Below are positions 1-53,841 of a stretch of 53,841 nt of DNA, piece by piece. The notes under the pieces were generated by a model. It ran no database searches and had not been told where the DNA came from. It worked only from the letters and a program-made list of their open reading frames with translations. The position numbers and the translations under genes are program-made. Origin of the DNA: Acidimicrobiales bacterium (GTDB lineage: Bacteria; Actinomycetota; Acidimicrobiia; Acidimicrobiales; AC-9); assembly GCA_036270875.1 (NCBI GenBank), contig DATBBR010000034.1:1-53841 (forward strand), given 5' to 3'. Within the stretch, counting starts at the first letter, position 1; each line of letters begins with the position of its first letter.

Positions 1-378
1 GTTCCTGAGGCCGCCGCCCGCACCCCTGCTGCCGGCACGCCGGCCGCCTCCCAGGCCCTGCCAGCCCAGGACGGAGCCCAGGACGAGCTGGCGCTCACCC
101 AACCGGCAGCGCCGATCGATCAATCCTCTTCGGCGACCCAGCCGATGGCTCCGGTTACCTCCTGGAGCCCGACGCACCGCGCGCCGGAAAGGGGCATGGC
201 GTGTTGGGCCGCTCCCGACCTCAGCAGTCCCGTCGTGGCCAGCCTCGACCCGGGAAGCGAGGTACAGGTGCTCGACCGCCAGGACCAGTGGGCCCATATC
301 GCCTGCTCCAACGGCTGGACCACGTGGGTCGACGCCCGGCTCCTCGTGACCGACGGGACCGACGGGGTCGAGCAGTAG
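1..378 (+). CDS. C-terminal part of a protein ending in an SH3-like domain (5' end outside window)
   Basis: The frame is open from the first base, so the start lies upstream of the window. About 45 Ala/Pro/Gln-rich residues, probably a flexible linker, precede a compact domain of about 55 residues. That domain begins GMACWAAPD and ends TTWVDARLL, with the pattern of bacterial SH3 domains (short beta strands, a DxxxxWxxI core, a final W-V-D strand). Such domains usually bind peptidoglycan or proline-rich ligands at the end of sensor, kinase or secreted proteins. The identity of the whole protein cannot be told from this fragment. Confidence 0.6.
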   Translation, partial: VPEAAARTPAAGTPAASQALPAQDGAQDELALTQPAAPIDQSSSATQPMAPVTSWSPTHRAPERGMACWAAPDLSSPVVASLDPGSEVQVLDRQDQWAHIACSNGWTTWVDARLLVTDGTDGVEQ

Positions 379-497
379 GTCGGTCGAAGACGACGAGTAG
401 CTCTGTCGCTGCCGGGAATGCCAGGCCCTCAGCGGCCGGAGATGCGGCATCGTGTCCCTTCCCGGCGCCTCGCCGTCGACCCTGCTCAAATGGTCCC

Positions 498-1832
498 GTG
501 GACCGGGCGCCGGAAACCCACTACGCCAAGACCGATGATGGGGTCCACATCGCCTACCAGGTCTTCGGCGACGGGCTCTTCGATCTGGTGGTGGTTCCAG
601 GCTTCATTTCCCACCTCGAGCTGCAATGGGAGGACGAAGCCATCGCCCGGGACCTTCGCCGGCTCGGGTCGTTCTCCAGGGTGATCATGTTCGACAAGCG
701 CGGCACCGGCATGTCCGACCGAACCGGGCGACTCCCCGACATCGACCGCCGCATGCTCGACATCGAAGCGGTCATGCAGGCGGCCGACTCCGAGCACGCC
801 GCCCTTCTCGCCGTGTCGGAGGGCGGCCCCATGGCCCTTCTCTTCGCCGCAGCCCATCCCGGGCGGACACGGGCGCTGGTCCTGCTAGGTGCGTACGCCC
901 GCCTAACGGCATGTCCTGACTACGAGATCGGGATGCCGACCGAGCTGGTCTATCAGTTCGCCCAATACCTCGAGCCCCGCTGGGGAACCGGCGTCGGTCT
1001 TGCCGCTTGGGCCCCGAGCGTCGCCCACGACCCGGCGGCGCGGGAGTCCTTCGCCCGTCTGCAGCGATTGGCCGCGAGTCCGGGAGCGGCCGTGGCTCTG
1101 ATGAGCTCGTACCTGGACATCGACGTCCGGCCCGCGCTTCCCTTGGTGAACGCACCGGTCCTCGTGATGCACCGCACCGCGGACCGCATGATCCCGTTCG
1201 TACATGGCCAATACTTGGCTGAGCACATCGACGGTGCTCGGCTGGTCGAGCTCCCGGGCACAGATCATTTCTGGTGGACCGAAGGCACCGGCCAGATCCT
1301 CGACGAGACCGAGGAGTTCCTCACCGGTGCCCGGTCGGTGCCCGAACCGGACCGGGTGCTGGCTAGTGTCCTCTTCACCGACATCGTCGATTCGACCCGC
1401 CGGGCAGCCGAGCTCGGAGACAGGTCGTGGAGGCTCCTGCTGAATCGGCACGACGCCCTCTCCGAGCGTCAGGTCGAGCGATACGGCGGTCGGCTCGTCA
1501 AGACGACCGGCGACGGCGTACTGGCGGTGTTCGACGGCCCGGCACGGTCCGTGAGGTGCGCCAGGGCTATCAGCGACGGCGCTCAGGCCCTGGGGCTGGA
1601 GGTACGAGCCGGTGTGCACACCGGCGAAGTCGAGTTGCGGGGAGACGACATCGCCGGCCTCGGGGTGAACATCGCCGCGCGAGTCGAGTCCTTGGCCCAG
1701 CCTGGTGAGGTCCTCGTCTCCCGGACCGTGACCGACCTGGTGGCGGGCTCGGGGCTCGACTTTGCTGATCGGGGAGAACACGACCTCAAGGGTGTGCCCG
1801 GACGCTGGCGGCTGTTCGCCGCGAGGGCTTGA
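498..1832 (+). CDS. alpha/beta-hydrolase fused to a class III adenylate/guanylate cyclase domain
   Basis: Residues 1-275 are an alpha/beta-hydrolase, with nucleophile Ser107 in AVSEGGPM and a late GTDHF segment carrying the likely catalytic His. Residues 285-444 are a class III nucleotide cyclase catalytic domain: FTDIVDST supplies metal ligand Asp295 and TTGDGVLAVFD supplies Asp339, followed by GVHTGEVE and VNIAARVESLA. The protein should make cAMP (possibly cGMP) from NTP. The hydrolase part may sense or process a small ligand. This fusion is common in actinobacteria. The GTG start is chosen because family members begin near ETHYAKTDDGVHIAYQ; the open frame extends further 5' with no family similarity. 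The physiological ligand is unknown. Confidence 0.85.
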   Translation: MDRAPETHYAKTDDGVHIAYQVFGDGLFDLVVVPGFISHLELQWEDEAIARDLRRLGSFSRVIMFDKRGTGMSDRTGRLPDIDRRMLDIEAVMQAADSEHAALLAVSEGGPMALLFAAAHPGRTRALVLLGAYARLTACPDYEIGMPTELVYQFAQYLEPRWGTGVGLAAWAPSVAHDPAARESFARLQRLAASPGAAVALMSSYLDIDVRPALPLVNAPVLVMHRTADRMIPFVHGQYLAEHIDGARLVELPGTDHFWWTEGTGQILDETEEFLTGARSVPEPDRVLASVLFTDIVDSTRRAAELGDRSWRLLLNRHDALSERQVERYGGRLVKTTGDGVLAVFDGPARSVRCARAISDGAQALGLEVRAGVHTGEVELRGDDIAGLGVNIAARVESLAQPGEVLVSRTVTDLVAGSGLDFADRGEHDLKGVPGRWRLFAARA

Positions 1833-2099
1833 CTGCCGAACTTGCTCCTCGCGAGGCGACGTCGCGGCGCTAAGACGGTTCATCGCGAGTGGACGAGGCG
1901 ACAGATTGCCGGATTGCCCAGACCCGTTTCACACCCAACGGTGCCTACTCGATCTTCTATCGGATCTTCCGCCTCGCCCCTCGTTGCCATGGGATGGCAC
2001 CTGCCCGTCTTGAGCACTTACGTCTGGATTCGGCCATTGCCTCTCCCATCCCTGTGTGCAATGGTCGGCGTTACAGGGCGAGGGCAAGGGGGAATTGCG

Positions 2100-3476
2100 A
2101 TGGGCGCGCCGGATATCGAAGCGTTGCGGGAGAGCGTTCGCGGCCAAGTCATCACGGCTGACAATGCCGAATATGACGAGGCACGCAGGGTGTACAACGG
2201 CATGATCGACTGTCATCCGCAGGTCGTCGTGTGCTGCGCCGACGTCGGCGATGTGCGCGCCGCGGTCACCCTGGCTGCGGACAGCGGCCTGGACCTGTCG
2301 GTGCGGGGAGGTGGGCACAGCGTTCCGGGCTTCGGCACCAACCACGGTGGGGTGGTCATCGACTTCTCATCGATGAGGGGCGTTCGGGTGGACCCGGCGA
2401 CACAACGTGCCCGCGCCGAGCCCGGCTGCACCTGGGGCGACTTCAACCACGCCACGTACGCCTTCGGCCTGGCCACGACGGGAGGCATCGTCTCGACCAC
2501 AGGGATTGCGGGCCTCACTCTCGGGGGCGGGATCGGCTATCTCGACCGCGGTTTCGGGCTGTCCTGCGACAATCTGGTGTCGGCCGACGTCGTGACTGCC
2601 GACGGCCGGTTTCTCGTCGCCAGCGAGAAAGAGAACGCGGACCTCTTCTGGGCCCTTCGCGGCGGCGGTGGGAACTTCGGGGTCATTACCTCGTTCGAGT
2701 ACCAGCTGCACCCGGTCCAGGACATCTTCGCCGGCATCTTCTTCTATCCGCTCGACCGGACCCGCGACGTGCTCGAGTTCTACCGCGACTACATCACGGA
2801 CGCTCCGGAGGAGATGGGAACGTTCCCCGCCTTCCAGATCGCCCCGCCCCTCCCGTTCATCCCCGAGCAGGAACACGGCAAGACGTTCTGCGCCATGGTG
2901 GCCTGCTGGGCCGGCCCCCTGGACAAGGGTGAGGAGGCGCTCGCTCCCATCCAAAAGGCCGCCCCGACAGTGGCCGAGATGGTGAGCCCGATGCCGTACC
3001 CCGCTCTCAACAGCGCCTTCGACCCGTTGCTACCGCCCGGTCTCCAGCACTACTGGAAGGCGTCGTTCGCCTCCGACCTGACCGACGGTGCCATCCAGGC
3101 CCACCTGGAGCACGGCCCGAAGGTCCCGGCGCTCAGCTCGACGATGCACATCTACCCGATCAACGGTGCCTGTCATCGGGTTCCCTCCGAGGCCACGGCC
3201 TTTGCCTACCGTGATGCGACCTTCGCCACCGTGATCGCCGGCATGTGGCCCGACCCAGCGGACAACGACAACAACATCCAGTGGGTCAAGGGTTACTACA
3301 AGGCTCTCGAGCCGCACTCGGCCCCGGGCGGCTACGTCAACTTCATGGCCGGAGACGACCAGGACCGCATCCGGGACAACTACAAGGGCAACTACGACCG
3401 CCTGGCGTCTATCAAGAAGCAGTACGACCCCGGCAACCTCTTTCGGATGAACCAGAACATCAGCCCGTCCGGTTGA
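2100..3476 (+). CDS. FAD-binding oxidoreductase of the berberine-bridge-enzyme type
   Basis: This 458-residue protein has an N-terminal PCMH-type FAD domain (about 35-205) with RGGGHS, in which His73 is the expected 8-alpha-histidyl FAD attachment residue, and GLTLGGGIGYLDRGFGL further on. The C-terminal BBE motif is YDPGNLFRMNQNI. The second covalent cysteine of bicovalent enzymes is not evident (GIAGLTLGGG at the equivalent place), so single attachment is likely. Family members oxidise alcohols, sugars or alkaloids with O2 or another acceptor; the substrate here is unknown. A Shine-Dalgarno AGGGGG stands about 8 nt before the ATG. No signal peptide is visible. The gene stands alone. Confidence 0.88.
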   Translation: MGAPDIEALRESVRGQVITADNAEYDEARRVYNGMIDCHPQVVVCCADVGDVRAAVTLAADSGLDLSVRGGGHSVPGFGTNHGGVVIDFSSMRGVRVDPATQRARAEPGCTWGDFNHATYAFGLATTGGIVSTTGIAGLTLGGGIGYLDRGFGLSCDNLVSADVVTADGRFLVASEKENADLFWALRGGGGNFGVITSFEYQLHPVQDIFAGIFFYPLDRTRDVLEFYRDYITDAPEEMGTFPAFQIAPPLPFIPEQEHGKTFCAMVACWAGPLDKGEEALAPIQKAAPTVAEMVSPMPYPALNSAFDPLLPPGLQHYWKASFASDLTDGAIQAHLEHGPKVPALSSTMHIYPINGACHRVPSEATAFAYRDATFATVIAGMWPDPADNDNNIQWVKGYYKALEPHSAPGGYVNFMAGDDQDRIRDNYKGNYDRLASIKKQYDPGNLFRMNQNISPSG

Positions 3477-3722
3477 GCAATCTCGCTGGCCCGCCGGGGA
3501 CTGGCACACCCACCTCGCCTGTGCCTCGCGCCCGGTGTTCCGGACTTCGATCCACGGCAGCTCGTAGACCCAACCCCTAGACATCTTCCTCTCGACGTCT
3601 CACCACACGAGCAGGATTGACGCGACTCGAGGGTGAAGTCCTGACTTCCTGGTGTCTTGTCGTCCCTGCCCGGGAATAAGGGACCAGGAGCACGTCGTGG
3701 CTGACCGAGACGAGAGAGACAG

Positions 3723-3995
3723 GTGCCGGCGCATCGTAGGAGACATTCGGCCCTCGATCGACCACGGCTGGGGGTGGTCGGCCAGACAGGATCTGAAGCG
3801 GCGGCGACTGCTGGGCGCGGGCGGCTCACACCCGCACTGACGGCCTGCTCAGCAGATCTGGTCCCGCCCGAGGAGAGATGTTGGGCCGACATTCTCAACG
3901 GTCGGCAGTGCTCGGGAGTCGTAAGGGCCGAAGACCTTCTGGGGTTGTGCGAGCGGCACCTCCGCTTCTTCCGGAGCGAGACCCGCCCCTGGTGA
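3723..3995 (+). CDS. possible small Cys/His (CxxH) protein
   Basis: The first half looks like unselected sequence, but the last 43 residues contain RCWADILNGRQC and GLCERHLRFF. That is a C-x9-C ... C-x2-H pattern like small zinc-binding modules in actinobacterial proteins, and a related pattern is found in the small gene at about 28.2 kb. The true start may be much later than the GTG given here, near codon 48 where conserved-looking sequence begins. A decayed gene is also possible, since an overlapping frame with an SD-like GGACCAGGAG and a GTG at 3697 runs just upstream. Function unknown. Confidence 0.3.
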   Translation: MPAHRRRHSALDRPRLGVVGQTGSEAAATAGRGRLTPALTACSADLVPPEERCWADILNGRQCSGVVRAEDLLGLCERHLRFFRSETRPW

Positions 3996-4094
3996 GGTCG
4001 CACGACTCGGCATGCTCGGCCCCGGCCTGCGGGCGTTACCTCCGTTCCACCTCACGTCGAAAGTGGGCGGCGACCTGCGCGGGACGAGAGGCTC

Positions 4095-4113
4095 TTTCGA
4101 CCAAAGGTGGAAC
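4095..4113 (+). repeat. 19-nt element, copy 1 (shared with the radA upstream region)
   Basis: TTTCGACCAAAGGTGGAAC here matches 18 of 19 bases of the copy at 45068-45086 before radA. It lies in non-coding DNA. Role unknown. Confidence 0.5.
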
Positions 4114-4165
4114 ACGACCAATGCACCATGAGCGACCATCCTGTGCGGCGGGTGGGTACATCGCC

Positions 4166-4789
4166 CTACTCGACCTCGAGCTCCTTCACCCACTGGGGGG
4201 CGTGCACCCTGGCCCAGCGCCTGGTGACCCACCCGCGGAACATCGACCGCAGCGCGTCTCGATGGGTCAGGGCGAAGCCGATGTGGCCGATCACCACGGC
4301 AAAGACGGCGAAGGCAATGAGGTCGTGGACGAAGGTGGCTCCGGTGCGCCAGTCGACGGGAAACGGCTTGTACCAGTGCATCACCGATCCCGTCGCCAGC
4401 ATGGCGACGATCACGCCGCCGGTGAAGGCGGCGTTGAGCTTCTGGCCGGCGTTGAACTTGCCCGGCTCGACCACCGGATGACGACCGACGCTGCGTAGCC
4501 AGCGACGTTCATCCGGAGTCCAGAGGTTCAGCCGGCGCACGTCACGCCGGAGCCCGCGGCCCCACGGGCCGAGCAGGGACACCAGCAGCGGGACGGGAAG
4601 GGCCACCCCGGACCAGGAATGGATCTCCGCCAGGAGCGCCCGACGTCCCACCAGCTGGGCCACCGAGCCCACGTAGAGGGGGATTGCGGTGAGCATGAGG
4701 ACGATGAACAGCAGGGCGAGGGACCAGTGGGCCAGCCGCTCGATGCGGTCGAAGCGGACCAGCCGCCGGTCGTCAGCTGGTCTGGGCAT
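4166..4789 (-). CDS. membrane cytochrome b subunit (b561 / formate dehydrogenase gamma type)
   Basis: This 207-residue membrane protein has about four hydrophobic helices and histidines placed for b-heme ligation: AHW near residue 21, EIHSWSG near 56, FVHDLIAF and IGHIGFALTH near the C-terminus. It resembles the four-helix cytochrome b subunits that pass electrons between quinone and a periplasmic/exported oxidoreductase. It overlaps the end of the upstream molybdopterin oxidoreductase gene by 17 bp on the same strand, so the two are co-transcribed. The likely role is membrane anchor and electron-transfer partner of that enzyme, analogous in layout to MsrP-MsrQ, although this subunit is not clearly MsrQ itself. 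Confidence 0.82.
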   Translation of the reverse strand: MPRPADDRRLVRFDRIERLAHWSLALLFIVLMLTAIPLYVGSVAQLVGRRALLAEIHSWSGVALPVPLLVSLLGPWGRGLRRDVRRLNLWTPDERRWLRSVGRHPVVEPGKFNAGQKLNAAFTGGVIVAMLATGSVMHWYKPFPVDWRTGATFVHDLIAFAVFAVVIGHIGFALTHRDALRSMFRGWVTRRWARVHAPQWVKELEVE

Positions 4790-5489
4790 CGCTGCGGCCG
4801 TTGGAGTTGCCCACCCAGGCGTCGACGTCGTAGCCGTTTTCCTCCCAGAAGCCGGGCTCCACGCGGTCGACGACGCGGATGGCCGATAGCCACTTCAGCG
4901 ATTTGTAGCCGTACATCGGTGCCACGTACAGGCGTACCGGCCCGCCGTGCTCGCTCGTCACCGGACCGCCGAGCATGCGGTCGGCGACGATGACGTCGGG
5001 TCGGGCCGCCTGGTCGAGGGTGAGGCTCTCGAAATCTGTGCCGTCGTAGGACTCGAAGGTGAGTGCCTTGGCCCCGGGTTGCACCCCCGCGGCCCGCAGG
5101 ATCTCGGACAGGCGGACGCCGGCCCAGTGGACGTCAGGTACCCGCCACCCCGTCACGCACTGGAAGTCGCGAGCCAACTGGGTATGGGGCATCCCCTGCA
5201 GATCCGGGAACGTCAGCACCATCGGGCGGTCGACGAGGCCCTCGACCCGCAGGCGATACTGCGAGGTGGAGATCGACGGAAGGGACGACGAGACCGAGTA
5301 GATGCGAAAGCCGTCGGCGCCGGGCAGGATCGACGCCAGGCCGCCACCACCGCCCGTCAGCGGGCTGAGGGCGTCCCCGACGACCCGCTGGGCCTTCGAC
5401 CCGAACACGATCCCCAGAACCCCGAGGCCGGCCATGCCCAGGAACACCCGCCTCCCGATGGCGACAGGCGCTCCCTCGTCCCGGCTCAC
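4773..5489 (-). CDS. molybdopterin-dependent oxidoreductase, sulfite-oxidase fold (YedY/MsrP-like)
   Basis: This 238-residue protein begins with a positively charged stretch, GRRVFLGMAGLGVLGIVF, that looks like a twin-arginine signal or N-terminal anchor. The mature part is an oxidoreductase molybdopterin-binding domain with the cofactor-binding Cys111 in DFQCVTGW, then SYDGTDFESLTLDQA and APMYGYKSLKWL. Members reduce or oxidise S/N-oxides outside the membrane; MsrP repairs methionine sulfoxide. There is no C-terminal dimerisation domain, as in YedY and unlike true sulfite oxidases. The GTG start sits 6 nt after a TAAGTT hexamer, consistent with a leaderless mRNA. The substrate is inferred only from the family. 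Confidence 0.85.
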   Translation of the reverse strand: MSRDEGAPVAIGRRVFLGMAGLGVLGIVFGSKAQRVVGDALSPLTGGGGGLASILPGADGFRIYSVSSSLPSISTSQYRLRVEGLVDRPMVLTFPDLQGMPHTQLARDFQCVTGWRVPDVHWAGVRLSEILRAAGVQPGAKALTFESYDGTDFESLTLDQAARPDVIVADRMLGGPVTSEHGGPVRLYVAPMYGYKSLKWLSAIRVVDRVEPGFWEENGYDVDAWVGNSNGRSDAQTS

Positions 5490-5495
5490 CAGGCG

Positions 5496-5501
5496 AACTT
5501 A
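5496..5501 (-). promoter_or_regulatory. -10 element, probable leaderless promoter of the molybdopterin oxidoreductase
   Basis: TAAGTT on the minus strand ends 6 nt before the GTG start, so transcription should begin at or next to the start codon. Confidence 0.5.
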
Positions 5502-5611
5502 GAGCCCCGTCGGTGCGCAGTGGCGTCACCCCCCTGGGCCTGGCGCCGCTGGGCGCGTCGGCGCCGCTTGCTATCGAGCTAGTCAATTATCGAAATTTGC
5601 TTGATGCTGAT

Positions 5612-5641
5612 TTGCATCTCGACACAGCGCCCCGGTAGCTT
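5612..5641 (+). promoter_or_regulatory. possible promoter of the LytM-like gene
   Basis: TTGCAT, an 18-nt spacer and TAGCTT end 11 nt before the GTG start. The region is unusually AT-rich for this window. Confidence 0.4.
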
Positions 5642-5652
5642 GCCGCTCCGTT

Positions 5653-6663
5653 GTGCATTCAGCTCTGAGGTTCACCCGCAGGGGTGCCGCGCTCGCCGTG
5701 GCGGCGGCGGCTGCTCTCAGCTACCCCCTCGCCCTGACGCCAAAACCTGCCGGGGCCGACGCCGCCGACCCCGGTGGCGCCGGGGTTCCGATCGGACCCC
5801 AGTCCCAGCTCGAGGCCATCGCCGGCCGCTACGAGGCCGCCAGCGCCAGAGTCAATGCGGTAGGCCTGCAACTGGCGGGAGCGTCGGCAGCGCTGGCCAA
5901 GACCGAGGCCCAGATCCCTGCCGCGCGTTCCCATCTGCGCCAGGACGTCGTGGACTCCTTCGTCGACGGGAGCGTGCCCCCGACGGCGGCCGCGCTTTCG
6001 AACGGTGGCACCGACGACTCGCTGGTGCGCACGGAGTACCTCAAGACGGTGACGGGCGACGCACGCGACGCATCCCGTCGCCTCGAGCAGGTCCGGTCGA
6101 CGCTCAAGGCCCAGCAGGTGAGCCTCCAGGCGCAGGAGCAGGCGGCTGAGGCCGCTCTCGCCGACGCAGCCAGGGCCAGGGCGGCGCTGGAGTCGGCCGC
6201 CCAGGGGCCCCAGCCGGCCGTCGCCACGTCGGCAACGCCGTCGCCCCCACCGGCGACCGATGGTGGCGGTCTGCCGCTGCCCGTGCAGTACCTCAAGAAC
6301 GGGACGGTCGACGACGGCGTCGACTACTCCGCTCCTGGCGGCACCCCGGAGTTCGCCATGGGACCGGGCGTCATCATCCGTGAGGGCATCGGCGGCTTCG
6401 GTCCCAACGCGCCCGTGCTGCAGATCACCAGTGGGCCCCTGGCCGGCCGGGCGGTGTACTACGGCCACGCCGGACCCGATCTCGTGCCCGTGGGCGCCAC
6501 GGTGGCTCAGGGCCAGCAGATCACCATCGTCGGCTACGGGATCGTGGGCGAGTCGACCGGACCCCATCTCGAGGTCGGCTTCTACCCGGTCGGCCCCAAC
6601 GGAGCAGGCGCACCCATGCTGCAGTACATCAACTCCGTCGTCGGGCACTCGACCGGCAGCTGA
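5653..6663 (+). CDS. secreted coiled-coil protein with degenerate LytM/M23 domain
   Basis: An N-terminal signal peptide (RRGAALAVAAAAALSYPLAL) is followed by an Ala/Gln/Glu-rich coiled coil (about 50-190), a Pro/Thr linker, and a C-terminal M23-like domain from about residue 215. This is the layout of EnvC/NlpD-type cell-wall factors. The zinc site is incomplete. The usual HxGVD reads DDGVD, the HxH near the end reads HLE (GPHLEVGF), and only the GHAG His is in place. It is therefore more likely a non-catalytic cell-wall binding or amidase-activating protein than a peptidase. It is a single gene divergent from the molybdopterin oxidoreductase. Confidence 0.72.
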   Translation: MHSALRFTRRGAALAVAAAAALSYPLALTPKPAGADAADPGGAGVPIGPQSQLEAIAGRYEAASARVNAVGLQLAGASAALAKTEAQIPAARSHLRQDVVDSFVDGSVPPTAAALSNGGTDDSLVRTEYLKTVTGDARDASRRLEQVRSTLKAQQVSLQAQEQAAEAALADAARARAALESAAQGPQPAVATSATPSPPPATDGGGLPLPVQYLKNGTVDDGVDYSAPGGTPEFAMGPGVIIREGIGGFGPNAPVLQITSGPLAGRAVYYGHAGPDLVPVGATVAQGQQITIVGYGIVGESTGPHLEVGFYPVGPNGAGAPMLQYINSVVGHSTGS

Positions 6664-6694
6664 CCGACGGCCGTCCTCTCGGCCCGTCGCTCGC

Positions 6695-6700
6695 TATCGT
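6695..6700 (+). promoter_or_regulatory. -10 element, probable leaderless promoter of mutY
   Basis: TATCGT ends 8 nt before the GTG start codon of mutY; no Shine-Dalgarno is present. Confidence 0.5.
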
Positions 6701-6708
6701 CGGGCCTC

Positions 6709-7605
6709 GTGAGCCTCGAGGCCGAGCTGTTGGCCTGGTCCGCGCAGTCGCGGCGTGACCTGCCCTGGCGACAGACCAGAGACCCGTGGGCCGTGCTGAT
6801 CAGCGAGATGATGCTGCAGCAGACCCAGGTATCCAGGGTCGCGACCCGCTGGCCCGACTTCCTCGAGCGGTTTCCAACGCCCAAGGCGTGCGCAGCGGCC
6901 TCGGTCGGCGACGTCGTGCGGGCCTGGGCCGGTCTCGGCTACAACCGCCGGGCGGTGAGCCTCCATCGGACGGCCGTCGTCGTCGTGGAGCGTCACGACG
7001 GGCGCCTGCCGGGCGACCTCCCGTCGTTGCTGGCGCTGCCGGGCGTCGGACCCTACGTGGCGCGGGCGGTGCTCGCCTTCGCCCACGAGGCCGACGTCGG
7101 AGTCGTCGATACCAACGCGGCGCGGGTGTTGGCCCGGGCTGTGGCCGGCCCTCGCATCGACACCAGGGCCGAGGTGCAAGCGATGGCGGATGCGCTCGTT
7201 CCGGCCAACATGGGATGGGTGTGGAACCAGGCCATGCTCGACCTGGGCGCCCTGGTGTGCACCCGACGGCGGCCAGCCTGCGACCGCTGCCCGGTGGCGG
7301 GGCGGGCAGGCGAGGCGAGCAGCTCGTGCCGTTGGGAGGCCGCGGGCTGGCCGGATCCAGATCCCGCCGAGGGGTCAACTGGCGTCGGGCGGCCGCAGGG
7401 ATCCTTCACGGGATCCGACCGCCAAGGTCGAGGACGGCTGGTTGCCGCGCTCCGGCGCTCGCCCGTCCCCGCCGCCGAGGTGGCGGCGGCCGCCGGCTGG
7501 TCGGCCGCCGAAGGGGAAGCCGGGCGCGCCCATCGCATTGCAGACTCGCTCGTGGCCGACGGACTGGCGGTGCTGGGGGCCGACGGCTGTCTTCGCCTCC
7601 CGTGA
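6709..7605 (+). CDS. mutY: A/G-specific adenine DNA glycosylase MutY
   Basis: MutY removes adenine mispaired with 8-oxoguanine. The HhH-GPD fold is clear: catalytic Glu33 in SEMMLQQTQ, the helix-hairpin-helix LPGVGPYVARA, and catalytic Asp134 in VVDTNAARVLAR. Four cysteines follow (184, 191, 194, 207) for the [4Fe-4S] cluster. Their spacing is C-x6-C-x2-C-x12-C, where the family normally has x5 in the last interval, so a 7-residue insertion sits in the cluster loop. The C-terminal NUDIX-like 8-oxoG domain of E. coli MutY is absent, as in many short actinobacterial homologues (298 aa). The GTG start directly follows a -10-like hexamer. Confidence 0.92.
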   Translation: MSLEAELLAWSAQSRRDLPWRQTRDPWAVLISEMMLQQTQVSRVATRWPDFLERFPTPKACAAASVGDVVRAWAGLGYNRRAVSLHRTAVVVVERHDGRLPGDLPSLLALPGVGPYVARAVLAFAHEADVGVVDTNAARVLARAVAGPRIDTRAEVQAMADALVPANMGWVWNQAMLDLGALVCTRRRPACDRCPVAGRAGEASSSCRWEAAGWPDPDPAEGSTGVGRPQGSFTGSDRQGRGRLVAALRRSPVPAAEVAAAAGWSAAEGEAGRAHRIADSLVADGLAVLGADGCLRLP

Positions 7606-7653
7606 CCTGGCCGCGAGCCGGTCATCAGGGGTGGGACGGGACGGTTGCAGCGG

Positions 7654-8778
7654 CTAGGGCGATCCCTCTCGGGCCAGCTCCGGCTGGCGCGCCCCCGCGC
7701 CCCGAGCCCTCGCCGCCGCGTCCTCCCAGCGGGCCTCGACGCGTCCGAAACGCCAGAGGGCCAGCGCCGCGATCCAGGTGACGACGAAGACCCCGACGAT
7801 GAAGTAGCCGGCCTGGTTGATGTTGAAGTTGGCAGTGAGGTCCCAGACCCCGCCGGTGAGGCGGAGCTCGGTCCCGAGAATGGAGAGGAGCTCGACGGTC
7901 CCGATGAAGGTGGCCACGGCGACGGACAGGCCGGTGATGGTGAGGTTGTAGTACACCTTGCGAACGGGCCGGGAGAACGCCCACCCGTAGGCGAAGTTCA
8001 TGAACGAGCCGTCGATCGTGTCGAGCAGCGACATGCCAGCGGCGAAGAGGATGGGCAGACAGAGGATGGCGTAGAACGGCAGGCCGCTCGCCACCGCCCC
8101 CCCGGCCATGACGAGCAGGGCGATCTCTGAGGCGGTGTCGAATCCGAGCCCGAAGAGGATGCCCATCGGGTACATCTTCCAGGGCGCGTCCACGCGTCGG
8201 GCCAGCGGCCCGAAGAACCGGTTCATCAGCCCGCGCGAGTCGAGCTGGCGTTCCAGCTCCTTGTCGTCGTAGCGGCCGCGGCGCATCTCGAGGAACACGC
8301 GGATGATCGACACGAGGATGACGACGTTCAGGATGGCGATGAGATAGAGGAATGCCCCCGAGACGCTGGTGCCGACGAGGCCCGTGTAGTGGTGGAGGGA
8401 GGAGGAGTCGTTCTGGACCTGGCTCTCCAGGGCCTTGATCCCGAAGTTCAGCAGCACGGCCAGGACGAACACGACGCTCGAGTGCCCGAGGGAGAAGAAG
8501 AACCCCACACTGAGGGGACGTTTGCCGTCGGCCATGAGCTTGCGGGTCGTATTGTCGATGGCCGAGATGTGATCGGCGTCGAAGGCGTGACGCAACCCGA
8601 GGGTGTAGGCGAGCACACCGGTGCCGAATCCGAAGGCCCTCGCCCCCAGGTGATAGTGACCGGGCAACACGACGAGGGCGAGGATGCCGAAGCCGAGGAC
8701 GTGCAGGAGCAGAATGAACCCGGTCATGGCCCCCACCCGCCGCCACTCTGCCGGACGCAAGCGGTCTCGCACGGGCAT
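7654..8778 (-). CDS. NiCoT-family nickel/cobalt permease (HoxN/NixA type)
   Basis: A 374-residue multispanning membrane protein with the NiCoT signature HAFDADHI (residues 64-71) in the second helix and LGFDTASEI further on, plus about eight hydrophobic helices. It takes up Ni2+ and/or Co2+ by secondary transport for urease, hydrogenase or cobalamin enzymes. No metal-enzyme genes are adjacent, so the metal cannot be decided. Unlike the second NicO-like gene at the right end of the window, no cobalamin riboswitch is visible upstream. It converges on mutY with a 48-bp gap. Confidence 0.9.
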   Translation of the reverse strand: MPVRDRLRPAEWRRVGAMTGFILLLHVLGFGILALVVLPGHYHLGARAFGFGTGVLAYTLGLRHAFDADHISAIDNTTRKLMADGKRPLSVGFFFSLGHSSVVFVLAVLLNFGIKALESQVQNDSSSLHHYTGLVGTSVSGAFLYLIAILNVVILVSIIRVFLEMRRGRYDDKELERQLDSRGLMNRFFGPLARRVDAPWKMYPMGILFGLGFDTASEIALLVMAGGAVASGLPFYAILCLPILFAAGMSLLDTIDGSFMNFAYGWAFSRPVRKVYYNLTITGLSVAVATFIGTVELLSILGTELRLTGGVWDLTANFNINQAGYFIVGVFVVTWIAALALWRFGRVEARWEDAAARARGAGARQPELAREGSP

Positions 8779-8853
8779 CGCCGCGTAGCCTGTCTCAGAT
8801 GCGAACTGGACGCAAGTACGTCCGGCTAGGAAGACCCAGCTCGGAAGAGCCCG

Positions 8854-9615
8854 CTAGGAGAAGATGCTGTGCGGCCGCTCCTGGCGCTCCCCATCGACGG
8901 AGATGTCGACCTTCTCGTTGTAGAAGCACGCCAGCCCGGCGATCCTGACGCTCTCGGCCACGGGAGCCCGGTAGATCCAGGCCAGGTCGGGCACCACCTG
9001 GCTGCCGGCTTCGACCGACCAGTAGCTGGCCGTGCCCTTGTAGGGGCAACGCGTGGTCGTGTCCGACGGGTGCAGCAGGTCCAAGCGAACGTCGACGAGA
9101 GGCAAGTAGTAACGGGTGGGCAGCCCCGTCTCGAACAGCAGCCGGGGCTGGTGGGAGTCGGCGACCTTCACACCGTTCACGATCACCTCGACGTGACGGG
9201 AGCTGGGCAGGATGTCGACCCGGGTGTGTGGGTCGCGTGGGTGGACGTACACCTCCTCGTCCTCCTCGAACCAGGCGTCCATGGCCTCCCAGTCGAAGCG
9301 GACGAGGCCACGGAGCTCCGCCAGCGGCGACTCCGGATAGGTCGACGCCGCGTCGGTGGCCTCCTTGCTGCCGCCCTTGACGCTGAAGTAGCTGGCCTCG
9401 CCCCGGCTGGGCGACTGCTCCCGGCGCTCGGTGGGCGTGAGCAGCTCCATGCGGACATCCTCCTCAGGGATGTAGTAAGCGGGGAAGTACGGCACTTCCC
9501 ACACCAGCTTGGGCCGCACGGTGTCGGCGACCACCTCCCCGCCGAGGTAGGTCCGGACCCGCTTGGGCCCATCCTCGACTCGAACGCGACCTCTTGCCTC
9601 GGCCACCATGGGCAT
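8854..9615 (-). CDS. tandem DUF427 protein
   Basis: Two copies of the DUF427 beta-tent module are visible: residues about 12-95 (KRVRTYLGGEVVADTVRPKL to GEASYFSVKGG) and about 145-225 (RHVEVIVNGVKVADSHQP to GTASYWSVEAG). Both share the x-V-ADS/T, YY-P-DVR-LL and KG-A-Y-SV core. The family is widespread in actinobacteria and fungi and has no firmly assigned reaction. The start is the ATG giving MPMVAEARG; a second ATG two codons later is equally possible. The frame extends further upstream without conserved sequence. It is divergent from the amidase gene. Confidence 0.8.
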   Translation of the reverse strand: MPMVAEARGRVRVEDGPKRVRTYLGGEVVADTVRPKLVWEVPYFPAYYIPEEDVRMELLTPTERREQSPSRGEASYFSVKGGSKEATDAASTYPESPLAELRGLVRFDWEAMDAWFEEDEEVYVHPRDPHTRVDILPSSRHVEVIVNGVKVADSHQPRLLFETGLPTRYYLPLVDVRLDLLHPSDTTTRCPYKGTASYWSVEAGSQVVPDLAWIYRAPVAESVRIAGLACFYNEKVDISVDGERQERPHSIFS

Positions 9616-9728
9616 ACCCCGTCGTCGGCAATACGTGCTGTCCCTTGGACCAACCGCCCTGGCTCCGTCACCATTCCGAGCCCGGCCTGTCGGGGCTCTC
9701 CGGGATGACCGGGGGTGAGGGTTGCTCG

Positions 9729-9734
9729 TAGGCT
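9729..9734 (+). promoter_or_regulatory. -10 element, probable leaderless promoter of the amidase
   Basis: TAGGCT ends 6 nt before the ATG; no Shine-Dalgarno is present between them. Confidence 0.5.
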
Positions 9735-9740
9735 GCCGCC

Positions 9741-11129
9741 ATGTCCGACGCACCGTGGGCGGCTGACGCCTGTTCCCTCATCGACGCCTATCGCTCCGGG
9801 GAGCGATCCCCCAAGGAGGAGCTCGAGGCGACGCTCGATGCCATCGCCGCCAGTGAGCTGAACGCCTTCAGCCATCTCGACGCCGAGGCGGCCCGCGAAC
9901 GGGCGGGCGTGGCCGACGTGTCGGCGCCTCTCGGCGGGCTCGTCGTAGGGGTCAAGGAGCTCGATGCCGTCGCCGGCTGGCCGCTCACGGAGGCGTCACG
10001 GGCCTTCGCAGACCGAATCGCCGATCAGGACGCCACCGTCGTCACGCGACTGCGGGCGGGGGGAGCGGTTCTCGTCGGCCAGACCACGGCCAGCGAGTTC
10101 GGTGGGCTCAACGTGAGTGTGAGCCTCCTTCACGGAGTCACCCGCAACCCGTGGGATCTCACCAGGACGACGGGCGGCTCGTCGGCCGGCTCCTCGGCCG
10201 CCGTCGCCGGCGGGTTACTGCCCCTGGCCACGGGCGGCGACGGCGGCGGCTCGATCCGGATCCCGGCCGGCTTCTGCGGGCTCGTCGGCATGAAGGGAAC
10301 GGCGGGGCGGATTCCGCGCGGACCGAAGACGGTCATCGGGCCGCTGACCGTGGTCCTCGGTTGCATGGCGAGATCCGTGCGCGACGTCGCCCGCTATTTC
10401 GACGTGTGCAACGGTCACGACGGCCGTGATCCGTACAGCCTGCCCCGCGTCGAGGGCTGGGAGCGCGACCTCGACCGGCACGATCTGACCGGCATGCGGG
10501 TGGCGATCGCTCCCACGCTCGGATCGGCGGTCGTGCGTCCGGAGGTCGAGGCGCTGGTCGTCGAGGCGGGCCAGGCGCTGGCTCGGGACGCCGGCCTCCG
10601 GGTGGTCGACGTCCCGGTTGAGCTCCCGAGCTCGGGCGCCGAGTGGGCTTTGGCCAATCTGGCCACCCTGGTGGGCGAGCTGGGCGACCGCTATCCCGAC
10701 TGCCTGCCCGACCTGACCACGGAGATGGCGTTCGGGCTGCAGATGGCGTCCCAGGTGGTCAACCTCGACGTGGTCGCCAAGGCCGAGGTCAACCGCACCG
10801 CAGCCAACGAGGCGATGGCGGACGCGTTCGACCAGGTTGACTTCATCGTGTGCGCCACCAACCCCGACGTGGCCTACCCGGCCGACTGCACGCTCAATAC
10901 CAAGGTCGGGGACCTGACCGTCGGCCCCGACAACAACGGCGCCCTGACAATCCCGGCGAACATCAGCGGCAACCCCGCCATCTCCATCCCGGCCGGGTTG
11001 ATCGAGGGCTTGCCCGTCGGGATGCAGGTGATCGGCCGCCACCACGCCGACGCCCTGCTGCTCGACCTCGCTCGCGTCGTCGAGCGGGAACGACCCTGGC
11101 CGCTGGTGGCGCCGGGATCGCCTCGCTAG
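9741..11129 (+). CDS. amidase, amidase-signature family
   Basis: This 462-residue enzyme has the amidase-signature core: GGLVVGVKEL with the catalytic Lys near residue 76, then TTGGSSAGSSAAVAGG carrying the cis-Ser and nucleophile Ser of the Ser-cisSer-Lys triad, followed by GGDGGGSIRIPAGFCG. It hydrolyses a carboxamide to acid plus ammonia. It resembles GatA in core but has no gatB/gatC neighbours, so it is more likely a catabolic amidase. The gene ends 4 bp before the Gfo/Idh/MocA gene and probably shares its transcript. Confidence 0.85.
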   Translation: MSDAPWAADACSLIDAYRSGERSPKEELEATLDAIAASELNAFSHLDAEAARERAGVADVSAPLGGLVVGVKELDAVAGWPLTEASRAFADRIADQDATVVTRLRAGGAVLVGQTTASEFGGLNVSVSLLHGVTRNPWDLTRTTGGSSAGSSAAVAGGLLPLATGGDGGGSIRIPAGFCGLVGMKGTAGRIPRGPKTVIGPLTVVLGCMARSVRDVARYFDVCNGHDGRDPYSLPRVEGWERDLDRHDLTGMRVAIAPTLGSAVVRPEVEALVVEAGQALARDAGLRVVDVPVELPSSGAEWALANLATLVGELGDRYPDCLPDLTTEMAFGLQMASQVVNLDVVAKAEVNRTAANEAMADAFDQVDFIVCATNPDVAYPADCTLNTKVGDLTVGPDNNGALTIPANISGNPAISIPAGLIEGLPVGMQVIGRHHADALLLDLARVVERERPWPLVAPGSPR

Positions 11130-11133
11130 CGGC

Positions 11134-12126
11134 GTGGAGCCCCTCCGATTCGGTTGTCTCGGCGCCGCCCGCATCGTTCCCAACGCGCTCGTGAGCCCGG
11201 CGAAGGCCACGGCCGACGCCGACATCCGAGCCGTCGCCGCCCGCGATCCCTCGAGAGCGGCGGTGTTCGCCGAGCGCCACGGCATCCCGGTCGTCCACAA
11301 GACCTACGAGGCGCTCCTCGCCGACGACGATGTGGACGCCGTGTACAACCCGCTGCCCAACAGCCTCCACGGGAAGTGGACCCTCTTGGCGCTCGAGGCC
11401 GGAAAGCACGTGTTGTGCGAGAAGCCGTTCACCGCCAACGCTCCCGAGGCCGAGCGGGTGGCTGCGGCCGCCGAGAAGTCGGGTCGGGTCGTCATGGAAG
11501 CGTTCCACTGGCGGTACCACCCCTTGGCGGTCCAGGCGCTCGAGATCGTGCAGAGCGGCGAGCTGGGCGAGGTTCGCCGGGTGGAGGCGGCTCTTTGCTT
11601 TCCCCTCCTTCGACGCGACGACATCCGGTGGCAGCTCGACCTTGCCGGTGGTGCCCTGATGGATGCCGGCTGCTACCCGGTCCACATCGTTCGTACTCTG
11701 TCCGGGCGCGAGCCCACCGTCACCGGTGCCACGGCGCGGCTCCGCTCTCCGGGGGTCGATCGGTTCGTGCAGGCAGAGCTGGCCTTCGGCCCTCGCACGA
11801 CCGGGCGGGTGACGACGTCGATGTGGTCGTCGAGCATCCTCAGATCCAGCGCCGCGGTCATCGGTGAACGGGGCAGGATGCACATCCTCAACCCGATCGG
11901 CCCCCAGGTATTCAACCTGCTGACCGTCAGGAGCGAGAACGGGACTCGGCGCCGGCGCGTCCGCGGCGGCTCGACCTACTCGTACCAGCTCGCCGCCTTC
12001 GTCGCTGCCGTGCGGCGATCCGTCCCTCCGCTCACGCCGCCGGCGGACAGCATCGCCAACATGGGGGTCATCGACGACATCTACCGGGCGGCCGGGTTGG
12101 AGCCCCGGCGGGGAGCGACGGACTAG
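11134..12126 (+). CDS. Gfo/Idh/MocA-family NAD(P)-dependent dehydrogenase
   Basis: The N-terminal Rossmann fold begins RFGCLGAARI; the family motif GKHVLCEKPFTANAPEA lies near residues 89-105, and the catalytic-region sequence is MEAFHWRYHPL. The C-terminal alpha/beta domain includes GGALMDAGCYPVHI, whose DxGxYxxH arrangement is the usual substrate pocket. Members oxidise or reduce sugars, inositols or aromatic dihydrodiols. This one is of the dihydrodiol-dehydrogenase-like type (EAFHWRYHP), but the substrate is unknown. The GTG start lies 4 bp after the amidase stop, indicating co-transcription. Confidence 0.85.
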   Translation: MEPLRFGCLGAARIVPNALVSPAKATADADIRAVAARDPSRAAVFAERHGIPVVHKTYEALLADDDVDAVYNPLPNSLHGKWTLLALEAGKHVLCEKPFTANAPEAERVAAAAEKSGRVVMEAFHWRYHPLAVQALEIVQSGELGEVRRVEAALCFPLLRRDDIRWQLDLAGGALMDAGCYPVHIVRTLSGREPTVTGATARLRSPGVDRFVQAELAFGPRTTGRVTTSMWSSSILRSSAAVIGERGRMHILNPIGPQVFNLLTVRSENGTRRRRVRGGSTYSYQLAAFVAAVRRSVPPLTPPADSIANMGVIDDIYRAAGLEPRRGATD

Positions 12127-12134
12127 CGGAGCTC

Positions 12135-12168
12135 GGGGCCGCTGCCGATCGAGCTGGCCAGCGGCCCC
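12135..12168. terminator. bidirectional terminator-like hairpin between convergent genes
   Basis: GGGGCCGCTG and CAGCGGCCCC form a perfect 10-bp stem around a 14-nt loop, between the end of the dehydrogenase gene and the end of the opposing small membrane protein gene. There is no T-tract. Confidence 0.6.
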
Positions 12169-12175
12169 TCACGCA

Positions 12176-12532
12176 TCACGGCAGTGGCGCCGCCTGACCA
12201 GGCACCGGCTGCGGACCGGGACCGTAGTCATAGGTGATATCGAGTGTCTGCTGCGGCAGGCTCGGCGTCGCCGTCGCCGGGTCCATCGTCGAGGGTGCGG
12301 GGAGGGCCGGATTCACGGGCGCCATGACCGGCGTGGTCACCGTTGGCGACACCGACGTACCGCGGGCAGGCGTGGGCGCGGACGGCACCGACGTGGCTCC
12401 CGCCCAGACGAGCAGCGCTACCAATCCGAGGCTGAACCTGAGGCCCCAGGACGAGTGCCAGACCCCTGCCGGCACTCTGCTCTGGTCGGCCGGCGCTTCC
12501 CCGCCCTGCTCTTCGCCTCGTTCACGCCTCAC
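12176..12532 (-). CDS. hypothetical single-pass membrane-anchored, Pro/Thr-rich protein
   Basis: 118 residues: a short charged, Glu/Arg-rich N-terminus, one hydrophobic helix (about 29-48, LRFSLGLVALLVWAGATSV), then an extracytoplasmic tail rich in Pro, Thr and Ala that ends in a DITYDYGPGPQP segment. I recognise no family. The GTG start is supported by GGGGGAG about 7 nt upstream. It lies downstream of the alpha/beta hydrolase on the same strand, separated by 218 bp that hold two inverted repeats. Confidence 0.55.
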   Translation of the reverse strand: MRRERGEEQGGEAPADQSRVPAGVWHSSWGLRFSLGLVALLVWAGATSVPSAPTPARGTSVSPTVTTPVMAPVNPALPAPSTMDPATATPSLPQQTLDITYDYGPGPQPVPGQAAPLP

Positions 12533-12551
12533 CCGCAGCTCCCCCGCAAGC

Positions 12552-12572
12552 GAACAGCGTTATCGGCTGTTC
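12552..12572. promoter_or_regulatory. 21-bp inverted repeat, possible operator
   Basis: GAACAGC-gttatcg-GCTGTTC has perfect 7-bp arms. It starts 20 bp upstream of the GTG of the small membrane protein gene, in the place expected for an operator or for a 5' UTR hairpin. It has GAAC/GTTC ends but the wrong spacing for a standard SOS box. Confidence 0.4.
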
Positions 12573-12644
12573 TTCCGGTATGTCGGGACCTCACTCACAA
12601 CGAGATCCAGCTTGCCCCCGGCTACCGACAAGCGAAATGGGTAG

Positions 12645-12666
12645 AAGGGTCCATTTTCGGACCCTT
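12645..12666 (-). terminator. hairpin downstream of the alpha/beta hydrolase gene
   Basis: AAGGGTCC-attttc-GGACCCTT is a perfect 8-bp stem with a 6-nt loop. It could end the hydrolase transcript on the minus strand, though no clear T-run follows. Confidence 0.45.
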
Positions 12667-12750
12667 GAGGGACTAGTCCGGTTGTGCCATCACACCGGCT
12701 TCCGGCGCCGCGGCCGCCCTTCGTCCCGCCGCCGCGCTAGGTGCTGCGGG

Positions 12751-13365
12751 TCACGCCCGTCGTGATCGCCGGGGTCGGACCGTGGGCACGAGGGTGCCCA
12801 GCCACTCGCCCACGGCCCCCGCCACTTCGGCGTCTCTTCGCCGAAGGCCGTGGTCGCCGCCGTCGATCCAGACGTGGGTGACGGGACCGGAGATGGCTGC
12901 CGCCGACGCCTCCAGCTCGTCGGGGCTGGCGAAGGCGTCGCGCGTGCCCGAGACGAACAGGCAGGGCACGCCGATGCTCGGGAAGTGCTCGTCGCGGAGG
13001 CGCTCCGGCCGGCCCGGCGGATGGAGCGGGTAGCTCACCAGCACGAGGGCTGCCGCCGGCTGCCCCTCGGCCGCCGCCAACGAGCACATGCGGCCGCCGA
13101 GGGATCGTCCGCCGAGCGCGATCCGCTCCCGGCCGACGCCGGCCCGCTCGGCGAGCCCCGCCGCGGCATCGACGATGGTGGCCACCAGCACCCGAGGAGA
13201 GTCCGGGCTGCGCCGCCCGGCCAGACGGTACGGAAAGTCCACCCGCTCGACCAGCAAGCCCAGCGCCGTGGCGGCGCCGTCGATGGCCACGAGCGCTGGC
13301 TGGTCCCGCCCGGCGCTGGCGCCGGGGGTCAGCACGATGCCGGCGGGACCGCTACCGCTCGGCAT
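12751..13365 (-). CDS. small alpha/beta hydrolase (dienelactone-hydrolase / KANL3-Tex30 type)
   Basis: This 204-residue hydrolase begins GIVLTPGASAGRDQPALVAI, the N-terminus of the KANL3/Tex30-like group. Nucleophile Ser is in ALGGRSLGGRM, acid Asp in FVSGTRDAFAS, and catalytic His in DGGDHGLRRRD, so the triad is complete. The natural substrate of the family is unknown. It lies 36 bp downstream of the DivIVA-like gene on the same strand and may be co-transcribed with it. The last ten residues are Arg-rich. Confidence 0.75.
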   Translation of the reverse strand: MPSGSGPAGIVLTPGASAGRDQPALVAIDGAATALGLLVERVDFPYRLAGRRSPDSPRVLVATIVDAAAGLAERAGVGRERIALGGRSLGGRMCSLAAAEGQPAAALVLVSYPLHPPGRPERLRDEHFPSIGVPCLFVSGTRDAFASPDELEASAAAISGPVTHVWIDGGDHGLRRRDAEVAGAVGEWLGTLVPTVRPRRSRRA

Positions 13366-13401
13366 GGTGGACGAGAGGACGGCCGCCGAGGGGCTGCTGG
13401 C

Positions 13402-14043
13402 TCAGGAGACCTGCACCAGGCCGTCGAGCGACCGCCGGAGCCCGGCGAGCTCCTCGAGTGTCGCCTGTTGCTGGTCTTCGAGACGAGCCAGCTCCCGGCG
13501 CACCTCGGATATCGGACCCTCGGCCCGCTGCCAGACGGCGCGTGCGCGTTCGGCCGCCTCCGCCCTGCCCTCCTCGATGTGGCGTTCGGCCTGGCGCCGC
13601 ACCGCTTGCGTCGAGGGCGTCGCCTTCTCCTGGTGCCGCCTGGCCTCGGCCGCGATCTCGTCGGCCTTGGTCCGGGCTGCCTGTCTCAGCTGAGTTGCGT
13701 CGCGTTCGGCGCCCTCCTTGTCCGCTCGGGCCTCGGCCTGGACGGTGGTCCGGAGCTCGTCGGCCGCCTCCCACGCCCGGCCCAGCACAGTGTCGGCCCG
13801 CTCGGTCAGCACCTGCACCGACCGCGGGGGCTCACCGGAGCGATCCTCGAGCTCGGACAGCCTGCCCTCCAAGGCCGCGGCGCGGCGGTCCGCCTCGGCC
13901 AGCTTCTCCTGGGCGCCGTCCATATGAGCCTGGGCCTCGCCCGCCCAGCGCTCGCACGCCTCCATGATCGCGTCCACCTGACCTCGGTCGTAGCCCCGCA
14001 TCACCACGGCGAAGCGGGACCGTTCGAAGGTGCTTTCGTTCAT
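13402..14043 (-). CDS. DivIVA-like coiled-coil protein
   Basis: 213 residues. The first 40 (FERSRFAVVMRGYDRGQVDAI) match the DivIVA N-terminal membrane-curvature domain pattern F-x-x-x-x-x-GY-x-x-x-x-VD. The rest is almost entirely charged Ala/Glu/Arg/Gln coiled coil, with heptads from about 45 to 205. Actinobacterial DivIVA/Wag31-like proteins organise polar growth or septal wall synthesis at the membrane. This one is shorter and stands away from the dcw cluster, so it is a paralogue rather than Wag31 itself. The ATG giving MNESTF is chosen; upstream codons in frame are not conserved-looking. Confidence 0.72.
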   Translation of the reverse strand: MNESTFERSRFAVVMRGYDRGQVDAIMEACERWAGEAQAHMDGAQEKLAEADRRAAALEGRLSELEDRSGEPPRSVQVLTERADTVLGRAWEAADELRTTVQAEARADKEGAERDATQLRQAARTKADEIAAEARRHQEKATPSTQAVRRQAERHIEEGRAEAAERARAVWQRAEGPISEVRRELARLEDQQQATLEELAGLRRSLDGLVQVS

Positions 14044-14377
14044 CGCTCTCCGTCGTCCTCGTGTGTGTCGCCTAGCGACTCGCGTCCCAGCCGGGCAGCC
14101 CCGAGCGCCTCGCACGAAGATTGCTGCATACCGCGCACCGCCAGCCCACCGCGACTGCTGGCTCTACCGTAGCGGCCCTCGTGCGCCTGACGGTGAGGTT
14201 TGCCGGACCTGTCAGGTGGGAAAAACAACTGGCCCGATGCAGAGTTTGCGTGTGGGCCCCAGTAGGCCACGCGTACGTCGGTTGGGGGGTGGTCGGGTAG
14301 TCACGGGCCCGGCCGCCCTGCACCCAGCTCGCTTGGGATGTGACGCGAGCGGAAGGTGCTTCGAGCACCGGGCCGGT
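14044..14377. other. 334-bp gap between two minus-strand genes
   Basis: Apart from the hairpin just after the hydroxyacid oxidase gene, I see no conserved frame, RNA gene or repeat. The promoter of the DivIVA-like gene must lie here, but no convincing -10/-35 pair is visible. Confidence 0.5.
14355..14369 (-). terminator. short hairpin after the hydroxyacid oxidase gene
   Basis: GGTGCT-tcg-AGCACC, a 6-bp stem with a 3-nt loop, lies 8 bp beyond the stop codon on the minus strand. There is no T-tract. Confidence 0.4.
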
Positions 14378-15604
14378 TCAGTCGGGGGTCGCCGATGGGG
14401 AGACGGTGACCAGATCACGTCCGAGGGCGGCGATCGACTCGGCTCCAACCAGTGCCATCGTTCGCCGTACGTCGGTGTCGAGGAGCGAGAGCACGTGGGC
14501 GACACCACGCTCGCCGCCGGCGGCCAGACCGTACAGATAGGCCCGGCCGGCCATGCAGGCGCGGGCACCGAGGCACACGGCCTTGACGATGTCGCTGCCG
14601 CGGCGAACGCCGCCATCGCACATGACCTCGAGTCGGTCGCCCACCGCCTCGGCGACGGGCGCGACCAGGTCGAGCGGGGCGGGCGCGTCGTCGAGCTGGC
14701 GGCCGCCATGGTTCGAGAGGGCGATGGCCTCGACGCCCGAGCTGGCGGCGATGCGGGCGTCCTCCACGGTCTGGATGCCCTTGATGACGATCGGGCCGCT
14801 CCAGGCCGTCCGCATCCATTCGACGTCGTCCCAGCACAGCCCGGGGTCGAACTGGGAGTTGATGTAATCGGCGAGGGATGCTGCCGTCGCCCCGTCGCCG
14901 ACCTCGCGTCCGGCGACGTTGGCAAAGCGGATGGGCTCGCCGCGCAGCAGTCCCCAGGTCCAGGCGGGGTGGATGGCGCCGTCGACGATGGTGTCGAGCC
15001 CGGCCTTCGGCGGGAGCGTGAAGCCGCGCCTGACGTCGCGCTCGCGTCGCCCCAGCACCGCGGTGTCGACGGTGAGCACGATGGCCTCGTAGCGCGCCTC
15101 GGCGGCCCGGTCGAGCATCTCCTTGACCAGACCGCGATCGCGCCAGGCGTAGACCTGGAACCACTTGGGGCCGCGACGGGCCGCTGCGACCTCCTCGATC
15201 GACCGGGTGCTGAGCGTGGACAGGGTGTATGGGACTCCGGCCTCGGCGGCGGCGCGGGCCACCGCGAGCTCACCGGCCGGGTCGGCGATACGGCTGAACC
15301 CGGTCGGTGCCAGGACGAGCGGGATCGGTATGGGCCGGCCGAGCAGGATGGTAGATGGGTCGACCGCGGCGACGTTGCGAAGCACGCGGGGCCGGAAGGT
15401 GGTTCGGGTGAAGGCGCGGCGGTTGGCTCCGAGGGTGCGCTCGTCCTCTGCGCCGCCGTCGATGTAGTCGAACACCCCTCGTGGGAGTCGCCGACGGGCG
15501 ATACGGCGGAGATCGTCGACGCACGCCGCCCGGGCGAGCCGCCGCTGAACGCGGTCGCGGTCCACGGGGCGGAACCTGAGCACCGACCGGAGACTCTCGA
15601 GCAT
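14378..15604 (-). CDS. FMN-dependent alpha-hydroxy-acid oxidase/dehydrogenase (LldD-like)
   Basis: 408 residues with a full TIM-barrel FMN domain. The N-terminal GVFDYIDGGAEDERTL, the phosphate/flavin segment LAPTGFSRI, LTVDTAVLGRRERDVRRGF, and the catalytic His in ALSNHGGRQLDD with the downstream GGVRRGSDIVKAV are all present. The family oxidises L-lactate, glycolate or mandelate with quinone or O2 as acceptor. MftD of mycofactocin synthesis is a close relative, but none of the other mft genes are nearby, so a lactate-type role is more likely. The ATG giving MLESLRSVL follows TAAGCT by 10 nt. Confidence 0.88.
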   Translation of the reverse strand: MLESLRSVLRFRPVDRDRVQRRLARAACVDDLRRIARRRLPRGVFDYIDGGAEDERTLGANRRAFTRTTFRPRVLRNVAAVDPSTILLGRPIPIPLVLAPTGFSRIADPAGELAVARAAAEAGVPYTLSTLSTRSIEEVAAARRGPKWFQVYAWRDRGLVKEMLDRAAEARYEAIVLTVDTAVLGRRERDVRRGFTLPPKAGLDTIVDGAIHPAWTWGLLRGEPIRFANVAGREVGDGATAASLADYINSQFDPGLCWDDVEWMRTAWSGPIVIKGIQTVEDARIAASSGVEAIALSNHGGRQLDDAPAPLDLVAPVAEAVGDRLEVMCDGGVRRGSDIVKAVCLGARACMAGRAYLYGLAAGGERGVAHVLSLLDTDVRRTMALVGAESIAALGRDLVTVSPSATPD

Positions 15605-15614
15605 GTCGGCGCCG

Positions 15615-15620
15615 AGCTTA
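15615..15620 (-). promoter_or_regulatory. -10 element of the hydroxyacid oxidase gene
   Basis: TAAGCT on the minus strand ends 10 nt before the ATG, giving a leaderless or nearly leaderless transcript. Confidence 0.4.
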
Positions 15621-15691
15621 GGGACTCCCCGCACCGATCCGCACCGACCTCCGGTTGTACCCAGCATCGTCAGCTCGGCGAAGATGGTGGC

Positions 15692-16681
15692 ATGACATCA
15701 GCCGAGGAGTACGCCTGCTTTCCCAAGGACCGGTTCATCACGACCACGGACGGGACACCGATCGCCTACACCGTCGTCGGGGACGGGGCCCTCTCGTCGG
15801 GCCGGTCTCAGGGGCCGGCCAAGGTGCCGATCCTCTTTGTCAACGGGTGGAGCTGCACGGACACGTATTGGTCCGTCATCGCGCCGGCCGTGATCGAGTC
15901 AGGCCACACGGCCGTGCTCGTGGACACGAGGGGGCACGGCCAGTCGGGTTTGCCCCGCCCACCTGGCTACAACTCGCACGCCCTCCGTCCCGAGGACGTC
16001 TCGGTCGAGCGGGTGGCCGCTGACTTCCTCGAGGTTCTCGACGACGCGGGCATCGAGGTGGCGGCGCTGGTCGGGCACTCGATCGGCGTCCAGCTGATCT
16101 TCGAGATCTACCGTCAGGCACCCGATCGGGTCGCCGCCCTCCTGCCGGTGGCGGGCACATTCGAGAACCCGGTGCAGACCTTTGCCGACCAGCCGGTGAT
16201 GGACCGGCTGTTCCCGATCGCCGACGTGCTGTTCCGGGTGCTGCCCTTCGGCTTCCTCCAACCGGTCGTCCGGCGTATCTCGGCGCCCGAGACGGCCCTG
16301 ACCATGTTGCAGGCGATCAAGGTGGCGGGACCGAAGGTGACGGCCGAGCGCATCGGGCCGCACGTGACACAGATTGCTTCCATCGACTTCTCGGTGTTGT
16401 GGCGGATGATCGGAGGCTTTCGCAACCACCACGCAGTCGAGATGTTGCCGGGCGTGACCGCACCGACCTTGATCTTCGCCGGGGGCAGGGACTTCTTCGC
16501 CCCTCCGGTGGTTCAGCGCCGCATGCACGCGCTGATTCCCGACAGCGAGATCGTGTGGTTCGAGGAGGGTGGCCACATGCTTCCGGCGGAGGAGCCCGAC
16601 AGCATCGCCGCCGGCATCGTCGACTTCCTTGTCCGACGGCCACCGCTTGCTGCTACCGCCGGTATCGGCGCACACGACTAG
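15692..16681 (+). CDS. alpha/beta-fold hydrolase
   Basis: 329 residues. The oxyanion-hole region is ILFVNGWSCTDTYW, nucleophile Ser lies in LVGHSIGVQL (about residue 132), a cap domain follows (about 150-240), the acid Asp is in IFAGGRDFFAPP, and the catalytic His in EEGGHMLPAEEPDS. The canonical triad is complete, so it is an active esterase, lipase or epoxide-hydrolase-type enzyme of unknown substrate. The frame is open far upstream, over the opposing hydroxyacid oxidase gene, but similarity and the ATG begin here. A degenerate SMP-30 gene follows 10 bp later. Confidence 0.85.
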   Translation: MTSAEEYACFPKDRFITTTDGTPIAYTVVGDGALSSGRSQGPAKVPILFVNGWSCTDTYWSVIAPAVIESGHTAVLVDTRGHGQSGLPRPPGYNSHALRPEDVSVERVAADFLEVLDDAGIEVAALVGHSIGVQLIFEIYRQAPDRVAALLPVAGTFENPVQTFADQPVMDRLFPIADVLFRVLPFGFLQPVVRRISAPETALTMLQAIKVAGPKVTAERIGPHVTQIASIDFSVLWRMIGGFRNHHAVEMLPGVTAPTLIFAGGRDFFAPPVVQRRMHALIPDSEIVWFEEGGHMLPAEEPDSIAAGIVDFLVRRPPLAATAGIGAHD

Positions 16682-16691
16682 AACGACGCGG

Positions 16692-16855
16692 ATGACCGAC
16701 TTCCGCGTGGTGGCCACCGGCCTGCAGTTCCCCGAGGGACCTGTGGCCATGCGGATCGAAGCGTGCTCGTGGTCGAGATCAAGCGGGGCACACTGAGTCG
16801 GGTCCAGCCCGACGGCACCGTGGCGGTCGTGGCGAGCCGGGCCTTCACCGCCTGA
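16692..16855 (+). pseudogene. frameshifted, truncated SMP-30/gluconolactonase-family remnant
   Basis: The ATG opens a frame reading MTDFRVVATGLQFPEGPVAM, the characteristic N-terminus of SMP-30/gluconolactonase-like proteins. It then runs into nonsense and a stop. Shifting frame at about 16754 restores the family sequence: DRSVLVVEIKRGTLSRVQPD, then GTVAVVAS, then a stop at 16853-16855. About 250 codons of C-terminal sequence are missing, and the convergent LLM oxidoreductase gene occupies the following DNA. The remnant therefore shows one frameshift and a large 3' loss. The intact enzyme would have been a lactonase, possibly co-transcribed with the hydrolase upstream. Confidence 0.8.
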
Positions 16856-17708
16856 CGGCCCCGATGGCCGACTCGAGCGCGTCGAGGTGGTGGTCGACCG
16901 ACGCCAGCCCCGCCCCCATGGTGTTGATCGAGAGGTGTGTGGCACCGGCGTCGGACCACCTCCCGGCCTGCTCGGCCAGCTTCTCGGCGCCCCCCTCGCC
17001 CCAGGTCACCCGCCCCTCCATGCCGAGGGTCTCAGGGTCCCGGCCGGCGTCGATGGCGGCCTGGTGGACGATGGCCCGAGCCTCCTCGAGGCCGTGGCCC
17101 GGGGGCACCTGCGGGAACCAGCCGTCGGCGAGCCGACCGGCACGCCGGTAGGCGGGGGGCGAGGCTGCGCCGAACCACACGGGGATCGGTCGCTGCCGCG
17201 GCAGCGGTGCCAGGCCGGCTCCGATCACCTTCTCGTAGGTGCCGTCGAAGGTCACGGTCTTCTCGGTCCACAGCCTGCGCAGGAGCTCGACCTGCTCGCC
17301 GACCCGCTTGCCCCGGTCGGCGAAGCTCTTGCCCAGCGCCTCGTACTCGACGGCGTTCCACCCGAGGCCGACGCCGAGGCGGAAATGACCGCGGCTGAGG
17401 AGGTCGACCTCGGCCGCCTGCTTGGCGACCAGGGCGGTCTGGCGCTGAGGGAGGATGATGATGCCGGTCACCAGCTCGAGCGAGGTGACCGCCGCCAGGT
17501 AGCCGAAGAGCACGAACGGCTCGTGGAACGTGGTGGTGACGTCGTAGGGACCTTGCCAGCCGCGGTGGACCGCGGGGTCGGCTCCGAGCACGTGGTCATA
17601 GGTCAGGACGTGGGTGAAGCCGAGCTCCTCCGCCCGCTGGGCGTACCGGCGGACCACTTCCACGTCGGCGCCGATCTCGGTCTGGGGAAAGACAACTCCG
17701 ATGTTCAT
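16845..17708 (-). CDS. LLM-class F420-dependent oxidoreductase
   Basis: 287 residues of the luciferase-like TIM-barrel fold: MNIGVVFPQTEIGAD, LGFTHVLTYDHVLG, VTGIIILPQRQTALVAKQAA, RLGVGLGWNAVEYEALG, and PIPVWFGAASPPAYRRAGRLADG. These match the actinobacterial TIGR03619-type group, thought to use coenzyme F420 rather than FMN. The substrate is unknown. AAAGGAG precedes the ATG by about 4 nt. The 3' end overlaps the last codons of the SMP-30 remnant on the opposite strand by 11 bp. Confidence 0.88.
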   Translation of the reverse strand: MNIGVVFPQTEIGADVEVVRRYAQRAEELGFTHVLTYDHVLGADPAVHRGWQGPYDVTTTFHEPFVLFGYLAAVTSLELVTGIIILPQRQTALVAKQAAEVDLLSRGHFRLGVGLGWNAVEYEALGKSFADRGKRVGEQVELLRRLWTEKTVTFDGTYEKVIGAGLAPLPRQRPIPVWFGAASPPAYRRAGRLADGWFPQVPPGHGLEEARAIVHQAAIDAGRDPETLGMEGRVTWGEGGAEKLAEQAGRWSDAGATHLSINTMGAGLASVDHHLDALESAIGAVRR

Positions 17709-17796
17709 GGCTCCTTTCTAGTGGGCCGTCGGGCCGCGGTGGAGATAGGGTCGAACTGCCGGGCCAGAGGACGCCTGGACGACTGCGAGGTGCTCG

Positions 17797-18777
17797 ATGA
17801 GGTACGCGAATCTCGGGGCGACGGGTCTGCGGGTGTCACGGGTTTGCTTGGGCATGATGGGGTTCGGGAACGACAGCGACCGCCCCTGGGTGATCGACGA
17901 GGACGCCGCCGACCCGATCGTGCGGACCGCGATCGACGGGGGTGTGAACTTCTTCGACACCGCCGACACCTACTCGAACGGGGCCAGCGAGGTCGCCACC
18001 GGGCGGCTCGTGGGGAAGTACCTGAGCCGGGACGAGGCGGTCATCGCCACGAAGGTGTTCATGCCCATGACCCCGGGCGAGAACGGCGGTGGCCTCTCTC
18101 GCAAGCACATCCTGTCGGCCATCGACGCGTCGCTTCGACGCCTTGGCCTCGACTACGTCGATCTGTACCAGATCCACCGCTGGGATCCCCGGGTGCCCAT
18201 AGAGGAGACGATGGAAGCTCTCCACGATGTCGTCCAGGCCGGGAAGGCCAGGTACATCGGCGCCAGCAGCATGTTCGCCTGGCAGTTCGCCAAGGCCCAG
18301 CACACAGCGGAGCGCCGAGGCTGGTCCAGGTTCGTGTCCATGCAGAACCACTACAACCTCATCTATCGCGAGGAGGAACGCGAGATGATTCCCCAGTGCC
18401 TCGATCAGGGGGTGGGGGTCATTCCCTGGAGCCCCCTCGCTCGGGGCGTGCTGGCCGGGACCCGGAGCCGCGAGGGCGAGAAGCGCACGACCCGGTCCGA
18501 GACCGACCCGTTCACCGACTATCTCTACAGCCAGCCCACCGACTTCGACGTGGTCGATCGGGTGGCGGAGATCGCCGGCGAGCGCGGCGTGCCCTCGGCC
18601 CAGGTCGCGCTGGCCTGGCTGCTCCACCGCCCCGGCGTGACGGCGCCGATCGTCGGCTCGACCAAGCTCAGCCACCTCGAGGACGCGCTGGCCGGCGAGC
18701 AGCTCGACCTGAGCGACAAGGAGATGCAACGGCTCGAGGAGCCCTACGTCGCGCACCCTGTGCTGGGCCACTTCTAG
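17797..18777 (+). CDS. aldo/keto reductase
   Basis: 326 residues with the (alpha/beta)8 AKR fold and complete catalytic tetrad: Asp/Tyr in FFDTADTYSNGASE, Lys in AVIATKVFMPM, and His in LDYVDLYQIHRWDP. The C-terminal NADPH site is APIVGSTKLSHLEDAL. It resembles the YajO/MT-type AKR group that reduces aldehydes and ketones. TAGGGT at 17746-17751 is a plausible -10 for it, with a 5' leader of about 40 nt. It is divergent from the LLM oxidoreductase and convergent, with only 2 bp between, on the flavin monooxygenase gene. Confidence 0.9.
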   Translation: MRYANLGATGLRVSRVCLGMMGFGNDSDRPWVIDEDAADPIVRTAIDGGVNFFDTADTYSNGASEVATGRLVGKYLSRDEAVIATKVFMPMTPGENGGGLSRKHILSAIDASLRRLGLDYVDLYQIHRWDPRVPIEETMEALHDVVQAGKARYIGASSMFAWQFAKAQHTAERRGWSRFVSMQNHYNLIYREEEREMIPQCLDQGVGVIPWSPLARGVLAGTRSREGEKRTTRSETDPFTDYLYSQPTDFDVVDRVAEIAGERGVPSAQVALAWLLHRPGVTAPIVGSTKLSHLEDALAGEQLDLSDKEMQRLEEPYVAHPVLGHF

Positions 18778-18779
18778 GC

Positions 18780-19916
18780 TCAATCGCGAGCTAGGAGATC
18801 CTGAACGATCAGCGTCGCAGCCGTCGGGGCTCCCTTCACGAAGCCAAAGAAAGGGCCGAAGTCCCTGGTGGCGGCGAACCCCGGCAGGTAGAGGCCGGCC
18901 ACGCTGGTGCCGAAGCTCTCGTCCAGCACGGGGAAGCCCTCGGCCGTGTCGACGTCGCTCACGACCCCTTCGAGGTAGGGAACTCTGCTCAGCGCGGCCC
19001 GGTAGCCGGTGGCGAGCACGACCTTGTCGACGAGCAGGCGTTCGCCGTTCGACAGGCGGACCTTGACCTGGTCGCCGGTGGGCACGGCCTCGACGACTTC
19101 CGCGCCGGGCCAGCGCACCACGTTGACGTTGCTCAGCCGGGGAGCCAGCCACGCCTCCAGGGTCAACCGCCCGACCTCCCAGAACCGTCTGGAGATCGCA
19201 TCCTGCTCGGCTGCCGCGAGGTGGCGCCACCAGCCCCGCACCCGCAGCGTGGTGTCGACGTACGCGTCGACGAACCGCCAGCTCACCTGGTCGAAGTGCG
19301 GTACATCGTGGCGGTGGACCACGTCGACGCGCTCGGCCCCCTGCTCGCCGATCAACGCCGCCCACTCGTAGGCGCTCTGCCGCCCGCCGACGATGAGGAC
19401 CCGCGCCCCCGAGAGCTCGTCGAACCGGACGAGGTCGCAGGTGTGGGATCCGTGGTCCTCGGCCAACGGGGCCGCCCAGTCCGGCTTGGCGGCGAAGTTG
19501 GAAAGGCCGGGTGCGGCCACCACCGCGTCGGCGGCGAGACGATCGCCACCGGCGAGGGTGACCTCGAAGTGGCCGTCGAGGGTCGTCAGCTCGGCCACGA
19601 GGTCGTCGCGGACCTCGATCTTCTCGGCGTGCCGGAACCAGTCGGCGTAGTCCAGGAACACACCGACGGGGATCGGGTCGACGTCACTGGGGGTGATCCC
19701 CCGCTCTTCCAGGTACGCCTCCAGGGTGTGCACTCCGGCGGCGTCGAGGTGCCAGTCGGGTCCCGAGCGAAGGAACATTCCCGCGGGCATGTGCTCCCGC
19801 CAGAAGCTCATCGGCTTGCCGAGCACGACCGTCTCGATGCCGTGACGGCGGGCGAACGCGGCGGCCGACAAGGCGTATGGTCCGGCTCCTATGACGACCA
19901 GCGGTGTCGTCACCAT
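18780..19916 (-). CDS. flavin-dependent monooxygenase / FAD-NAD(P)-binding protein
   Basis: 378 residues. The N-terminal FAD Rossmann motif is VVIGAGPYALSAAAFA, a second dinucleotide (NADPH) site is RVLIVGGRQSAYEWAALIGE near residue 170, and the conserved segment near the end is VVLATGYRAALSRVPYL. The pattern matches the Lys/Orn N-hydroxylase and flavin monooxygenase superfamily (LATGY motif). The substrate is unknown and there are no siderophore genes nearby. GGGGGGAGGG lies about 9 nt before the ATG. Confidence 0.82.
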   Translation of the reverse strand: MVTTPLVVIGAGPYALSAAAFARRHGIETVVLGKPMSFWREHMPAGMFLRSGPDWHLDAAGVHTLEAYLEERGITPSDVDPIPVGVFLDYADWFRHAEKIEVRDDLVAELTTLDGHFEVTLAGGDRLAADAVVAAPGLSNFAAKPDWAAPLAEDHGSHTCDLVRFDELSGARVLIVGGRQSAYEWAALIGEQGAERVDVVHRHDVPHFDQVSWRFVDAYVDTTLRVRGWWRHLAAAEQDAISRRFWEVGRLTLEAWLAPRLSNVNVVRWPGAEVVEAVPTGDQVKVRLSNGERLLVDKVVLATGYRAALSRVPYLEGVVSDVDTAEGFPVLDESFGTSVAGLYLPGFAATRDFGPFFGFVKGAPTAATLIVQDLLARD

Positions 19917-19968
19917 CGGCGAGTCCCTCCCCCCGCGGTGCCTACCAGCTCAGGCTAGCCTCGCCATT

Positions 19969-19987
19969 GCCGGCCTCGGAGGCCGGC
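19969..19987. repeat. 19-bp palindrome of the GCCGGC-N7-GCCGGC family
   Basis: GCCGGC-CTCGGAG-GCCGGC, in the divergent gap between the flavin monooxygenase and the thiolase. One of about eleven related copies in the window. Confidence 0.7.
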
Positions 19988-20021
19988 CACGGGCACGGGC
20001 CCGAGCAAGGGCGAGCAGCAG

Positions 20022-21212
20022 ATGGCATCTTCGGTGATCGTGTCGGCGGTGAGGACGCCCGTCGGACGCTTCGGCTCCGCTCTGCGGAGCTGCTCCGGGG
20101 TCGAGTTGGGGGCGGTCGCCATCGCCGAGGCAGTCAGGCGGGCCGGCGTCGCGCCCGCTGATCTCGACTACGTGCTGATGGGTCACGTGCTGCAGGCGGG
20201 CGCGGGCCAGATCACCGCCCGCCAGGCCGCCGTCGCGGCCGGCGTTCCCGTGCAGGTGCCGGCGATCACCCTCAACAAGGTGTGCCTGTCCAGCCTGACC
20301 GCGGTCGCCCTCGCCGACCAGCTCGTCCGAGCAGGGGAGATCGACGTCGCCGTGGCCGGCGGGATGGAGTCGATGACTGGTGCGCCGTACGTGCTGCCCC
20401 GCGGGCGGTGGGGCCTGCGGATGGGCGATGCCCAGCTCGTCGACACGATGATCCACGACGGGCTGTGGTCCACCTTCACCGGCCAGCACATGGGCGAATC
20501 GTCCGACGACGTCAACGCGGCCCTGGCTATCTCGCGCCAGGACCAGGACGAGTGGGCGGCCCGCTCCCACCGGCGGGCCGCCGAGGCCTGGGACATGGGC
20601 CGCTACGTCGAAGAGACCGTCGGTGTCCCGGTCCGAGCAGGGCCGGACGACAGGATCCTCGTCGAGCGCGACGAGGGATTCCGTCCAGCCACGACGAGCC
20701 GATCACTCGCCGGGCTGCCTCCCGCGTTCACGCCGAAGGGCACGATCACCGCCGGCAACGCCTCACAGCTGTCCGACGGGGCGGCAGCGACCGTGGTGAT
20801 GAGCGCCGAGCGCGCACAGGCCCTCGGCATCGAGCCGCTGGCCGAGATCGTGGCCCACGGGATGTGCGCCGAGCGCTTCGAGTACCTGCACACCGTCCCC
20901 GCCATCGCCCTGGAGCGGGCGATCAAGAAGGCCGGCCTGCAGGTCGACGACCTCGGGCTCATCGAGATCAACGAGGCCTTCGCGTCGATCGCAGTGCACG
21001 CTTCGCGCATGCTCGGCGCAGACGAGGCCAGAGTGAACGTCAACGGGGGGTCGGTGGCGTTGGGCCACGCCCTGGGCTCGACCGGCGCGCGGATGCTCGT
21101 CACCTTGGTGCACGAGATGCGTCGCCGTCGGGTCGAGCACGGCGCCGCGACCCTGTGTGGTGGCGGCGGTCAGGGAGACGCCCTGATCGTGCGCCTGCCT
21201 GGACTCAGCTGA
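20022..21212 (+). CDS. acetyl-CoA acetyltransferase (thiolase)
   Basis: 396 residues with all thiolase landmarks: nucleophile Cys88 in TLNKVCLSS, VAGGMESMTGAPY, INEAFASIAVHASRML, the catalytic His in NGGSVALGHALGSTGARM, and the second Cys in CGGGGQGDALIV. It condenses two acetyl-CoA or cleaves acetoacetyl-CoA/3-ketoacyl-CoA. The substitution of Ala-Leu for the usual Pro-Ile in GHPxG is a mild oddity. A purine-rich GAGCAAGGGCGAG precedes the ATG. It stands alone, so a biosynthetic or degradative role cannot be decided. Confidence 0.92.
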   Translation: MASSVIVSAVRTPVGRFGSALRSCSGVELGAVAIAEAVRRAGVAPADLDYVLMGHVLQAGAGQITARQAAVAAGVPVQVPAITLNKVCLSSLTAVALADQLVRAGEIDVAVAGGMESMTGAPYVLPRGRWGLRMGDAQLVDTMIHDGLWSTFTGQHMGESSDDVNAALAISRQDQDEWAARSHRRAAEAWDMGRYVEETVGVPVRAGPDDRILVERDEGFRPATTSRSLAGLPPAFTPKGTITAGNASQLSDGAAATVVMSAERAQALGIEPLAEIVAHGMCAERFEYLHTVPAIALERAIKKAGLQVDDLGLIEINEAFASIAVHASRMLGADEARVNVNGGSVALGHALGSTGARMLVTLVHEMRRRRVEHGAATLCGGGGQGDALIVRLPGLS

Positions 21213-21348
21213 GACAGCGGCCGCGGATCGCCACGACGGGCGCCCGCGGGCAACGGCGCCCGGCGGATCCGCTACATTTCGTCCCAATCGGCGGTACTCC
21301 GCGTGCAACTGGTCGCACGGCGACATTTCAACACCTCTGGAGTAGGCA

Positions 21349-23652
21349 TTGACCTTCCTCGCTGCGGTAGGCCGTTTCTCCGTCAGGTTCCGGTACCTGA
21401 TCGTCGTCGTCTGGATCGTCGGCGCGGGCTTGGCGGGAGCCGCCCTGCCGACTCTGGGCAGCGCGGTCAAGGCCAACAACCAGAGCTTCCTGCCGTCCAA
21501 CTCCCCGAGCCTCGAGGCTGCGAAGCTGGCCACGCCGTTCCAGCCGGTCAACTCGGTCCCGGTGCCGATCGTGGCCTCGCGGTCGGGGTCGCAGCTCACG
21601 GTTGCCGACCAGGCCGCCGTCTCCCGGATCCAGGCCGCGGCCCGAGCGGTGGCGGGAGTGCAGTCGGTGCAACTGGTCGGGGTGTCACCGGATGGCCAGG
21701 CCGTCGAGCTTCGCGTGCTCGCCAACCTCCAGGGCGGGATGAACGCCGACAAGACCCTGGTCGACGCGCTGCGCTCGGCCATCCGGGCCCAGCCCGTTCC
21801 CCCCGGCCTCAGTGTCCACCTGGCCGGGGAGATCGCGGCTGGGGTGGACAACCAGAGCGCCTCGAACAACGCCGGTAACCGCACCGAGCTGTTCTCGATC
21901 GTCTTCATCCTCGCCCTGCTGTTCCTGGTGTTCCGCTCGGTGCTGGCGCCCATCCTCACGGTGCTGCCCGCCATCATCGTCTTCTCAATCGCCGGACCCC
22001 TGATCGGGGAAGCGGCCACGGCGGGTCTGCAGGTCTCGTTGTTCACCCAGGTCCTGCTCATCGTCCTCGTGCTCGGTGCCGGGACCGACTACGGGCTCTT
22101 CCTCGTCTTCCGGGTCCGGGAGGAGATCCAGGGAGGCCTCGCGCCCAAGGACGCCGTGGTCAAAGCCGTGTCGCGGGTGGGCGAGACGATCAGCTTCTCG
22201 GCGGCCACGGTGATCGCCGCCCTGCTCAGCCTGCTGCTCGCGACATTCGGCATCTACCAGAGTCTCGGCGTACCCCTGGCGATCGGCATCGCCCTCATGC
22301 TCGTCGCCGGGCTGACACTGCTGCCCGCCCTGCTTGCCATCTTCGGGCGGGCCGTCTTCTGGCCGTCCAAGCCCAAGGTCGGCCCTCATCGCTTCGGGAC
22401 CTGGGGACGCATCGCCGGCCATGTCGTCGAGCGGCCTGGAGTGACGCTGGGCGTCGGCGTGGTGGTCCTCGGTCTGTTGGCCGTGGCCGCGCTCGGCAAC
22501 AAGCCCTCCGGCTTCGGCAACCAGACGCCACCGCCGTCGAGCGACTCGGCCCAGGGCAACGCCGCCCTGGCCGCCCACTTCCCGCAGGCGGCGGCGAACC
22601 CCACCGATCTGGTGTTCAAGTTCGCGACCTCCGTGTGGGTCGATCCCACCCCGCTCGCGACCCTCCAGTCCCAGCTGAGCCACGCCTCGGTCTTCAAGTC
22701 CCTCGACACCCCGCTCAACCCCAACGGGACCGCGCTCACCCCGACCCAGCTGGCCAACCTGCACGCCACGCTCGGCCCGGTGCAGGCCCTACCGGCGATC
22801 GCGCCGCCGGGGCTCGGTGTGCCAGCGACCACCTACAACGCCTACCGGGCGGCGTCGCAGCTGATCAGCACCGACGGCAGGACGGTGCTGATCAACGCGT
22901 CGCTGACCGCCGGCGACCCGCAGACCACGGCGGCGCTCAAGCAGGTACCCGCCATGCGCGCCGCGGTCACCCAGGCCGCCCGCGCCGCTGGTGCGACCGC
23001 CAGCGGGGTGGCCGGCATCGCACCGGCCTCCTACGACATCAGCTCGGTGTCGAGCAGCGACCTCAGGACCATCATCCCCGTCGCCGTGGCCATCATCGCC
23101 GTGCTCCTGGCCCTGGTGCTGCGCAGCCTGCTCGCCCCCCTCTATCTCATCCTCAGTGTCGTCCTGTCCTACCTGGCCGCCCTCGGACTGGCCGTCATCA
23201 TCTTCATCGACCTGTCCGGCGACTCTGGTCTCATCTTCTTCCTGCCCTTCTTGATGTTCATCTTCCTGCTGGCCCTCGGGGAGGACTACAACATCCTCGT
23301 CATGACGAGGATCCGGGAGGAGGCCCAGGATCTTCCGCTGCGCCACGCCATCACCGAGGCCCTCGGCGCCACCGGTACGACCGTCACGTCGGCCGGCCTG
23401 GTCCTGGCCGGGACCTTCGCCGTGCTCGCCCTCTCCGCCGGGAGCGGCTCCAACGGGAGCCAGCTGCGGGCCATCGGCGTCGGCCTCGCCCTCGGCATCC
23501 TCATGGACTCGTTCATCGTGCGAACGTTGCTGGTGCCCTCGGCCGTGGCCTTGCTGGGCCGGTGGAACTGGTGGCCATCTTCCCTCTCCCGCCCCGAGCA
23601 CGAGGCCGCGCTCGACGCCGGGGCCCCCGCGACCGAGGACGTGCGCCGATAG
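21349..23652 (+). CDS. MMPL/RND-family membrane transporter
   Basis: 767 residues with two repeats of six transmembrane helices. The first TM lies at about 10-30, an extracytoplasmic domain at about 50-165, TM2-6 follow with GAGTDYGLFLVFRVREE near residue 245, then the second half with a further TM, a second large loop, and GEDYNILVMTRIREE near 645. The paired Asp-Tyr residues in TM4 and TM10 are the proton-relay positions of MmpL3-like proteins. It probably exports a lipid or hydrophobic compound using the proton gradient. The TTG start has GGAG 7 nt upstream. No biosynthetic partner genes adjoin it. Confidence 0.88.
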   Translation: MTFLAAVGRFSVRFRYLIVVVWIVGAGLAGAALPTLGSAVKANNQSFLPSNSPSLEAAKLATPFQPVNSVPVPIVASRSGSQLTVADQAAVSRIQAAARAVAGVQSVQLVGVSPDGQAVELRVLANLQGGMNADKTLVDALRSAIRAQPVPPGLSVHLAGEIAAGVDNQSASNNAGNRTELFSIVFILALLFLVFRSVLAPILTVLPAIIVFSIAGPLIGEAATAGLQVSLFTQVLLIVLVLGAGTDYGLFLVFRVREEIQGGLAPKDAVVKAVSRVGETISFSAATVIAALLSLLLATFGIYQSLGVPLAIGIALMLVAGLTLLPALLAIFGRAVFWPSKPKVGPHRFGTWGRIAGHVVERPGVTLGVGVVVLGLLAVAALGNKPSGFGNQTPPPSSDSAQGNAALAAHFPQAAANPTDLVFKFATSVWVDPTPLATLQSQLSHASVFKSLDTPLNPNGTALTPTQLANLHATLGPVQALPAIAPPGLGVPATTYNAYRAASQLISTDGRTVLINASLTAGDPQTTAALKQVPAMRAAVTQAARAAGATASGVAGIAPASYDISSVSSSDLRTIIPVAVAIIAVLLALVLRSLLAPLYLILSVVLSYLAALGLAVIIFIDLSGDSGLIFFLPFLMFIFLLALGEDYNILVMTRIREEAQDLPLRHAITEALGATGTTVTSAGLVLAGTFAVLALSAGSGSNGSQLRAIGVGLALGILMDSFIVRTLLVPSAVALLGRWNWWPSSLSRPEHEAALDAGAPATEDVRR

Positions 23653-23681
23653 TCGAGGTGGGGGCGACGCGACGCGAGCGC

Positions 23682-24560
23682 TCAGATTCGTTCGAGTGAG
23701 AAGCCGTCGAACAGCGGTTCCACGCCCTCGGTGGCCCAGTCGTCGCGCAGCTGGGCATCCGATGGGGGACGGACCGGAGCCGCCGCCGCCTCGAGGATCG
23801 GCCGCAGCAGGCGGGCATCGCTCGACGTGTTGAGGAAGAGCTGCGGGTGGGCCAGGACGTAGTGCACGGCGCGTTCCAGCGCCGGGCCGGCCGGCAGGGG
23901 CTCGTACCAGCTGAACCGCGGCTGCCCGTCGTCTACCCACCGCCGCCGGGCGACCGACTTGATGGTCTGGGCCGCGATGCGGCGCTCGCTGCACACGGCG
24001 AGCAGCTCGTCGACGTCCGCCCGGTAGGCGCCGTCGGCCAGCAAGGAGAAGTTGTAGGGGAAGAGCACGGAGTCGAAGTCGAAGCGCTCGAGGCTGCGGA
24101 GGTGCATGCGGGCGATCCGCAGGCCGTGCCCGGTCACCCCGATGAAGCGGACCAGGCCCTCCCGCCGGGCCTGTTCGAGGGCCTCGACGGCGCCGCCGGG
24201 GCCGTGCGCGACCTGCCACTCGTCCTCCTCCACCAGGTTGTGGAGCTGGATCAGGTCGAGCTGGTCGACCCCCAGTCGCTCTAGCGAGCGCTCGAGGCTG
24301 GCTCGGGCATCGGTCCCGACCCGGTCGCCCGTCTTGGTGGCGAGGAAGAAGTCGCTGCGGTGCTCAGCGAGCCACGGCGCCAGCCGCAGCTCGGCATCGC
24401 CGTACGCGGCGGCCACGTCGAGGTGGTTCACGCCGGCATCCAGCAGGATGGGGAGCAGCTCGTCCGCCCGCTCCTGGCTCATCCGCCACAGCGCTGCCGC
24501 TCCGAAGATGACCCGGCTGCTCTGGTGGCCCGTCCTCCCGAACTCCGACCGTTCGATCAC
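23682..24560 (-). CDS. aldo/keto reductase family protein
   Basis: 292 residues. It begins VIERSEFGRTGHQSSRVIFG, the usual start of this AKR subgroup. The catalytic Asp/Tyr are in HLDVAAAYGDAELRL, Lys in FFLATKTGDR, and His in LDLIQLHNLVEEDEW. The late NADPH-binding GSTKLSHL-type motif of classical AKRs is replaced by LFLNTSSDARLLRPILEAA. The GTG giving VIERSEF is chosen over the longer reading frame because the upstream residues do not align with the family. Substrate unknown. Confidence 0.82.
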   Translation of the reverse strand: MIERSEFGRTGHQSSRVIFGAAALWRMSQERADELLPILLDAGVNHLDVAAAYGDAELRLAPWLAEHRSDFFLATKTGDRVGTDARASLERSLERLGVDQLDLIQLHNLVEEDEWQVAHGPGGAVEALEQARREGLVRFIGVTGHGLRIARMHLRSLERFDFDSVLFPYNFSLLADGAYRADVDELLAVCSERRIAAQTIKSVARRRWVDDGQPRFSWYEPLPAGPALERAVHYVLAHPQLFLNTSSDARLLRPILEAAAAPVRPPSDAQLRDDWATEGVEPLFDGFSLERI

Positions 24561-24630
24561 CAACGGCGACGCTACCGTCTGCGCTGGACGCGCGCGCTGC
24601 GCCCTGATCCAGCCAAGGGGCACTTTCGCC

Positions 24631-24636
24631 TAAGCT
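24631..24636 (+). promoter_or_regulatory. -10 element, probable leaderless promoter of the 60-aa ORF
   Basis: TAAGCT ends 7 nt before the ATG of the 60-aa gene. Confidence 0.5.
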
Positions 24637-24643
24637 TCGGCAC

Positions 24644-24826
24644 ATGCCGCAGATCATCAACGGCGGCAAGTGGGCGGAGGACCGGCTCCGCCATCTCCGC
24701 CAGCTACGCGAGCAGACGTCGAACGAGGACGAGCGCCGCCAGATCGATCAGGAGATCGAGCAGCTCAAGTCCGAGAGCAGGTTCGGTCGTCGCCTCCTCC
24801 GCCTGCTGCTACCAGGGATGAAGTAG
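24644..24826 (+). CDS. hypothetical small charged helical protein, 60 aa
   Basis: 60 residues, mostly one charged amphipathic helix (about 10-45, rich in Arg, Glu and Gln with Leu/Ile spacing suggesting a coiled coil). A basic hydrophobic end, FGRRLLRLLLPGMK, could touch the membrane. No family is recognised. The ATG is placed 7 nt after a -10 hexamer, as in several other leaderless genes in this window, which supports a real gene. It is divergent from the AKR gene and convergent on the phospholipase gene. Confidence 0.6.
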   Translation: MPQIINGGKWAEDRLRHLRQLREQTSNEDERRQIDQEIEQLKSESRFGRRLLRLLLPGMK

Positions 24827-24879
24827 CGGCGTTGGGGCGGCGGTGCTGCCGCCGCCGGCGCGCCGCGGCGCCGCCGACA

Positions 24880-26229
24880 TCACGGGATGGGCGGGTTCTT
24901 GGCCACGCAGCCGACGGCTCCCGATGACAGCCGCGCTGCGGGCAGCTCTGGTGGTGCGGCGAACGGCGGGCGGCGGGCCGAGAGCTCCAGGCAGTCGAGC
25001 AGGTTGCTGGCGTTGGCGTCCCGGTAGGTGAGGGCGGGAAGGTTCCACTTGGTCTCGACCAGCTTGAGGATCGACGTGTGGTCGTGCACGACCGACGACA
25101 CGTAGTCCCGCCTGGCCCACGGCGACACGATCACGGCCGGCACCCTGAACCCGTAGCGGTCGAAGCCTCCCGGCTGGTCCGGCGGCACGGTGATTTGGGG
25201 CGGCACACCATCGGGAGGCACGGCCCGAGGCGGCGGGACGTGGTCGTAGTAACCGCCGTGCTCGTCGTAGGTGAAGACAAGGACAGTCTTCTCCCAGCCC
25301 GGGCCGTGGAGGACCGCGTTGATCACCGACGACGCGTAGCTCTCGCCGACGGTGACGTCCTGGGGGTTCTCCTCCGATCCCTCGAAGCTCTCGGGATCCA
25401 CGATGCTGAAGGCGGGGAGCGTGCCGGCGGCGGCGTCGGCGAAGAACTCGGCGACGGGCACGACCTTGCCGGGATTGTCCTCGACCAGGTACGGAAACAG
25501 CCCGGCGGTCGGCAGGTCGGCGAAGTAGTCCTTCCAGCTGATGCCGTGGGCGTTCAACCGGTCGAAGATGGTCCCGTTGGGAGGACGCGGATCGGTCACC
25601 GAAGGGAAGGGGTCGCCGACCATTCCCAGCGACGTGCCAGCGAGGAGATATCGGCGGTTGGGGTACGTCTGGCACAGCGTGGAGCAGAAGTACCGGTCGC
25701 AGAGCGGGAACGTGCTCGCCAGCCCGTAATAGAACGGCAGGTCCGCTCCGGTCCAGTAGGCCATGGCCTGGTTGCTGGAGGCTCGCACGAAGCCGTCGTT
25801 GCGCCCACCGTCGAGCGAGATGTGGCTGGCGTCCCAGCTCTGGCTCACGCCTCCCTGGTCCTGGCAGGTCGTGGGGGAGTGATAAGCGCGCACAGGCCGG
25901 CCCTGCTTGTCGGGGCAGGTCGCCGTGGGCTGGCCATCGGCCCCGAGCCGGAAGCCGTCGCCCCTCGCCCGCTGGCCCGGTCCTCGACCCAGCATCCCGA
26001 GGTAGCAGTCGTAGGAGTGGTTCTCCATCATGAGCACGACGATGTGCTCGATCTTGGGGAGGGTGTCGGTTCCGGGCGGCAGCGCCGGATAGGGCAGCGA
26101 GCCCGGACGGCGCAGCGACTCTCCCCAGGCTGGGCCCACCGTTCGTCCGAGCACCGTCCCGGCGAGGGCGAGGCCCGTGCCGGCCGCCATGCCCCGGAGC
26201 AGGGCCCGACGGGACAGCTGATCGTCCAC
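24880..26229 (-). CDS. Tat-exported phospholipase C / phosphoesterase
   Basis: 449 residues. The N-terminus LSRRALLRGMAAGTGLALAG is a twin-arginine signal peptide. The catalytic domain has the phosphoesterase (PF04185) landmarks HIVVLMMENHSYDCYLG near residue 65, in which Glu/Asn bind metal, and VFTYDEHGGYYDHVPPP near 320. Relatives include mycobacterial phospholipase C and acid phosphatase AcpA, which cleave phosphatidylcholine or other phosphoesters outside the cell. There is no long C-terminal PLC extension. It is a single gene, divergent from the MBL hydrolase. The phosphate link suggests phosphate scavenging, but no Pho box is evident upstream. Confidence 0.88.
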   Translation of the reverse strand: MDDQLSRRALLRGMAAGTGLALAGTVLGRTVGPAWGESLRRPGSLPYPALPPGTDTLPKIEHIVVLMMENHSYDCYLGMLGRGPGQRARGDGFRLGADGQPTATCPDKQGRPVRAYHSPTTCQDQGGVSQSWDASHISLDGGRNDGFVRASSNQAMAYWTGADLPFYYGLASTFPLCDRYFCSTLCQTYPNRRYLLAGTSLGMVGDPFPSVTDPRPPNGTIFDRLNAHGISWKDYFADLPTAGLFPYLVEDNPGKVVPVAEFFADAAAGTLPAFSIVDPESFEGSEENPQDVTVGESYASSVINAVLHGPGWEKTVLVFTYDEHGGYYDHVPPPRAVPPDGVPPQITVPPDQPGGFDRYGFRVPAVIVSPWARRDYVSSVVHDHTSILKLVETKWNLPALTYRDANASNLLDCLELSARRPPFAAPPELPAARLSSGAVGCVAKNPPIP

Positions 26230-26346
26230 AGCGCGAGGTTCGCCCTAGGAGCGCCCCGTCCTGCCCGGTCCCGGAGAGTTCACCCGCTGTTGGCCGGCGC
26301 TCGACGCCGGCCGGGCTCGAGCGACGGGGCGAGCGCCCCGCTCGCC

Positions 26347-26352
26347 TACGAT
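26347..26352 (+). promoter_or_regulatory. -10 element of the MBL hydrolase gene
   Basis: TACGAT in the 186-bp divergent gap would give a 5' leader of about 55-60 nt before the ATG. Confidence 0.35.
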
Positions 26353-26415
26353 CGTGCCTGCTCTCCTCGGGCCGGCATGTTGGGCCGACCCGAGCCGAAC
26401 GGACCACGGGGACTC

Positions 26416-27126
26416 ATGAGCGACCGCCTGTACTTTCGTCAGCTTCTCGCTGGTCGAGACTTCGCCCGCACCGACTTCGTCGCCCGGCAGATGGTGAACT
26501 TCGTGTACCTGATCGGCGACCGGGAGACCGGAGACGCCGTCGTCGTCGATCCCGCCTATGGCGTGAGTGACCTGGTCGACCTGCTCGCCGCCGATGACAT
26601 GCGGCTGACGGGCGCGCTCGTGACCCACTGGCATCCCGACCACGTGGGTGGCGACCTCATGGGCCACGGCATCGAGGGCCTGCGCGAGCTGCTGGAGCAC
26701 AAGGAGGTCCCGGTGCACGTGCAGGCCGACGAGGCGCCCTGGGTGACTCGGGCCACGGGCGTGGCCGACCTCCTGGAGCACCACCAGAGCGGCGACGTCG
26801 TCGACGTCGGCGACCTGGGTGTGACGCTCCTCCACACGCCTGGCCACACCCCCGGCAGCCAGTGCTTCATGGTGGAGAACCGGCTGGTCGCGGGGGACAC
26901 GCTCTTCCTCGAGGGCTGTGGCCGGACGGACCTGCCGGGCGGCGACCCGGAGGCGATGTACGACAGCCTCACCCGTCGTCTGGCCAGAGTTCCCGACGAC
27001 ACGATCCTCTTCCCCGGCCACCTCTATTCGGCCGACCCCTCCGCCACCATGGGCGACACCCGCCGGCTCAACTACGTCTTCCGCCCGGAGACGCCCGAGC
27101 AGTGGCTGATGATGTTCGGGCAGTAG
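26416..27126 (+). CDS. MBL-fold metallo-hydrolase (glyoxalase II / persulfide dioxygenase-like)
   Basis: 236 residues. The metal site is complete: [10 protein letters not shown] (HxHxDH) near residue 74, [28 protein letters not shown], and the final FPGHLYS. The [10 protein letters not shown] segment is typical of the ETHE1/persulfide-dioxygenase and rhodanese-linked group rather than classical glyoxalase II, so a role in thiol or sulfide detoxification is plausible. The frame is open far upstream over the opposite-strand gene. The ATG giving [11 protein letters not shown] matches family starts. The SigR-type sigma gene follows 101 bp later. Confidence 0.87.
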
Positions 27127-27214
27127 CCGGCTACGGGCCGCCGCCGGACAGAGGCCCCTGGCACGGCTCTCGCGGTCTGCGGGAGTTTCGAGGGGATCGC
27201 CGGCTCACGGGGGG

Positions 27215-27220
27215 TACTGT
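27215..27220 (+). promoter_or_regulatory. -10 element, probable leaderless promoter of the sigma gene
   Basis: TACTGT ends 7 nt before the ATG. Confidence 0.45.
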
Positions 27221-27227
27221 GCAGGGC

Positions 27228-27797
27228 ATGGCTGACAAGGCGACGTTCGCCGACCAGGCGATGGACTTCATGCCTGCCCTCTATACGGCCGCCCTGCGCA
27301 TGACCCGAAACGCCGCCGACGCCGAGGACCTCGTCCAGGAGACGTACCTGAAGGCCTATCGGGCATTTGGGAGCTTCGAGCAGGGCACTAACCTCAAGGC
27401 CTGGCTCTACAAGATCCTCACCAACACGTTCATCAACGCCTATCGGTCTCGGCGGCGGCGGCCCGAGCAGACCGAGATCGAGGATGTCGAAGATCTTTAT
27501 CTCTACCGCCGGCTGGGGGGTCTGGAGGCGGCGACGGCGGGCCGGAGCGCCGAGGAGGAGGTCCTCGACCATTTCACCGACACCGACGTCAAGGAGGCGC
27601 TGGAGTCGCTGCCGGAGAGCTTCCGGATCACCGTTCTGCTCGCCGACGTCGAGGGATTCTCGTACCGGGAGATCGCCGACATCCTGGATATTCCCATCGG
27701 TACGGTCATGAGTCGACTCCACCGCGGAAGAAGGGCGCTCCAGAAAGCGTTGCTTGAGTTTGGTATGGAACGCGGTCTCGTAGGTGATCGGGAATGA
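27228..27797 (+). CDS. sigR: ECF sigma factor, SigR/SigH (thiol-oxidative stress) type
   Basis: 189 residues with region 2 ([20 protein letters not shown], then [10 protein letters not shown] and [16 protein letters not shown]) and region 4 ([36 protein letters not shown]). This is the sequence style of Streptomyces SigR and mycobacterial SigH. It directs RNA polymerase to thioredoxin and redox-repair promoters when its anti-sigma factor is oxidised. The zinc anti-sigma gene follows 33 bp later, which supports the assignment. The ATG is chosen because it sits 7 nt after TACTGT; a GTG three codons earlier is possible. Confidence 0.88.
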
Positions 27798-27830
27798 TGA
27801 TTCGTAGGGAGCGATTCGTGGGAGTTGGTG

Positions 27831-28091
27831 ATGGTTGAAGCGGACCACGATGAGTGTTGGGAGGCGGTCCATCGCCTCTACCATTTTCTCGATGGCGAGC
27901 TGACCAGCGAGAAGCGTTTGGAGATATCTCAACACCTGGACAGCTGTCATCCCTGCCTCGAAGCGTTCGACTTCGAGGCCGACCTGCGCCACATGCTGGC
28001 GGCCAAGTGCCGCGACCACGTACCAGAGACGCTGCGGGGGCGGGTCGCGTGGGCACTGCGCCACGAGCAGGACGTCGACCAGCGCCCCTAG
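27831..28091 (+). CDS. rsrA: zinc-binding anti-sigma factor, RsrA type
   Basis: 86 residues. Cys9, His35, Cys39 and Cys42 give a C-x25-H-x3-C-x2-C pattern (DECWE and QHLDSCHPC). That is exactly the spacing of the four zinc/redox residues of Streptomyces RsrA (11, 37, 41, 44). Oxidation should form a disulfide, release zinc and free the sigma factor. A helical C-terminal part rich in Arg/His completes the anti-sigma domain. The ATG is preceded by GGAG at 6-nt spacing; GTG and TTG codons just upstream are alternatives. Confidence 0.88.
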   Translation: MVEADHDECWEAVHRLYHFLDGELTSEKRLEISQHLDSCHPCLEAFDFEADLRHMLAAKCRDHVPETLRGRVAWALRHEQDVDQRP

Positions 28092-28165
28092 GGCGGGCGA
28101 GGAATACCGCCGCTCGGCTGTTCGTTGTCACCGACGTGGCTGAACGTGTGGTACGGGGGACGTCG

Positions 28166-28324
28166 TTGTCGGGTAGCGATCGGCCGTCGCGCTCCTTCGG
28201 TGCAGGGAGGGTATGCCGGGAGCAGGGGTGCTCCACGAAGCTATCGATCTACAACAACGGCAAGTTCTGCTATCAGCACGAGCCCATGGCCGTGCCCCGG
28301 ACCCGGGGCAAGAAGATCGCCTGA
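28166..28324 (+). CDS. small putative zinc-finger protein, 52 aa
   Basis: The TTG start has GGGGGA 5 nt upstream. The product carries Cys17, Cys22, Cys35 and His38 (VCREQGC, then KFCYQHEP), a C-x4-C-x12-C-x2-H zinc-binding pattern, and ends PRTRGKKIA. It resembles small conserved actinobacterial proteins with a CREPGC...YCxxH signature, recalled from general knowledge. It lies 74 bp after the anti-sigma gene on the same strand and may share its transcript. Function unknown; a nucleic-acid-binding or zinc-redox role is possible. Confidence 0.6.
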   Translation: MSGSDRPSRSFGAGRVCREQGCSTKLSIYNNGKFCYQHEPMAVPRTRGKKIA

Positions 28325-28489
28325 TCGACGACCGCGCCGGGTCGGCGGAGGCGTCTTGCCATCCCCGAGCGGTCGACGGCGGGGACCAGCCGAGCCCGAG
28401 GGGCCGGCCGGGCAGGCGGACCTGATGATGCAAGGTTGAGGCCGGTGCGGGTGCATGATGGCGTGATCCGTACCGCGCCTGGAGATGCC

Positions 28490-29548
28490 GTGACTGAAGC
28501 CGTGTCCTGGGATCTGGCCGAGCGGGTGGCCGTTCGGGTCGCCGGCCGAGAGCCTTTCGCCGAGTCCTACCACTACTCGTCCCTCCAGCCGGATTTCGAG
28601 GAGCTGACGGTCGAGGCCGAGGAGCTGGTCGCACGGGCCACGGGGCTGCGCTCGCTGGCGGGCCCGGCTCGGGCGCGGGTGACCGACCGTCCGGGATGGG
28701 TCAGGGCCAACGTGGCCTCGTTCCAGCGGCTGCTCCGGCCCGTCACCGAGCGGCTCGGCCCCCGCCTGCTGGCGAGCCCGATCGCCCCGGTGAGCAGGGC
28801 CGCCGCCGGCGTGCAGGTGGGCACGGTGCTCGGGTGGATGTCCACCAGGGTGCTCGGCCAGTACGACCTGCTCCTCGCCGAGGACGAGCGCGTCGAGGAG
28901 CAGGACATCGTCTACTACGTCGGGCCCAACGTGCTCAGCCTCGAGAAGCGGTTCTCGTTCCCGCCCCGTCAGTTCCGCCTGTGGCTCGCCCTGCACGAGG
29001 TGACCCATCGGGCCCAGTTCACCGGCATCCCGTGGATGCGGGCCCACTTCCTCTCCCTCGTGGACCAGACCCTCGGCGCCATGGATCCCGACCCTCGCCG
29101 GTTCCTCGAGGGCCTCAGGAGGGCGGCGGACGAGGTGCGGATGGGACGCAACCCCCTGTCGGACGGCGGACTGCTGGGTCTCGTCATGGGGACCGAGCAG
29201 CACGCCGTGCTGGGCCAGGTCCAAGGCCTGATGAGCCTGCTCGAGGGCCATGGGGACGTGACGATGGACCGGGCCGGGGCGGCTCGGATCCCGAGCGCCG
29301 AGCGGTTCAGCCGGGTGCTGCGGGAGCGCCGGCGCCAGGTGCGGGGACCGGCCCGGCTGGTCCAGCAGCTGATCGGTCTCGAGGCCAAGATGCGCCAGTA
29401 CGAGGACGGTGAGCGGTTCGTGGCGGCCGTCGAGGCGGCGGGCGGGCCGGAGCTGCTGGGGCTGGCCTGGCGAGGGCCGGACGCGCTCCCCACTCTGGAC
29501 GAGATCCGCGACCCGCCGAGCTGGATGCGCCGCGTCAGGGCGGGGTGA
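28490..29548 (+). CDS. zinc-dependent metalloprotease-like protein, DUF2342 / zincin_2
   Basis: 352 residues, mostly helical. The zincin signature HEVTHRAQF (near residue 172) supplies two His ligands and the catalytic Glu, and EGHGDVTMD downstream is the family's conserved second motif. The family is restricted to actinobacteria and is almost always adjacent to tilS, as here; it has been annotated as F420-biosynthesis-associated. No substrate is established. The GTG is chosen because GGAG lies 5 nt upstream and family similarity begins at EAVSWDLAERVA. The stop codon overlaps the tilS start by 4 bp. Confidence 0.85.
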   Translation: MTEAVSWDLAERVAVRVAGREPFAESYHYSSLQPDFEELTVEAEELVARATGLRSLAGPARARVTDRPGWVRANVASFQRLLRPVTERLGPRLLASPIAPVSRAAAGVQVGTVLGWMSTRVLGQYDLLLAEDERVEEQDIVYYVGPNVLSLEKRFSFPPRQFRLWLALHEVTHRAQFTGIPWMRAHFLSLVDQTLGAMDPDPRRFLEGLRRAADEVRMGRNPLSDGGLLGLVMGTEQHAVLGQVQGLMSLLEGHGDVTMDRAGAARIPSAERFSRVLRERRRQVRGPARLVQQLIGLEAKMRQYEDGERFVAAVEAAGGPELLGLAWRGPDALPTLDEIRDPPSWMRRVRAG

Positions 29549-30450
29549 GCGCGATACTCGCCGACCTTCTCAGCCGCTGTGCCTTCCCGCCGGCGGGGTC
29601 GGCGCTCAGCTGCGCCGTCTCGGGAGGAGCGGACTCGCTGGGGTTGCTGGCCCTGGCGACCGAGGCCGGGTGCGCGGTGACAGCGGTCCACGTCGACCAC
29701 GGTCTGCGTGCGGGGTCGGCCGGCGAGGCCGGCGTGGTCGAGGACGCCGCCCGCCGGTTCGGGGCGAGGTTCCGGGCCGAGCGGCTGGCGCTCAGTCCTG
29801 GACCCAACCTCGAGGCCAGGGCCCGGGCGGCGCGTCTCGCTGTCCTGCCCGCCGACGTGGCGACCGGGCACACGGCCGACGACCAGGCCGAGACGATGGT
29901 CCTGAACCTCGTGCGGGGTGCCGCCGCCGGGGGCCTCGGTGGTATGCGCCTCGGGCGCCGACACCCGATTCTCCGCCTCCGCCGGGCCGAGACCGTGGCC
30001 GTGTGCCGGCACCTCGGCCTCACGCCGGTGGTGGACCCGACGAACGCGGATCCCACCCATCGCCGCAACCGGGTGCGCCACGAGGTGATGCCCCTCTTGG
30101 ACGAGGTCGCGCAGCGCGACGTCATTCCCGTGCTCACCCGCCAGGCCGCGCTCCTGGCCGACGAGGCCGAGTACCTCGACTCCCTCGCCGCGGGCCTCGA
30201 CCCCACCGACGGAGGGGCCTTGGCTCGTGCCCCTGCAGCGCTCGCCCGTCGGGCCGTGCGTACCTGGCTGCGGGGCGACGGTCCCTACGCACCCACGGCT
30301 GACGCCGTGGAACGCGTCCTCGACGTCGCCCGCGGCGGTGGTCGGGCGTGCGAGGTGGGCGCCGGCCTGCGAGTGCGCCGTTCCCGAGGGCGCCTCGCGC
30401 TGGAAGGCGCGCCCCAAGGCGCCGCGGTCCCTGTCGCCGATGCACCTTGA
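29545..30450 (+). CDS. tilS: tRNA(Ile)-lysidine synthetase TilS
   Basis: TilS converts the wobble C34 of tRNA-Ile(CAU) to lysidine using ATP, an essential decoding step. The N-type ATP pyrophosphatase P-loop SGGADS is at residues 26-31, with VHVDHGLRAGS and the HTADDQAETMVLNLVRG motif of the family. At 301 residues it keeps the catalytic and central domains but lacks the long C-terminal tRNA-binding domain of E. coli TilS, as is usual for short actinobacterial forms. The GTG start overlaps the DUF2342 stop (GTGA), implying translational coupling. hpt follows. Confidence 0.93.
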   Translation: MSAILADLLSRCAFPPAGSALSCAVSGGADSLGLLALATEAGCAVTAVHVDHGLRAGSAGEAGVVEDAARRFGARFRAERLALSPGPNLEARARAARLAVLPADVATGHTADDQAETMVLNLVRGAAAGGLGGMRLGRRHPILRLRRAETVAVCRHLGLTPVVDPTNADPTHRRNRVRHEVMPLLDEVAQRDVIPVLTRQAALLADEAEYLDSLAAGLDPTDGGALARAPAALARRAVRTWLRGDGPYAPTADAVERVLDVARGGGRACEVGAGLRVRRSRGRLALEGAPQGAAVPVADAP

Positions 30451-30462
30451 CCACCTCACCGC

Positions 30463-30468
30463 TAGGGT
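30463..30468 (+). promoter_or_regulatory. -10 element ahead of hpt
   Basis: TAGGGT ends exactly 7 nt before a GTG. This favours that GTG as start and an internal leaderless promoter within the operon. Confidence 0.45.
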
Positions 30469-30475
30469 CGAGCAG

Positions 30476-31066
30476 GTGAACGGCCCGGACACCGACGGCC
30501 GCCTTCCTGCCACCTTCCAGGACGAAGCCAACCTGGGACGGGTGGTGGTGGCGGAGGACGCGCTCACGGCCCGGGTGGAGGAGCTCGGTCGCCAGATCAC
30601 CGTCGACTACACAGATCGTCCTCCGTTGCTCGTGGGTGTCCTGAAAGGTGCCTTCGTGTTCATGAGCGACCTCGCCCGCGCAATCCGGCTGCCGGTCGAG
30701 TTCGACTTCATGGCGGTGGCGTCGTACGGAACCGCCACCAAGACCAGCGGTGTCGTCCGCATCGTCAAGGACCTCGACCTCGATCTCTCCGGTCGCCACG
30801 TCCTTGTCGTCGAGGACATCGTCGACAGCGGGCTCACGCTGTCGTACCTCCGGCGCAACCTTCTGGCCCGTGGACCGGCCAGCCTCGAGGTGTGCGCCCT
30901 GTTGGTGAAGGAGGGGCTGCAGCGGACCGAGCTCGACCTGCGCTATGTCGGGTTTCGCATCCCCCCCGACTTCGTGGTGGGTTACGGGCTGGACATCGGC
31001 GAGAGATACCGCAACCTCCCCAGGGTCTGCGTCTATGTCGGCAACGACCTGCCGAGGCCGCAGTGA
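30476..31066 (+). CDS. hpt: hypoxanthine(-guanine) phosphoribosyltransferase
   Basis: 196 residues. The enzyme salvages hypoxanthine and guanine with PRPP. Landmarks are [20 protein letters not shown], the flexible-loop region [11 protein letters not shown], the PRPP motif [17 protein letters not shown], and the C-terminal [15 protein letters not shown]. The GTG is preferred because a TAGGGT hexamer ends 7 nt before it. An ATG 36 nt upstream, overlapping the tilS stop, is the alternative and would add 12 residues. The stop overlaps the folE GTG by 4 bp. ftsH, which usually lies between hpt and folE in actinobacteria, is absent. Confidence 0.92.
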
Positions 31067-31632
31067 GCGTGGACCGCGGTCGCATCGAGAAGGCGGTGGG
31101 GGAGCTCCTGGAGGCAATCGGCGAGGATCCGGACCGGGACGGTCTGCAGGCGACGCCCGCCCGGGTCGCGGCCATGTACGAGGAGCTGTTCTCCGGCATC
31201 CACGACGACCCCGAGCGACACCTCACGGTGACGTTCGCGGCCGAGCACGACGAGATGGTGATGGTGAAGGACATCGCCTTCGCATCGATGTGCGAGCACC
31301 ACATGGTGCCGTTCATCGGCAGGGCCGCGGTCGCCTACATCCCGAACGACGACGGTCGCATCACCGGGCTCTCCAAGATCGCCCGCCTGGTCGAGGCCTA
31401 CGCCCGGCGGCTCCAGGTCCAGGAGCGGCTGACGAGTCAGGTGGCCGACACGCTCGAGCGGGGGCTGGCGCCGAGGGGCGTCCTGGTGGTGATGGAGGCG
31501 GAGCACCTGTGCATGTCCATGCGCGGGGTGAAGAAGCCGGGGGCCCTGACGGTGACCTCGGCGGTGCGGGGCCTCTTTCGCTCCGACGTCGCCACCCGGG
31601 CCGAGGCCATGCAGTTCATCCGCGGCCGTTAG
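31063..31632 (+). CDS. folE: GTP cyclohydrolase I FolE
   Basis: 189 residues. It converts GTP to 7,8-dihydroneopterin triphosphate, the first step of folate synthesis. Zinc and catalytic residues are present: Cys and His in [12 protein letters not shown] and the second Cys in [15 protein letters not shown]. The substrate loop [20 protein letters not shown] is conserved. It is therefore the zinc-dependent FolE1 type. The GTG overlaps the hpt stop by 4 bp. A 185-bp gap with three 19-bp palindromes separates it from folP. Confidence 0.95.
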
Positions 31633-31715
31633 GCCGGCGCGAGAGGCCGGCTCCGGGAGGCTTGGCCGGCCCGGGAGGTCGGCTCGGGGAGCCTAGGCCG
31701 GCCCGGGAGGCCGGC
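31633..31715. repeat. three 19-bp GCCGGC-N7-GCCGGC palindromes at exact 32-bp spacing
   Basis: Copies begin at 31633 (GCCGGC-GCGAGAG-GCCGGC), 31665 (GCCGGC-CCGGGAG-GTCGGC) and 31697 (GCCGGC-CCGGGAG-GCCGGC). They fill most of the folE-folP gap, starting right at the folE stop. They could fold as a tandem of hairpins and may act as a terminator or mRNA 3' protector. Confidence 0.75.
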
Positions 31716-31804
31716 TCCGACCGCACGGGCCCGTCGCGGCCCGGCCGGCGGCGCTGGTGCACTTCGGCGGGCCCCAGCGTCCCCCGCTCAGCAGGCTGAG
31801 AACC

Positions 31805-31810
31805 TACGCT
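31805..31810 (+). promoter_or_regulatory. -10 element, probable leaderless promoter of folP
   Basis: TACGCT ends 7 nt before the folP ATG, giving the downstream folate/pantothenate genes their own start after the palindrome array. Confidence 0.5.
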
Positions 31811-31817
31811 GACTCCC

Positions 31818-32642
31818 ATGCGGCCGTTGGTGATGGGTGTGCTCAACGTGACGCCGGACTCCTTCTCCGACGGAGGCCAGTTCTTCTCCCACGAGGCCGC
31901 GGTGGCTCACGGCCTCGAGATGGTGGCCGACGGCGTCGACATGGTTGACGTCGGTGGTGAGTCGAGCCGGCCGGGGGCCGAGCCCGTCGCCGAGCCCGAA
32001 GAGCTCCGGCGGGTGATCCCGGTCATCGAGGCGCTCTCCCCCCACGTGCGGGTGTCGATCGACACGACCAAGGCGCCGGTCGCCGAGGCGGCGGTGCGCG
32101 CCGGAGCGACCCTGGTCAACGACATCTCCGCCTCGCTGCACGAGGTGGCCGCGGCGGAGGGCGTGGGCTGGGTGGCGATGCACATGCGGGGCACGCCGCG
32201 GACGATGCATCACGACCCCCGCTACGACGACGTCGTCAGTGAGGTCGTGGCCTTCCTGGAGGAACGGGCCGAGCGGGCGCTGGCGGCCGGGGTCAGCGAG
32301 GTCTGGGTGGACCCGGGCATCGGCTTCGGCAAGACGCCCGCCCACAACCTGAGCCTCCTCCGCCACCTCGGCCGGCTGGTGGCCGCCGGCCACCCCGTCC
32401 TGATCGGCACCAGCCGCAAGAGCTTCCTCGGCCGGCTCGTGGAGGGTGGGCCGGTCCCCCTTCCCGCCGGCGAGCGCCTGCCGGGATCGATCGCCACGGC
32501 GGTGTGGGCTATGGCGAACGGTGCCGACATGGTTCGGGTCCACGACGTGGCCCCGACGCTCCAGGCGGCCAAGGTCGTGGGCGACGACCGGGAGGCCGGC
32601 GGGGTCCAAGGCGGCGGCGACGCGCTCGTGGGGCGGAGGTGA
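31818..32642 (+). CDS. folP: dihydropteroate synthase FolP
   Basis: 274 residues. It joins 6-hydroxymethyl-dihydropterin pyrophosphate to p-aminobenzoate; this is the sulfonamide target. The TIM-barrel signatures are all present: VLNVTPDSFSDGG (pyrophosphate loop 1), DVGGESSRPGA, RVSIDTTKAPVAEAA, TLVNDISA, WVDPGIGFGKTPAHN and LIGTSRKSFLG. The last 20 residues are Gly/Asp-rich and unconserved-looking. The stop codon overlaps the next start by 4 bp. Confidence 0.95.
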   Translation: MRPLVMGVLNVTPDSFSDGGQFFSHEAAVAHGLEMVADGVDMVDVGGESSRPGAEPVAEPEELRRVIPVIEALSPHVRVSIDTTKAPVAEAAVRAGATLVNDISASLHEVAAAEGVGWVAMHMRGTPRTMHHDPRYDDVVSEVVAFLEERAERALAAGVSEVWVDPGIGFGKTPAHNLSLLRHLGRLVAAGHPVLIGTSRKSFLGRLVEGGPVPLPAGERLPGSIATAVWAMANGADMVRVHDVAPTLQAAKVVGDDREAGGVQGGGDALVGRR

Positions 32643-33190
32643 AGGGCCGCTGGGCGGCCGGGATCGCCCCACGCAACTTCGCCTGGGTGATCAGGGATCA
32701 CCTGGCGGTGAGCGAGCGCCCCGGCGGCTACGCCCGCAACCACCGGCGGGTGCGCCGTCAGGAGGAGATCATCTGGCTCCGAGAGCAGGGGTTCACCCTC
32801 GTGGTGTCGCTGCTCGGGTCCCCTCACAACCTCCACGCCTACGACGAGATGGACCTGCCGTGGGCGCACTTTCCCTTTGGCTCCAGCGCCGAGCCTCGCC
32901 AGGTTCTTCCCGACCTCTTCGTGCAGCTGCAGGGTTGGCTGGGCCACGGCGAGCGGCTCCTGTTGCACCAGGAGGAGCTCGGTGACCGGGTCATGGGTGT
33001 GATCGCCGGATACCTCCGCTGGTCGGGAAAGGTGCCCTCTGGGCCACAGTCGATCGCCGCCGTCGAGCGCATCGTGCGCAAGCAGATGGGCCCGCTCGGC
33101 CGACAGCTGGTGGCCCTCTCACCGGAGCTCGAGACCGGCCCGGCAGGCCGGCCCCAAGCGACAGCCGGTGAGGCCGATGACACCCGGTGA
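32639..33190 (+). CDS. PTP/dual-specificity-phosphatase-like protein lacking the catalytic cysteine
   Basis: 183 residues in the folate operon. The order of elements matches small tyrosine/dual-specificity phosphatases: RNFAWVIRDHLAVSERPGG at the N-terminus, LREQGFTLVVSLL, LPWAHFPFGSS, then GERLLLHQEELGDRVMG, followed by a helix IAGYLRWSG and QSIAAVERIVRKQ. The P-loop reads H110-Q111-EELGD-R117 where active enzymes have H-C-x5-R. The nucleophile Cys is Gln (codon CAG, at least three base changes from a Cys codon), and no nearby Cys replaces it. It may be a binding pseudoenzyme or use other chemistry. It overlaps folP by 4 bp and folB by 14 bp. Family assignment is by pattern only. Confidence 0.65.
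   Translation: MKGRWAAGIAPRNFAWVIRDHLAVSERPGGYARNHRRVRRQEEIIWLREQGFTLVVSLLGSPHNLHAYDEMDLPWAHFPFGSSAEPRQVLPDLFVQLQGWLGHGERLLLHQEELGDRVMGVIAGYLRWSGKVPSGPQSIAAVERIVRKQMGPLGRQLVALSPELETGPAGRPQATAGEADDTR
33134..33152. repeat. 19-bp palindrome copy inside the phosphatase-like gene tail
   Basis: ACCGGC-CCGGCAG-GCCGGC, one arm base changed from the family consensus. It is read as part of ETGPAGRPQATAG in the C-terminal tail of the phosphatase-like protein. Confidence 0.6.
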
Positions 33191-33554
33191 TCGCCCGGAC
33201 CGGATCGAGATCCGGGCCCTCCGGGTCGTCGGTACCCACGGGCTGCTGCCCGAGGAGCAGGGCCGAGGCCAGCCGTTCGAGATCGACCTCGACGTGAAGG
33301 CCGATCTGAGGAGCGCCGGCGGAAGTGACGATCTCGAGGACACCGTCGACTACGGCCAGGTGGTCGAGCGGGCGGCGGCGATCGTCGCCGGCCCGAGCTA
33401 TCGCCTGCTGGAGGCCCTGGCCGAGGGCATCGCCGCCGCGGTGCTCGCCGACACCCGGGTGACCTCGGTCATCGTCGGAGTGCGCAAACTGCGTCCGCCA
33501 CTGGCTGCGGACCTCGGCTCGGTCGGCGTCCGCATCACCAGGTCCCGCCCGTAG
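33177..33554 (+). CDS. folB: dihydroneopterin aldolase FolB
   Basis: 125 residues. It cleaves 7,8-dihydroneopterin to 6-hydroxymethyl-7,8-dihydropterin and glycolaldehyde. Family features are RIEIRALRVVGTHGLLPEE at the start (usual GxxGxxxxE), FEIDLDVKADL, DTVDYGQVVE, the active-site region RLLEALAEGIA, and the C-terminal VRKLRPPLAADLGSVGVRI. The ATG is chosen; a GTG three codons earlier is equally possible. Its 5' end overlaps the preceding gene and its stop is 3 bp from folK. Confidence 0.92.
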   Translation: MTPGDRPDRIEIRALRVVGTHGLLPEEQGRGQPFEIDLDVKADLRSAGGSDDLEDTVDYGQVVERAAAIVAGPSYRLLEALAEGIAAAVLADTRVTSVIVGVRKLRPPLAADLGSVGVRITRSRP

Positions 33555-33557
33555 GGC

Positions 33558-34007
33558 GTGCGCGCCTTCCTGGGCCTCGGGTCCAACGTCGGGGACCGTC
33601 GCGCCGCCCTGCGACGCGCGGTCGCCTCCCTGCCCGATGTCGAGGCCGTCTCACCGCTGTACGAGACGGAGCCGGTTGGAGGGCCCCCCGAGCAGCGGCC
33701 CTACCTCAACCTCGTCGTCGAGCTGGCCACCGAGCGCACGCCGCGGGAGCTCCTCGAGCTCGGTGGCCGTCTCGAGGAGGCGGAGGGCAGAGTCCGGGGC
33801 GAGCGCTTCGGTCCGCGGCCTCTCGACGTCGACGTGCTCCTGGCCGGTGACCAAAAGCTCGAGGAACCCGACCTCGTGGTGCCCCATCCCCGGATGTGGG
33901 AGCGCCGCTTCGTGCTCGCGCCGCTGGCCGACCTGGCTCCCGAGCTGGTGCCCGAGGGCTGGGAGACGCGCGTTTCCGGCGAGGTCACCAGATTGGGTAC
34001 GCTGTAG
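33558..34007 (+). CDS. folK: 6-hydroxymethyl-7,8-dihydropterin pyrophosphokinase FolK
   Basis: 149 residues. It transfers pyrophosphate from ATP to hydroxymethyl-dihydropterin, supplying FolP. Signatures are FLGLGSNVGDRRAAL, SPLYETEPVGGPPEQRPYLN, and the catalytic loop RFGPRPLDVDVLLAG with the two Mg-binding Asp, then VVPHPRMWERRFVLAPLADL. The start is GTG. The last codons overlap a TACGCT hexamer (33998-34003) that could begin transcription of the next gene. Confidence 0.95.
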   Translation: MRAFLGLGSNVGDRRAALRRAVASLPDVEAVSPLYETEPVGGPPEQRPYLNLVVELATERTPRELLELGGRLEEAEGRVRGERFGPRPLDVDVLLAGDQKLEEPDLVVPHPRMWERRFVLAPLADLAPELVPEGWETRVSGEVTRLGTL

Positions 34008-34060
34008 CCACTGCACGAACGGCACCCTCGCGGAGGGGCCGGAACGTCGAGAGAGGTCGT

Positions 34061-34831
34061 TTGACCAGTTTTCGCCTGATCGGCCCGGGTCGCGCCGGCC
34101 GGTCACTCGCCACGGCCTTGTCGGATGCCGGCTGGGAGCTCGTCGGCATGCTGGGGCCCCACGACGACCTGCGCTCCGCGGCGCACGGCGTCGGTGCCCT
34201 CGTGATCGCCACTCCCGACAGTGCCGTCGCCGCGGTCAGCGCTGCCGTCGACCCCTCGCCCGACACCGTGGTGCTCCACCTGGCCGGATCGCTCGGGCTG
34301 GACGTGCTGGATCCCCACCCCCGGCGGGCGTCGGTGCATCCCCTCGTCACCCTCCCCGAGCCGCGCTCGGGCGCGGCTCGCCTCGCCGCCGGGTGTTACT
34401 TCGCCGTGGCCGGGGACCCGCTGGCCCTCGAAGTGGTGGCGGCGCTCGGAGGCCGAGCCCTGGCCGTGCCCGACAAGGACCGGGCCGCCTATCACGCCGC
34501 CGCGTGCCTGGCCGCCAACCACGTGGTCGCCCTGCTCGGCCAGGTCGAGCGGGTGGCGGCCGGCGCTGGGGTCCCGTTGGCAGCCTTCATGGAGCTCGCC
34601 CGCGGCGCCGTCGACGATGTCGCCGCCGTCGGCCCGGCGCGAGCTCTCACCGGTCCGGTGGTCCGGGGGGACGGGGCCACGATCGAGCGACACCGCGCCG
34701 TGCTGGAGCCCGCCGAGCGGCCCGCCTACGACGCGCTCGTCGAGCTGTCCCAGCGCCTGGTGGAGGCGCGCACTGCGGCCCCGCCCGAGGCCGCGAAGGT
34801 CCCAATTGTGGAGCCCGCCGCGTGCAGGTGA
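34061..34831 (+). CDS. Rossmann-fold protein with DUF2520 domain
   Basis: 256 residues. A short NAD(P)-binding fold begins with the glycine motif RLIGPGRAGRSLATAL and continues ALVIATPDSAVAAV. The C-terminal helical DUF2520 domain includes YHAAACLAANHVVALLGQ and RALTGPVVRGD. The fold resembles ketopantoate reductase and F420/NADP reductases. Its constant position before panC in many actinobacteria suggests a pantothenate role, possibly ketopantoate reduction, but this is inference. The TTG start has GAGAGG 4 nt upstream. The 3' end overlaps panC by 10 bp. Confidence 0.82.
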   Translation: MTSFRLIGPGRAGRSLATALSDAGWELVGMLGPHDDLRSAAHGVGALVIATPDSAVAAVSAAVDPSPDTVVLHLAGSLGLDVLDPHPRRASVHPLVTLPEPRSGAARLAAGCYFAVAGDPLALEVVAALGGRALAVPDKDRAAYHAAACLAANHVVALLGQVERVAAGAGVPLAAFMELARGAVDDVAAVGPARALTGPVVRGDGATIERHRAVLEPAERPAYDALVELSQRLVEARTAAPPEAAKVPIVEPAACR

Positions 34832-35670
34832 TCGAGACGCTCGAGGAGCTGACCCGGACGCTCGAGAAGGAGCGGGCCACGGGCCGCCAGGTCGGCCTGG
34901 TCCCGACCATGGGCGCCCTCCACGCCGGCCATCTGGCGCTGGTGGAACGGGCCCGATCGGAATGCGACACCGTGGTGATGACCATCTTCGTGAACCCGCT
35001 CCAGTTCGATGCCCGCGAGGACCTGGTCAGCTACCCGCGGGACCACGCGAGGGATGTCGAGCTCGCTCGCCGCGGCGGCGTGGACTGCGTGTTCCTGCCC
35101 GCGGAGCAGGAGATGTACCCGGGTCCGGTGCTGACGTCGGTGCGGGTGTCGGGATTGACCGAGGGTCTGGAGGGAAGCGTCCGCCCGGGGCACTTCGAAG
35201 GGGTGGCGACCGTGGTGGCCAAGCTGTTCGCTGCCGTCGGGCGCTCCCGCGCCTACTTCGGCGAGAAGGACTACCAGCAGCTGCTCGTGGTGCGCCGAAT
35301 GGCGGCCGACCTTTCGTTCCCGGTCGAGGTGATCGGCTGCGAGACGGTACGGGATCGCGACGGCGTGGCCCTCTCGAGCCGCAACGCCCGGCTGACCATG
35401 GAGCAGCGGGCGGCCGCCTCCGTGCTGCACCGGGCCCTGCAGGCCGGTCGCAGCGCCGTCGACGGGGGCGAGCGCATCTCGGAACGGGTCTCGGCGGCGA
35501 TGGCGGCGGTCGTGACAGCCGAGCCACTTGCCAAGCTCGACTATGCCGCCGTGGTCGGCGCCACCGACCTGACCGTGCCCGCGACACTCGCTGGCGACGT
35601 CCGCCTGTTGGTCGCTGCTCACTTCGGCTCCACCCGACTGATCGACAACCTCGGAGCGCGGACGCCATGA
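34822..35670 (+). CDS. panC: pantothenate synthetase PanC
   Basis: 282 residues. It condenses pantoate with beta-alanine using ATP. The nucleotidyl-transferase motifs are complete: VPTMGALHAGHLALVERAR (HIGH), FVNPLQFDAREDLVSYPR, YFGEKDYQQLLVVRRM, and VALSSRNARLT (KMSKS equivalent). The first GTG gives MQVIETLEEL, matching typical PanC starts; a GTG two codons later would give a 4-bp overlap with the upstream stop. panB is not in this window, so ketopantoate hydroxymethylation must be encoded elsewhere. Confidence 0.94.
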   Translation: MQVIETLEELTRTLEKERATGRQVGLVPTMGALHAGHLALVERARSECDTVVMTIFVNPLQFDAREDLVSYPRDHARDVELARRGGVDCVFLPAEQEMYPGPVLTSVRVSGLTEGLEGSVRPGHFEGVATVVAKLFAAVGRSRAYFGEKDYQQLLVVRRMAADLSFPVEVIGCETVRDRDGVALSSRNARLTMEQRAAASVLHRALQAGRSAVDGGERISERVSAAMAAVVTAEPLAKLDYAAVVGATDLTVPATLAGDVRLLVAAHFGSTRLIDNLGARTP

Positions 35671-35707
35671 GCGCCCTCCCGCGCCCGATCCTCCCGAAAG
35701 GCAAGAG

Positions 35708-36106
35708 ATGCGACGCCGCATGATGAAGTCCAAGATCCATCGGGCCACCGTGACGGGAGCCGAGCTCGACTACGTTGGCTCGATCAGCCTCGACACCCGC
35801 CTGATGGAGCTGGCCGACATCCGAGAGCACGAGCAGGTGGCCGTGCTCGACATCGACAACGGCGCCCGGTTCGAGACGTACGCCATCGCCGGTCAGGAGG
35901 GCGAGGTCTGTCTCAACGGCGCCGCCGCCCGCCTCGTCCATCCGGGCGACAAGGTGATCGTCCTCACCTACGCCGACTACGAGGACGCCGAGCTCGACGG
36001 GTTCGAGCCGCGCGTCGTGCACGTAGACGCGGCCAACCGGACCGTGGCCGGCCCGGGAGGCTGGGCCGACGAGGTCGACATCGGGCTCCAGCCCACCCAT
36101 CCGTAG
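35708..36106 (+). CDS. panD: aspartate 1-decarboxylase PanD
   Basis: 132 residues. It decarboxylates aspartate to beta-alanine for PanC. The pro-enzyme self-cleaves between Gly24 and Ser25 (DYVGSISLD) to make the pyruvoyl cofactor. KSKIHRATVT at the start and DNGARFETY are conserved. The tail VAGPGGWADEVDIG coincides with a degenerate copy of the 19-bp palindrome family (36047-36065), so the C-terminus may have been remodelled by it. The ATG has AAAGG upstream. Its stop overlaps the nadB GTG by one base. Confidence 0.94.
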   Translation: MRRRMMKSKIHRATVTGAELDYVGSISLDTRLMELADIREHEQVAVLDIDNGARFETYAIAGQEGEVCLNGAAARLVHPGDKVIVLTYADYEDAELDGFEPRVVHVDAANRTVAGPGGWADEVDIGLQPTHP

Positions 36107-37749
36107 TGACGACCCCCGGCCTTCCGGCGGAGCGTCCGGCGGCGCTGGACGTCCTCATCGTCGGGAGCGGGGTGGCGGGTTTGTCGGCCGCCGTGCGGGC
36201 CGCCGGGGGCTCGGGGCTCCGCGTCGGTGTGGCGACCAAGGCGGAGCTGGCCCAGTCGACGACTCGGTGGGCCCAGGGCGGTGTGGCCGCCGTGCTGGGG
36301 GTCGACGAGGACTCGACGGACTTGCACCTGGCCGACACCTTGGCCGCAGGGGCCGGTCTCTGTGACGTCGACGCCGTGAAGGTGCTCGTCGGGGAGGGGC
36401 CGACGAGAGTCGAGGAGCTCATCGCCATGGGAGCGGTGTTCGACCGCCACCCCGGAGGCGGGCTCGCTCTGTCCCGCGAGGGCGGTCACTCGACCGCTCG
36501 TGTCGTGCACGCCGGTGGCGCAGCCACCGGGGCCGAGATCGAGCGGGCGCTGGTCGAGGCCGTGCGGGAGACGGCCGCGGCCCTCCTCGAAGGGTGGTTC
36601 GCCGTTGATCTCGTTGTCGAGGCCGGGCGCTGCCAGGGCGTGGTGGCCCTCGATCCGAGCGGGCAGCCTCACGAGGTTCGGGCGTCCCACGTGGTGCTGG
36701 CGACGGGGGGCGCAGGCCAGCTCTATGCCGTGACCACGAATCCGTCCGAGGCCAGCGGGGACGGCGTCGCCATGGCCCTGCGTCGCGGGGTCGCGGTGGC
36801 CGACGTCGAGTTCATGCAGTTCCACCCGACCGCGCTGCACCATCCGGCCATGCCCCGTCCGCTGCTCTCAGAGGCGCTGCGGGGCCACGGAGCCCGGCTG
36901 CGGGATGTCGACGGTCGGCGCTTCGTCGAGGAGCTGTCGCCGCGCGACGTCGTCAGTCGGGCCATGGCTGCCCGCATGCTCGAGCAGGACGTCGACCACC
37001 TGTGGCTGGACGCCACGGGGCTGGAGCGGTTCGATCAGCGGTTTCCGACGATCGCCTCCTCGGTCCGCTCGATCGGCCTCGACCCGAGCTCGGACTGGCT
37101 TCCGATCGCTCCTGCCGCCCACTACCTGTCGGGCGGGCTGCTGACCGATCTCGACGGGGCGTCCACCCTCCCGGGCCTCTGGGCGTGCGGGGAGGTGGCC
37201 TGCACCGGCGTCCACGGCGCCAACCGGCTGGCGTCGAACTCGTTGCTGGAGGGCATGGTGTTCGCGGCGCGGGTGGTCGAGGCCATCGCTGATGGCCGCG
37301 AAGGGCCCGAGCCCACGGGCGCAATGGGCCCGATGCTGGAGGCGCTCGACGGCGCCCCCGCCAGCTACGTCACCAGCGGCTCCGGCAACGGTGACACGAT
37401 CCCCGTGCGGCTCCTCGACCGTTGTGCGTCCGGCCATTCAGGACAGGAAGCGGCGGCGGCCGACGACGGCGAGGTCGACAAGCGCCGGCACCGGCTCCAG
37501 CAGGCGATGACGATCGGCGCCGGCGTGGTCAGGAGCGAGGAGTCCCTGGCTGCCGCCCGCGCTGTGGTGGAGGATGTCGCCGGCCCGGGTCGCGGGCCGG
37601 CGACCTGGGAGCTGGCCAACCTCGTCGAGGTGGCCAGGGCCGTGCTCGCGGCCGCCGCTGCCCGACGAGAGAGCCGGGGCGCGCACTCCCGCTCCGACTT
37701 TCCTGAGCAGGATCCCGCGCTGCGCTGCCGACTGGTGCCGAGCCGGTGA
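36106..37749 (+). CDS. nadB: L-aspartate oxidase NadB
   Basis: 547 residues. It oxidises L-aspartate to iminoaspartate with FAD, the first step of de novo NAD synthesis. FAD motif VLIVGSGVAGLSAAVRAAGG, substrate-loop STTRWAQGGVAAVLG, FMQFHPTALHHP, AHYLSGGLLTDLDG and GVHGANRLASNSLLEG are all intact. The C-terminal helical domain holds a variant GCCGGC-N11-GCCGGC palindrome (37579-37601) read as VAGPGRGPA. nadA, which uses the product, is not adjacent: nadC follows by 4 bp. NadA should be elsewhere in the genome if the pathway is complete. Confidence 0.94.
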   Translation: MTTPGLPAERPAALDVLIVGSGVAGLSAAVRAAGGSGLRVGVATKAELAQSTTRWAQGGVAAVLGVDEDSTDLHLADTLAAGAGLCDVDAVKVLVGEGPTRVEELIAMGAVFDRHPGGGLALSREGGHSTARVVHAGGAATGAEIERALVEAVRETAAALLEGWFAVDLVVEAGRCQGVVALDPSGQPHEVRASHVVLATGGAGQLYAVTTNPSEASGDGVAMALRRGVAVADVEFMQFHPTALHHPAMPRPLLSEALRGHGARLRDVDGRRFVEELSPRDVVSRAMAARMLEQDVDHLWLDATGLERFDQRFPTIASSVRSIGLDPSSDWLPIAPAAHYLSGGLLTDLDGASTLPGLWACGEVACTGVHGANRLASNSLLEGMVFAARVVEAIADGREGPEPTGAMGPMLEALDGAPASYVTSGSGNGDTIPVRLLDRCASGHSGQEAAAADDGEVDKRRHRLQQAMTIGAGVVRSEESLAAARAVVEDVAGPGRGPATWELANLVEVARAVLAAAAARRESRGAHSRSDFPEQDPALRCRLVPSR

Positions 37750-37753
37750 CCAC

Positions 37754-38737
37754 GTGACCCAGCTGCCCGGTCTCCACCCGCCGCTGCTGGCGGTCCGAGA
37801 GGCGGTCGGTCGCGCCCTGGCCGAGGACCTGTTGCCCCTCGGCGACCTCACGGCTTCGCTCCTGCCCGTCGACAGGCGGACCGACGCCCGTCTGGTCGCC
37901 CGGGCCGAGGGCGTGCTCGCCGGACGCGCCTGCGCCACCGAAGCGTTCGTCCAGGTGGACCCGTCGACCGCGGTGGCCTGGCAGCTGGACGACAGCGCTC
38001 CGTTGACCCCTGGTCGCACCATCGCCACTGTCTGCGGGCCGGCCGGCTCGGTGCTGAGCGCCGAACGCACGGCTCTCAACTTCCTGTGCCATCTCTCGGG
38101 AGTGGCCACCACCACGCGGCGCTTCGTGGATCGGGCTCAGGCGGCCAACCCGGCGACCAGGATCCTCGACACCCGGAAGACGACGCCCGGCTTGCGGGCG
38201 CTCGAGAAGGCTGCGGTGCGCGCGGGTGGCGGGGTGAACCACCGGGGCAGCCTCTCGGACGGCGTCCTCGTGAAGGACAACCATCTGGGCGCCCTGACGA
38301 TCGCCGATGCGGTGGCCAGAGCCAGGCGCGGCTGGCCGGGACGGCTGCTGGAAGTCGAGTGCGACCGGCCCGAGCAGGTGGCCGAGGCGGTGGCCTCGGG
38401 TGCCGGCCAGGTGCTGCTCGACAACATGACGCCCGACGAGGTCGCCGGCTGCGTGGCCATGGTTCGCGAGCGCGACCCCGGCGGGCTCGGCGGTGCCCGC
38501 GTGCTCGTCGAGGTCTCCGGCGGCGTCACGCTCGACTCCGTAGGCGCCTTCGCGGCGGCGGGCGCCGACCTCATCTCGGTGGGAGCGATCACCCACTCCG
38601 CGCCGGCGCTCGACATCGCCCTCGACCTGGCCATGGTCGCCGGCCCGGGAGGCCGGCCCGGCGGCGAGGCTGGCCCGGGAGGCCGGCCCGGCGGCGAGGC
38701 TGGCCCGGGAGGCCGGCCCGGTGGCGTGGAGGCCTGA
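37754..38737 (+). CDS. nadC: nicotinate-nucleotide diphosphorylase (quinolinate phosphoribosyltransferase) NadC
   Basis: 327 residues. It makes nicotinate mononucleotide from quinolinate and PRPP. Family residues are seen in SAERTALNFLCHLSGVATTT, RILDTRKTTPGLRALEK, VNHRGSLSDGVLVKDNHL, EVECDRPEQ and LISVGAITHSAPALDIALDL. The normal enzyme ends near ALDIALDLAMV. Here an extra tail of about 30 residues follows, two and a half copies of a decapeptide GPGGRPGGEA encoded by three 30-bp repeats. The tail is Gly/Arg-rich and probably disordered. The GTG start is 4 bp after nadB. Confidence 0.94.
   Translation: MTQLPGLHPPLLAVREAVGRALAEDLLPLGDLTASLLPVDRRTDARLVARAEGVLAGRACATEAFVQVDPSTAVAWQLDDSAPLTPGRTIATVCGPAGSVLSAERTALNFLCHLSGVATTTRRFVDRAQAANPATRILDTRKTTPGLRALEKAAVRAGGGVNHRGSLSDGVLVKDNHLGALTIADAVARARRGWPGRLLEVECDRPEQVAEAVASGAGQVLLDNMTPDEVAGCVAMVRERDPGGLGGARVLVEVSGGVTLDSVGAFAAAGADLISVGAITHSAPALDIALDLAMVAGPGGRPGGEAGPGGRPGGEAGPGGRPGGVEA
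38639..38730. repeat. three tandem 30-bp repeats with embedded 19-bp palindromes in the nadC 3' end
   Basis: Units beginning at 38641, 38671 and 38701 are nearly identical over 30 bp, the last diverging at its end. Each carries GCYGGC-CCGGGAG-GCCGGC (starting at 38639, 38669 and 38699). The 30-bp period keeps the nadC reading frame and encodes the repeated GPGGRPGGEA tail. Confidence 0.85.
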
Positions 38738-38740
38738 CCC

Positions 38741-39547
38741 GTGCTCCTCGCCATCGACGTCGGCAACACCCAGACGGTCGTCGGCATGTTCGGACCGGGG
38801 GCCGCCGACGCGCCGCCGAGCGTGGACGGCGAGCTCCTCCACCACTGGCGCATCGCGACCGAGTCCGAGCGCACGGCCGACGAGTACGCCCTCCTGGTGA
38901 CCCAGCTGCTCGACCTCAAGGACCTCGACGTCGCCGACACCGTCACCGGCGTCGCCCTGTCCTCGGGCGTGCCCAGGGTCACCGCCGCCCTGCGGGAGAC
39001 GTTCAACCGCTGGTACCCCGTGCCCGTCGTCGTGGTCGAGCCCGGGACCCGGACGGGGATGCCGATCATGATCGACAACCCGAAGGAGGTCGGCGCTGAC
39101 CGGATCACCAACGCGGTGGCCGCTTTCGACCTGTATGGAGGGCCGGCCATCGTGGTGGACCTGGGGACGGCCACCACCTTCGACGCCATCTCGGCGCGTG
39201 GTGAGTACCTGGGCGGGGCGATCGCACCTGGCGTCGAGATCAGCCTCGACGCCCTGTTCGAGCGGGCGGCCGCCCTGCGCCGGGTGGAGCTGGTGGAGGC
39301 TCCTCGGCACCTCATCGGCAAGAGCACCGTGGAGGCGCTCCAGTCAGGCGCCGTCTACGGCTGCGCAGCGATGGTGGACGGCATGTGCCGGCGGCTGGAG
39401 GACGAGCTGGGCCCCTCGACGGTCGTGGCCACCGGAGGATTGGCGGAGCTGATCTGCCGTGTGTGCACCAGCGTGCAGCACCACGAGCCCTGGCTCACGC
39501 TCCACGGGCTGCGGCTCGTCTTCGAGCGCAACATGGCTCCGCGTTAG
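38741..39547 (+). CDS. coaX: type III pantothenate kinase CoaX
   Basis: 268 residues. It phosphorylates pantothenate, the first committed CoA step, and needs K+ or NH4+. The ASKHA-fold motifs are LAIDVGNTQTVVGMF (phosphate 1), DNPKEVGADRITNAVAAF (GADR signature), VVDLGTATTFDAIS (phosphate 2) and GGAIAPGVEISLDALF. The GTG start is 3 bp after the nadC stop, so PanC/PanD products are used within the same operon. lysS follows after 25 bp, a common actinobacterial arrangement. Confidence 0.95.
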   Translation: MLLAIDVGNTQTVVGMFGPGAADAPPSVDGELLHHWRIATESERTADEYALLVTQLLDLKDLDVADTVTGVALSSGVPRVTAALRETFNRWYPVPVVVVEPGTRTGMPIMIDNPKEVGADRITNAVAAFDLYGGPAIVVDLGTATTFDAISARGEYLGGAIAPGVEISLDALFERAAALRRVELVEAPRHLIGKSTVEALQSGAVYGCAAMVDGMCRRLEDELGPSTVVATGGLAELICRVCTSVQHHEPWLTLHGLRLVFERNMAPR

Positions 39548-39572
39548 AGGCCGCCCCAGGATCCGGAGGACT

Positions 39573-40988
39573 ATGCCCGAAGTTCCCTACCGTTTCGAGC
39601 GCACCGACGAGGCGGCCGGCCTGCAGGCCGCGTTCGCCGACCTCGGCGCGGGCGCGGAGTCCGGCGCGTCGGTCTCTGTGGCCGGGCGTCTCATGTTGAC
39701 CAGGCCGCAGGGCAAGCTGACGTTCGCCGAGCTGCGGGACTCGAGCGGCGCCGTCCAGCTCTTCGCTGGGAGCGGCTTCACCCAGCGCTACGAATCGTTC
39801 TCTCGCCTCTCCCTCGGAGACTGGGTGGGAGCGACCGGCGAGGTCGTCCGGACGCGCCGGGGCGAGCTGTCGGTGAAGGTCGGGGCGTGGGAGCTGCTGG
39901 CCGAGGCTCGGCGGGGCTTTGGCGACAAGTGGCGTGGCATCGCAGACCCCGACGTCCGCTATCGCCAGCGCTACGTGGACCTCTGGGCCAACGAGTCGTC
40001 ACGCGACATCTTCGCCCTGCGCAGCCGCGCCGTCAGCCACGTCCGGGCGTGGCTGGGCGATCGCGGCTTCGTGGAGGTCGAGACGCCGGTGCTGCAGCCG
40101 GTGCCGGGAGGAGCGGACGCCCGTCCGTTCGTCACCCACCACAACGCCCTCGACATGGATCTCTACCTTCGGATCGCGCCTGAGCTGTACCTGAAGCGTC
40201 TGGTCGTGGGCGGCATGGAGCGCGTCTTCGAGCTCGGGCGCGTCTTCCGAAACGAGGGTCTTTCGCGCCGCCACAACCCCGAGTTCACGATGCTCGAGCT
40301 CTACCAGGCCTACGCCGACTACACCGACATGATGGAGCTCGTCGAGGAGTTGGTCTCGAGCGTCGCCCGCCAGCTCCTCGGGACCACCTCGCTCACCTAC
40401 GGAGGGCGCCCCATCGACCTGGCCCCGCCCTGGCGGCGGGCCACGATGACCGAGCTGATCGAGGAGCACGCGGGCGCGGCCGTCGACGTCGGCATGACGG
40501 TTCCGGAGCTGCGAGCCATCGCCGCCGCTCACGACGTGCCCGTGGTTCCCTCGTGGGGACCGGGCAAGCTCGTGCTCGAGATCTACGAGAAGACCACCGA
40601 GGCCGAGCTGTGGGGCCCGGTGTTCGTGTGCGACTACCCGAAAGAGGTGTCGCCCCTCGCCCGCGACCACCGCACCCGGCCCGGGCTGGTCGAGCGCTTC
40701 GAGCCCGTTGTCGCCGGGCGGGAGCTGGGCAACGCCTTCTCGGAGCTGGTGGACCCCGACGAGCAGCGGGCCCGCTTCGAGGAGCAGGCGGCCCGACGAG
40801 CGGCAGGGGACCCGGACGCCACGATGGTGGTCGACGAGGACTACCTGCGGGCGCTCGAGTACGGCCTGCCCCCGACCGCCGGGCTCGGGATCGGCATCGA
40901 CCGTCTGGTCATGCTGCTGGGTGACGTGGCCAACATCCGCGACGTGATCGCCTTCCCCACCCTCCGCCCTGAAGCGGGGCGGGACTGA
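39573..40988 (+). CDS. lysS: lysyl-tRNA synthetase, class II
   Basis: 471 residues. The N-terminal OB fold (about 30-110) includes SVAGRLMLTRPQGKLTFAEL. Class II motif 1 lies around FVEVETPVLQPVPGGADARP, motif 2 is RVFRNEGLSRRHNPEFTMLE, and motif 3 is PTAGLGIGIDRLVMLLGD. Some 25 residues shorter at the N-terminus than E. coli LysS. CCGGAGGA lies about 6 nt before the ATG. It is the last gene of the long cofactor run and converges on the polyprenyl synthase gene with a 9-bp gap. Confidence 0.94.
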   Translation: MPEVPYRFERTDEAAGLQAAFADLGAGAESGASVSVAGRLMLTRPQGKLTFAELRDSSGAVQLFAGSGFTQRYESFSRLSLGDWVGATGEVVRTRRGELSVKVGAWELLAEARRGFGDKWRGIADPDVRYRQRYVDLWANESSRDIFALRSRAVSHVRAWLGDRGFVEVETPVLQPVPGGADARPFVTHHNALDMDLYLRIAPELYLKRLVVGGMERVFELGRVFRNEGLSRRHNPEFTMLELYQAYADYTDMMELVEELVSSVARQLLGTTSLTYGGRPIDLAPPWRRATMTELIEEHAGAAVDVGMTVPELRAIAAAHDVPVVPSWGPGKLVLEIYEKTTEAELWGPVFVCDYPKEVSPLARDHRTRPGLVERFEPVVAGRELGNAFSELVDPDEQRARFEEQAARRAAGDPDATMVVDEDYLRALEYGLPPTAGLGIGIDRLVMLLGDVANIRDVIAFPTLRPEAGRD

Positions 40989-40997
40989 TCAGACGGT

Positions 40998-41981
40998 TCA
41001 GCCGGTGGGGATGTCGTCGACCACGATGTGGCCCAGCCGGCCGAGGGCCGAGCCGGTGGGGCTCGAGCTGAACGTCGAGGCGGCCGCGGCGGCCATGTCG
41101 GCGTAGCGCCGGCCGGCGCCGACGGCCGAGGCGATGCCGCCCGACGTGGTCACCATGTCCCGGGCCTTGTCCCGCTGGCTCCGGTCCAGCGGGCGGCCGA
41201 GCAACGACCGCAGCTCGGGGCCGATGCCGCCGTCGCCCAGGGTCCGCAGCACAGGCAGGGTGTAGATGCCCCGCTCCAGGTCCTGGCCGACACCCTTGCC
41301 CAGCTCCTCCTCGGTGGCGACGACGTCGAGGATGTCGTCACGAATTTGGAACACCATGCCGAAGCACTCCCCGAAGGTGGTCAGGGCGTCCACCTGGCGG
41401 CGGTCGAGGTTGGCCGTCAGGCCGCCGATGCGGCAGGCGGCTGCCATCAGGGACGCCGTCTTGTCGCGGATGGTGGCGAGGTAGGCCTGCTCGCTGCGGT
41501 CCACGTCGAAGGCGGTGTGGACCTCGCCGATCTGGCCCTCGCAGAGGCGGGCGAGGGTGGCAGCCAGCAGCCCGGCCACCTCGGTCCCCAGGCTGGCGGC
41601 GATCCCGGCGGCCCGCGCCAGCAGGAAGTCCCCGGCCACGACGGCCACCAGGTTCCCCCACCGGTCGTTGACGCTCTGGACTCCCCTCCTGGTCGTGGCC
41701 TCGTCCATGACGTCGTCGTGGTAGAGCGACGCCTGGTGCACCAGCTCCACCGCGACCCCTCCGAGCAGGACATCCTCGGAGGCGACGGCGTCGCCGGCCG
41801 CGGCCGCGGCCACGGTCAACGAAGGTCTGAGCCGTTTGCCCCCCGCGGCGATAAGGTGGGTTGCGACCTCGCTGAGGAAGGGGTCTTCGGTGGCCACGAC
41901 TCGGCAGAGGGTGTCCTCGAGGCGGGCCAGATCGTCCTCGAGCCCGGGAAGGCCGAGCACCTCAGCGACGTTCACTGTCAC
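40998..41981 (-). CDS. polyprenyl diphosphate synthase (long-chain trans-isoprenyl type)
   Basis: 327 residues. The first Asp-rich motif is LYHDDVMDEATTRRG (DDxxD) and the second FQIRDDILDV (DDxxD), with GGKRLRPSL, LCEGQIGE and the DKTAS segment between. It condenses IPP with allylic diphosphates to make the all-trans tail of menaquinone or a related long prenyl chain. Small residues before the first DDxxD (HQASLY) suggest a long product. Two GTG starts are possible; the one at 41975 would lie 9 nt after TAAGTT and so fits a leaderless start better than the first. Confidence 0.9.
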   Translation of the reverse strand: MTVNVAEVLGLPGLEDDLARLEDTLCRVVATEDPFLSEVATHLIAAGGKRLRPSLTVAAAAAGDAVASEDVLLGGVAVELVHQASLYHDDVMDEATTRRGVQSVNDRWGNLVAVVAGDFLLARAAGIAASLGTEVAGLLAATLARLCEGQIGEVHTAFDVDRSEQAYLATIRDKTASLMAAACRIGGLTANLDRRQVDALTTFGECFGMVFQIRDDILDVVATEEELGKGVGQDLERGIYTLPVLRTLGDGGIGPELRSLLGRPLDRSQRDKARDMVTTSGGIASAVGAGRRYADMAAAAASTFSSSPTGSALGRLGHIVVDDIPTG

Positions 41982-42103
41982 AGGAACTTAGGCGAGATGC
42001 CTACCTTGACGACAACCGACAGGGGGTTGCCTCCCCCAACCGGGGGCCGTCAGAGGGTGGTGGTCCAGAAAAAGAGGAGGGCGAGGAACTGGACAGCCAC
42101 GGG

Positions 42104-42109
42104 TAGAAT
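42104..42109 (+). promoter_or_regulatory. -10 element of the clpC transcript
   Basis: TAGAAT, a near-consensus -10, ends 6 nt before the ATG of a 9-codon ORF. No good -35 is visible 16-18 nt upstream. Confidence 0.55.
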
Positions 42110-42115
42110 GAGATC

Positions 42116-42145
42116 ATGAAGACAGCCTTCCCAGGAGGCCGGTAG
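42116..42145 (+). CDS. putative 9-residue leader peptide of clpC
   Basis: The ATG opens MKTAFPGGR followed by TAG, and the next three bases are the TTG start of clpC in the same frame. The ATG sits 6 nt after TAGAAT, the position of leaderless starts elsewhere in this window. The clpC Shine-Dalgarno AGGAGG lies inside this ORF (Pro-Gly-Gly codons). Translation of the leader would cover and then deliver ribosomes to the clpC start, so coupling or attenuation is plausible. It could also be chance. Confidence 0.4.
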   Translation: MKTAFPGGR

Positions 42146-44632
<2,487 letters not shown>

Positions 44633-44654
44633 CGCCTGCCCCCCTGCAGGCTTC

Positions 44655-44660
44655 TACGCT
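44655..44660 (+). promoter_or_regulatory. -10 element, probable leaderless promoter of the Usp gene
   Basis: TACGCT ends 8 nt before the GTG. Confidence 0.5.
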
Positions 44661-44668
44661 GACGCCTC

Positions 44669-45040
44669 GTGTACGAACGGATACTCGTCGGAACAGATGG
44701 TTCGCGCACCGCGGCGAAGGCCGTGGACCGGGCCGTGGAGCTCGCCGAGGCCACGGGTGCCAGGCTCACGGTGCTGACCGTGGGCGCAGAGGCCAAGGCG
44801 CTGCTCACGGCCGAGTCCGAAGTCGCCCGCCACCGGGGGAGCGGCGTGGCCATCGACGCCATGGCGATCAACGGCGATCCGGCGGCGGTGCTCCTGGACG
44901 AGGCCGAGCGGGGCCGGTACGACCTGCTGGTGATGGGCAACAAGGGGATGACAGGCGTGAGCCGGTTCCTGATGGGATCGGTCCCCAACAAAGTCAGCCA
45001 CCACGCCTCGTCCAACGTCCTGGTCGTCCGCACCACCTGA
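44669..45040 (+). CDS. universal stress protein, UspA family
   Basis: 123 residues, one Usp domain. It begins YERILVGTDGSRTAAKAVDRA, and the ATP-binding motif VMGNKGMTGVSRFLMGSVPN has the G-x2-G-x9-G-(S/T) spacing of ATP-binding Usp proteins. Such proteins help survival under starvation, hypoxia or stress through unclear mechanisms. It is a single gene between clpC and radA, and its neighbours fit a stress-response theme. Confidence 0.9.
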   Translation: MYERILVGTDGSRTAAKAVDRAVELAEATGARLTVLTVGAEAKALLTAESEVARHRGSGVAIDAMAINGDPAAVLLDEAERGRYDLLVMGNKGMTGVSRFLMGSVPNKVSHHASSNVLVVRTT

Positions 45041-45067
45041 GTAGCACCGGCTCTTCGCGCCCTGCCG

Positions 45068-45086
45068 TTTCGACAAAAGGTGGAAC
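45068..45086 (+). repeat. 19-nt element, copy 2, upstream of radA
   Basis: TTTCGACAAAAGGTGGAAC differs by one base from the copy at 4095-4113. It is about 37 nt upstream of the radA -10 hexamer, so it could be an activator or repressor site. Confidence 0.5.
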
Positions 45087-45122
45087 CGAACAGGTATCCC
45101 TCGGACTGTCGCACCCGGCCGA

Positions 45123-45128
45123 TACCGT
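45123..45128 (+). promoter_or_regulatory. -10 element, probable leaderless promoter of radA
   Basis: TACCGT ends 8 nt before the ATG of radA. Confidence 0.5.
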
Positions 45129-45136
45129 GCCACCCA

Positions 45137-46576
45137 ATGGGCCGCAACCGCACCGTGCACCGGTGCCACCAGTGCGACAGCGTCTCCGCTCGATGGAGCG
45201 GGCGATGTCCGTCGTGTGACGCCTGGAACTCGTTGGTCGAGGAGATTGTCCCGGCCGACAAGGGACGTCGCCCCGCGACCGGCAGTCAACCGGCGGAGCC
45301 CCCGCGCCCGATCGCCGACGTCGACGCGGCCGCCTCCGCACCGATACCGACGGGACTGGCCGAGCTGGACCGGGTGATGGCCGGCGGGTTCGTGCCCGGC
45401 TCGGTCACGCTGGTGGGCGGCGAGCCCGGCATCGGCAAGTCGACCCTTCTGCTGCAGGCGGTGGCCGCGATGGCCGCGGCGGGCACCAAGGCGCTGCTGG
45501 TGTCGGCAGAGGAGTCCGCCCAGCAGGTCCGTCTGCGGGCCGAGCGGCTCGGCGCCCTGCTGCCCGGGCTGTGGCTGCTCTCCGATACTTCGCTCCCCAA
45601 CGTGCTGCAGGCGGTGGCCGACCTGCACCCCGACGTGGTCGTCGTCGACTCCATCCAGACCGTGCTCGATCCCGATCTGGGGTCGACGGCGGGCACCGTC
45701 ACCCAGGTGCGCGAGTGCGCGTCGCAGCTGCTGCAGGTGGCCAAGTCGTCGGCTGTGGCCGCCCTGCTCGTGGGGCACGTGACCAAGGAAGGCGCCCTGG
45801 CCGGACCTCGGGTGCTCGAGCACGTCGTCGACACCGTGCTGTCCTTCGAGGGGGAGCGCCACCACGCCCTCAGGCTGCTGCGGGCCACCAAGCACCGCTT
45901 CGGTCCCACGGGCGAGCTCGGACTGTTCGAGATGGCCGACGCCGGCCTGGCCGGCATCGCCGATCCCAGCCAGCTGCTGCTCGGAGATCGACAGACGGGA
46001 GTCCCGGGCGGTGTGGTGCTTCCGACCATGGAGGGTCATCGTCCGTTGCTGGTCGAGCTCCAGGCGCTGGTGGCGCCGACCAAGCTGCCGATGCCCCGGC
46101 GTTCCGCGCAGGGCCTGGACAGCGGGCGAATGGCGCTGCAGCTCGCCGTCCTCGAGCAGCGCGTGGGGCTGGCGCTCACCGGAGCCGACGTGTACGCCTC
46201 GGTCACTGGTGGGGTGCGAGTGACCGAGCCGGCCGCCGATCTCGCGCTCGGGCTGGCCCTGGCCTCGGCGGTGAGCGGCCGGGCACTGCCGCCGGATCTC
46301 GTGGTCTGCGGCGAGGTCGGCCTCGGCGGTGAGGTCCGTCAGGTTGCGCAGCTGCAGCGTCGCCTGGCCGAGGCCGTACGCCTGGGCTTCCGCCGCGCCG
46401 TGGTGCCGGCCTCGGGGCCCCAAGGACCGGCCGGGATGGAGATCGTCAGGGTGGCCACCCTGGCCGAGGCCGTCGAGCTCCTATTGGCCGAGCGACCGAT
46501 GGGCACCGCCGGCCCGGGGGGCCGGCCCGAGAGCACAGCCGGCTCCGGAGGCCGGACCTTGGACCTCGTGCCGTAA
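45137..46576 (+). CDS. radA: DNA repair protein RadA (Sms)
   Basis: 479 residues. RadA is a RecA-like helicase that drives branch migration in recombinational repair. The N-terminal zinc ribbon is HRCHQCDSVSARWSGRCPSC. Walker A is GGEPGIGKSTLLLQ, Walker B around PDVVVVDSIQ, and the RadA-specific KNRFG motif appears as KHRFGPTGELG. The C-terminal Lon-protease-like domain follows (from about 310). The extreme C-terminus, AGPGGRPESTAGSGGRT, is encoded by two 19-bp palindromes 30 bp apart and is probably an acquired tail. The ATG is chosen by its -10 spacing and the family start. Confidence 0.94.
   Translation: MGRNRTVHRCHQCDSVSARWSGRCPSCDAWNSLVEEIVPADKGRRPATGSQPAEPPRPIADVDAAASAPIPTGLAELDRVMAGGFVPGSVTLVGGEPGIGKSTLLLQAVAAMAAAGTKALLVSAEESAQQVRLRAERLGALLPGLWLLSDTSLPNVLQAVADLHPDVVVVDSIQTVLDPDLGSTAGTVTQVRECASQLLQVAKSSAVAALLVGHVTKEGALAGPRVLEHVVDTVLSFEGERHHALRLLRATKHRFGPTGELGLFEMADAGLAGIADPSQLLLGDRQTGVPGGVVLPTMEGHRPLLVELQALVAPTKLPMPRRSAQGLDSGRMALQLAVLEQRVGLALTGADVYASVTGGVRVTEPAADLALGLALASAVSGRALPPDLVVCGEVGLGGEVRQVAQLQRRLAEAVRLGFRRAVVPASGPQGPAGMEIVRVATLAEAVELLLAERPMGTAGPGGRPESTAGSGGRTLDLVP
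46508..46556. repeat. two 19-bp palindromes, 30 bp apart, in the radA 3' end
   Basis: GCCGGC-CCGGGGG-GCCGGC at 46508 and GCCGGC-TCCGGAG-GCCGGA at 46538. Both are translated in the same frame relative to the palindrome as in nadC, giving AGPGGRP and AGSGGRT. Confidence 0.8.
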
Positions 46577-46603
46577 CTATCGATCAGTTCGGCACCTCGA
46601 GGC

Positions 46604-46609
46604 TACGAT
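46604..46609 (+). promoter_or_regulatory. -10 element, probable leaderless promoter of disA
   Basis: TACGAT ends 6 nt before the GTG of disA. Confidence 0.5.
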
Positions 46610-46615
46610 TCGCCT

Positions 46616-47686
46616 GTGCTGGCCGGGCGTAGCGTGGCCATGATCGAAGCGTTGGCGGTCGTGGCCCCTGGACGTCCACTGCGTGAGGGCCTCGATCGCA
46701 TCCTGCAGGCCAACATGGGGGCCCTCATCGTCGTGGGGGACGGGCCCGCGGTGCTCTCCATCTGCTCGGGCGGCTTCCTGGTGGACGCCGGGTTCACCCC
46801 GCAACGGCTATCCGAGCTGGCGAAGATGGACGGGGCGATCATCCTGTCGCCCGACGCCAGCCGGATCGCCCGGGCCAACGTGCACCTCGTCCCCAACCCG
46901 AACGTGCCCACCACAGAGACGGGGACCCGTCACCGCACGGCCGAGCGGGTGGCGCGATCGATCGACGTGCCGGTCATCTCGGTGTCGGAGGACATGTCGA
47001 TCATCGCCGTCTACCGCCACGACCTCAAGCACCCGCTTCAGCCCATCCCCCAGCTCATCAACCGGGCCAACCAGGCGCTCCAGACCCTGGAGCGCTACAA
47101 GAACCGGCTCGACACGGTGAGCAGCTCCCTGTCCACCCTCGAGGTGGAGGACCTCGTTACCGTGCGCGACGTCGCCACCGTGCTGCAGCGGGCAGAGATG
47201 GTTCGCCGCATCGCCGAGGAGGTGCACGGGTACCTGGTGGAGCTGGGCGAGGACGGGCGTCTGCTGCTCCTGGCTCTCGACGAGCTGATGGGGGGCGTCG
47301 ACGACGACCGCCGGCTGGTGGTGAAGGACTACCTCAACGAGCATCGAGGCCGGGACCTCGACGAAGCCATGGAGGAGCTGGCCAGCCTGTCCAGCGAGGA
47401 CCTCCTGGACGTGAAGAACGTCGCCCACATCCTTCGTGTCGCTGCGGAGGTCGAGCTCGACGCCAGCCTCGAGCCCCGCGGCTACCGGCTGCTCTCGAAG
47501 ATCCCCCGCCTGCCCGACACCGTGATCGACCGCATCGTGGCCCACTTCTCGACCCTGCAGAAGACCATGCGGGCCACGGTGGAGGACCTCGACGAGGTCG
47601 GCGGGGTCGGTGGGGCGCGGGCCCGGGCCGTGAAGGACGGGCTCTCCCGGCTGGCCGAGACCAGCATCCTCGACCGCTATAGCTGA
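46616..47686 (+). CDS. disA: DNA-integrity scanning diadenylate cyclase DisA
   Basis: 356 residues. It makes cyclic di-AMP from two ATP while scanning DNA. The N-terminal DAC domain has the catalytic DGA motif (residues 72-74, AKMDGAIILSPD) and the ATP-binding GTRHRTAERVA (from 103). A helical spine (about 150-290) follows, and the C-terminal HhH DNA-binding domain ends EVGGVGGARARAVKDGLSRL. All parts are intact. It follows radA by 39 bp, a common and functionally linked pair in which RadA can modulate DisA. Confidence 0.95.
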   Translation: MLAGRSVAMIEALAVVAPGRPLREGLDRILQANMGALIVVGDGPAVLSICSGGFLVDAGFTPQRLSELAKMDGAIILSPDASRIARANVHLVPNPNVPTTETGTRHRTAERVARSIDVPVISVSEDMSIIAVYRHDLKHPLQPIPQLINRANQALQTLERYKNRLDTVSSSLSTLEVEDLVTVRDVATVLQRAEMVRRIAEEVHGYLVELGEDGRLLLLALDELMGGVDDDRRLVVKDYLNEHRGRDLDEAMEELASLSSEDLLDVKNVAHILRVAAEVELDASLEPRGYRLLSKIPRLPDTVIDRIVAHFSTLQKTMRATVEDLDEVGGVGGARARAVKDGLSRLAETSILDRYS

Positions 47687-47688
47687 GC

Positions 47689-47709
47689 CCGGGCGATCAG
47701 GTCGCCCGG
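47689..47709. terminator. bidirectional terminator-like hairpin between disA and crp
   Basis: CCGGGCGA-tcagg-TCGCCCGG is a perfect 8-bp stem with a 5-nt loop between two convergent genes, overlapping the stop codon of the crp-like gene. There is no T-tract. Confidence 0.6.
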
Positions 47710-48356
47710 CGGGTCATCTGCTCGCGGTCGAGGATCCGGTAGTGACGATCGGCCTGCTGCAGCCAGCCGAGCCGCAGGAAGGCGGCCAGCGCCTTGTTGA
47801 CCCGTTCCCGCGACGCCCCGACCAGGCCGGCCAGCTCCTCCTGGGTGACGGGCAGCACGAACTCGTCGGCCGGGCCCGCCAACTCGAGGAGCCGCTTGGC
47901 CGTCCGGCCGGGAACGTCGAGGAACACACTGTCGGCGAGGGCGGCGTTGGTGGCCCGCAGGCGGCCGGCCAGCATGGAGACCACTGACCACAGCAGCTCC
48001 GGCTGCCGGGCCAGGACGTCCCTGATGGGCCCGTACGGCACGCCGACCAGCTGGGAGGGCTCCAGAGCCCTGGCCTCGGCCGAGCGGGGCCGGCCGTCGA
48101 AGAGGGGCATGTCCCCGAACAGATCCTCCCGCTCCATCAGGGCGACCATGGTCTGACGCCCGTCGGGCGACCGCTGGGCGATGGCGATCCGCCCGGACCG
48201 GACGATGAAGAGCTCCTCGGCGGGGTCGTCCTGGGCGAACACCATGTCGTTGCGCTGGAGGGTGACCGCCCGCGCCGCCTCCACCACCTGGTCGATGGCG
48301 GGGGAACCGAGTCCCCTGAACAGCTCCGATCTGGTCAGCAACTCGCCGTGCTGCAT
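47697..48356 (-). CDS. Crp/Fnr-family transcription regulator
   Basis: 219 residues. The N-terminal cyclic-nucleotide-binding beta-roll has GRIAIAQRSPDGRQTMVALM and EREDLFGDMPLFDGRPRSAEARALEPS, which is the phosphate-binding cassette region of Crp (FGE...R-A). A hinge helix follows (SVVSMLAGRLRATNAAL). The C-terminal winged helix has LPVTQEELAGLVGASRERVNKALAAFLRLGWL. There are no N-terminal Fnr cysteines, so it is more Crp-like and a candidate receptor for nucleotides made by cyclases such as the one at the left of this window. The ATG is preferred over an in-frame GTG ten codons upstream, because that longer form would include the -10 hexamer. Confidence 0.9.
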   Translation of the reverse strand: MQHGELLTRSELFRGLGSPAIDQVVEAARAVTLQRNDMVFAQDDPAEELFIVRSGRIAIAQRSPDGRQTMVALMEREDLFGDMPLFDGRPRSAEARALEPSQLVGVPYGPIRDVLARQPELLWSVVSMLAGRLRATNAALADSVFLDVPGRTAKRLLELAGPADEFVLPVTQEELAGLVGASRERVNKALAAFLRLGWLQQADRHYRILDREQMTRRAT

Positions 48357-48366
48357 CTGTAGCCGC

Positions 48367-48372
48367 AGCGTA
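48367..48372 (-). promoter_or_regulatory. -10 element of the crp-like gene
   Basis: TACGCT on the minus strand ends 10 nt before the ATG. Confidence 0.4.
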
Positions 48373-48431
48373 GCTTGGACCTGCACCGAGAGGGCCGGGA
48401 CCGCTGCCGGGCAGATACCTCGCCCGCGGAG

Positions 48432-48462
48432 TTGTCCATAGTCGCCTTGTCCCCGTACCCTA
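48432..48462 (+). promoter_or_regulatory. possible carD promoter
   Basis: TTGTCC, a 19-nt spacer and TACCCT lie about 38 nt before the carD ATG. A TTGTCC also occurs 15 nt further downstream, so the exact elements are uncertain. Confidence 0.35.
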
Positions 48463-48499
48463 GAGGTATCCCCCTCGCCGTCTCGTTCTTGGGAGTGGT

Positions 48500-48979
48500 A
48501 TGTCGTTCGACGTCGGTGACAAGGTCGTCTACCCCCATCACGGCGCCGCCGTGATCGAAAAGCGCGAGAAGAAGGACGTCTTCGGCGAGAACCGCGAGTA
48601 TCTGGTGCTCCGCCTTGCCTACGGGGACCTGACCCTCATGGTCCCGGCCGACAACACCGACGAGGTCGGCCTCCGAGAGGTCATCACCGACGAGGAGGTC
48701 GAGGAGGTCTTCGCCGTCCTTCGCAAGAAGGAGGCCCGGATGCCGACGAACTGGTCTCGTCGCTACAAGAACCACGTCGAGAAGCTCAAGTCCGGCGACA
48801 TCTACCAAGTCGCCGAGGTTGTTCGAAACCTCTCCATACGGGACAAGGACAAGGGCCTGTCGGCGGGCGAGAAGCGCATGCTCACACGCGCCCGCCAGAT
48901 CCTGGTCTCCGAGCTCACCTTCGCCATCGGCGTGAGCGAGGAGGAGGCGGAGGAGAAGCTGAACGAGGCGCTGCCCTAG
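48500..48979 (+). CDS. carD: CarD-family RNA polymerase-binding transcription regulator
   Basis: 159 residues. The N-terminal RNAP-interaction domain (about 1-60) begins MSFDVGDKVVYPHHGAAVIE. The helical C-terminal DNA-binding domain includes NWSRRYKNHVEKLKSGDIYQ and LSAGEKRMLTRARQILVSEL with its basic/aromatic pairs. CarD stabilises open promoter complexes, notably at rRNA promoters, and is essential in mycobacteria. GGGAG lies about 7 nt before the ATG. It leads the ispD-ispF-rlmB run with a 20-bp gap, the usual actinobacterial layout. Confidence 0.95.
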   Translation: MSFDVGDKVVYPHHGAAVIEKREKKDVFGENREYLVLRLAYGDLTLMVPADNTDEVGLREVITDEEVEEVFAVLRKKEARMPTNWSRRYKNHVEKLKSGDIYQVAEVVRNLSIRDKDKGLSAGEKRMLTRARQILVSELTFAIGVSEEEAEEKLNEALP

Positions 48980-48999
48980 CGGCAGGGGTCACCACAGGA

Positions 49000-49653
49000 G
49001 TGGGTGAGCCGGGGACGCGGCGGGCTGGGGTCTGGGCGATCGTCGTGGCGGCGGGAAGCTCGAGTCGTTTCGGACGGCTCAAGCAGTTCGAGACGCTGGG
49101 AGGACGCCAGGTCCTCGACTGGTCGATGGAGGCGGCCCGATCGGTGGCCGCAGGTGTCGTGCTCGTGGTCCCCGGTCCCGCTCCTGCGGAGGCCCGCGGA
49201 GCCGATGTGGTCGTCGCCGGCGGGTCGACGCGCGCCGAATCGGTACGAGCCGGGTTGGACGCCGTTCCGGGCGACGCCGAGGTGCTCGTCGTCCACGACG
49301 CCGCCCGCCCCCTGGCCGGAGCCGACCTGTTCAAAGCGGTGGTGGAGGCGCTCGCCCCGGGAGTTGACGCCGCCGTTCCCGGCCTTCCGGTCGCCGAGAC
49401 CGTCAAGCAGGTAGCCGAGGGCCGGGTCGTCTCCACACTGGATCGCAGCGAGCTGGTTGCCGTGCAGACTCCACAGGCATTCCGGGCCGGCGAGCTGCGC
49501 TCGGCCCATCAGACCGGGGGCGAGGCCACCGACGACGCCGGCTTGGTCGAGGCCGCCGGGGGAACGGTCGTGGTGGTGCCGGGCGATCCCCGCAACATCA
49601 AGCTGACCAAGCCCTCCGATCTCGTCGTGTTGGAAGCGCTGCTGCGGGCATGA
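49000..49653 (+). CDS. ispD: 2-C-methyl-D-erythritol 4-phosphate cytidylyltransferase IspD
   Basis: 217 residues. It activates MEP with CTP in the non-mevalonate isoprenoid pathway. The CTP-binding VWAIVVAAGSSSRFGRLKQF (GxGxRxxxxxPK-like) is present with Leu-Lys-Gln in place of Pro-Lys. VVHDAARPL, PVAETVKQV, LVAVQTPQAFR and the C-terminal GDPRNIKLTKPSDL all match. The GTG start gives MGEPGTRRAG. It overlaps ispF by 4 bp (ATGA). Confidence 0.93.
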   Translation: MGEPGTRRAGVWAIVVAAGSSSRFGRLKQFETLGGRQVLDWSMEAARSVAAGVVLVVPGPAPAEARGADVVVAGGSTRAESVRAGLDAVPGDAEVLVVHDAARPLAGADLFKAVVEALAPGVDAAVPGLPVAETVKQVAEGRVVSTLDRSELVAVQTPQAFRAGELRSAHQTGGEATDDAGLVEAAGGTVVVVPGDPRNIKLTKPSDLVVLEALLRA

Positions 49654-50132
49654 CCAGTCGGGTGGGCCTGGGCTTCGACGTCCACGGATTCAGCGCCGAC
49701 CCTGGTCGTCCGCTCGTGCTCGGCGGTGTGGCCATCGAGGGGGCGTCGGGCCTGGCCGCGCACAGCGACGGCGATGTCGTCGCCCATGCGCTCGCCGACG
49801 CCATGCTCGGGGCCGCGGCCCTGGGAGACATCGGGCAGCACTTCCCCGACACCGACCTCACATGGTCGGGCGCCGACAGCGTGGCGATGCTCGCCCAGGT
49901 GGCCGTCATGGTGCACGACGCAGGATGGCGACCGGTCAACGCCGACTGCACCGTGGTCCTCGAGACGCCGATGCTGGCTCCGTACCGGACACGGCTCCAG
50001 GACCGACTGAGCGGCGTCCTCGAGGCGCCGGTGAGCGTGAAGGCGAAGCGGTCCGAAGGCCTGGGGTCTCTGGGGCGGGCCGAGGGTATCGCCTGTCTGG
50101 CGGTGGTTCTCCTGGAAGGCGGCGACGGATGA
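49650..50132 (+). CDS. ispF: 2-C-methyl-D-erythritol 2,4-cyclodiphosphate synthase IspF
   Basis: 160 residues. It cyclises CDP-ME 2-phosphate to MEcPP, following IspD and IspE. The metal site GLGFDVHGF (Asp, His) is present, with GLAAHSDGDVVAHALADAMLGAAALGD split across the conserved HSDGD and the LGDIGQHFPDTD motif, and VKAKRSEGLGSLGRAEGIA (usual TTxExLGFxGRxEGI). SEGLGSLG replaces TTEGLGFTG, a small deviation. Its ends overlap ispD and rlmB by 4 bp each. Confidence 0.94.
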   Translation: MTSRVGLGFDVHGFSADPGRPLVLGGVAIEGASGLAAHSDGDVVAHALADAMLGAAALGDIGQHFPDTDLTWSGADSVAMLAQVAVMVHDAGWRPVNADCTVVLETPMLAPYRTRLQDRLSGVLEAPVSVKAKRSEGLGSLGRAEGIACLAVVLLEGGDG

Positions 50133-51022
50133 CGGGCCGGTCGCGACCTCCCGGCGGGTCTCGACGGCCTCGCCGCGGGCAGGCTCCGAGCGGCGTCCCG
50201 GCCGGCCGCCGAGCCGCCGAGCGCCGTCCGGCCAGAGGCCGGGACGCGGCGCGCCGTCAGACCAGCGGGCTTGGTGGCGAGCAGGTGGAGGGGCGCCGGG
50301 CAGTGCGCGAGCTGCTGGCCGCCGGTCGCCGGCGCACTCGGGACGTGTGGCTGGCCGAGGGCCTCGACGACTCTCCGCTCCTCGATGAGATCCGCCTGCT
50401 GGCCGCGGAGGGCGGCGTGCGCCTGCGGACCGTGGCCAGGTCGCGTCTCGACGCTGAGTCCCGAACAGAGGTGCCCCAGGGGGTGCTGGCCCACGCCGAG
50501 GCCCTGCCGGCGGTCGACCTCGACGTCCTGTGCCAGCCGTCGCCGGGCGGGCCCAGCCCCTTCCTCGTCGTCCTTGACGGGGTCACCGATCCCCACAACC
50601 TGGGCGCCCTGCTGCGCACCGCCGAGGGAGCGGGAGCGACGGGAGCGGTGCTCGCCCGTCACGGCGCCGCCCACGTCACGCCCACGGTGGCCAAGGCCGC
50701 GGCCGGGGCCATCGAGCGGCTCCCGATGGCCATGGTCCCGAGCGTGCCGGGCAGCCTGGCCGAGCTGGCCCGCCACAGCGTCTGGACCGTGGGGCTCGAC
50801 AGCAGCGCCGAGACGTCGCTGTTCGGGCTGGCCCTCGCTGATCAGCCGCTGGCCCTGGTGCTGGGATCCGAGGGCCGGGGCCTGGCGCGGCTCACCCGCC
50901 AGCGCTGCGACCTGGTCGTGGCCATCCCCGGCGTCGGGTCCCTCGCCTCGCTGAACGTCGCTGCCGCCGGCGCCGTGGCCTGCTTCGAGGTGGCCAGGCA
51001 GCGATTGGCCCTCTCGTACTAG
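50129..51022 (+). CDS. rlmB: RlmB/TrmH-family RNA 2'-O-methyltransferase
   Basis: 297 residues. A basic low-complexity N-terminus (1-48, rich in Arg, Pro, Gly) precedes the substrate-binding domain (EGRRAVRELLAAG) and the SPOUT knotted methyltransferase domain. That domain carries motif 1 DPHNLGALLRTAEGAGA, motif 2 LVLGSEGRGLARLTRQRCD and motif 3 GSLASLNVAAAGAV. RlmB methylates G2251 of 23S rRNA using SAM. In relatives cysS often lies between ispF and rlmB; it is missing here. A strong promoter for the next sigma gene follows. Confidence 0.92.
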   Translation: MTGRSRPPGGSRRPRRGQAPSGVPAGRRAAERRPARGRDAARRQTSGLGGEQVEGRRAVRELLAAGRRRTRDVWLAEGLDDSPLLDEIRLLAAEGGVRLRTVARSRLDAESRTEVPQGVLAHAEALPAVDLDVLCQPSPGGPSPFLVVLDGVTDPHNLGALLRTAEGAGATGAVLARHGAAHVTPTVAKAAAGAIERLPMAMVPSVPGSLAELARHSVWTVGLDSSAETSLFGLALADQPLALVLGSEGRGLARLTRQRCDLVVAIPGVGSLASLNVAAAGAVACFEVARQRLALSY

Positions 51023-51098
51023 TCCCCGGCAGGAGAATTTTTGTGTCACCTTGGGGGATGCGGGTACATCTGCCCTGATCCTGGACCGGATGTGACGG

Positions 51099-51127
51099 TT
51101 GACACGGGCGCTCCGACTGGTTACAAA
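51099..51127 (+). promoter_or_regulatory. strong housekeeping-type promoter of the Spo0H-like sigma gene
   Basis: TTGACA, a 17-nt spacer and TACAAA give the best sigma-A-type promoter in the window. It implies a 5' leader of about 55 nt before the ATG. Confidence 0.7.
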
Positions 51128-51188
51128 GAACTAGTCCAGACACCATCGAGCGCCGCAGCTCGGTCACAGCACCCAGGGGTTGGAGAAC

Positions 51189-51848
51189 ATGTCGCTTCGA
51201 ATGGACCGGGTCCCGGACATTGACTGCCCTGATGACGAGCTGGTGGCCCGCTTTCACGCCGGAGACGGCTGTGCCCTGAACGTGCTCCTCCAGCGCTACC
51301 GGCGCTTCGCCCGGGCCAAGGCGCGCACCTACTTCCTGGTCGGCGCCGACGCCGACGACATCGAGCAGGAGGGGCTGATCGGGCTGTACAAGGCGGCCAG
51401 AGACTTCCGTCCCGACCGGCAGTCGTCCTTCCGGGCCTTCGCCGAGCTGTGTATCACCAGGCAGGTGATCACCGCCATCAAGACGGCCACCCGCCACAAG
51501 CACCAGCCCCTGAACCAGTACGTGTCGATCTCGGCCACGCGGCCCGACGACGAGCCCAACGACCGCCTGGTCGAGAAGCTGCTCGGCTCCGACCACGCCA
51601 CCGACCCGGCCGAGCAGGCGGTGTCGCGGGAGCGCATGGAGGACATGCGCAGGTCCATGGCCGAGATGCTGTCGGTACTCGAGGTCGACGTGCTCCGCCT
51701 GTACGTCGAGGGCAAGTCCTACCAGGAGATCAGCCAGCGGCTCGGACGCCACGTCAAGTCGATCGACAACGCCCTCCAGCGCATCAAGCGCAAGGTCGAC
51801 CTCCACCTCCAGGAGCGGGCCGCCGAGGACGCCCTCGTCGACGCCTAG
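51189..51848 (+). CDS. sigH: RNA polymerase sigma factor, Spo0H/SigH (sporulation sigma-H) type
   Basis: 219 residues. Region 2 reads RFARAKARTYFLVGADADDI, EQEGLIGLYKAARDFRPD, then SSFRAFAELCITRQVITAIK, very close in style to Bacillus Spo0H rather than to ECF sigmas. Region 4 is LSVLEVDVLRLYVEGKSYQE, ISQRLGRHVKSIDNALQRIK. Such sigmas drive early sporulation genes in Firmicutes. Homologues occur in deep-branching actinobacteria not known to make endospores, where the role is unclear. GGAG precedes the ATG by 5 nt, and a TTGACA/TACAAA promoter lies upstream. No anti-sigma gene adjoins it. Confidence 0.88.
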   Translation: MSLRMDRVPDIDCPDDELVARFHAGDGCALNVLLQRYRRFARAKARTYFLVGADADDIEQEGLIGLYKAARDFRPDRQSSFRAFAELCITRQVITAIKTATRHKHQPLNQYVSISATRPDDEPNDRLVEKLLGSDHATDPAEQAVSRERMEDMRRSMAEMLSVLEVDVLRLYVEGKSYQEISQRLGRHVKSIDNALQRIKRKVDLHLQERAAEDALVDA

Positions 51849-51865
51849 CGGCCCTGCCGGCGGGC

Positions 51866-52651
51866 TCAGCCGCCGAACAGCGCAGGCAGCTCGGCCGCCC
51901 GGCCGGCGAGGAACAGGCCGCCGACAGCTAACGACGACACGCCGGTGAGCCCTCCCAGCACCAGCTGGGCCCGCACGGAGCGACGCACACCGACCAGGCC
52001 GGTGAGCCAGGCGGCGGCGATGCCCAGGTCGCTCACGATCAGCCCGGTGACGAAGGCGAGCAGGATGAACATCGCACCGGCGGTCGATCCCGACGCCGCG
52101 GCGCTGGCGAAGAGGACCACCTGGGTCGGCGTCTCGGCGCCGGTCCCGTGGAGCACGCCGACGGCGAAGGCGGAGCGGGGCCCCAGGTCATCGAGCGCGC
52201 CCGCGGGCGGAGTCCCGCGACGCCTGGCACGCGACCACGCCCGGCGGACGATGCCGACCAGGAGCTTCACTCGGCCGGCGTAGCGGTACTCGCCGCGGTC
52301 CCGACCTAGCTGCCACAGCACGAAGGCCCCCAGTGCGACCAACGTGGCGCCGACGACGCCCTCGAAGATCCGATCGATGCCTGCGGGGAGGCCGACCCCG
52401 AGGACGCCGACGACAGCGCCCAGGGCGGCGATGACGAGCCCGTGGCCGATGCAGTACCAGAGGGCGAGGCTGACGGTGCGGCCGTTCCGACCCGTGCGGC
52501 GAGCACCCGAGGCGCCCGCCGGCGCGTTGGCGGTGGTGAGGTCGGTGATGGCGGCGAGATGGTCCCAGTCGAGCCCGTGGCGGCACCCGAGGAGGAAGCC
52601 GGTGCCGCCAATGGACAGCGTGGGCCAGGACAGCAGGGAGTGCGCGGCCAC
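51866..52651 (-). CDS. NicO/HoxN-like nickel/cobalt transport protein under a B12 riboswitch
   Basis: 261 residues with about six hydrophobic helices. The first helix carries GCRHGLDWDHLAAITDL, the HX4DH metal motif of NiCoT/NicO permeases. GVLHGTGAETPTQVVLFASA in the middle repeats an H-x-x-GAE/TPTQ-type motif. The upstream leader contains a probable cobalamin riboswitch, so cobalt import for B12 synthesis is the best reading. The GTG is chosen because it has GGAAGCGAGA upstream and lies just after the riboswitch; the longer in-frame ATG form would overlap the RNA element. Confidence 0.83.
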   Translation of the reverse strand: MAAHSLLSWPTLSIGGTGFLLGCRHGLDWDHLAAITDLTTANAPAGASGARRTGRNGRTVSLALWYCIGHGLVIAALGAVVGVLGVGLPAGIDRIFEGVVGATLVALGAFVLWQLGRDRGEYRYAGRVKLLVGIVRRAWSRARRRGTPPAGALDDLGPRSAFAVGVLHGTGAETPTQVVLFASAAASGSTAGAMFILLAFVTGLIVSDLGIAAAWLTGLVGVRRSVRAQLVLGGLTGVSSLAVGGLFLAGRAAELPALFGG

Positions 52652-52689
52652 GGCGTCTCGCTTCCGACGTGATGTCGAACGGGGCTGTG

Positions 52690-52800
52690 GGGGTCCCACC
52701 GCCGGCCTTCTGGCTCCCGCCCGAAAGCGGGCGGCTACAGGAGTGCTGACTGCGCCGGACTCGCACCGGACTTGCCCGGGCGGCGGGTTGCGCCGACCCT
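52690..52800 (-). ncRNA. cobalamin (B12) riboswitch
   Basis: Read on the minus strand, the leader holds AAGTCCGGTGCGAGTCCGGC, the typical CCGGTGCGAATCCGGC helix P5/P6 core. This is followed by GCAGTC and GCACTCCTGTAGCC (a variant of the CCACTGT segment), a perfect 7-bp hairpin CCGCCCG-CTTT-CGGGCGG, and a B12-box-like AGCCAGAAGGCCGGC. CCGCCG near the 5' end can pair with CGGCGG after the B12 box to close P1/P2. It precedes a nickel/cobalt permease gene by about 40 nt. High B12 should switch the transporter off. Boundaries are approximate. Confidence 0.82.
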
Positions 52801-52801
52801 A
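52796..52801 (-). promoter_or_regulatory. -10 element upstream of the riboswitch
   Basis: TAGGGT on the minus strand stands just before the 5' side of the riboswitch, so transcription would start near 52789. Confidence 0.45.
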
Positions 52802-52864
52802 TCCCAACTGGGGCCGCGTCCTGGACGTCCGGGCGCGGCGCCGAAACGCCTCAGTAACGAACGC

Positions 52865-52902
52865 GTCAGCGTTTCGTCAGAAACCGGTCAGCTCATCGTC
52901 AG
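52865..52902 (+). promoter_or_regulatory. four GTCAG direct repeats at exact 11-bp spacing
   Basis: GTCAG occurs at 52865, 52876, 52887 and 52898, each preceded by C or G. An 11-bp step places all boxes on one face of DNA, as in the tandem sites of OmpR/PhoB/PhoP-type response regulators. It lies about 100 bp upstream of the MprF-like gene and about 70 bp from the promoter of the opposite metal permease. Confidence 0.6.
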
Positions 52903-53004
52903 GTCTGGGCGAGATCATGGCGGAGCCCGCAGTCCGCCGACGGAGCCGACGGGAACATTCAGTCCTGGACGCCGAAGCGGCGTTCCCTGGGGGGAGGAGG
53001 ACCA

Positions 53005-53841
53005 ATGAAGACCGCGGTCATGTACGCCGGCTCAGTGGCCGCGACCTACCGGGTGCAGCGGAGAGTCGCCCGACCTGCGCCGCACCCTGTCGACAGTCCG
53101 GGCACTATCGCCTCCCTCGCCGAGGCGGCCGTGGCCCACTGGGGCCGGAGCTCGGCCAGCCCGTTTCTCGTCGGCGCCGACCGCCGGGTGATCAGGGTGG
53201 GCGCCGGCGCCGCCGGGTGGGTGCGCCAGGGTCGATGGGCGGTGCTGGCCACCGACGTGGCGGCGCCCGTCGATGCAGCCGAGGCGGCGCTGGACGAGCT
53301 GTTGGAGGTGCTCGCGGGCGAGCGTCTCCGACCGGTGTTCGCCTGCGTGGCAGATCCCGAGCCCTACCGGAGGCGCGGGATGCACGCGGTTCCCATCGCC
53401 GACGACGCCGTGGTCGATCTCGGCTCCTTTTCCCTGGCGGGACCTCGCCGGGCAAAAGTCCGCCACAGCCTGAACGCCGCCCGCCGAGCGGGCATCGCCG
53501 TCGTCCCCTTCACGAACGACCTCGCCGACGGGACGGCCGCCGTCTCGGCGGCCTGGCTGGCGACCAAGCGTGGCGGCGAGATGGGGTTCACCCTGGGCCG
53601 CTTCGATGCCGAGGAGCTCGACCGGGTCGACTGTCGGGTCGCGGTCGACGCCGGAGGGCGGGTCGTCGGGTTCGTGAGCTGGCACCGCTACGACGACGGG
53701 CGGGCCCGGGTGCTCGACCTGATGCGCCGAGCCCCCGATGCCCCATACGCCACCATTGATGCCCTCATTGCCGAGAGCCTGATCGGCTTCGGAGACGCCG
53801 GAGTCGAGCGGGCCAGCCTCGCATGCGTGCCCGTGGGCAGG
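53005..53841 (+). CDS. MprF-like DUF2156 protein (phosphatidylglycerol lysyltransferase C-domain), 3' end outside window
   Basis: 279 residues are visible and the frame is still open at the window edge. The sequence matches the DUF2156/MprF synthase domain: FLVGADRRVIRVGAG, FACVADPEPYRRRGMHAVPI, RRAKVRHSLNAARRAGIAVV, TKRGGEMGFTLGRFDAEELD, VVGFVSWHRYDDGRARVLDL and MRRAPDAPYATIDALIAES. Members transfer an amino acid (Lys or other) from aminoacyl-tRNA to a lipid or similar acceptor with a GNAT-like fold. No transmembrane flippase part precedes it, so it is a stand-alone synthase. GGGGGGAGGAGG lies about 5 nt before the ATG. The 11-bp repeats upstream suggest response-regulator control. Confidence 0.78.
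   Translation, partial: MKTAVMYAGSVAATYRVQRRVARPAPHPVDSPGTIASLAEAAVAHWGRSSASPFLVGADRRVIRVGAGAAGWVRQGRWAVLATDVAAPVDAAEAALDELLEVLAGERLRPVFACVADPEPYRRRGMHAVPIADDAVVDLGSFSLAGPRRAKVRHSLNAARRAGIAVVPFTNDLADGTAAVSAAWLATKRGGEMGFTLGRFDAEELDRVDCRVAVDAGGRVVGFVSWHRYDDGRARVLDLMRRAPDAPYATIDALIAESLIGFGDAGVERASLACVPVGR

Follow-up and report, generated by a model that had tools for sequence, protein, structure and literature searches.

Tandem Operators with an 11-bp Period

PhoB of E. coli binds head to tail to boxes that each contain two 11-bp direct-repeat units (PMC4415409), and it activates via σ70 at promoters in which the box takes the place of the −35 element (as stated in PMC3413638). The sequence upstream of pstS in E. 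coli, read from genome records, is GTCAT-N6-GTCAT-N6-TACAT-N6-GTCAC-N10-TATTTT. PhoP of Mtb is described with boxes of the form TCACAGC-N4-TCACAGC and with a direct repeat at phoP itself (ACTGTTAGC). On suitable repeats it can bind as trimers and tetramers (PMC4832192), and a class II placement has been proposed at lipF and pks2 (PMC4832192, PMC3413638). ArcA of E. coli, also of the OmpR/PhoB family, has sites of three to five direct repeats at 11-bp spacing (PMC3798270), and the afs box of the SARP AfsR has 11-bp repeats that overlap the −35 region beside a weak −10 (PMC10936776).

The window considered here, by which we mean the whole 53,841-nucleotide stretch of DNA that was analyzed, is contig C34 of a genome of 3.0 Mb in 155 contigs (G000), and it was compared with two congeneric genomes (G001 and G002), giving a genus sample of three. 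It contains four GTCAG boxes in a tandem array that has the same geometry as the pstS promoter, namely four direct-repeat units of 11 bp that have GTCA at their core, a step of 10 bp to the −10, and no −35, but the full core is NCGTCAG here and CTGTCAT there, and the targets of the array are not phosphate genes. With the Mtb PhoP boxes it shares the 11-bp period, the CAG/YAGC end of the unit, and the strict 4-bp spacer, and it differs from them in having four units rather than two or three. The activator sites of ArcA have no fixed promoter position, whereas the array is fixed to the base. The SARP sites differ in comprising two repeats that obey an 8-bp rule and in their cognate protein, which has a BTAD and does not belong to the response regulators.

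The combination of 11-bp repeats with an array that replaces the −35 and is set at a constant distance from the −10 is that of a class II tandem operator. Judged from these features, the array very probably serves a class II activator promoter, of the OmpR/PhoB type, as its operator. This kind of operator is well known; the regulon described below is new and restricted to the genus. A limited search of the open literature turned up neither the motif nor its uniform build of four units, and neither the pair of regulators nor the regulon.

The Array and Its Promoter

An earlier note on this DNA had placed four perfect pentamers at one-turn spacing at positions 52865–52902, and the coordinates proved exact. 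On the plus strand, GTCAG starts at 52865, 52876, 52887, and 52898, with a period of exactly 11 bp. Box 1 (52865..52869) is kept in the orthologous promoter of G001 (contig C31), box 2 (52876..52880) reads CTCAG there, and boxes 3 (52887..52891) and 4 (52898..52902, the promoter-proximal one) are recognized both from the sequence and from the G001 comparison. One period 5′ of box 1, in the same register and on the same strand, lies a degenerate fifth unit, GTAAC (52854..52858). The array shifted by one unit to include it has two mismatches, and the unit is not conserved in the G001 orthologue. Sites of the GlnR type follow the pattern GTnAC-N6-GAAAC. They were rejected by eye, as every unit here is GTCAG and alternating a/b half-sites are absent.

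A further regularity concerns the −10. When the 19 sites first found in the three genomes by GTCAG alone are aligned on the last box, YANNNT occurs exactly 10 bp past it in 18 and ANNNT in all 19, whereas YANNNT is found at any other offset from 0 to 49 in at most two. Against a background of 0.8%, this gives a P of about 5e-37, a value that counts orthologous sites, which are not independent; about 13 distinct promoters remain, and the result therefore stands. The hexamer of the window, GATCAT (52913..52918, plus strand), lies exactly 10 bp after box 4 and is both the weakest of the 19 and the sole exception to YANNNT; its counterpart in the G001 orthologue is CATGCT. No −35 was found at the usual distance from the −10, that place being occupied by the boxes. 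A reading of GTCAG itself as the −35 of a sigma factor was rejected, the last box being 10 bp and the next box 21 bp from the −10. The predicted start of transcription is 52924..52926 on the plus strand, about 7 bp past the −10, and this position agrees with the short, leaderless ORFs of C24 and C47 in G000, which open at about +22 to +24 relative to the last box.

Downstream of the array lies a gene encoding a stand-alone LPG_synthase_C protein, i.e. the C-terminal synthase domain of MprF (53005..53841, plus strand; PF09924, E = 1.3e-36). Its visible part, 279 amino acids, ends at the edge of the contig; the complete orthologue in G001 has 339 amino acids, is 74% identical, and has an array of its own. 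The gene had been called MprF-like, which holds for the synthase domain but not for the protein as a whole: only this domain matches, the N-terminal flippase is absent, and there is no strong transmembrane segment, so that it is not a full-length MprF. A 22-residue piece with 95% identity to the gene is encoded at G000:C23:1-66, so that C34 and C23 probably adjoin. A paralogue, 62% identical, is found at C102:6566, on a contig in which no array was found.

The intergenic region is divergent, as had been supposed. On the other side lies a gene for a NiCoT-like nickel/cobalt transporter (51866..52699, minus strand), recognized by a weak match to the NicT model. Because the −10 occupies a fixed position beside the array, however, the promoter is directional and faces the LPG_synthase_C gene, not the transporter; the array is more than a site in a shared divergent region. 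The transporter leader (52700..52800, minus strand), a neighbor that lies outside the array, forms a block that differs hardly at all between G000 and G001 and resembles a short cobalamin riboswitch. An Rfam riboswitch search of the window gave no match; in the orthologous leader of G001 (L132:3258-3371) the RF00174 match reached 17.5 bits (E 0.022), under the cut-off of 31.5. The leader is possibly a shortened or variant cobalamin aptamer that would control cobalt uptake.

Candidate Regulators

Among the 13 OmpR-type DNA-binding domains encoded in G000 is that of R1, an OmpR-family response regulator (G000:C155:6087-6776) whose gene has the array directly upstream. Its orthologues in G002 and G001 (87 and 82% identical, respectively) have the array at the same place. 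No array was found upstream of other OmpR-type regulator genes, as judged from the recovered regulators and, by hand, from R2; the genome-wide pattern search agrees by contig. The array adjoining its gene makes autoregulation of R1 likely. The −10 at this locus faces away from R1, toward a divergent small lipoprotein-like gene, and autoregulation would therefore need a second promoter, R1's own, presumably on the other side of the array.

R2 is a paralogue of R1 with 70% identity, encoded at G000:C78 (gene 2968-3636, minus strand, on locus L141). Its gene lies behind a sulfatase-like gene in both G000 and G001, and a GTCAG array is absent upstream of it in G000. Common to R1 and R2 is the recognition helix NVVERHVSALR. 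Of 397 genomes of the order, three contain DNA encoding exactly this helix, and these three belong to this genus; the helix of R1 in G001 and G002 is NVVERHMSALR. The nearest solved relatives of R1 are chains of Mtb PhoP, in the DNA complex of which N212, V213, and E215 contact bases of TCACAGC (PMC4832192). R1 retains the aligned N, V, and E, and at positions 216, 217, and 220 the R1/R2 helix has R, H, and A versus S, Y, and Y in Mtb PhoP.

The boxes had been likened in the earlier note to PHO/PhoP-type operators. The tandem build and the PhoB/pstS geometry largely bear this out. R1, however, is a different protein from the PhoP orthologue, and there is no sign of a Pho regulon among the targets. 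R1 scores 147 bits against the PhoB equivalog model, for which the cut-off is 296, and it is an orphan, with no histidine kinase beside it. Its identity to Mtb PhoP is 39.4%, compared with 58.7% for C32, the true PhoP orthologue of G000, the gene of which has no array. Phosphate genes (pst, phoA, ugp, or others) were not seen at the sites.

That the same class II operator is bound by some other OmpR-type protein, for example C32 or the PhoP-like C79, seems unlikely to us. Both have PhoP-like helices, C32 is close to Mtb PhoP, and the Mtb phoP boxes (ACTGTTAGC, PMC3413638) share GTYAGC with the array units. Neither gene has an array, however, and PhoP-like regulators whose helix reads ETYxSYLRKK are encoded elsewhere in the order too, whereas the arrays and the R1/R2 helix are found in this genus only; a PhoP orthologue as the binder would leave both this restriction and the adjacency of R1 unexplained. 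A SARP-type activator, consisting of a winged helix and a BTAD, is a very improbable binder of the repeats. SARP promoters do have repeats 11 or 22 bp apart, with a suboptimal −10 (CACTGT, for example) at 8 bp from the 3′ repeat (PMC10936776), but the described sites are mostly of two repeats, not four. Furthermore, the 10-bp offset from the pentamer is that of pstS, letter for letter, although the framing of the units makes 8 and 10 bp hard to separate. G000 encodes one BTAD protein (C24:21633), but its gene has no adjoining array, the one on C24 lying 10 kb from it, whereas an array adjoins the R1 gene in three of three genomes. On balance, we favor R1, and perhaps R2 as well, as the protein that binds the arrays, a view that draws on adjacency and co-occurrence.

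Recurrence within the Genus

When the genome was scanned for the tandem motif, a check that the earlier note had proposed, the array was found at five places in G000 beyond the window. Perfect four-box arrays are present at C132 and C155 as well as in the window, those at C24 and C152 have a single mismatch, and the one at C47 has three mismatches; the letter-reversed control pattern gave no match in the whole genome. A sequence-only profile built from the 19 sites first found returned 21 sites of more than 25 bits in the three congeneric genomes (6 in G000, 9 in G001, and 6 in G002), followed by a gap down to 16.5 bits. The period is exactly 11 bp in all 19 of the original sites, and each of the two added by the profile (G001:C193:14763 and G001:C168:49038) has one 10-bp step.

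By order-wide comparison, the arrays are restricted to the genus. Among 59 relatives, several arrays were found only in G001 and G002, and against 195 other genomes of the order the profile reached a maximum of 24.8 bits, the top matches being short-period repeats. Two boxes followed by 10 bp and YANNNT were found as a composite 15 times in the three congeners versus about 40 times in 394 other genomes. The earlier note would have been refuted by a motif that neither recurred nor was conserved in related genomes, and this condition fails, as the motif does recur across the genome and is kept at orthologous promoters within the genus. Beyond the genus, searches of the relatives, with the profile across the order, and for the helix among the 397 genomes found no conservation. 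In five sets of orthologous promoters, 97 of 100 box columns are identical, compared with 53 of 90 in the spacers, 50 of 190 in the 38 bp upstream, and 79 of 210 in the 42 bp downstream.

These results also bear on two explanations that require no regulator. Chance repetition in GC-rich DNA, the improbability of which had already been claimed, is rejected and retains next to no likelihood: a search of the whole window for the four-box pattern with up to three mismatches gave three overlapping matches, all inside the array, where 0.01 was expected (100 dinucleotide shuffles), and the array recurs genome-wide, against zero for the control, and is conserved in the congeners. In the window, two-box matches that include one mismatch are about as frequent as expected by chance, which fits this explanation and means that the signal resides in the four-fold array. 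A mobile or REP-like repeat family that lies upstream of genes by accident, as several similar copies per genome and the alike spacers at C24 and C152 might suggest, is rejected with hardly any probability left to it, since spacers and flanks diverge while the boxes are retained, every copy is placed and oriented identically with respect to a −10, and conserved flanks or ends are absent.

Proposed Mode of Action

From the array, its recurrence and conservation, the fixed −10, and the adjacency of R1, all of which are seen in the sequence, we propose a model in which binding and activation, together with a presumed phosphorylation and its signal, would proceed as follows. A regulator of the OmpR/PhoB family would bind head to tail on one face of the helix, with one subunit per 11-bp GTCAG unit, so that two tandem dimers would fill the four units. 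The most downstream subunit would occupy the −35 position and recruit RNA polymerase with the primary sigma factor, directing it to the weak YANNNT −10 exactly 10 bp downstream, and transcription would then run rightward into the LPG_synthase_C gene. R1 would be the most likely binder, and its paralogue R2, identical in the recognition helix, may use the sites too. The regulon would comprise about six to nine promoters per genome, mostly of genes for secreted proteins, lipoproteins, and membrane proteins.

We regard this model as a whole, i.e. a PhoB-style class II operator with a binder of the OmpR/PhoB family, most likely R1, as likely to be correct. A stricter version, in which R1 and R2 jointly run a genus-specific four-box regulon of envelope and secreted proteins and every promoter obligatorily has two tandem dimers and the fixed 10-bp step, is tentative, and we lean somewhat against it. 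If it were true, the pair would represent an uncharacterized global envelope regulator of this actinobacterial lineage.

Sequence alone reveals here a complete small regulon, including its operator, −10, targets, and candidate regulator, in a lineage that is known through draft genomes, among them a soil MAG. The regulon yields a strong sequence profile, a regulator that can be tested, and a route to the functions of target genes that have no known domain. Bacteria of a distant phylum thus use the geometry of pstS, with four 11-bp units and 10 bp to the −10, on another core sequence and, most likely, under another regulator.

Putative Targets of the Arrays

The genes that lie under the arrays are described here with names that were assigned by eye where no Pfam number is given. 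Two targets are found in all three genomes, the lipoprotein gene divergent from R1 and a gene for a single-TM protein that is followed by one for a Tim44-domain protein (PF04280). Three are found in two genomes, namely LPG_synthase_C (PF09924), a small zinc-ribbon ORF or its HAD-like neighbor, and a very small membrane protein. Targets in single genomes include a membrane-anchored trypsin-like protease (PF13365) with a NagZ-like protein behind it, a TM protein whose gene precedes one for a GH25-like lysozyme, a TPR/TM protein, and unassigned secreted proteins. Most targets have a hydrophobic segment or a signal-like N terminus, and the types of target most readily suggest an envelope or exported-protein response.

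The sites at C24 and C152 in G000 have no obvious long target gene. At C152 (L014, about 1200–1510) there is no clear ORF, and a tRNA-like sequence lies about 240 bp downstream. The leader there resembles those at C168 and C52 of G001, which suggests that the target gene at C152 has decayed. The conserved very small membrane protein, with the core VILALIGSVGFLLAMSVGWSWLEARHE, is encoded directly under the array at G001:C121 and G002:C26, and an ORF of this kind is easily missed in annotation. At C52 of G001, where both neighbors were named by eye from their sequences, a GH25-like lysozyme lies downstream of the array, and upstream and divergent from it is a gene for a secreted protein like the G1 (eqolisin-type) acid peptidases.
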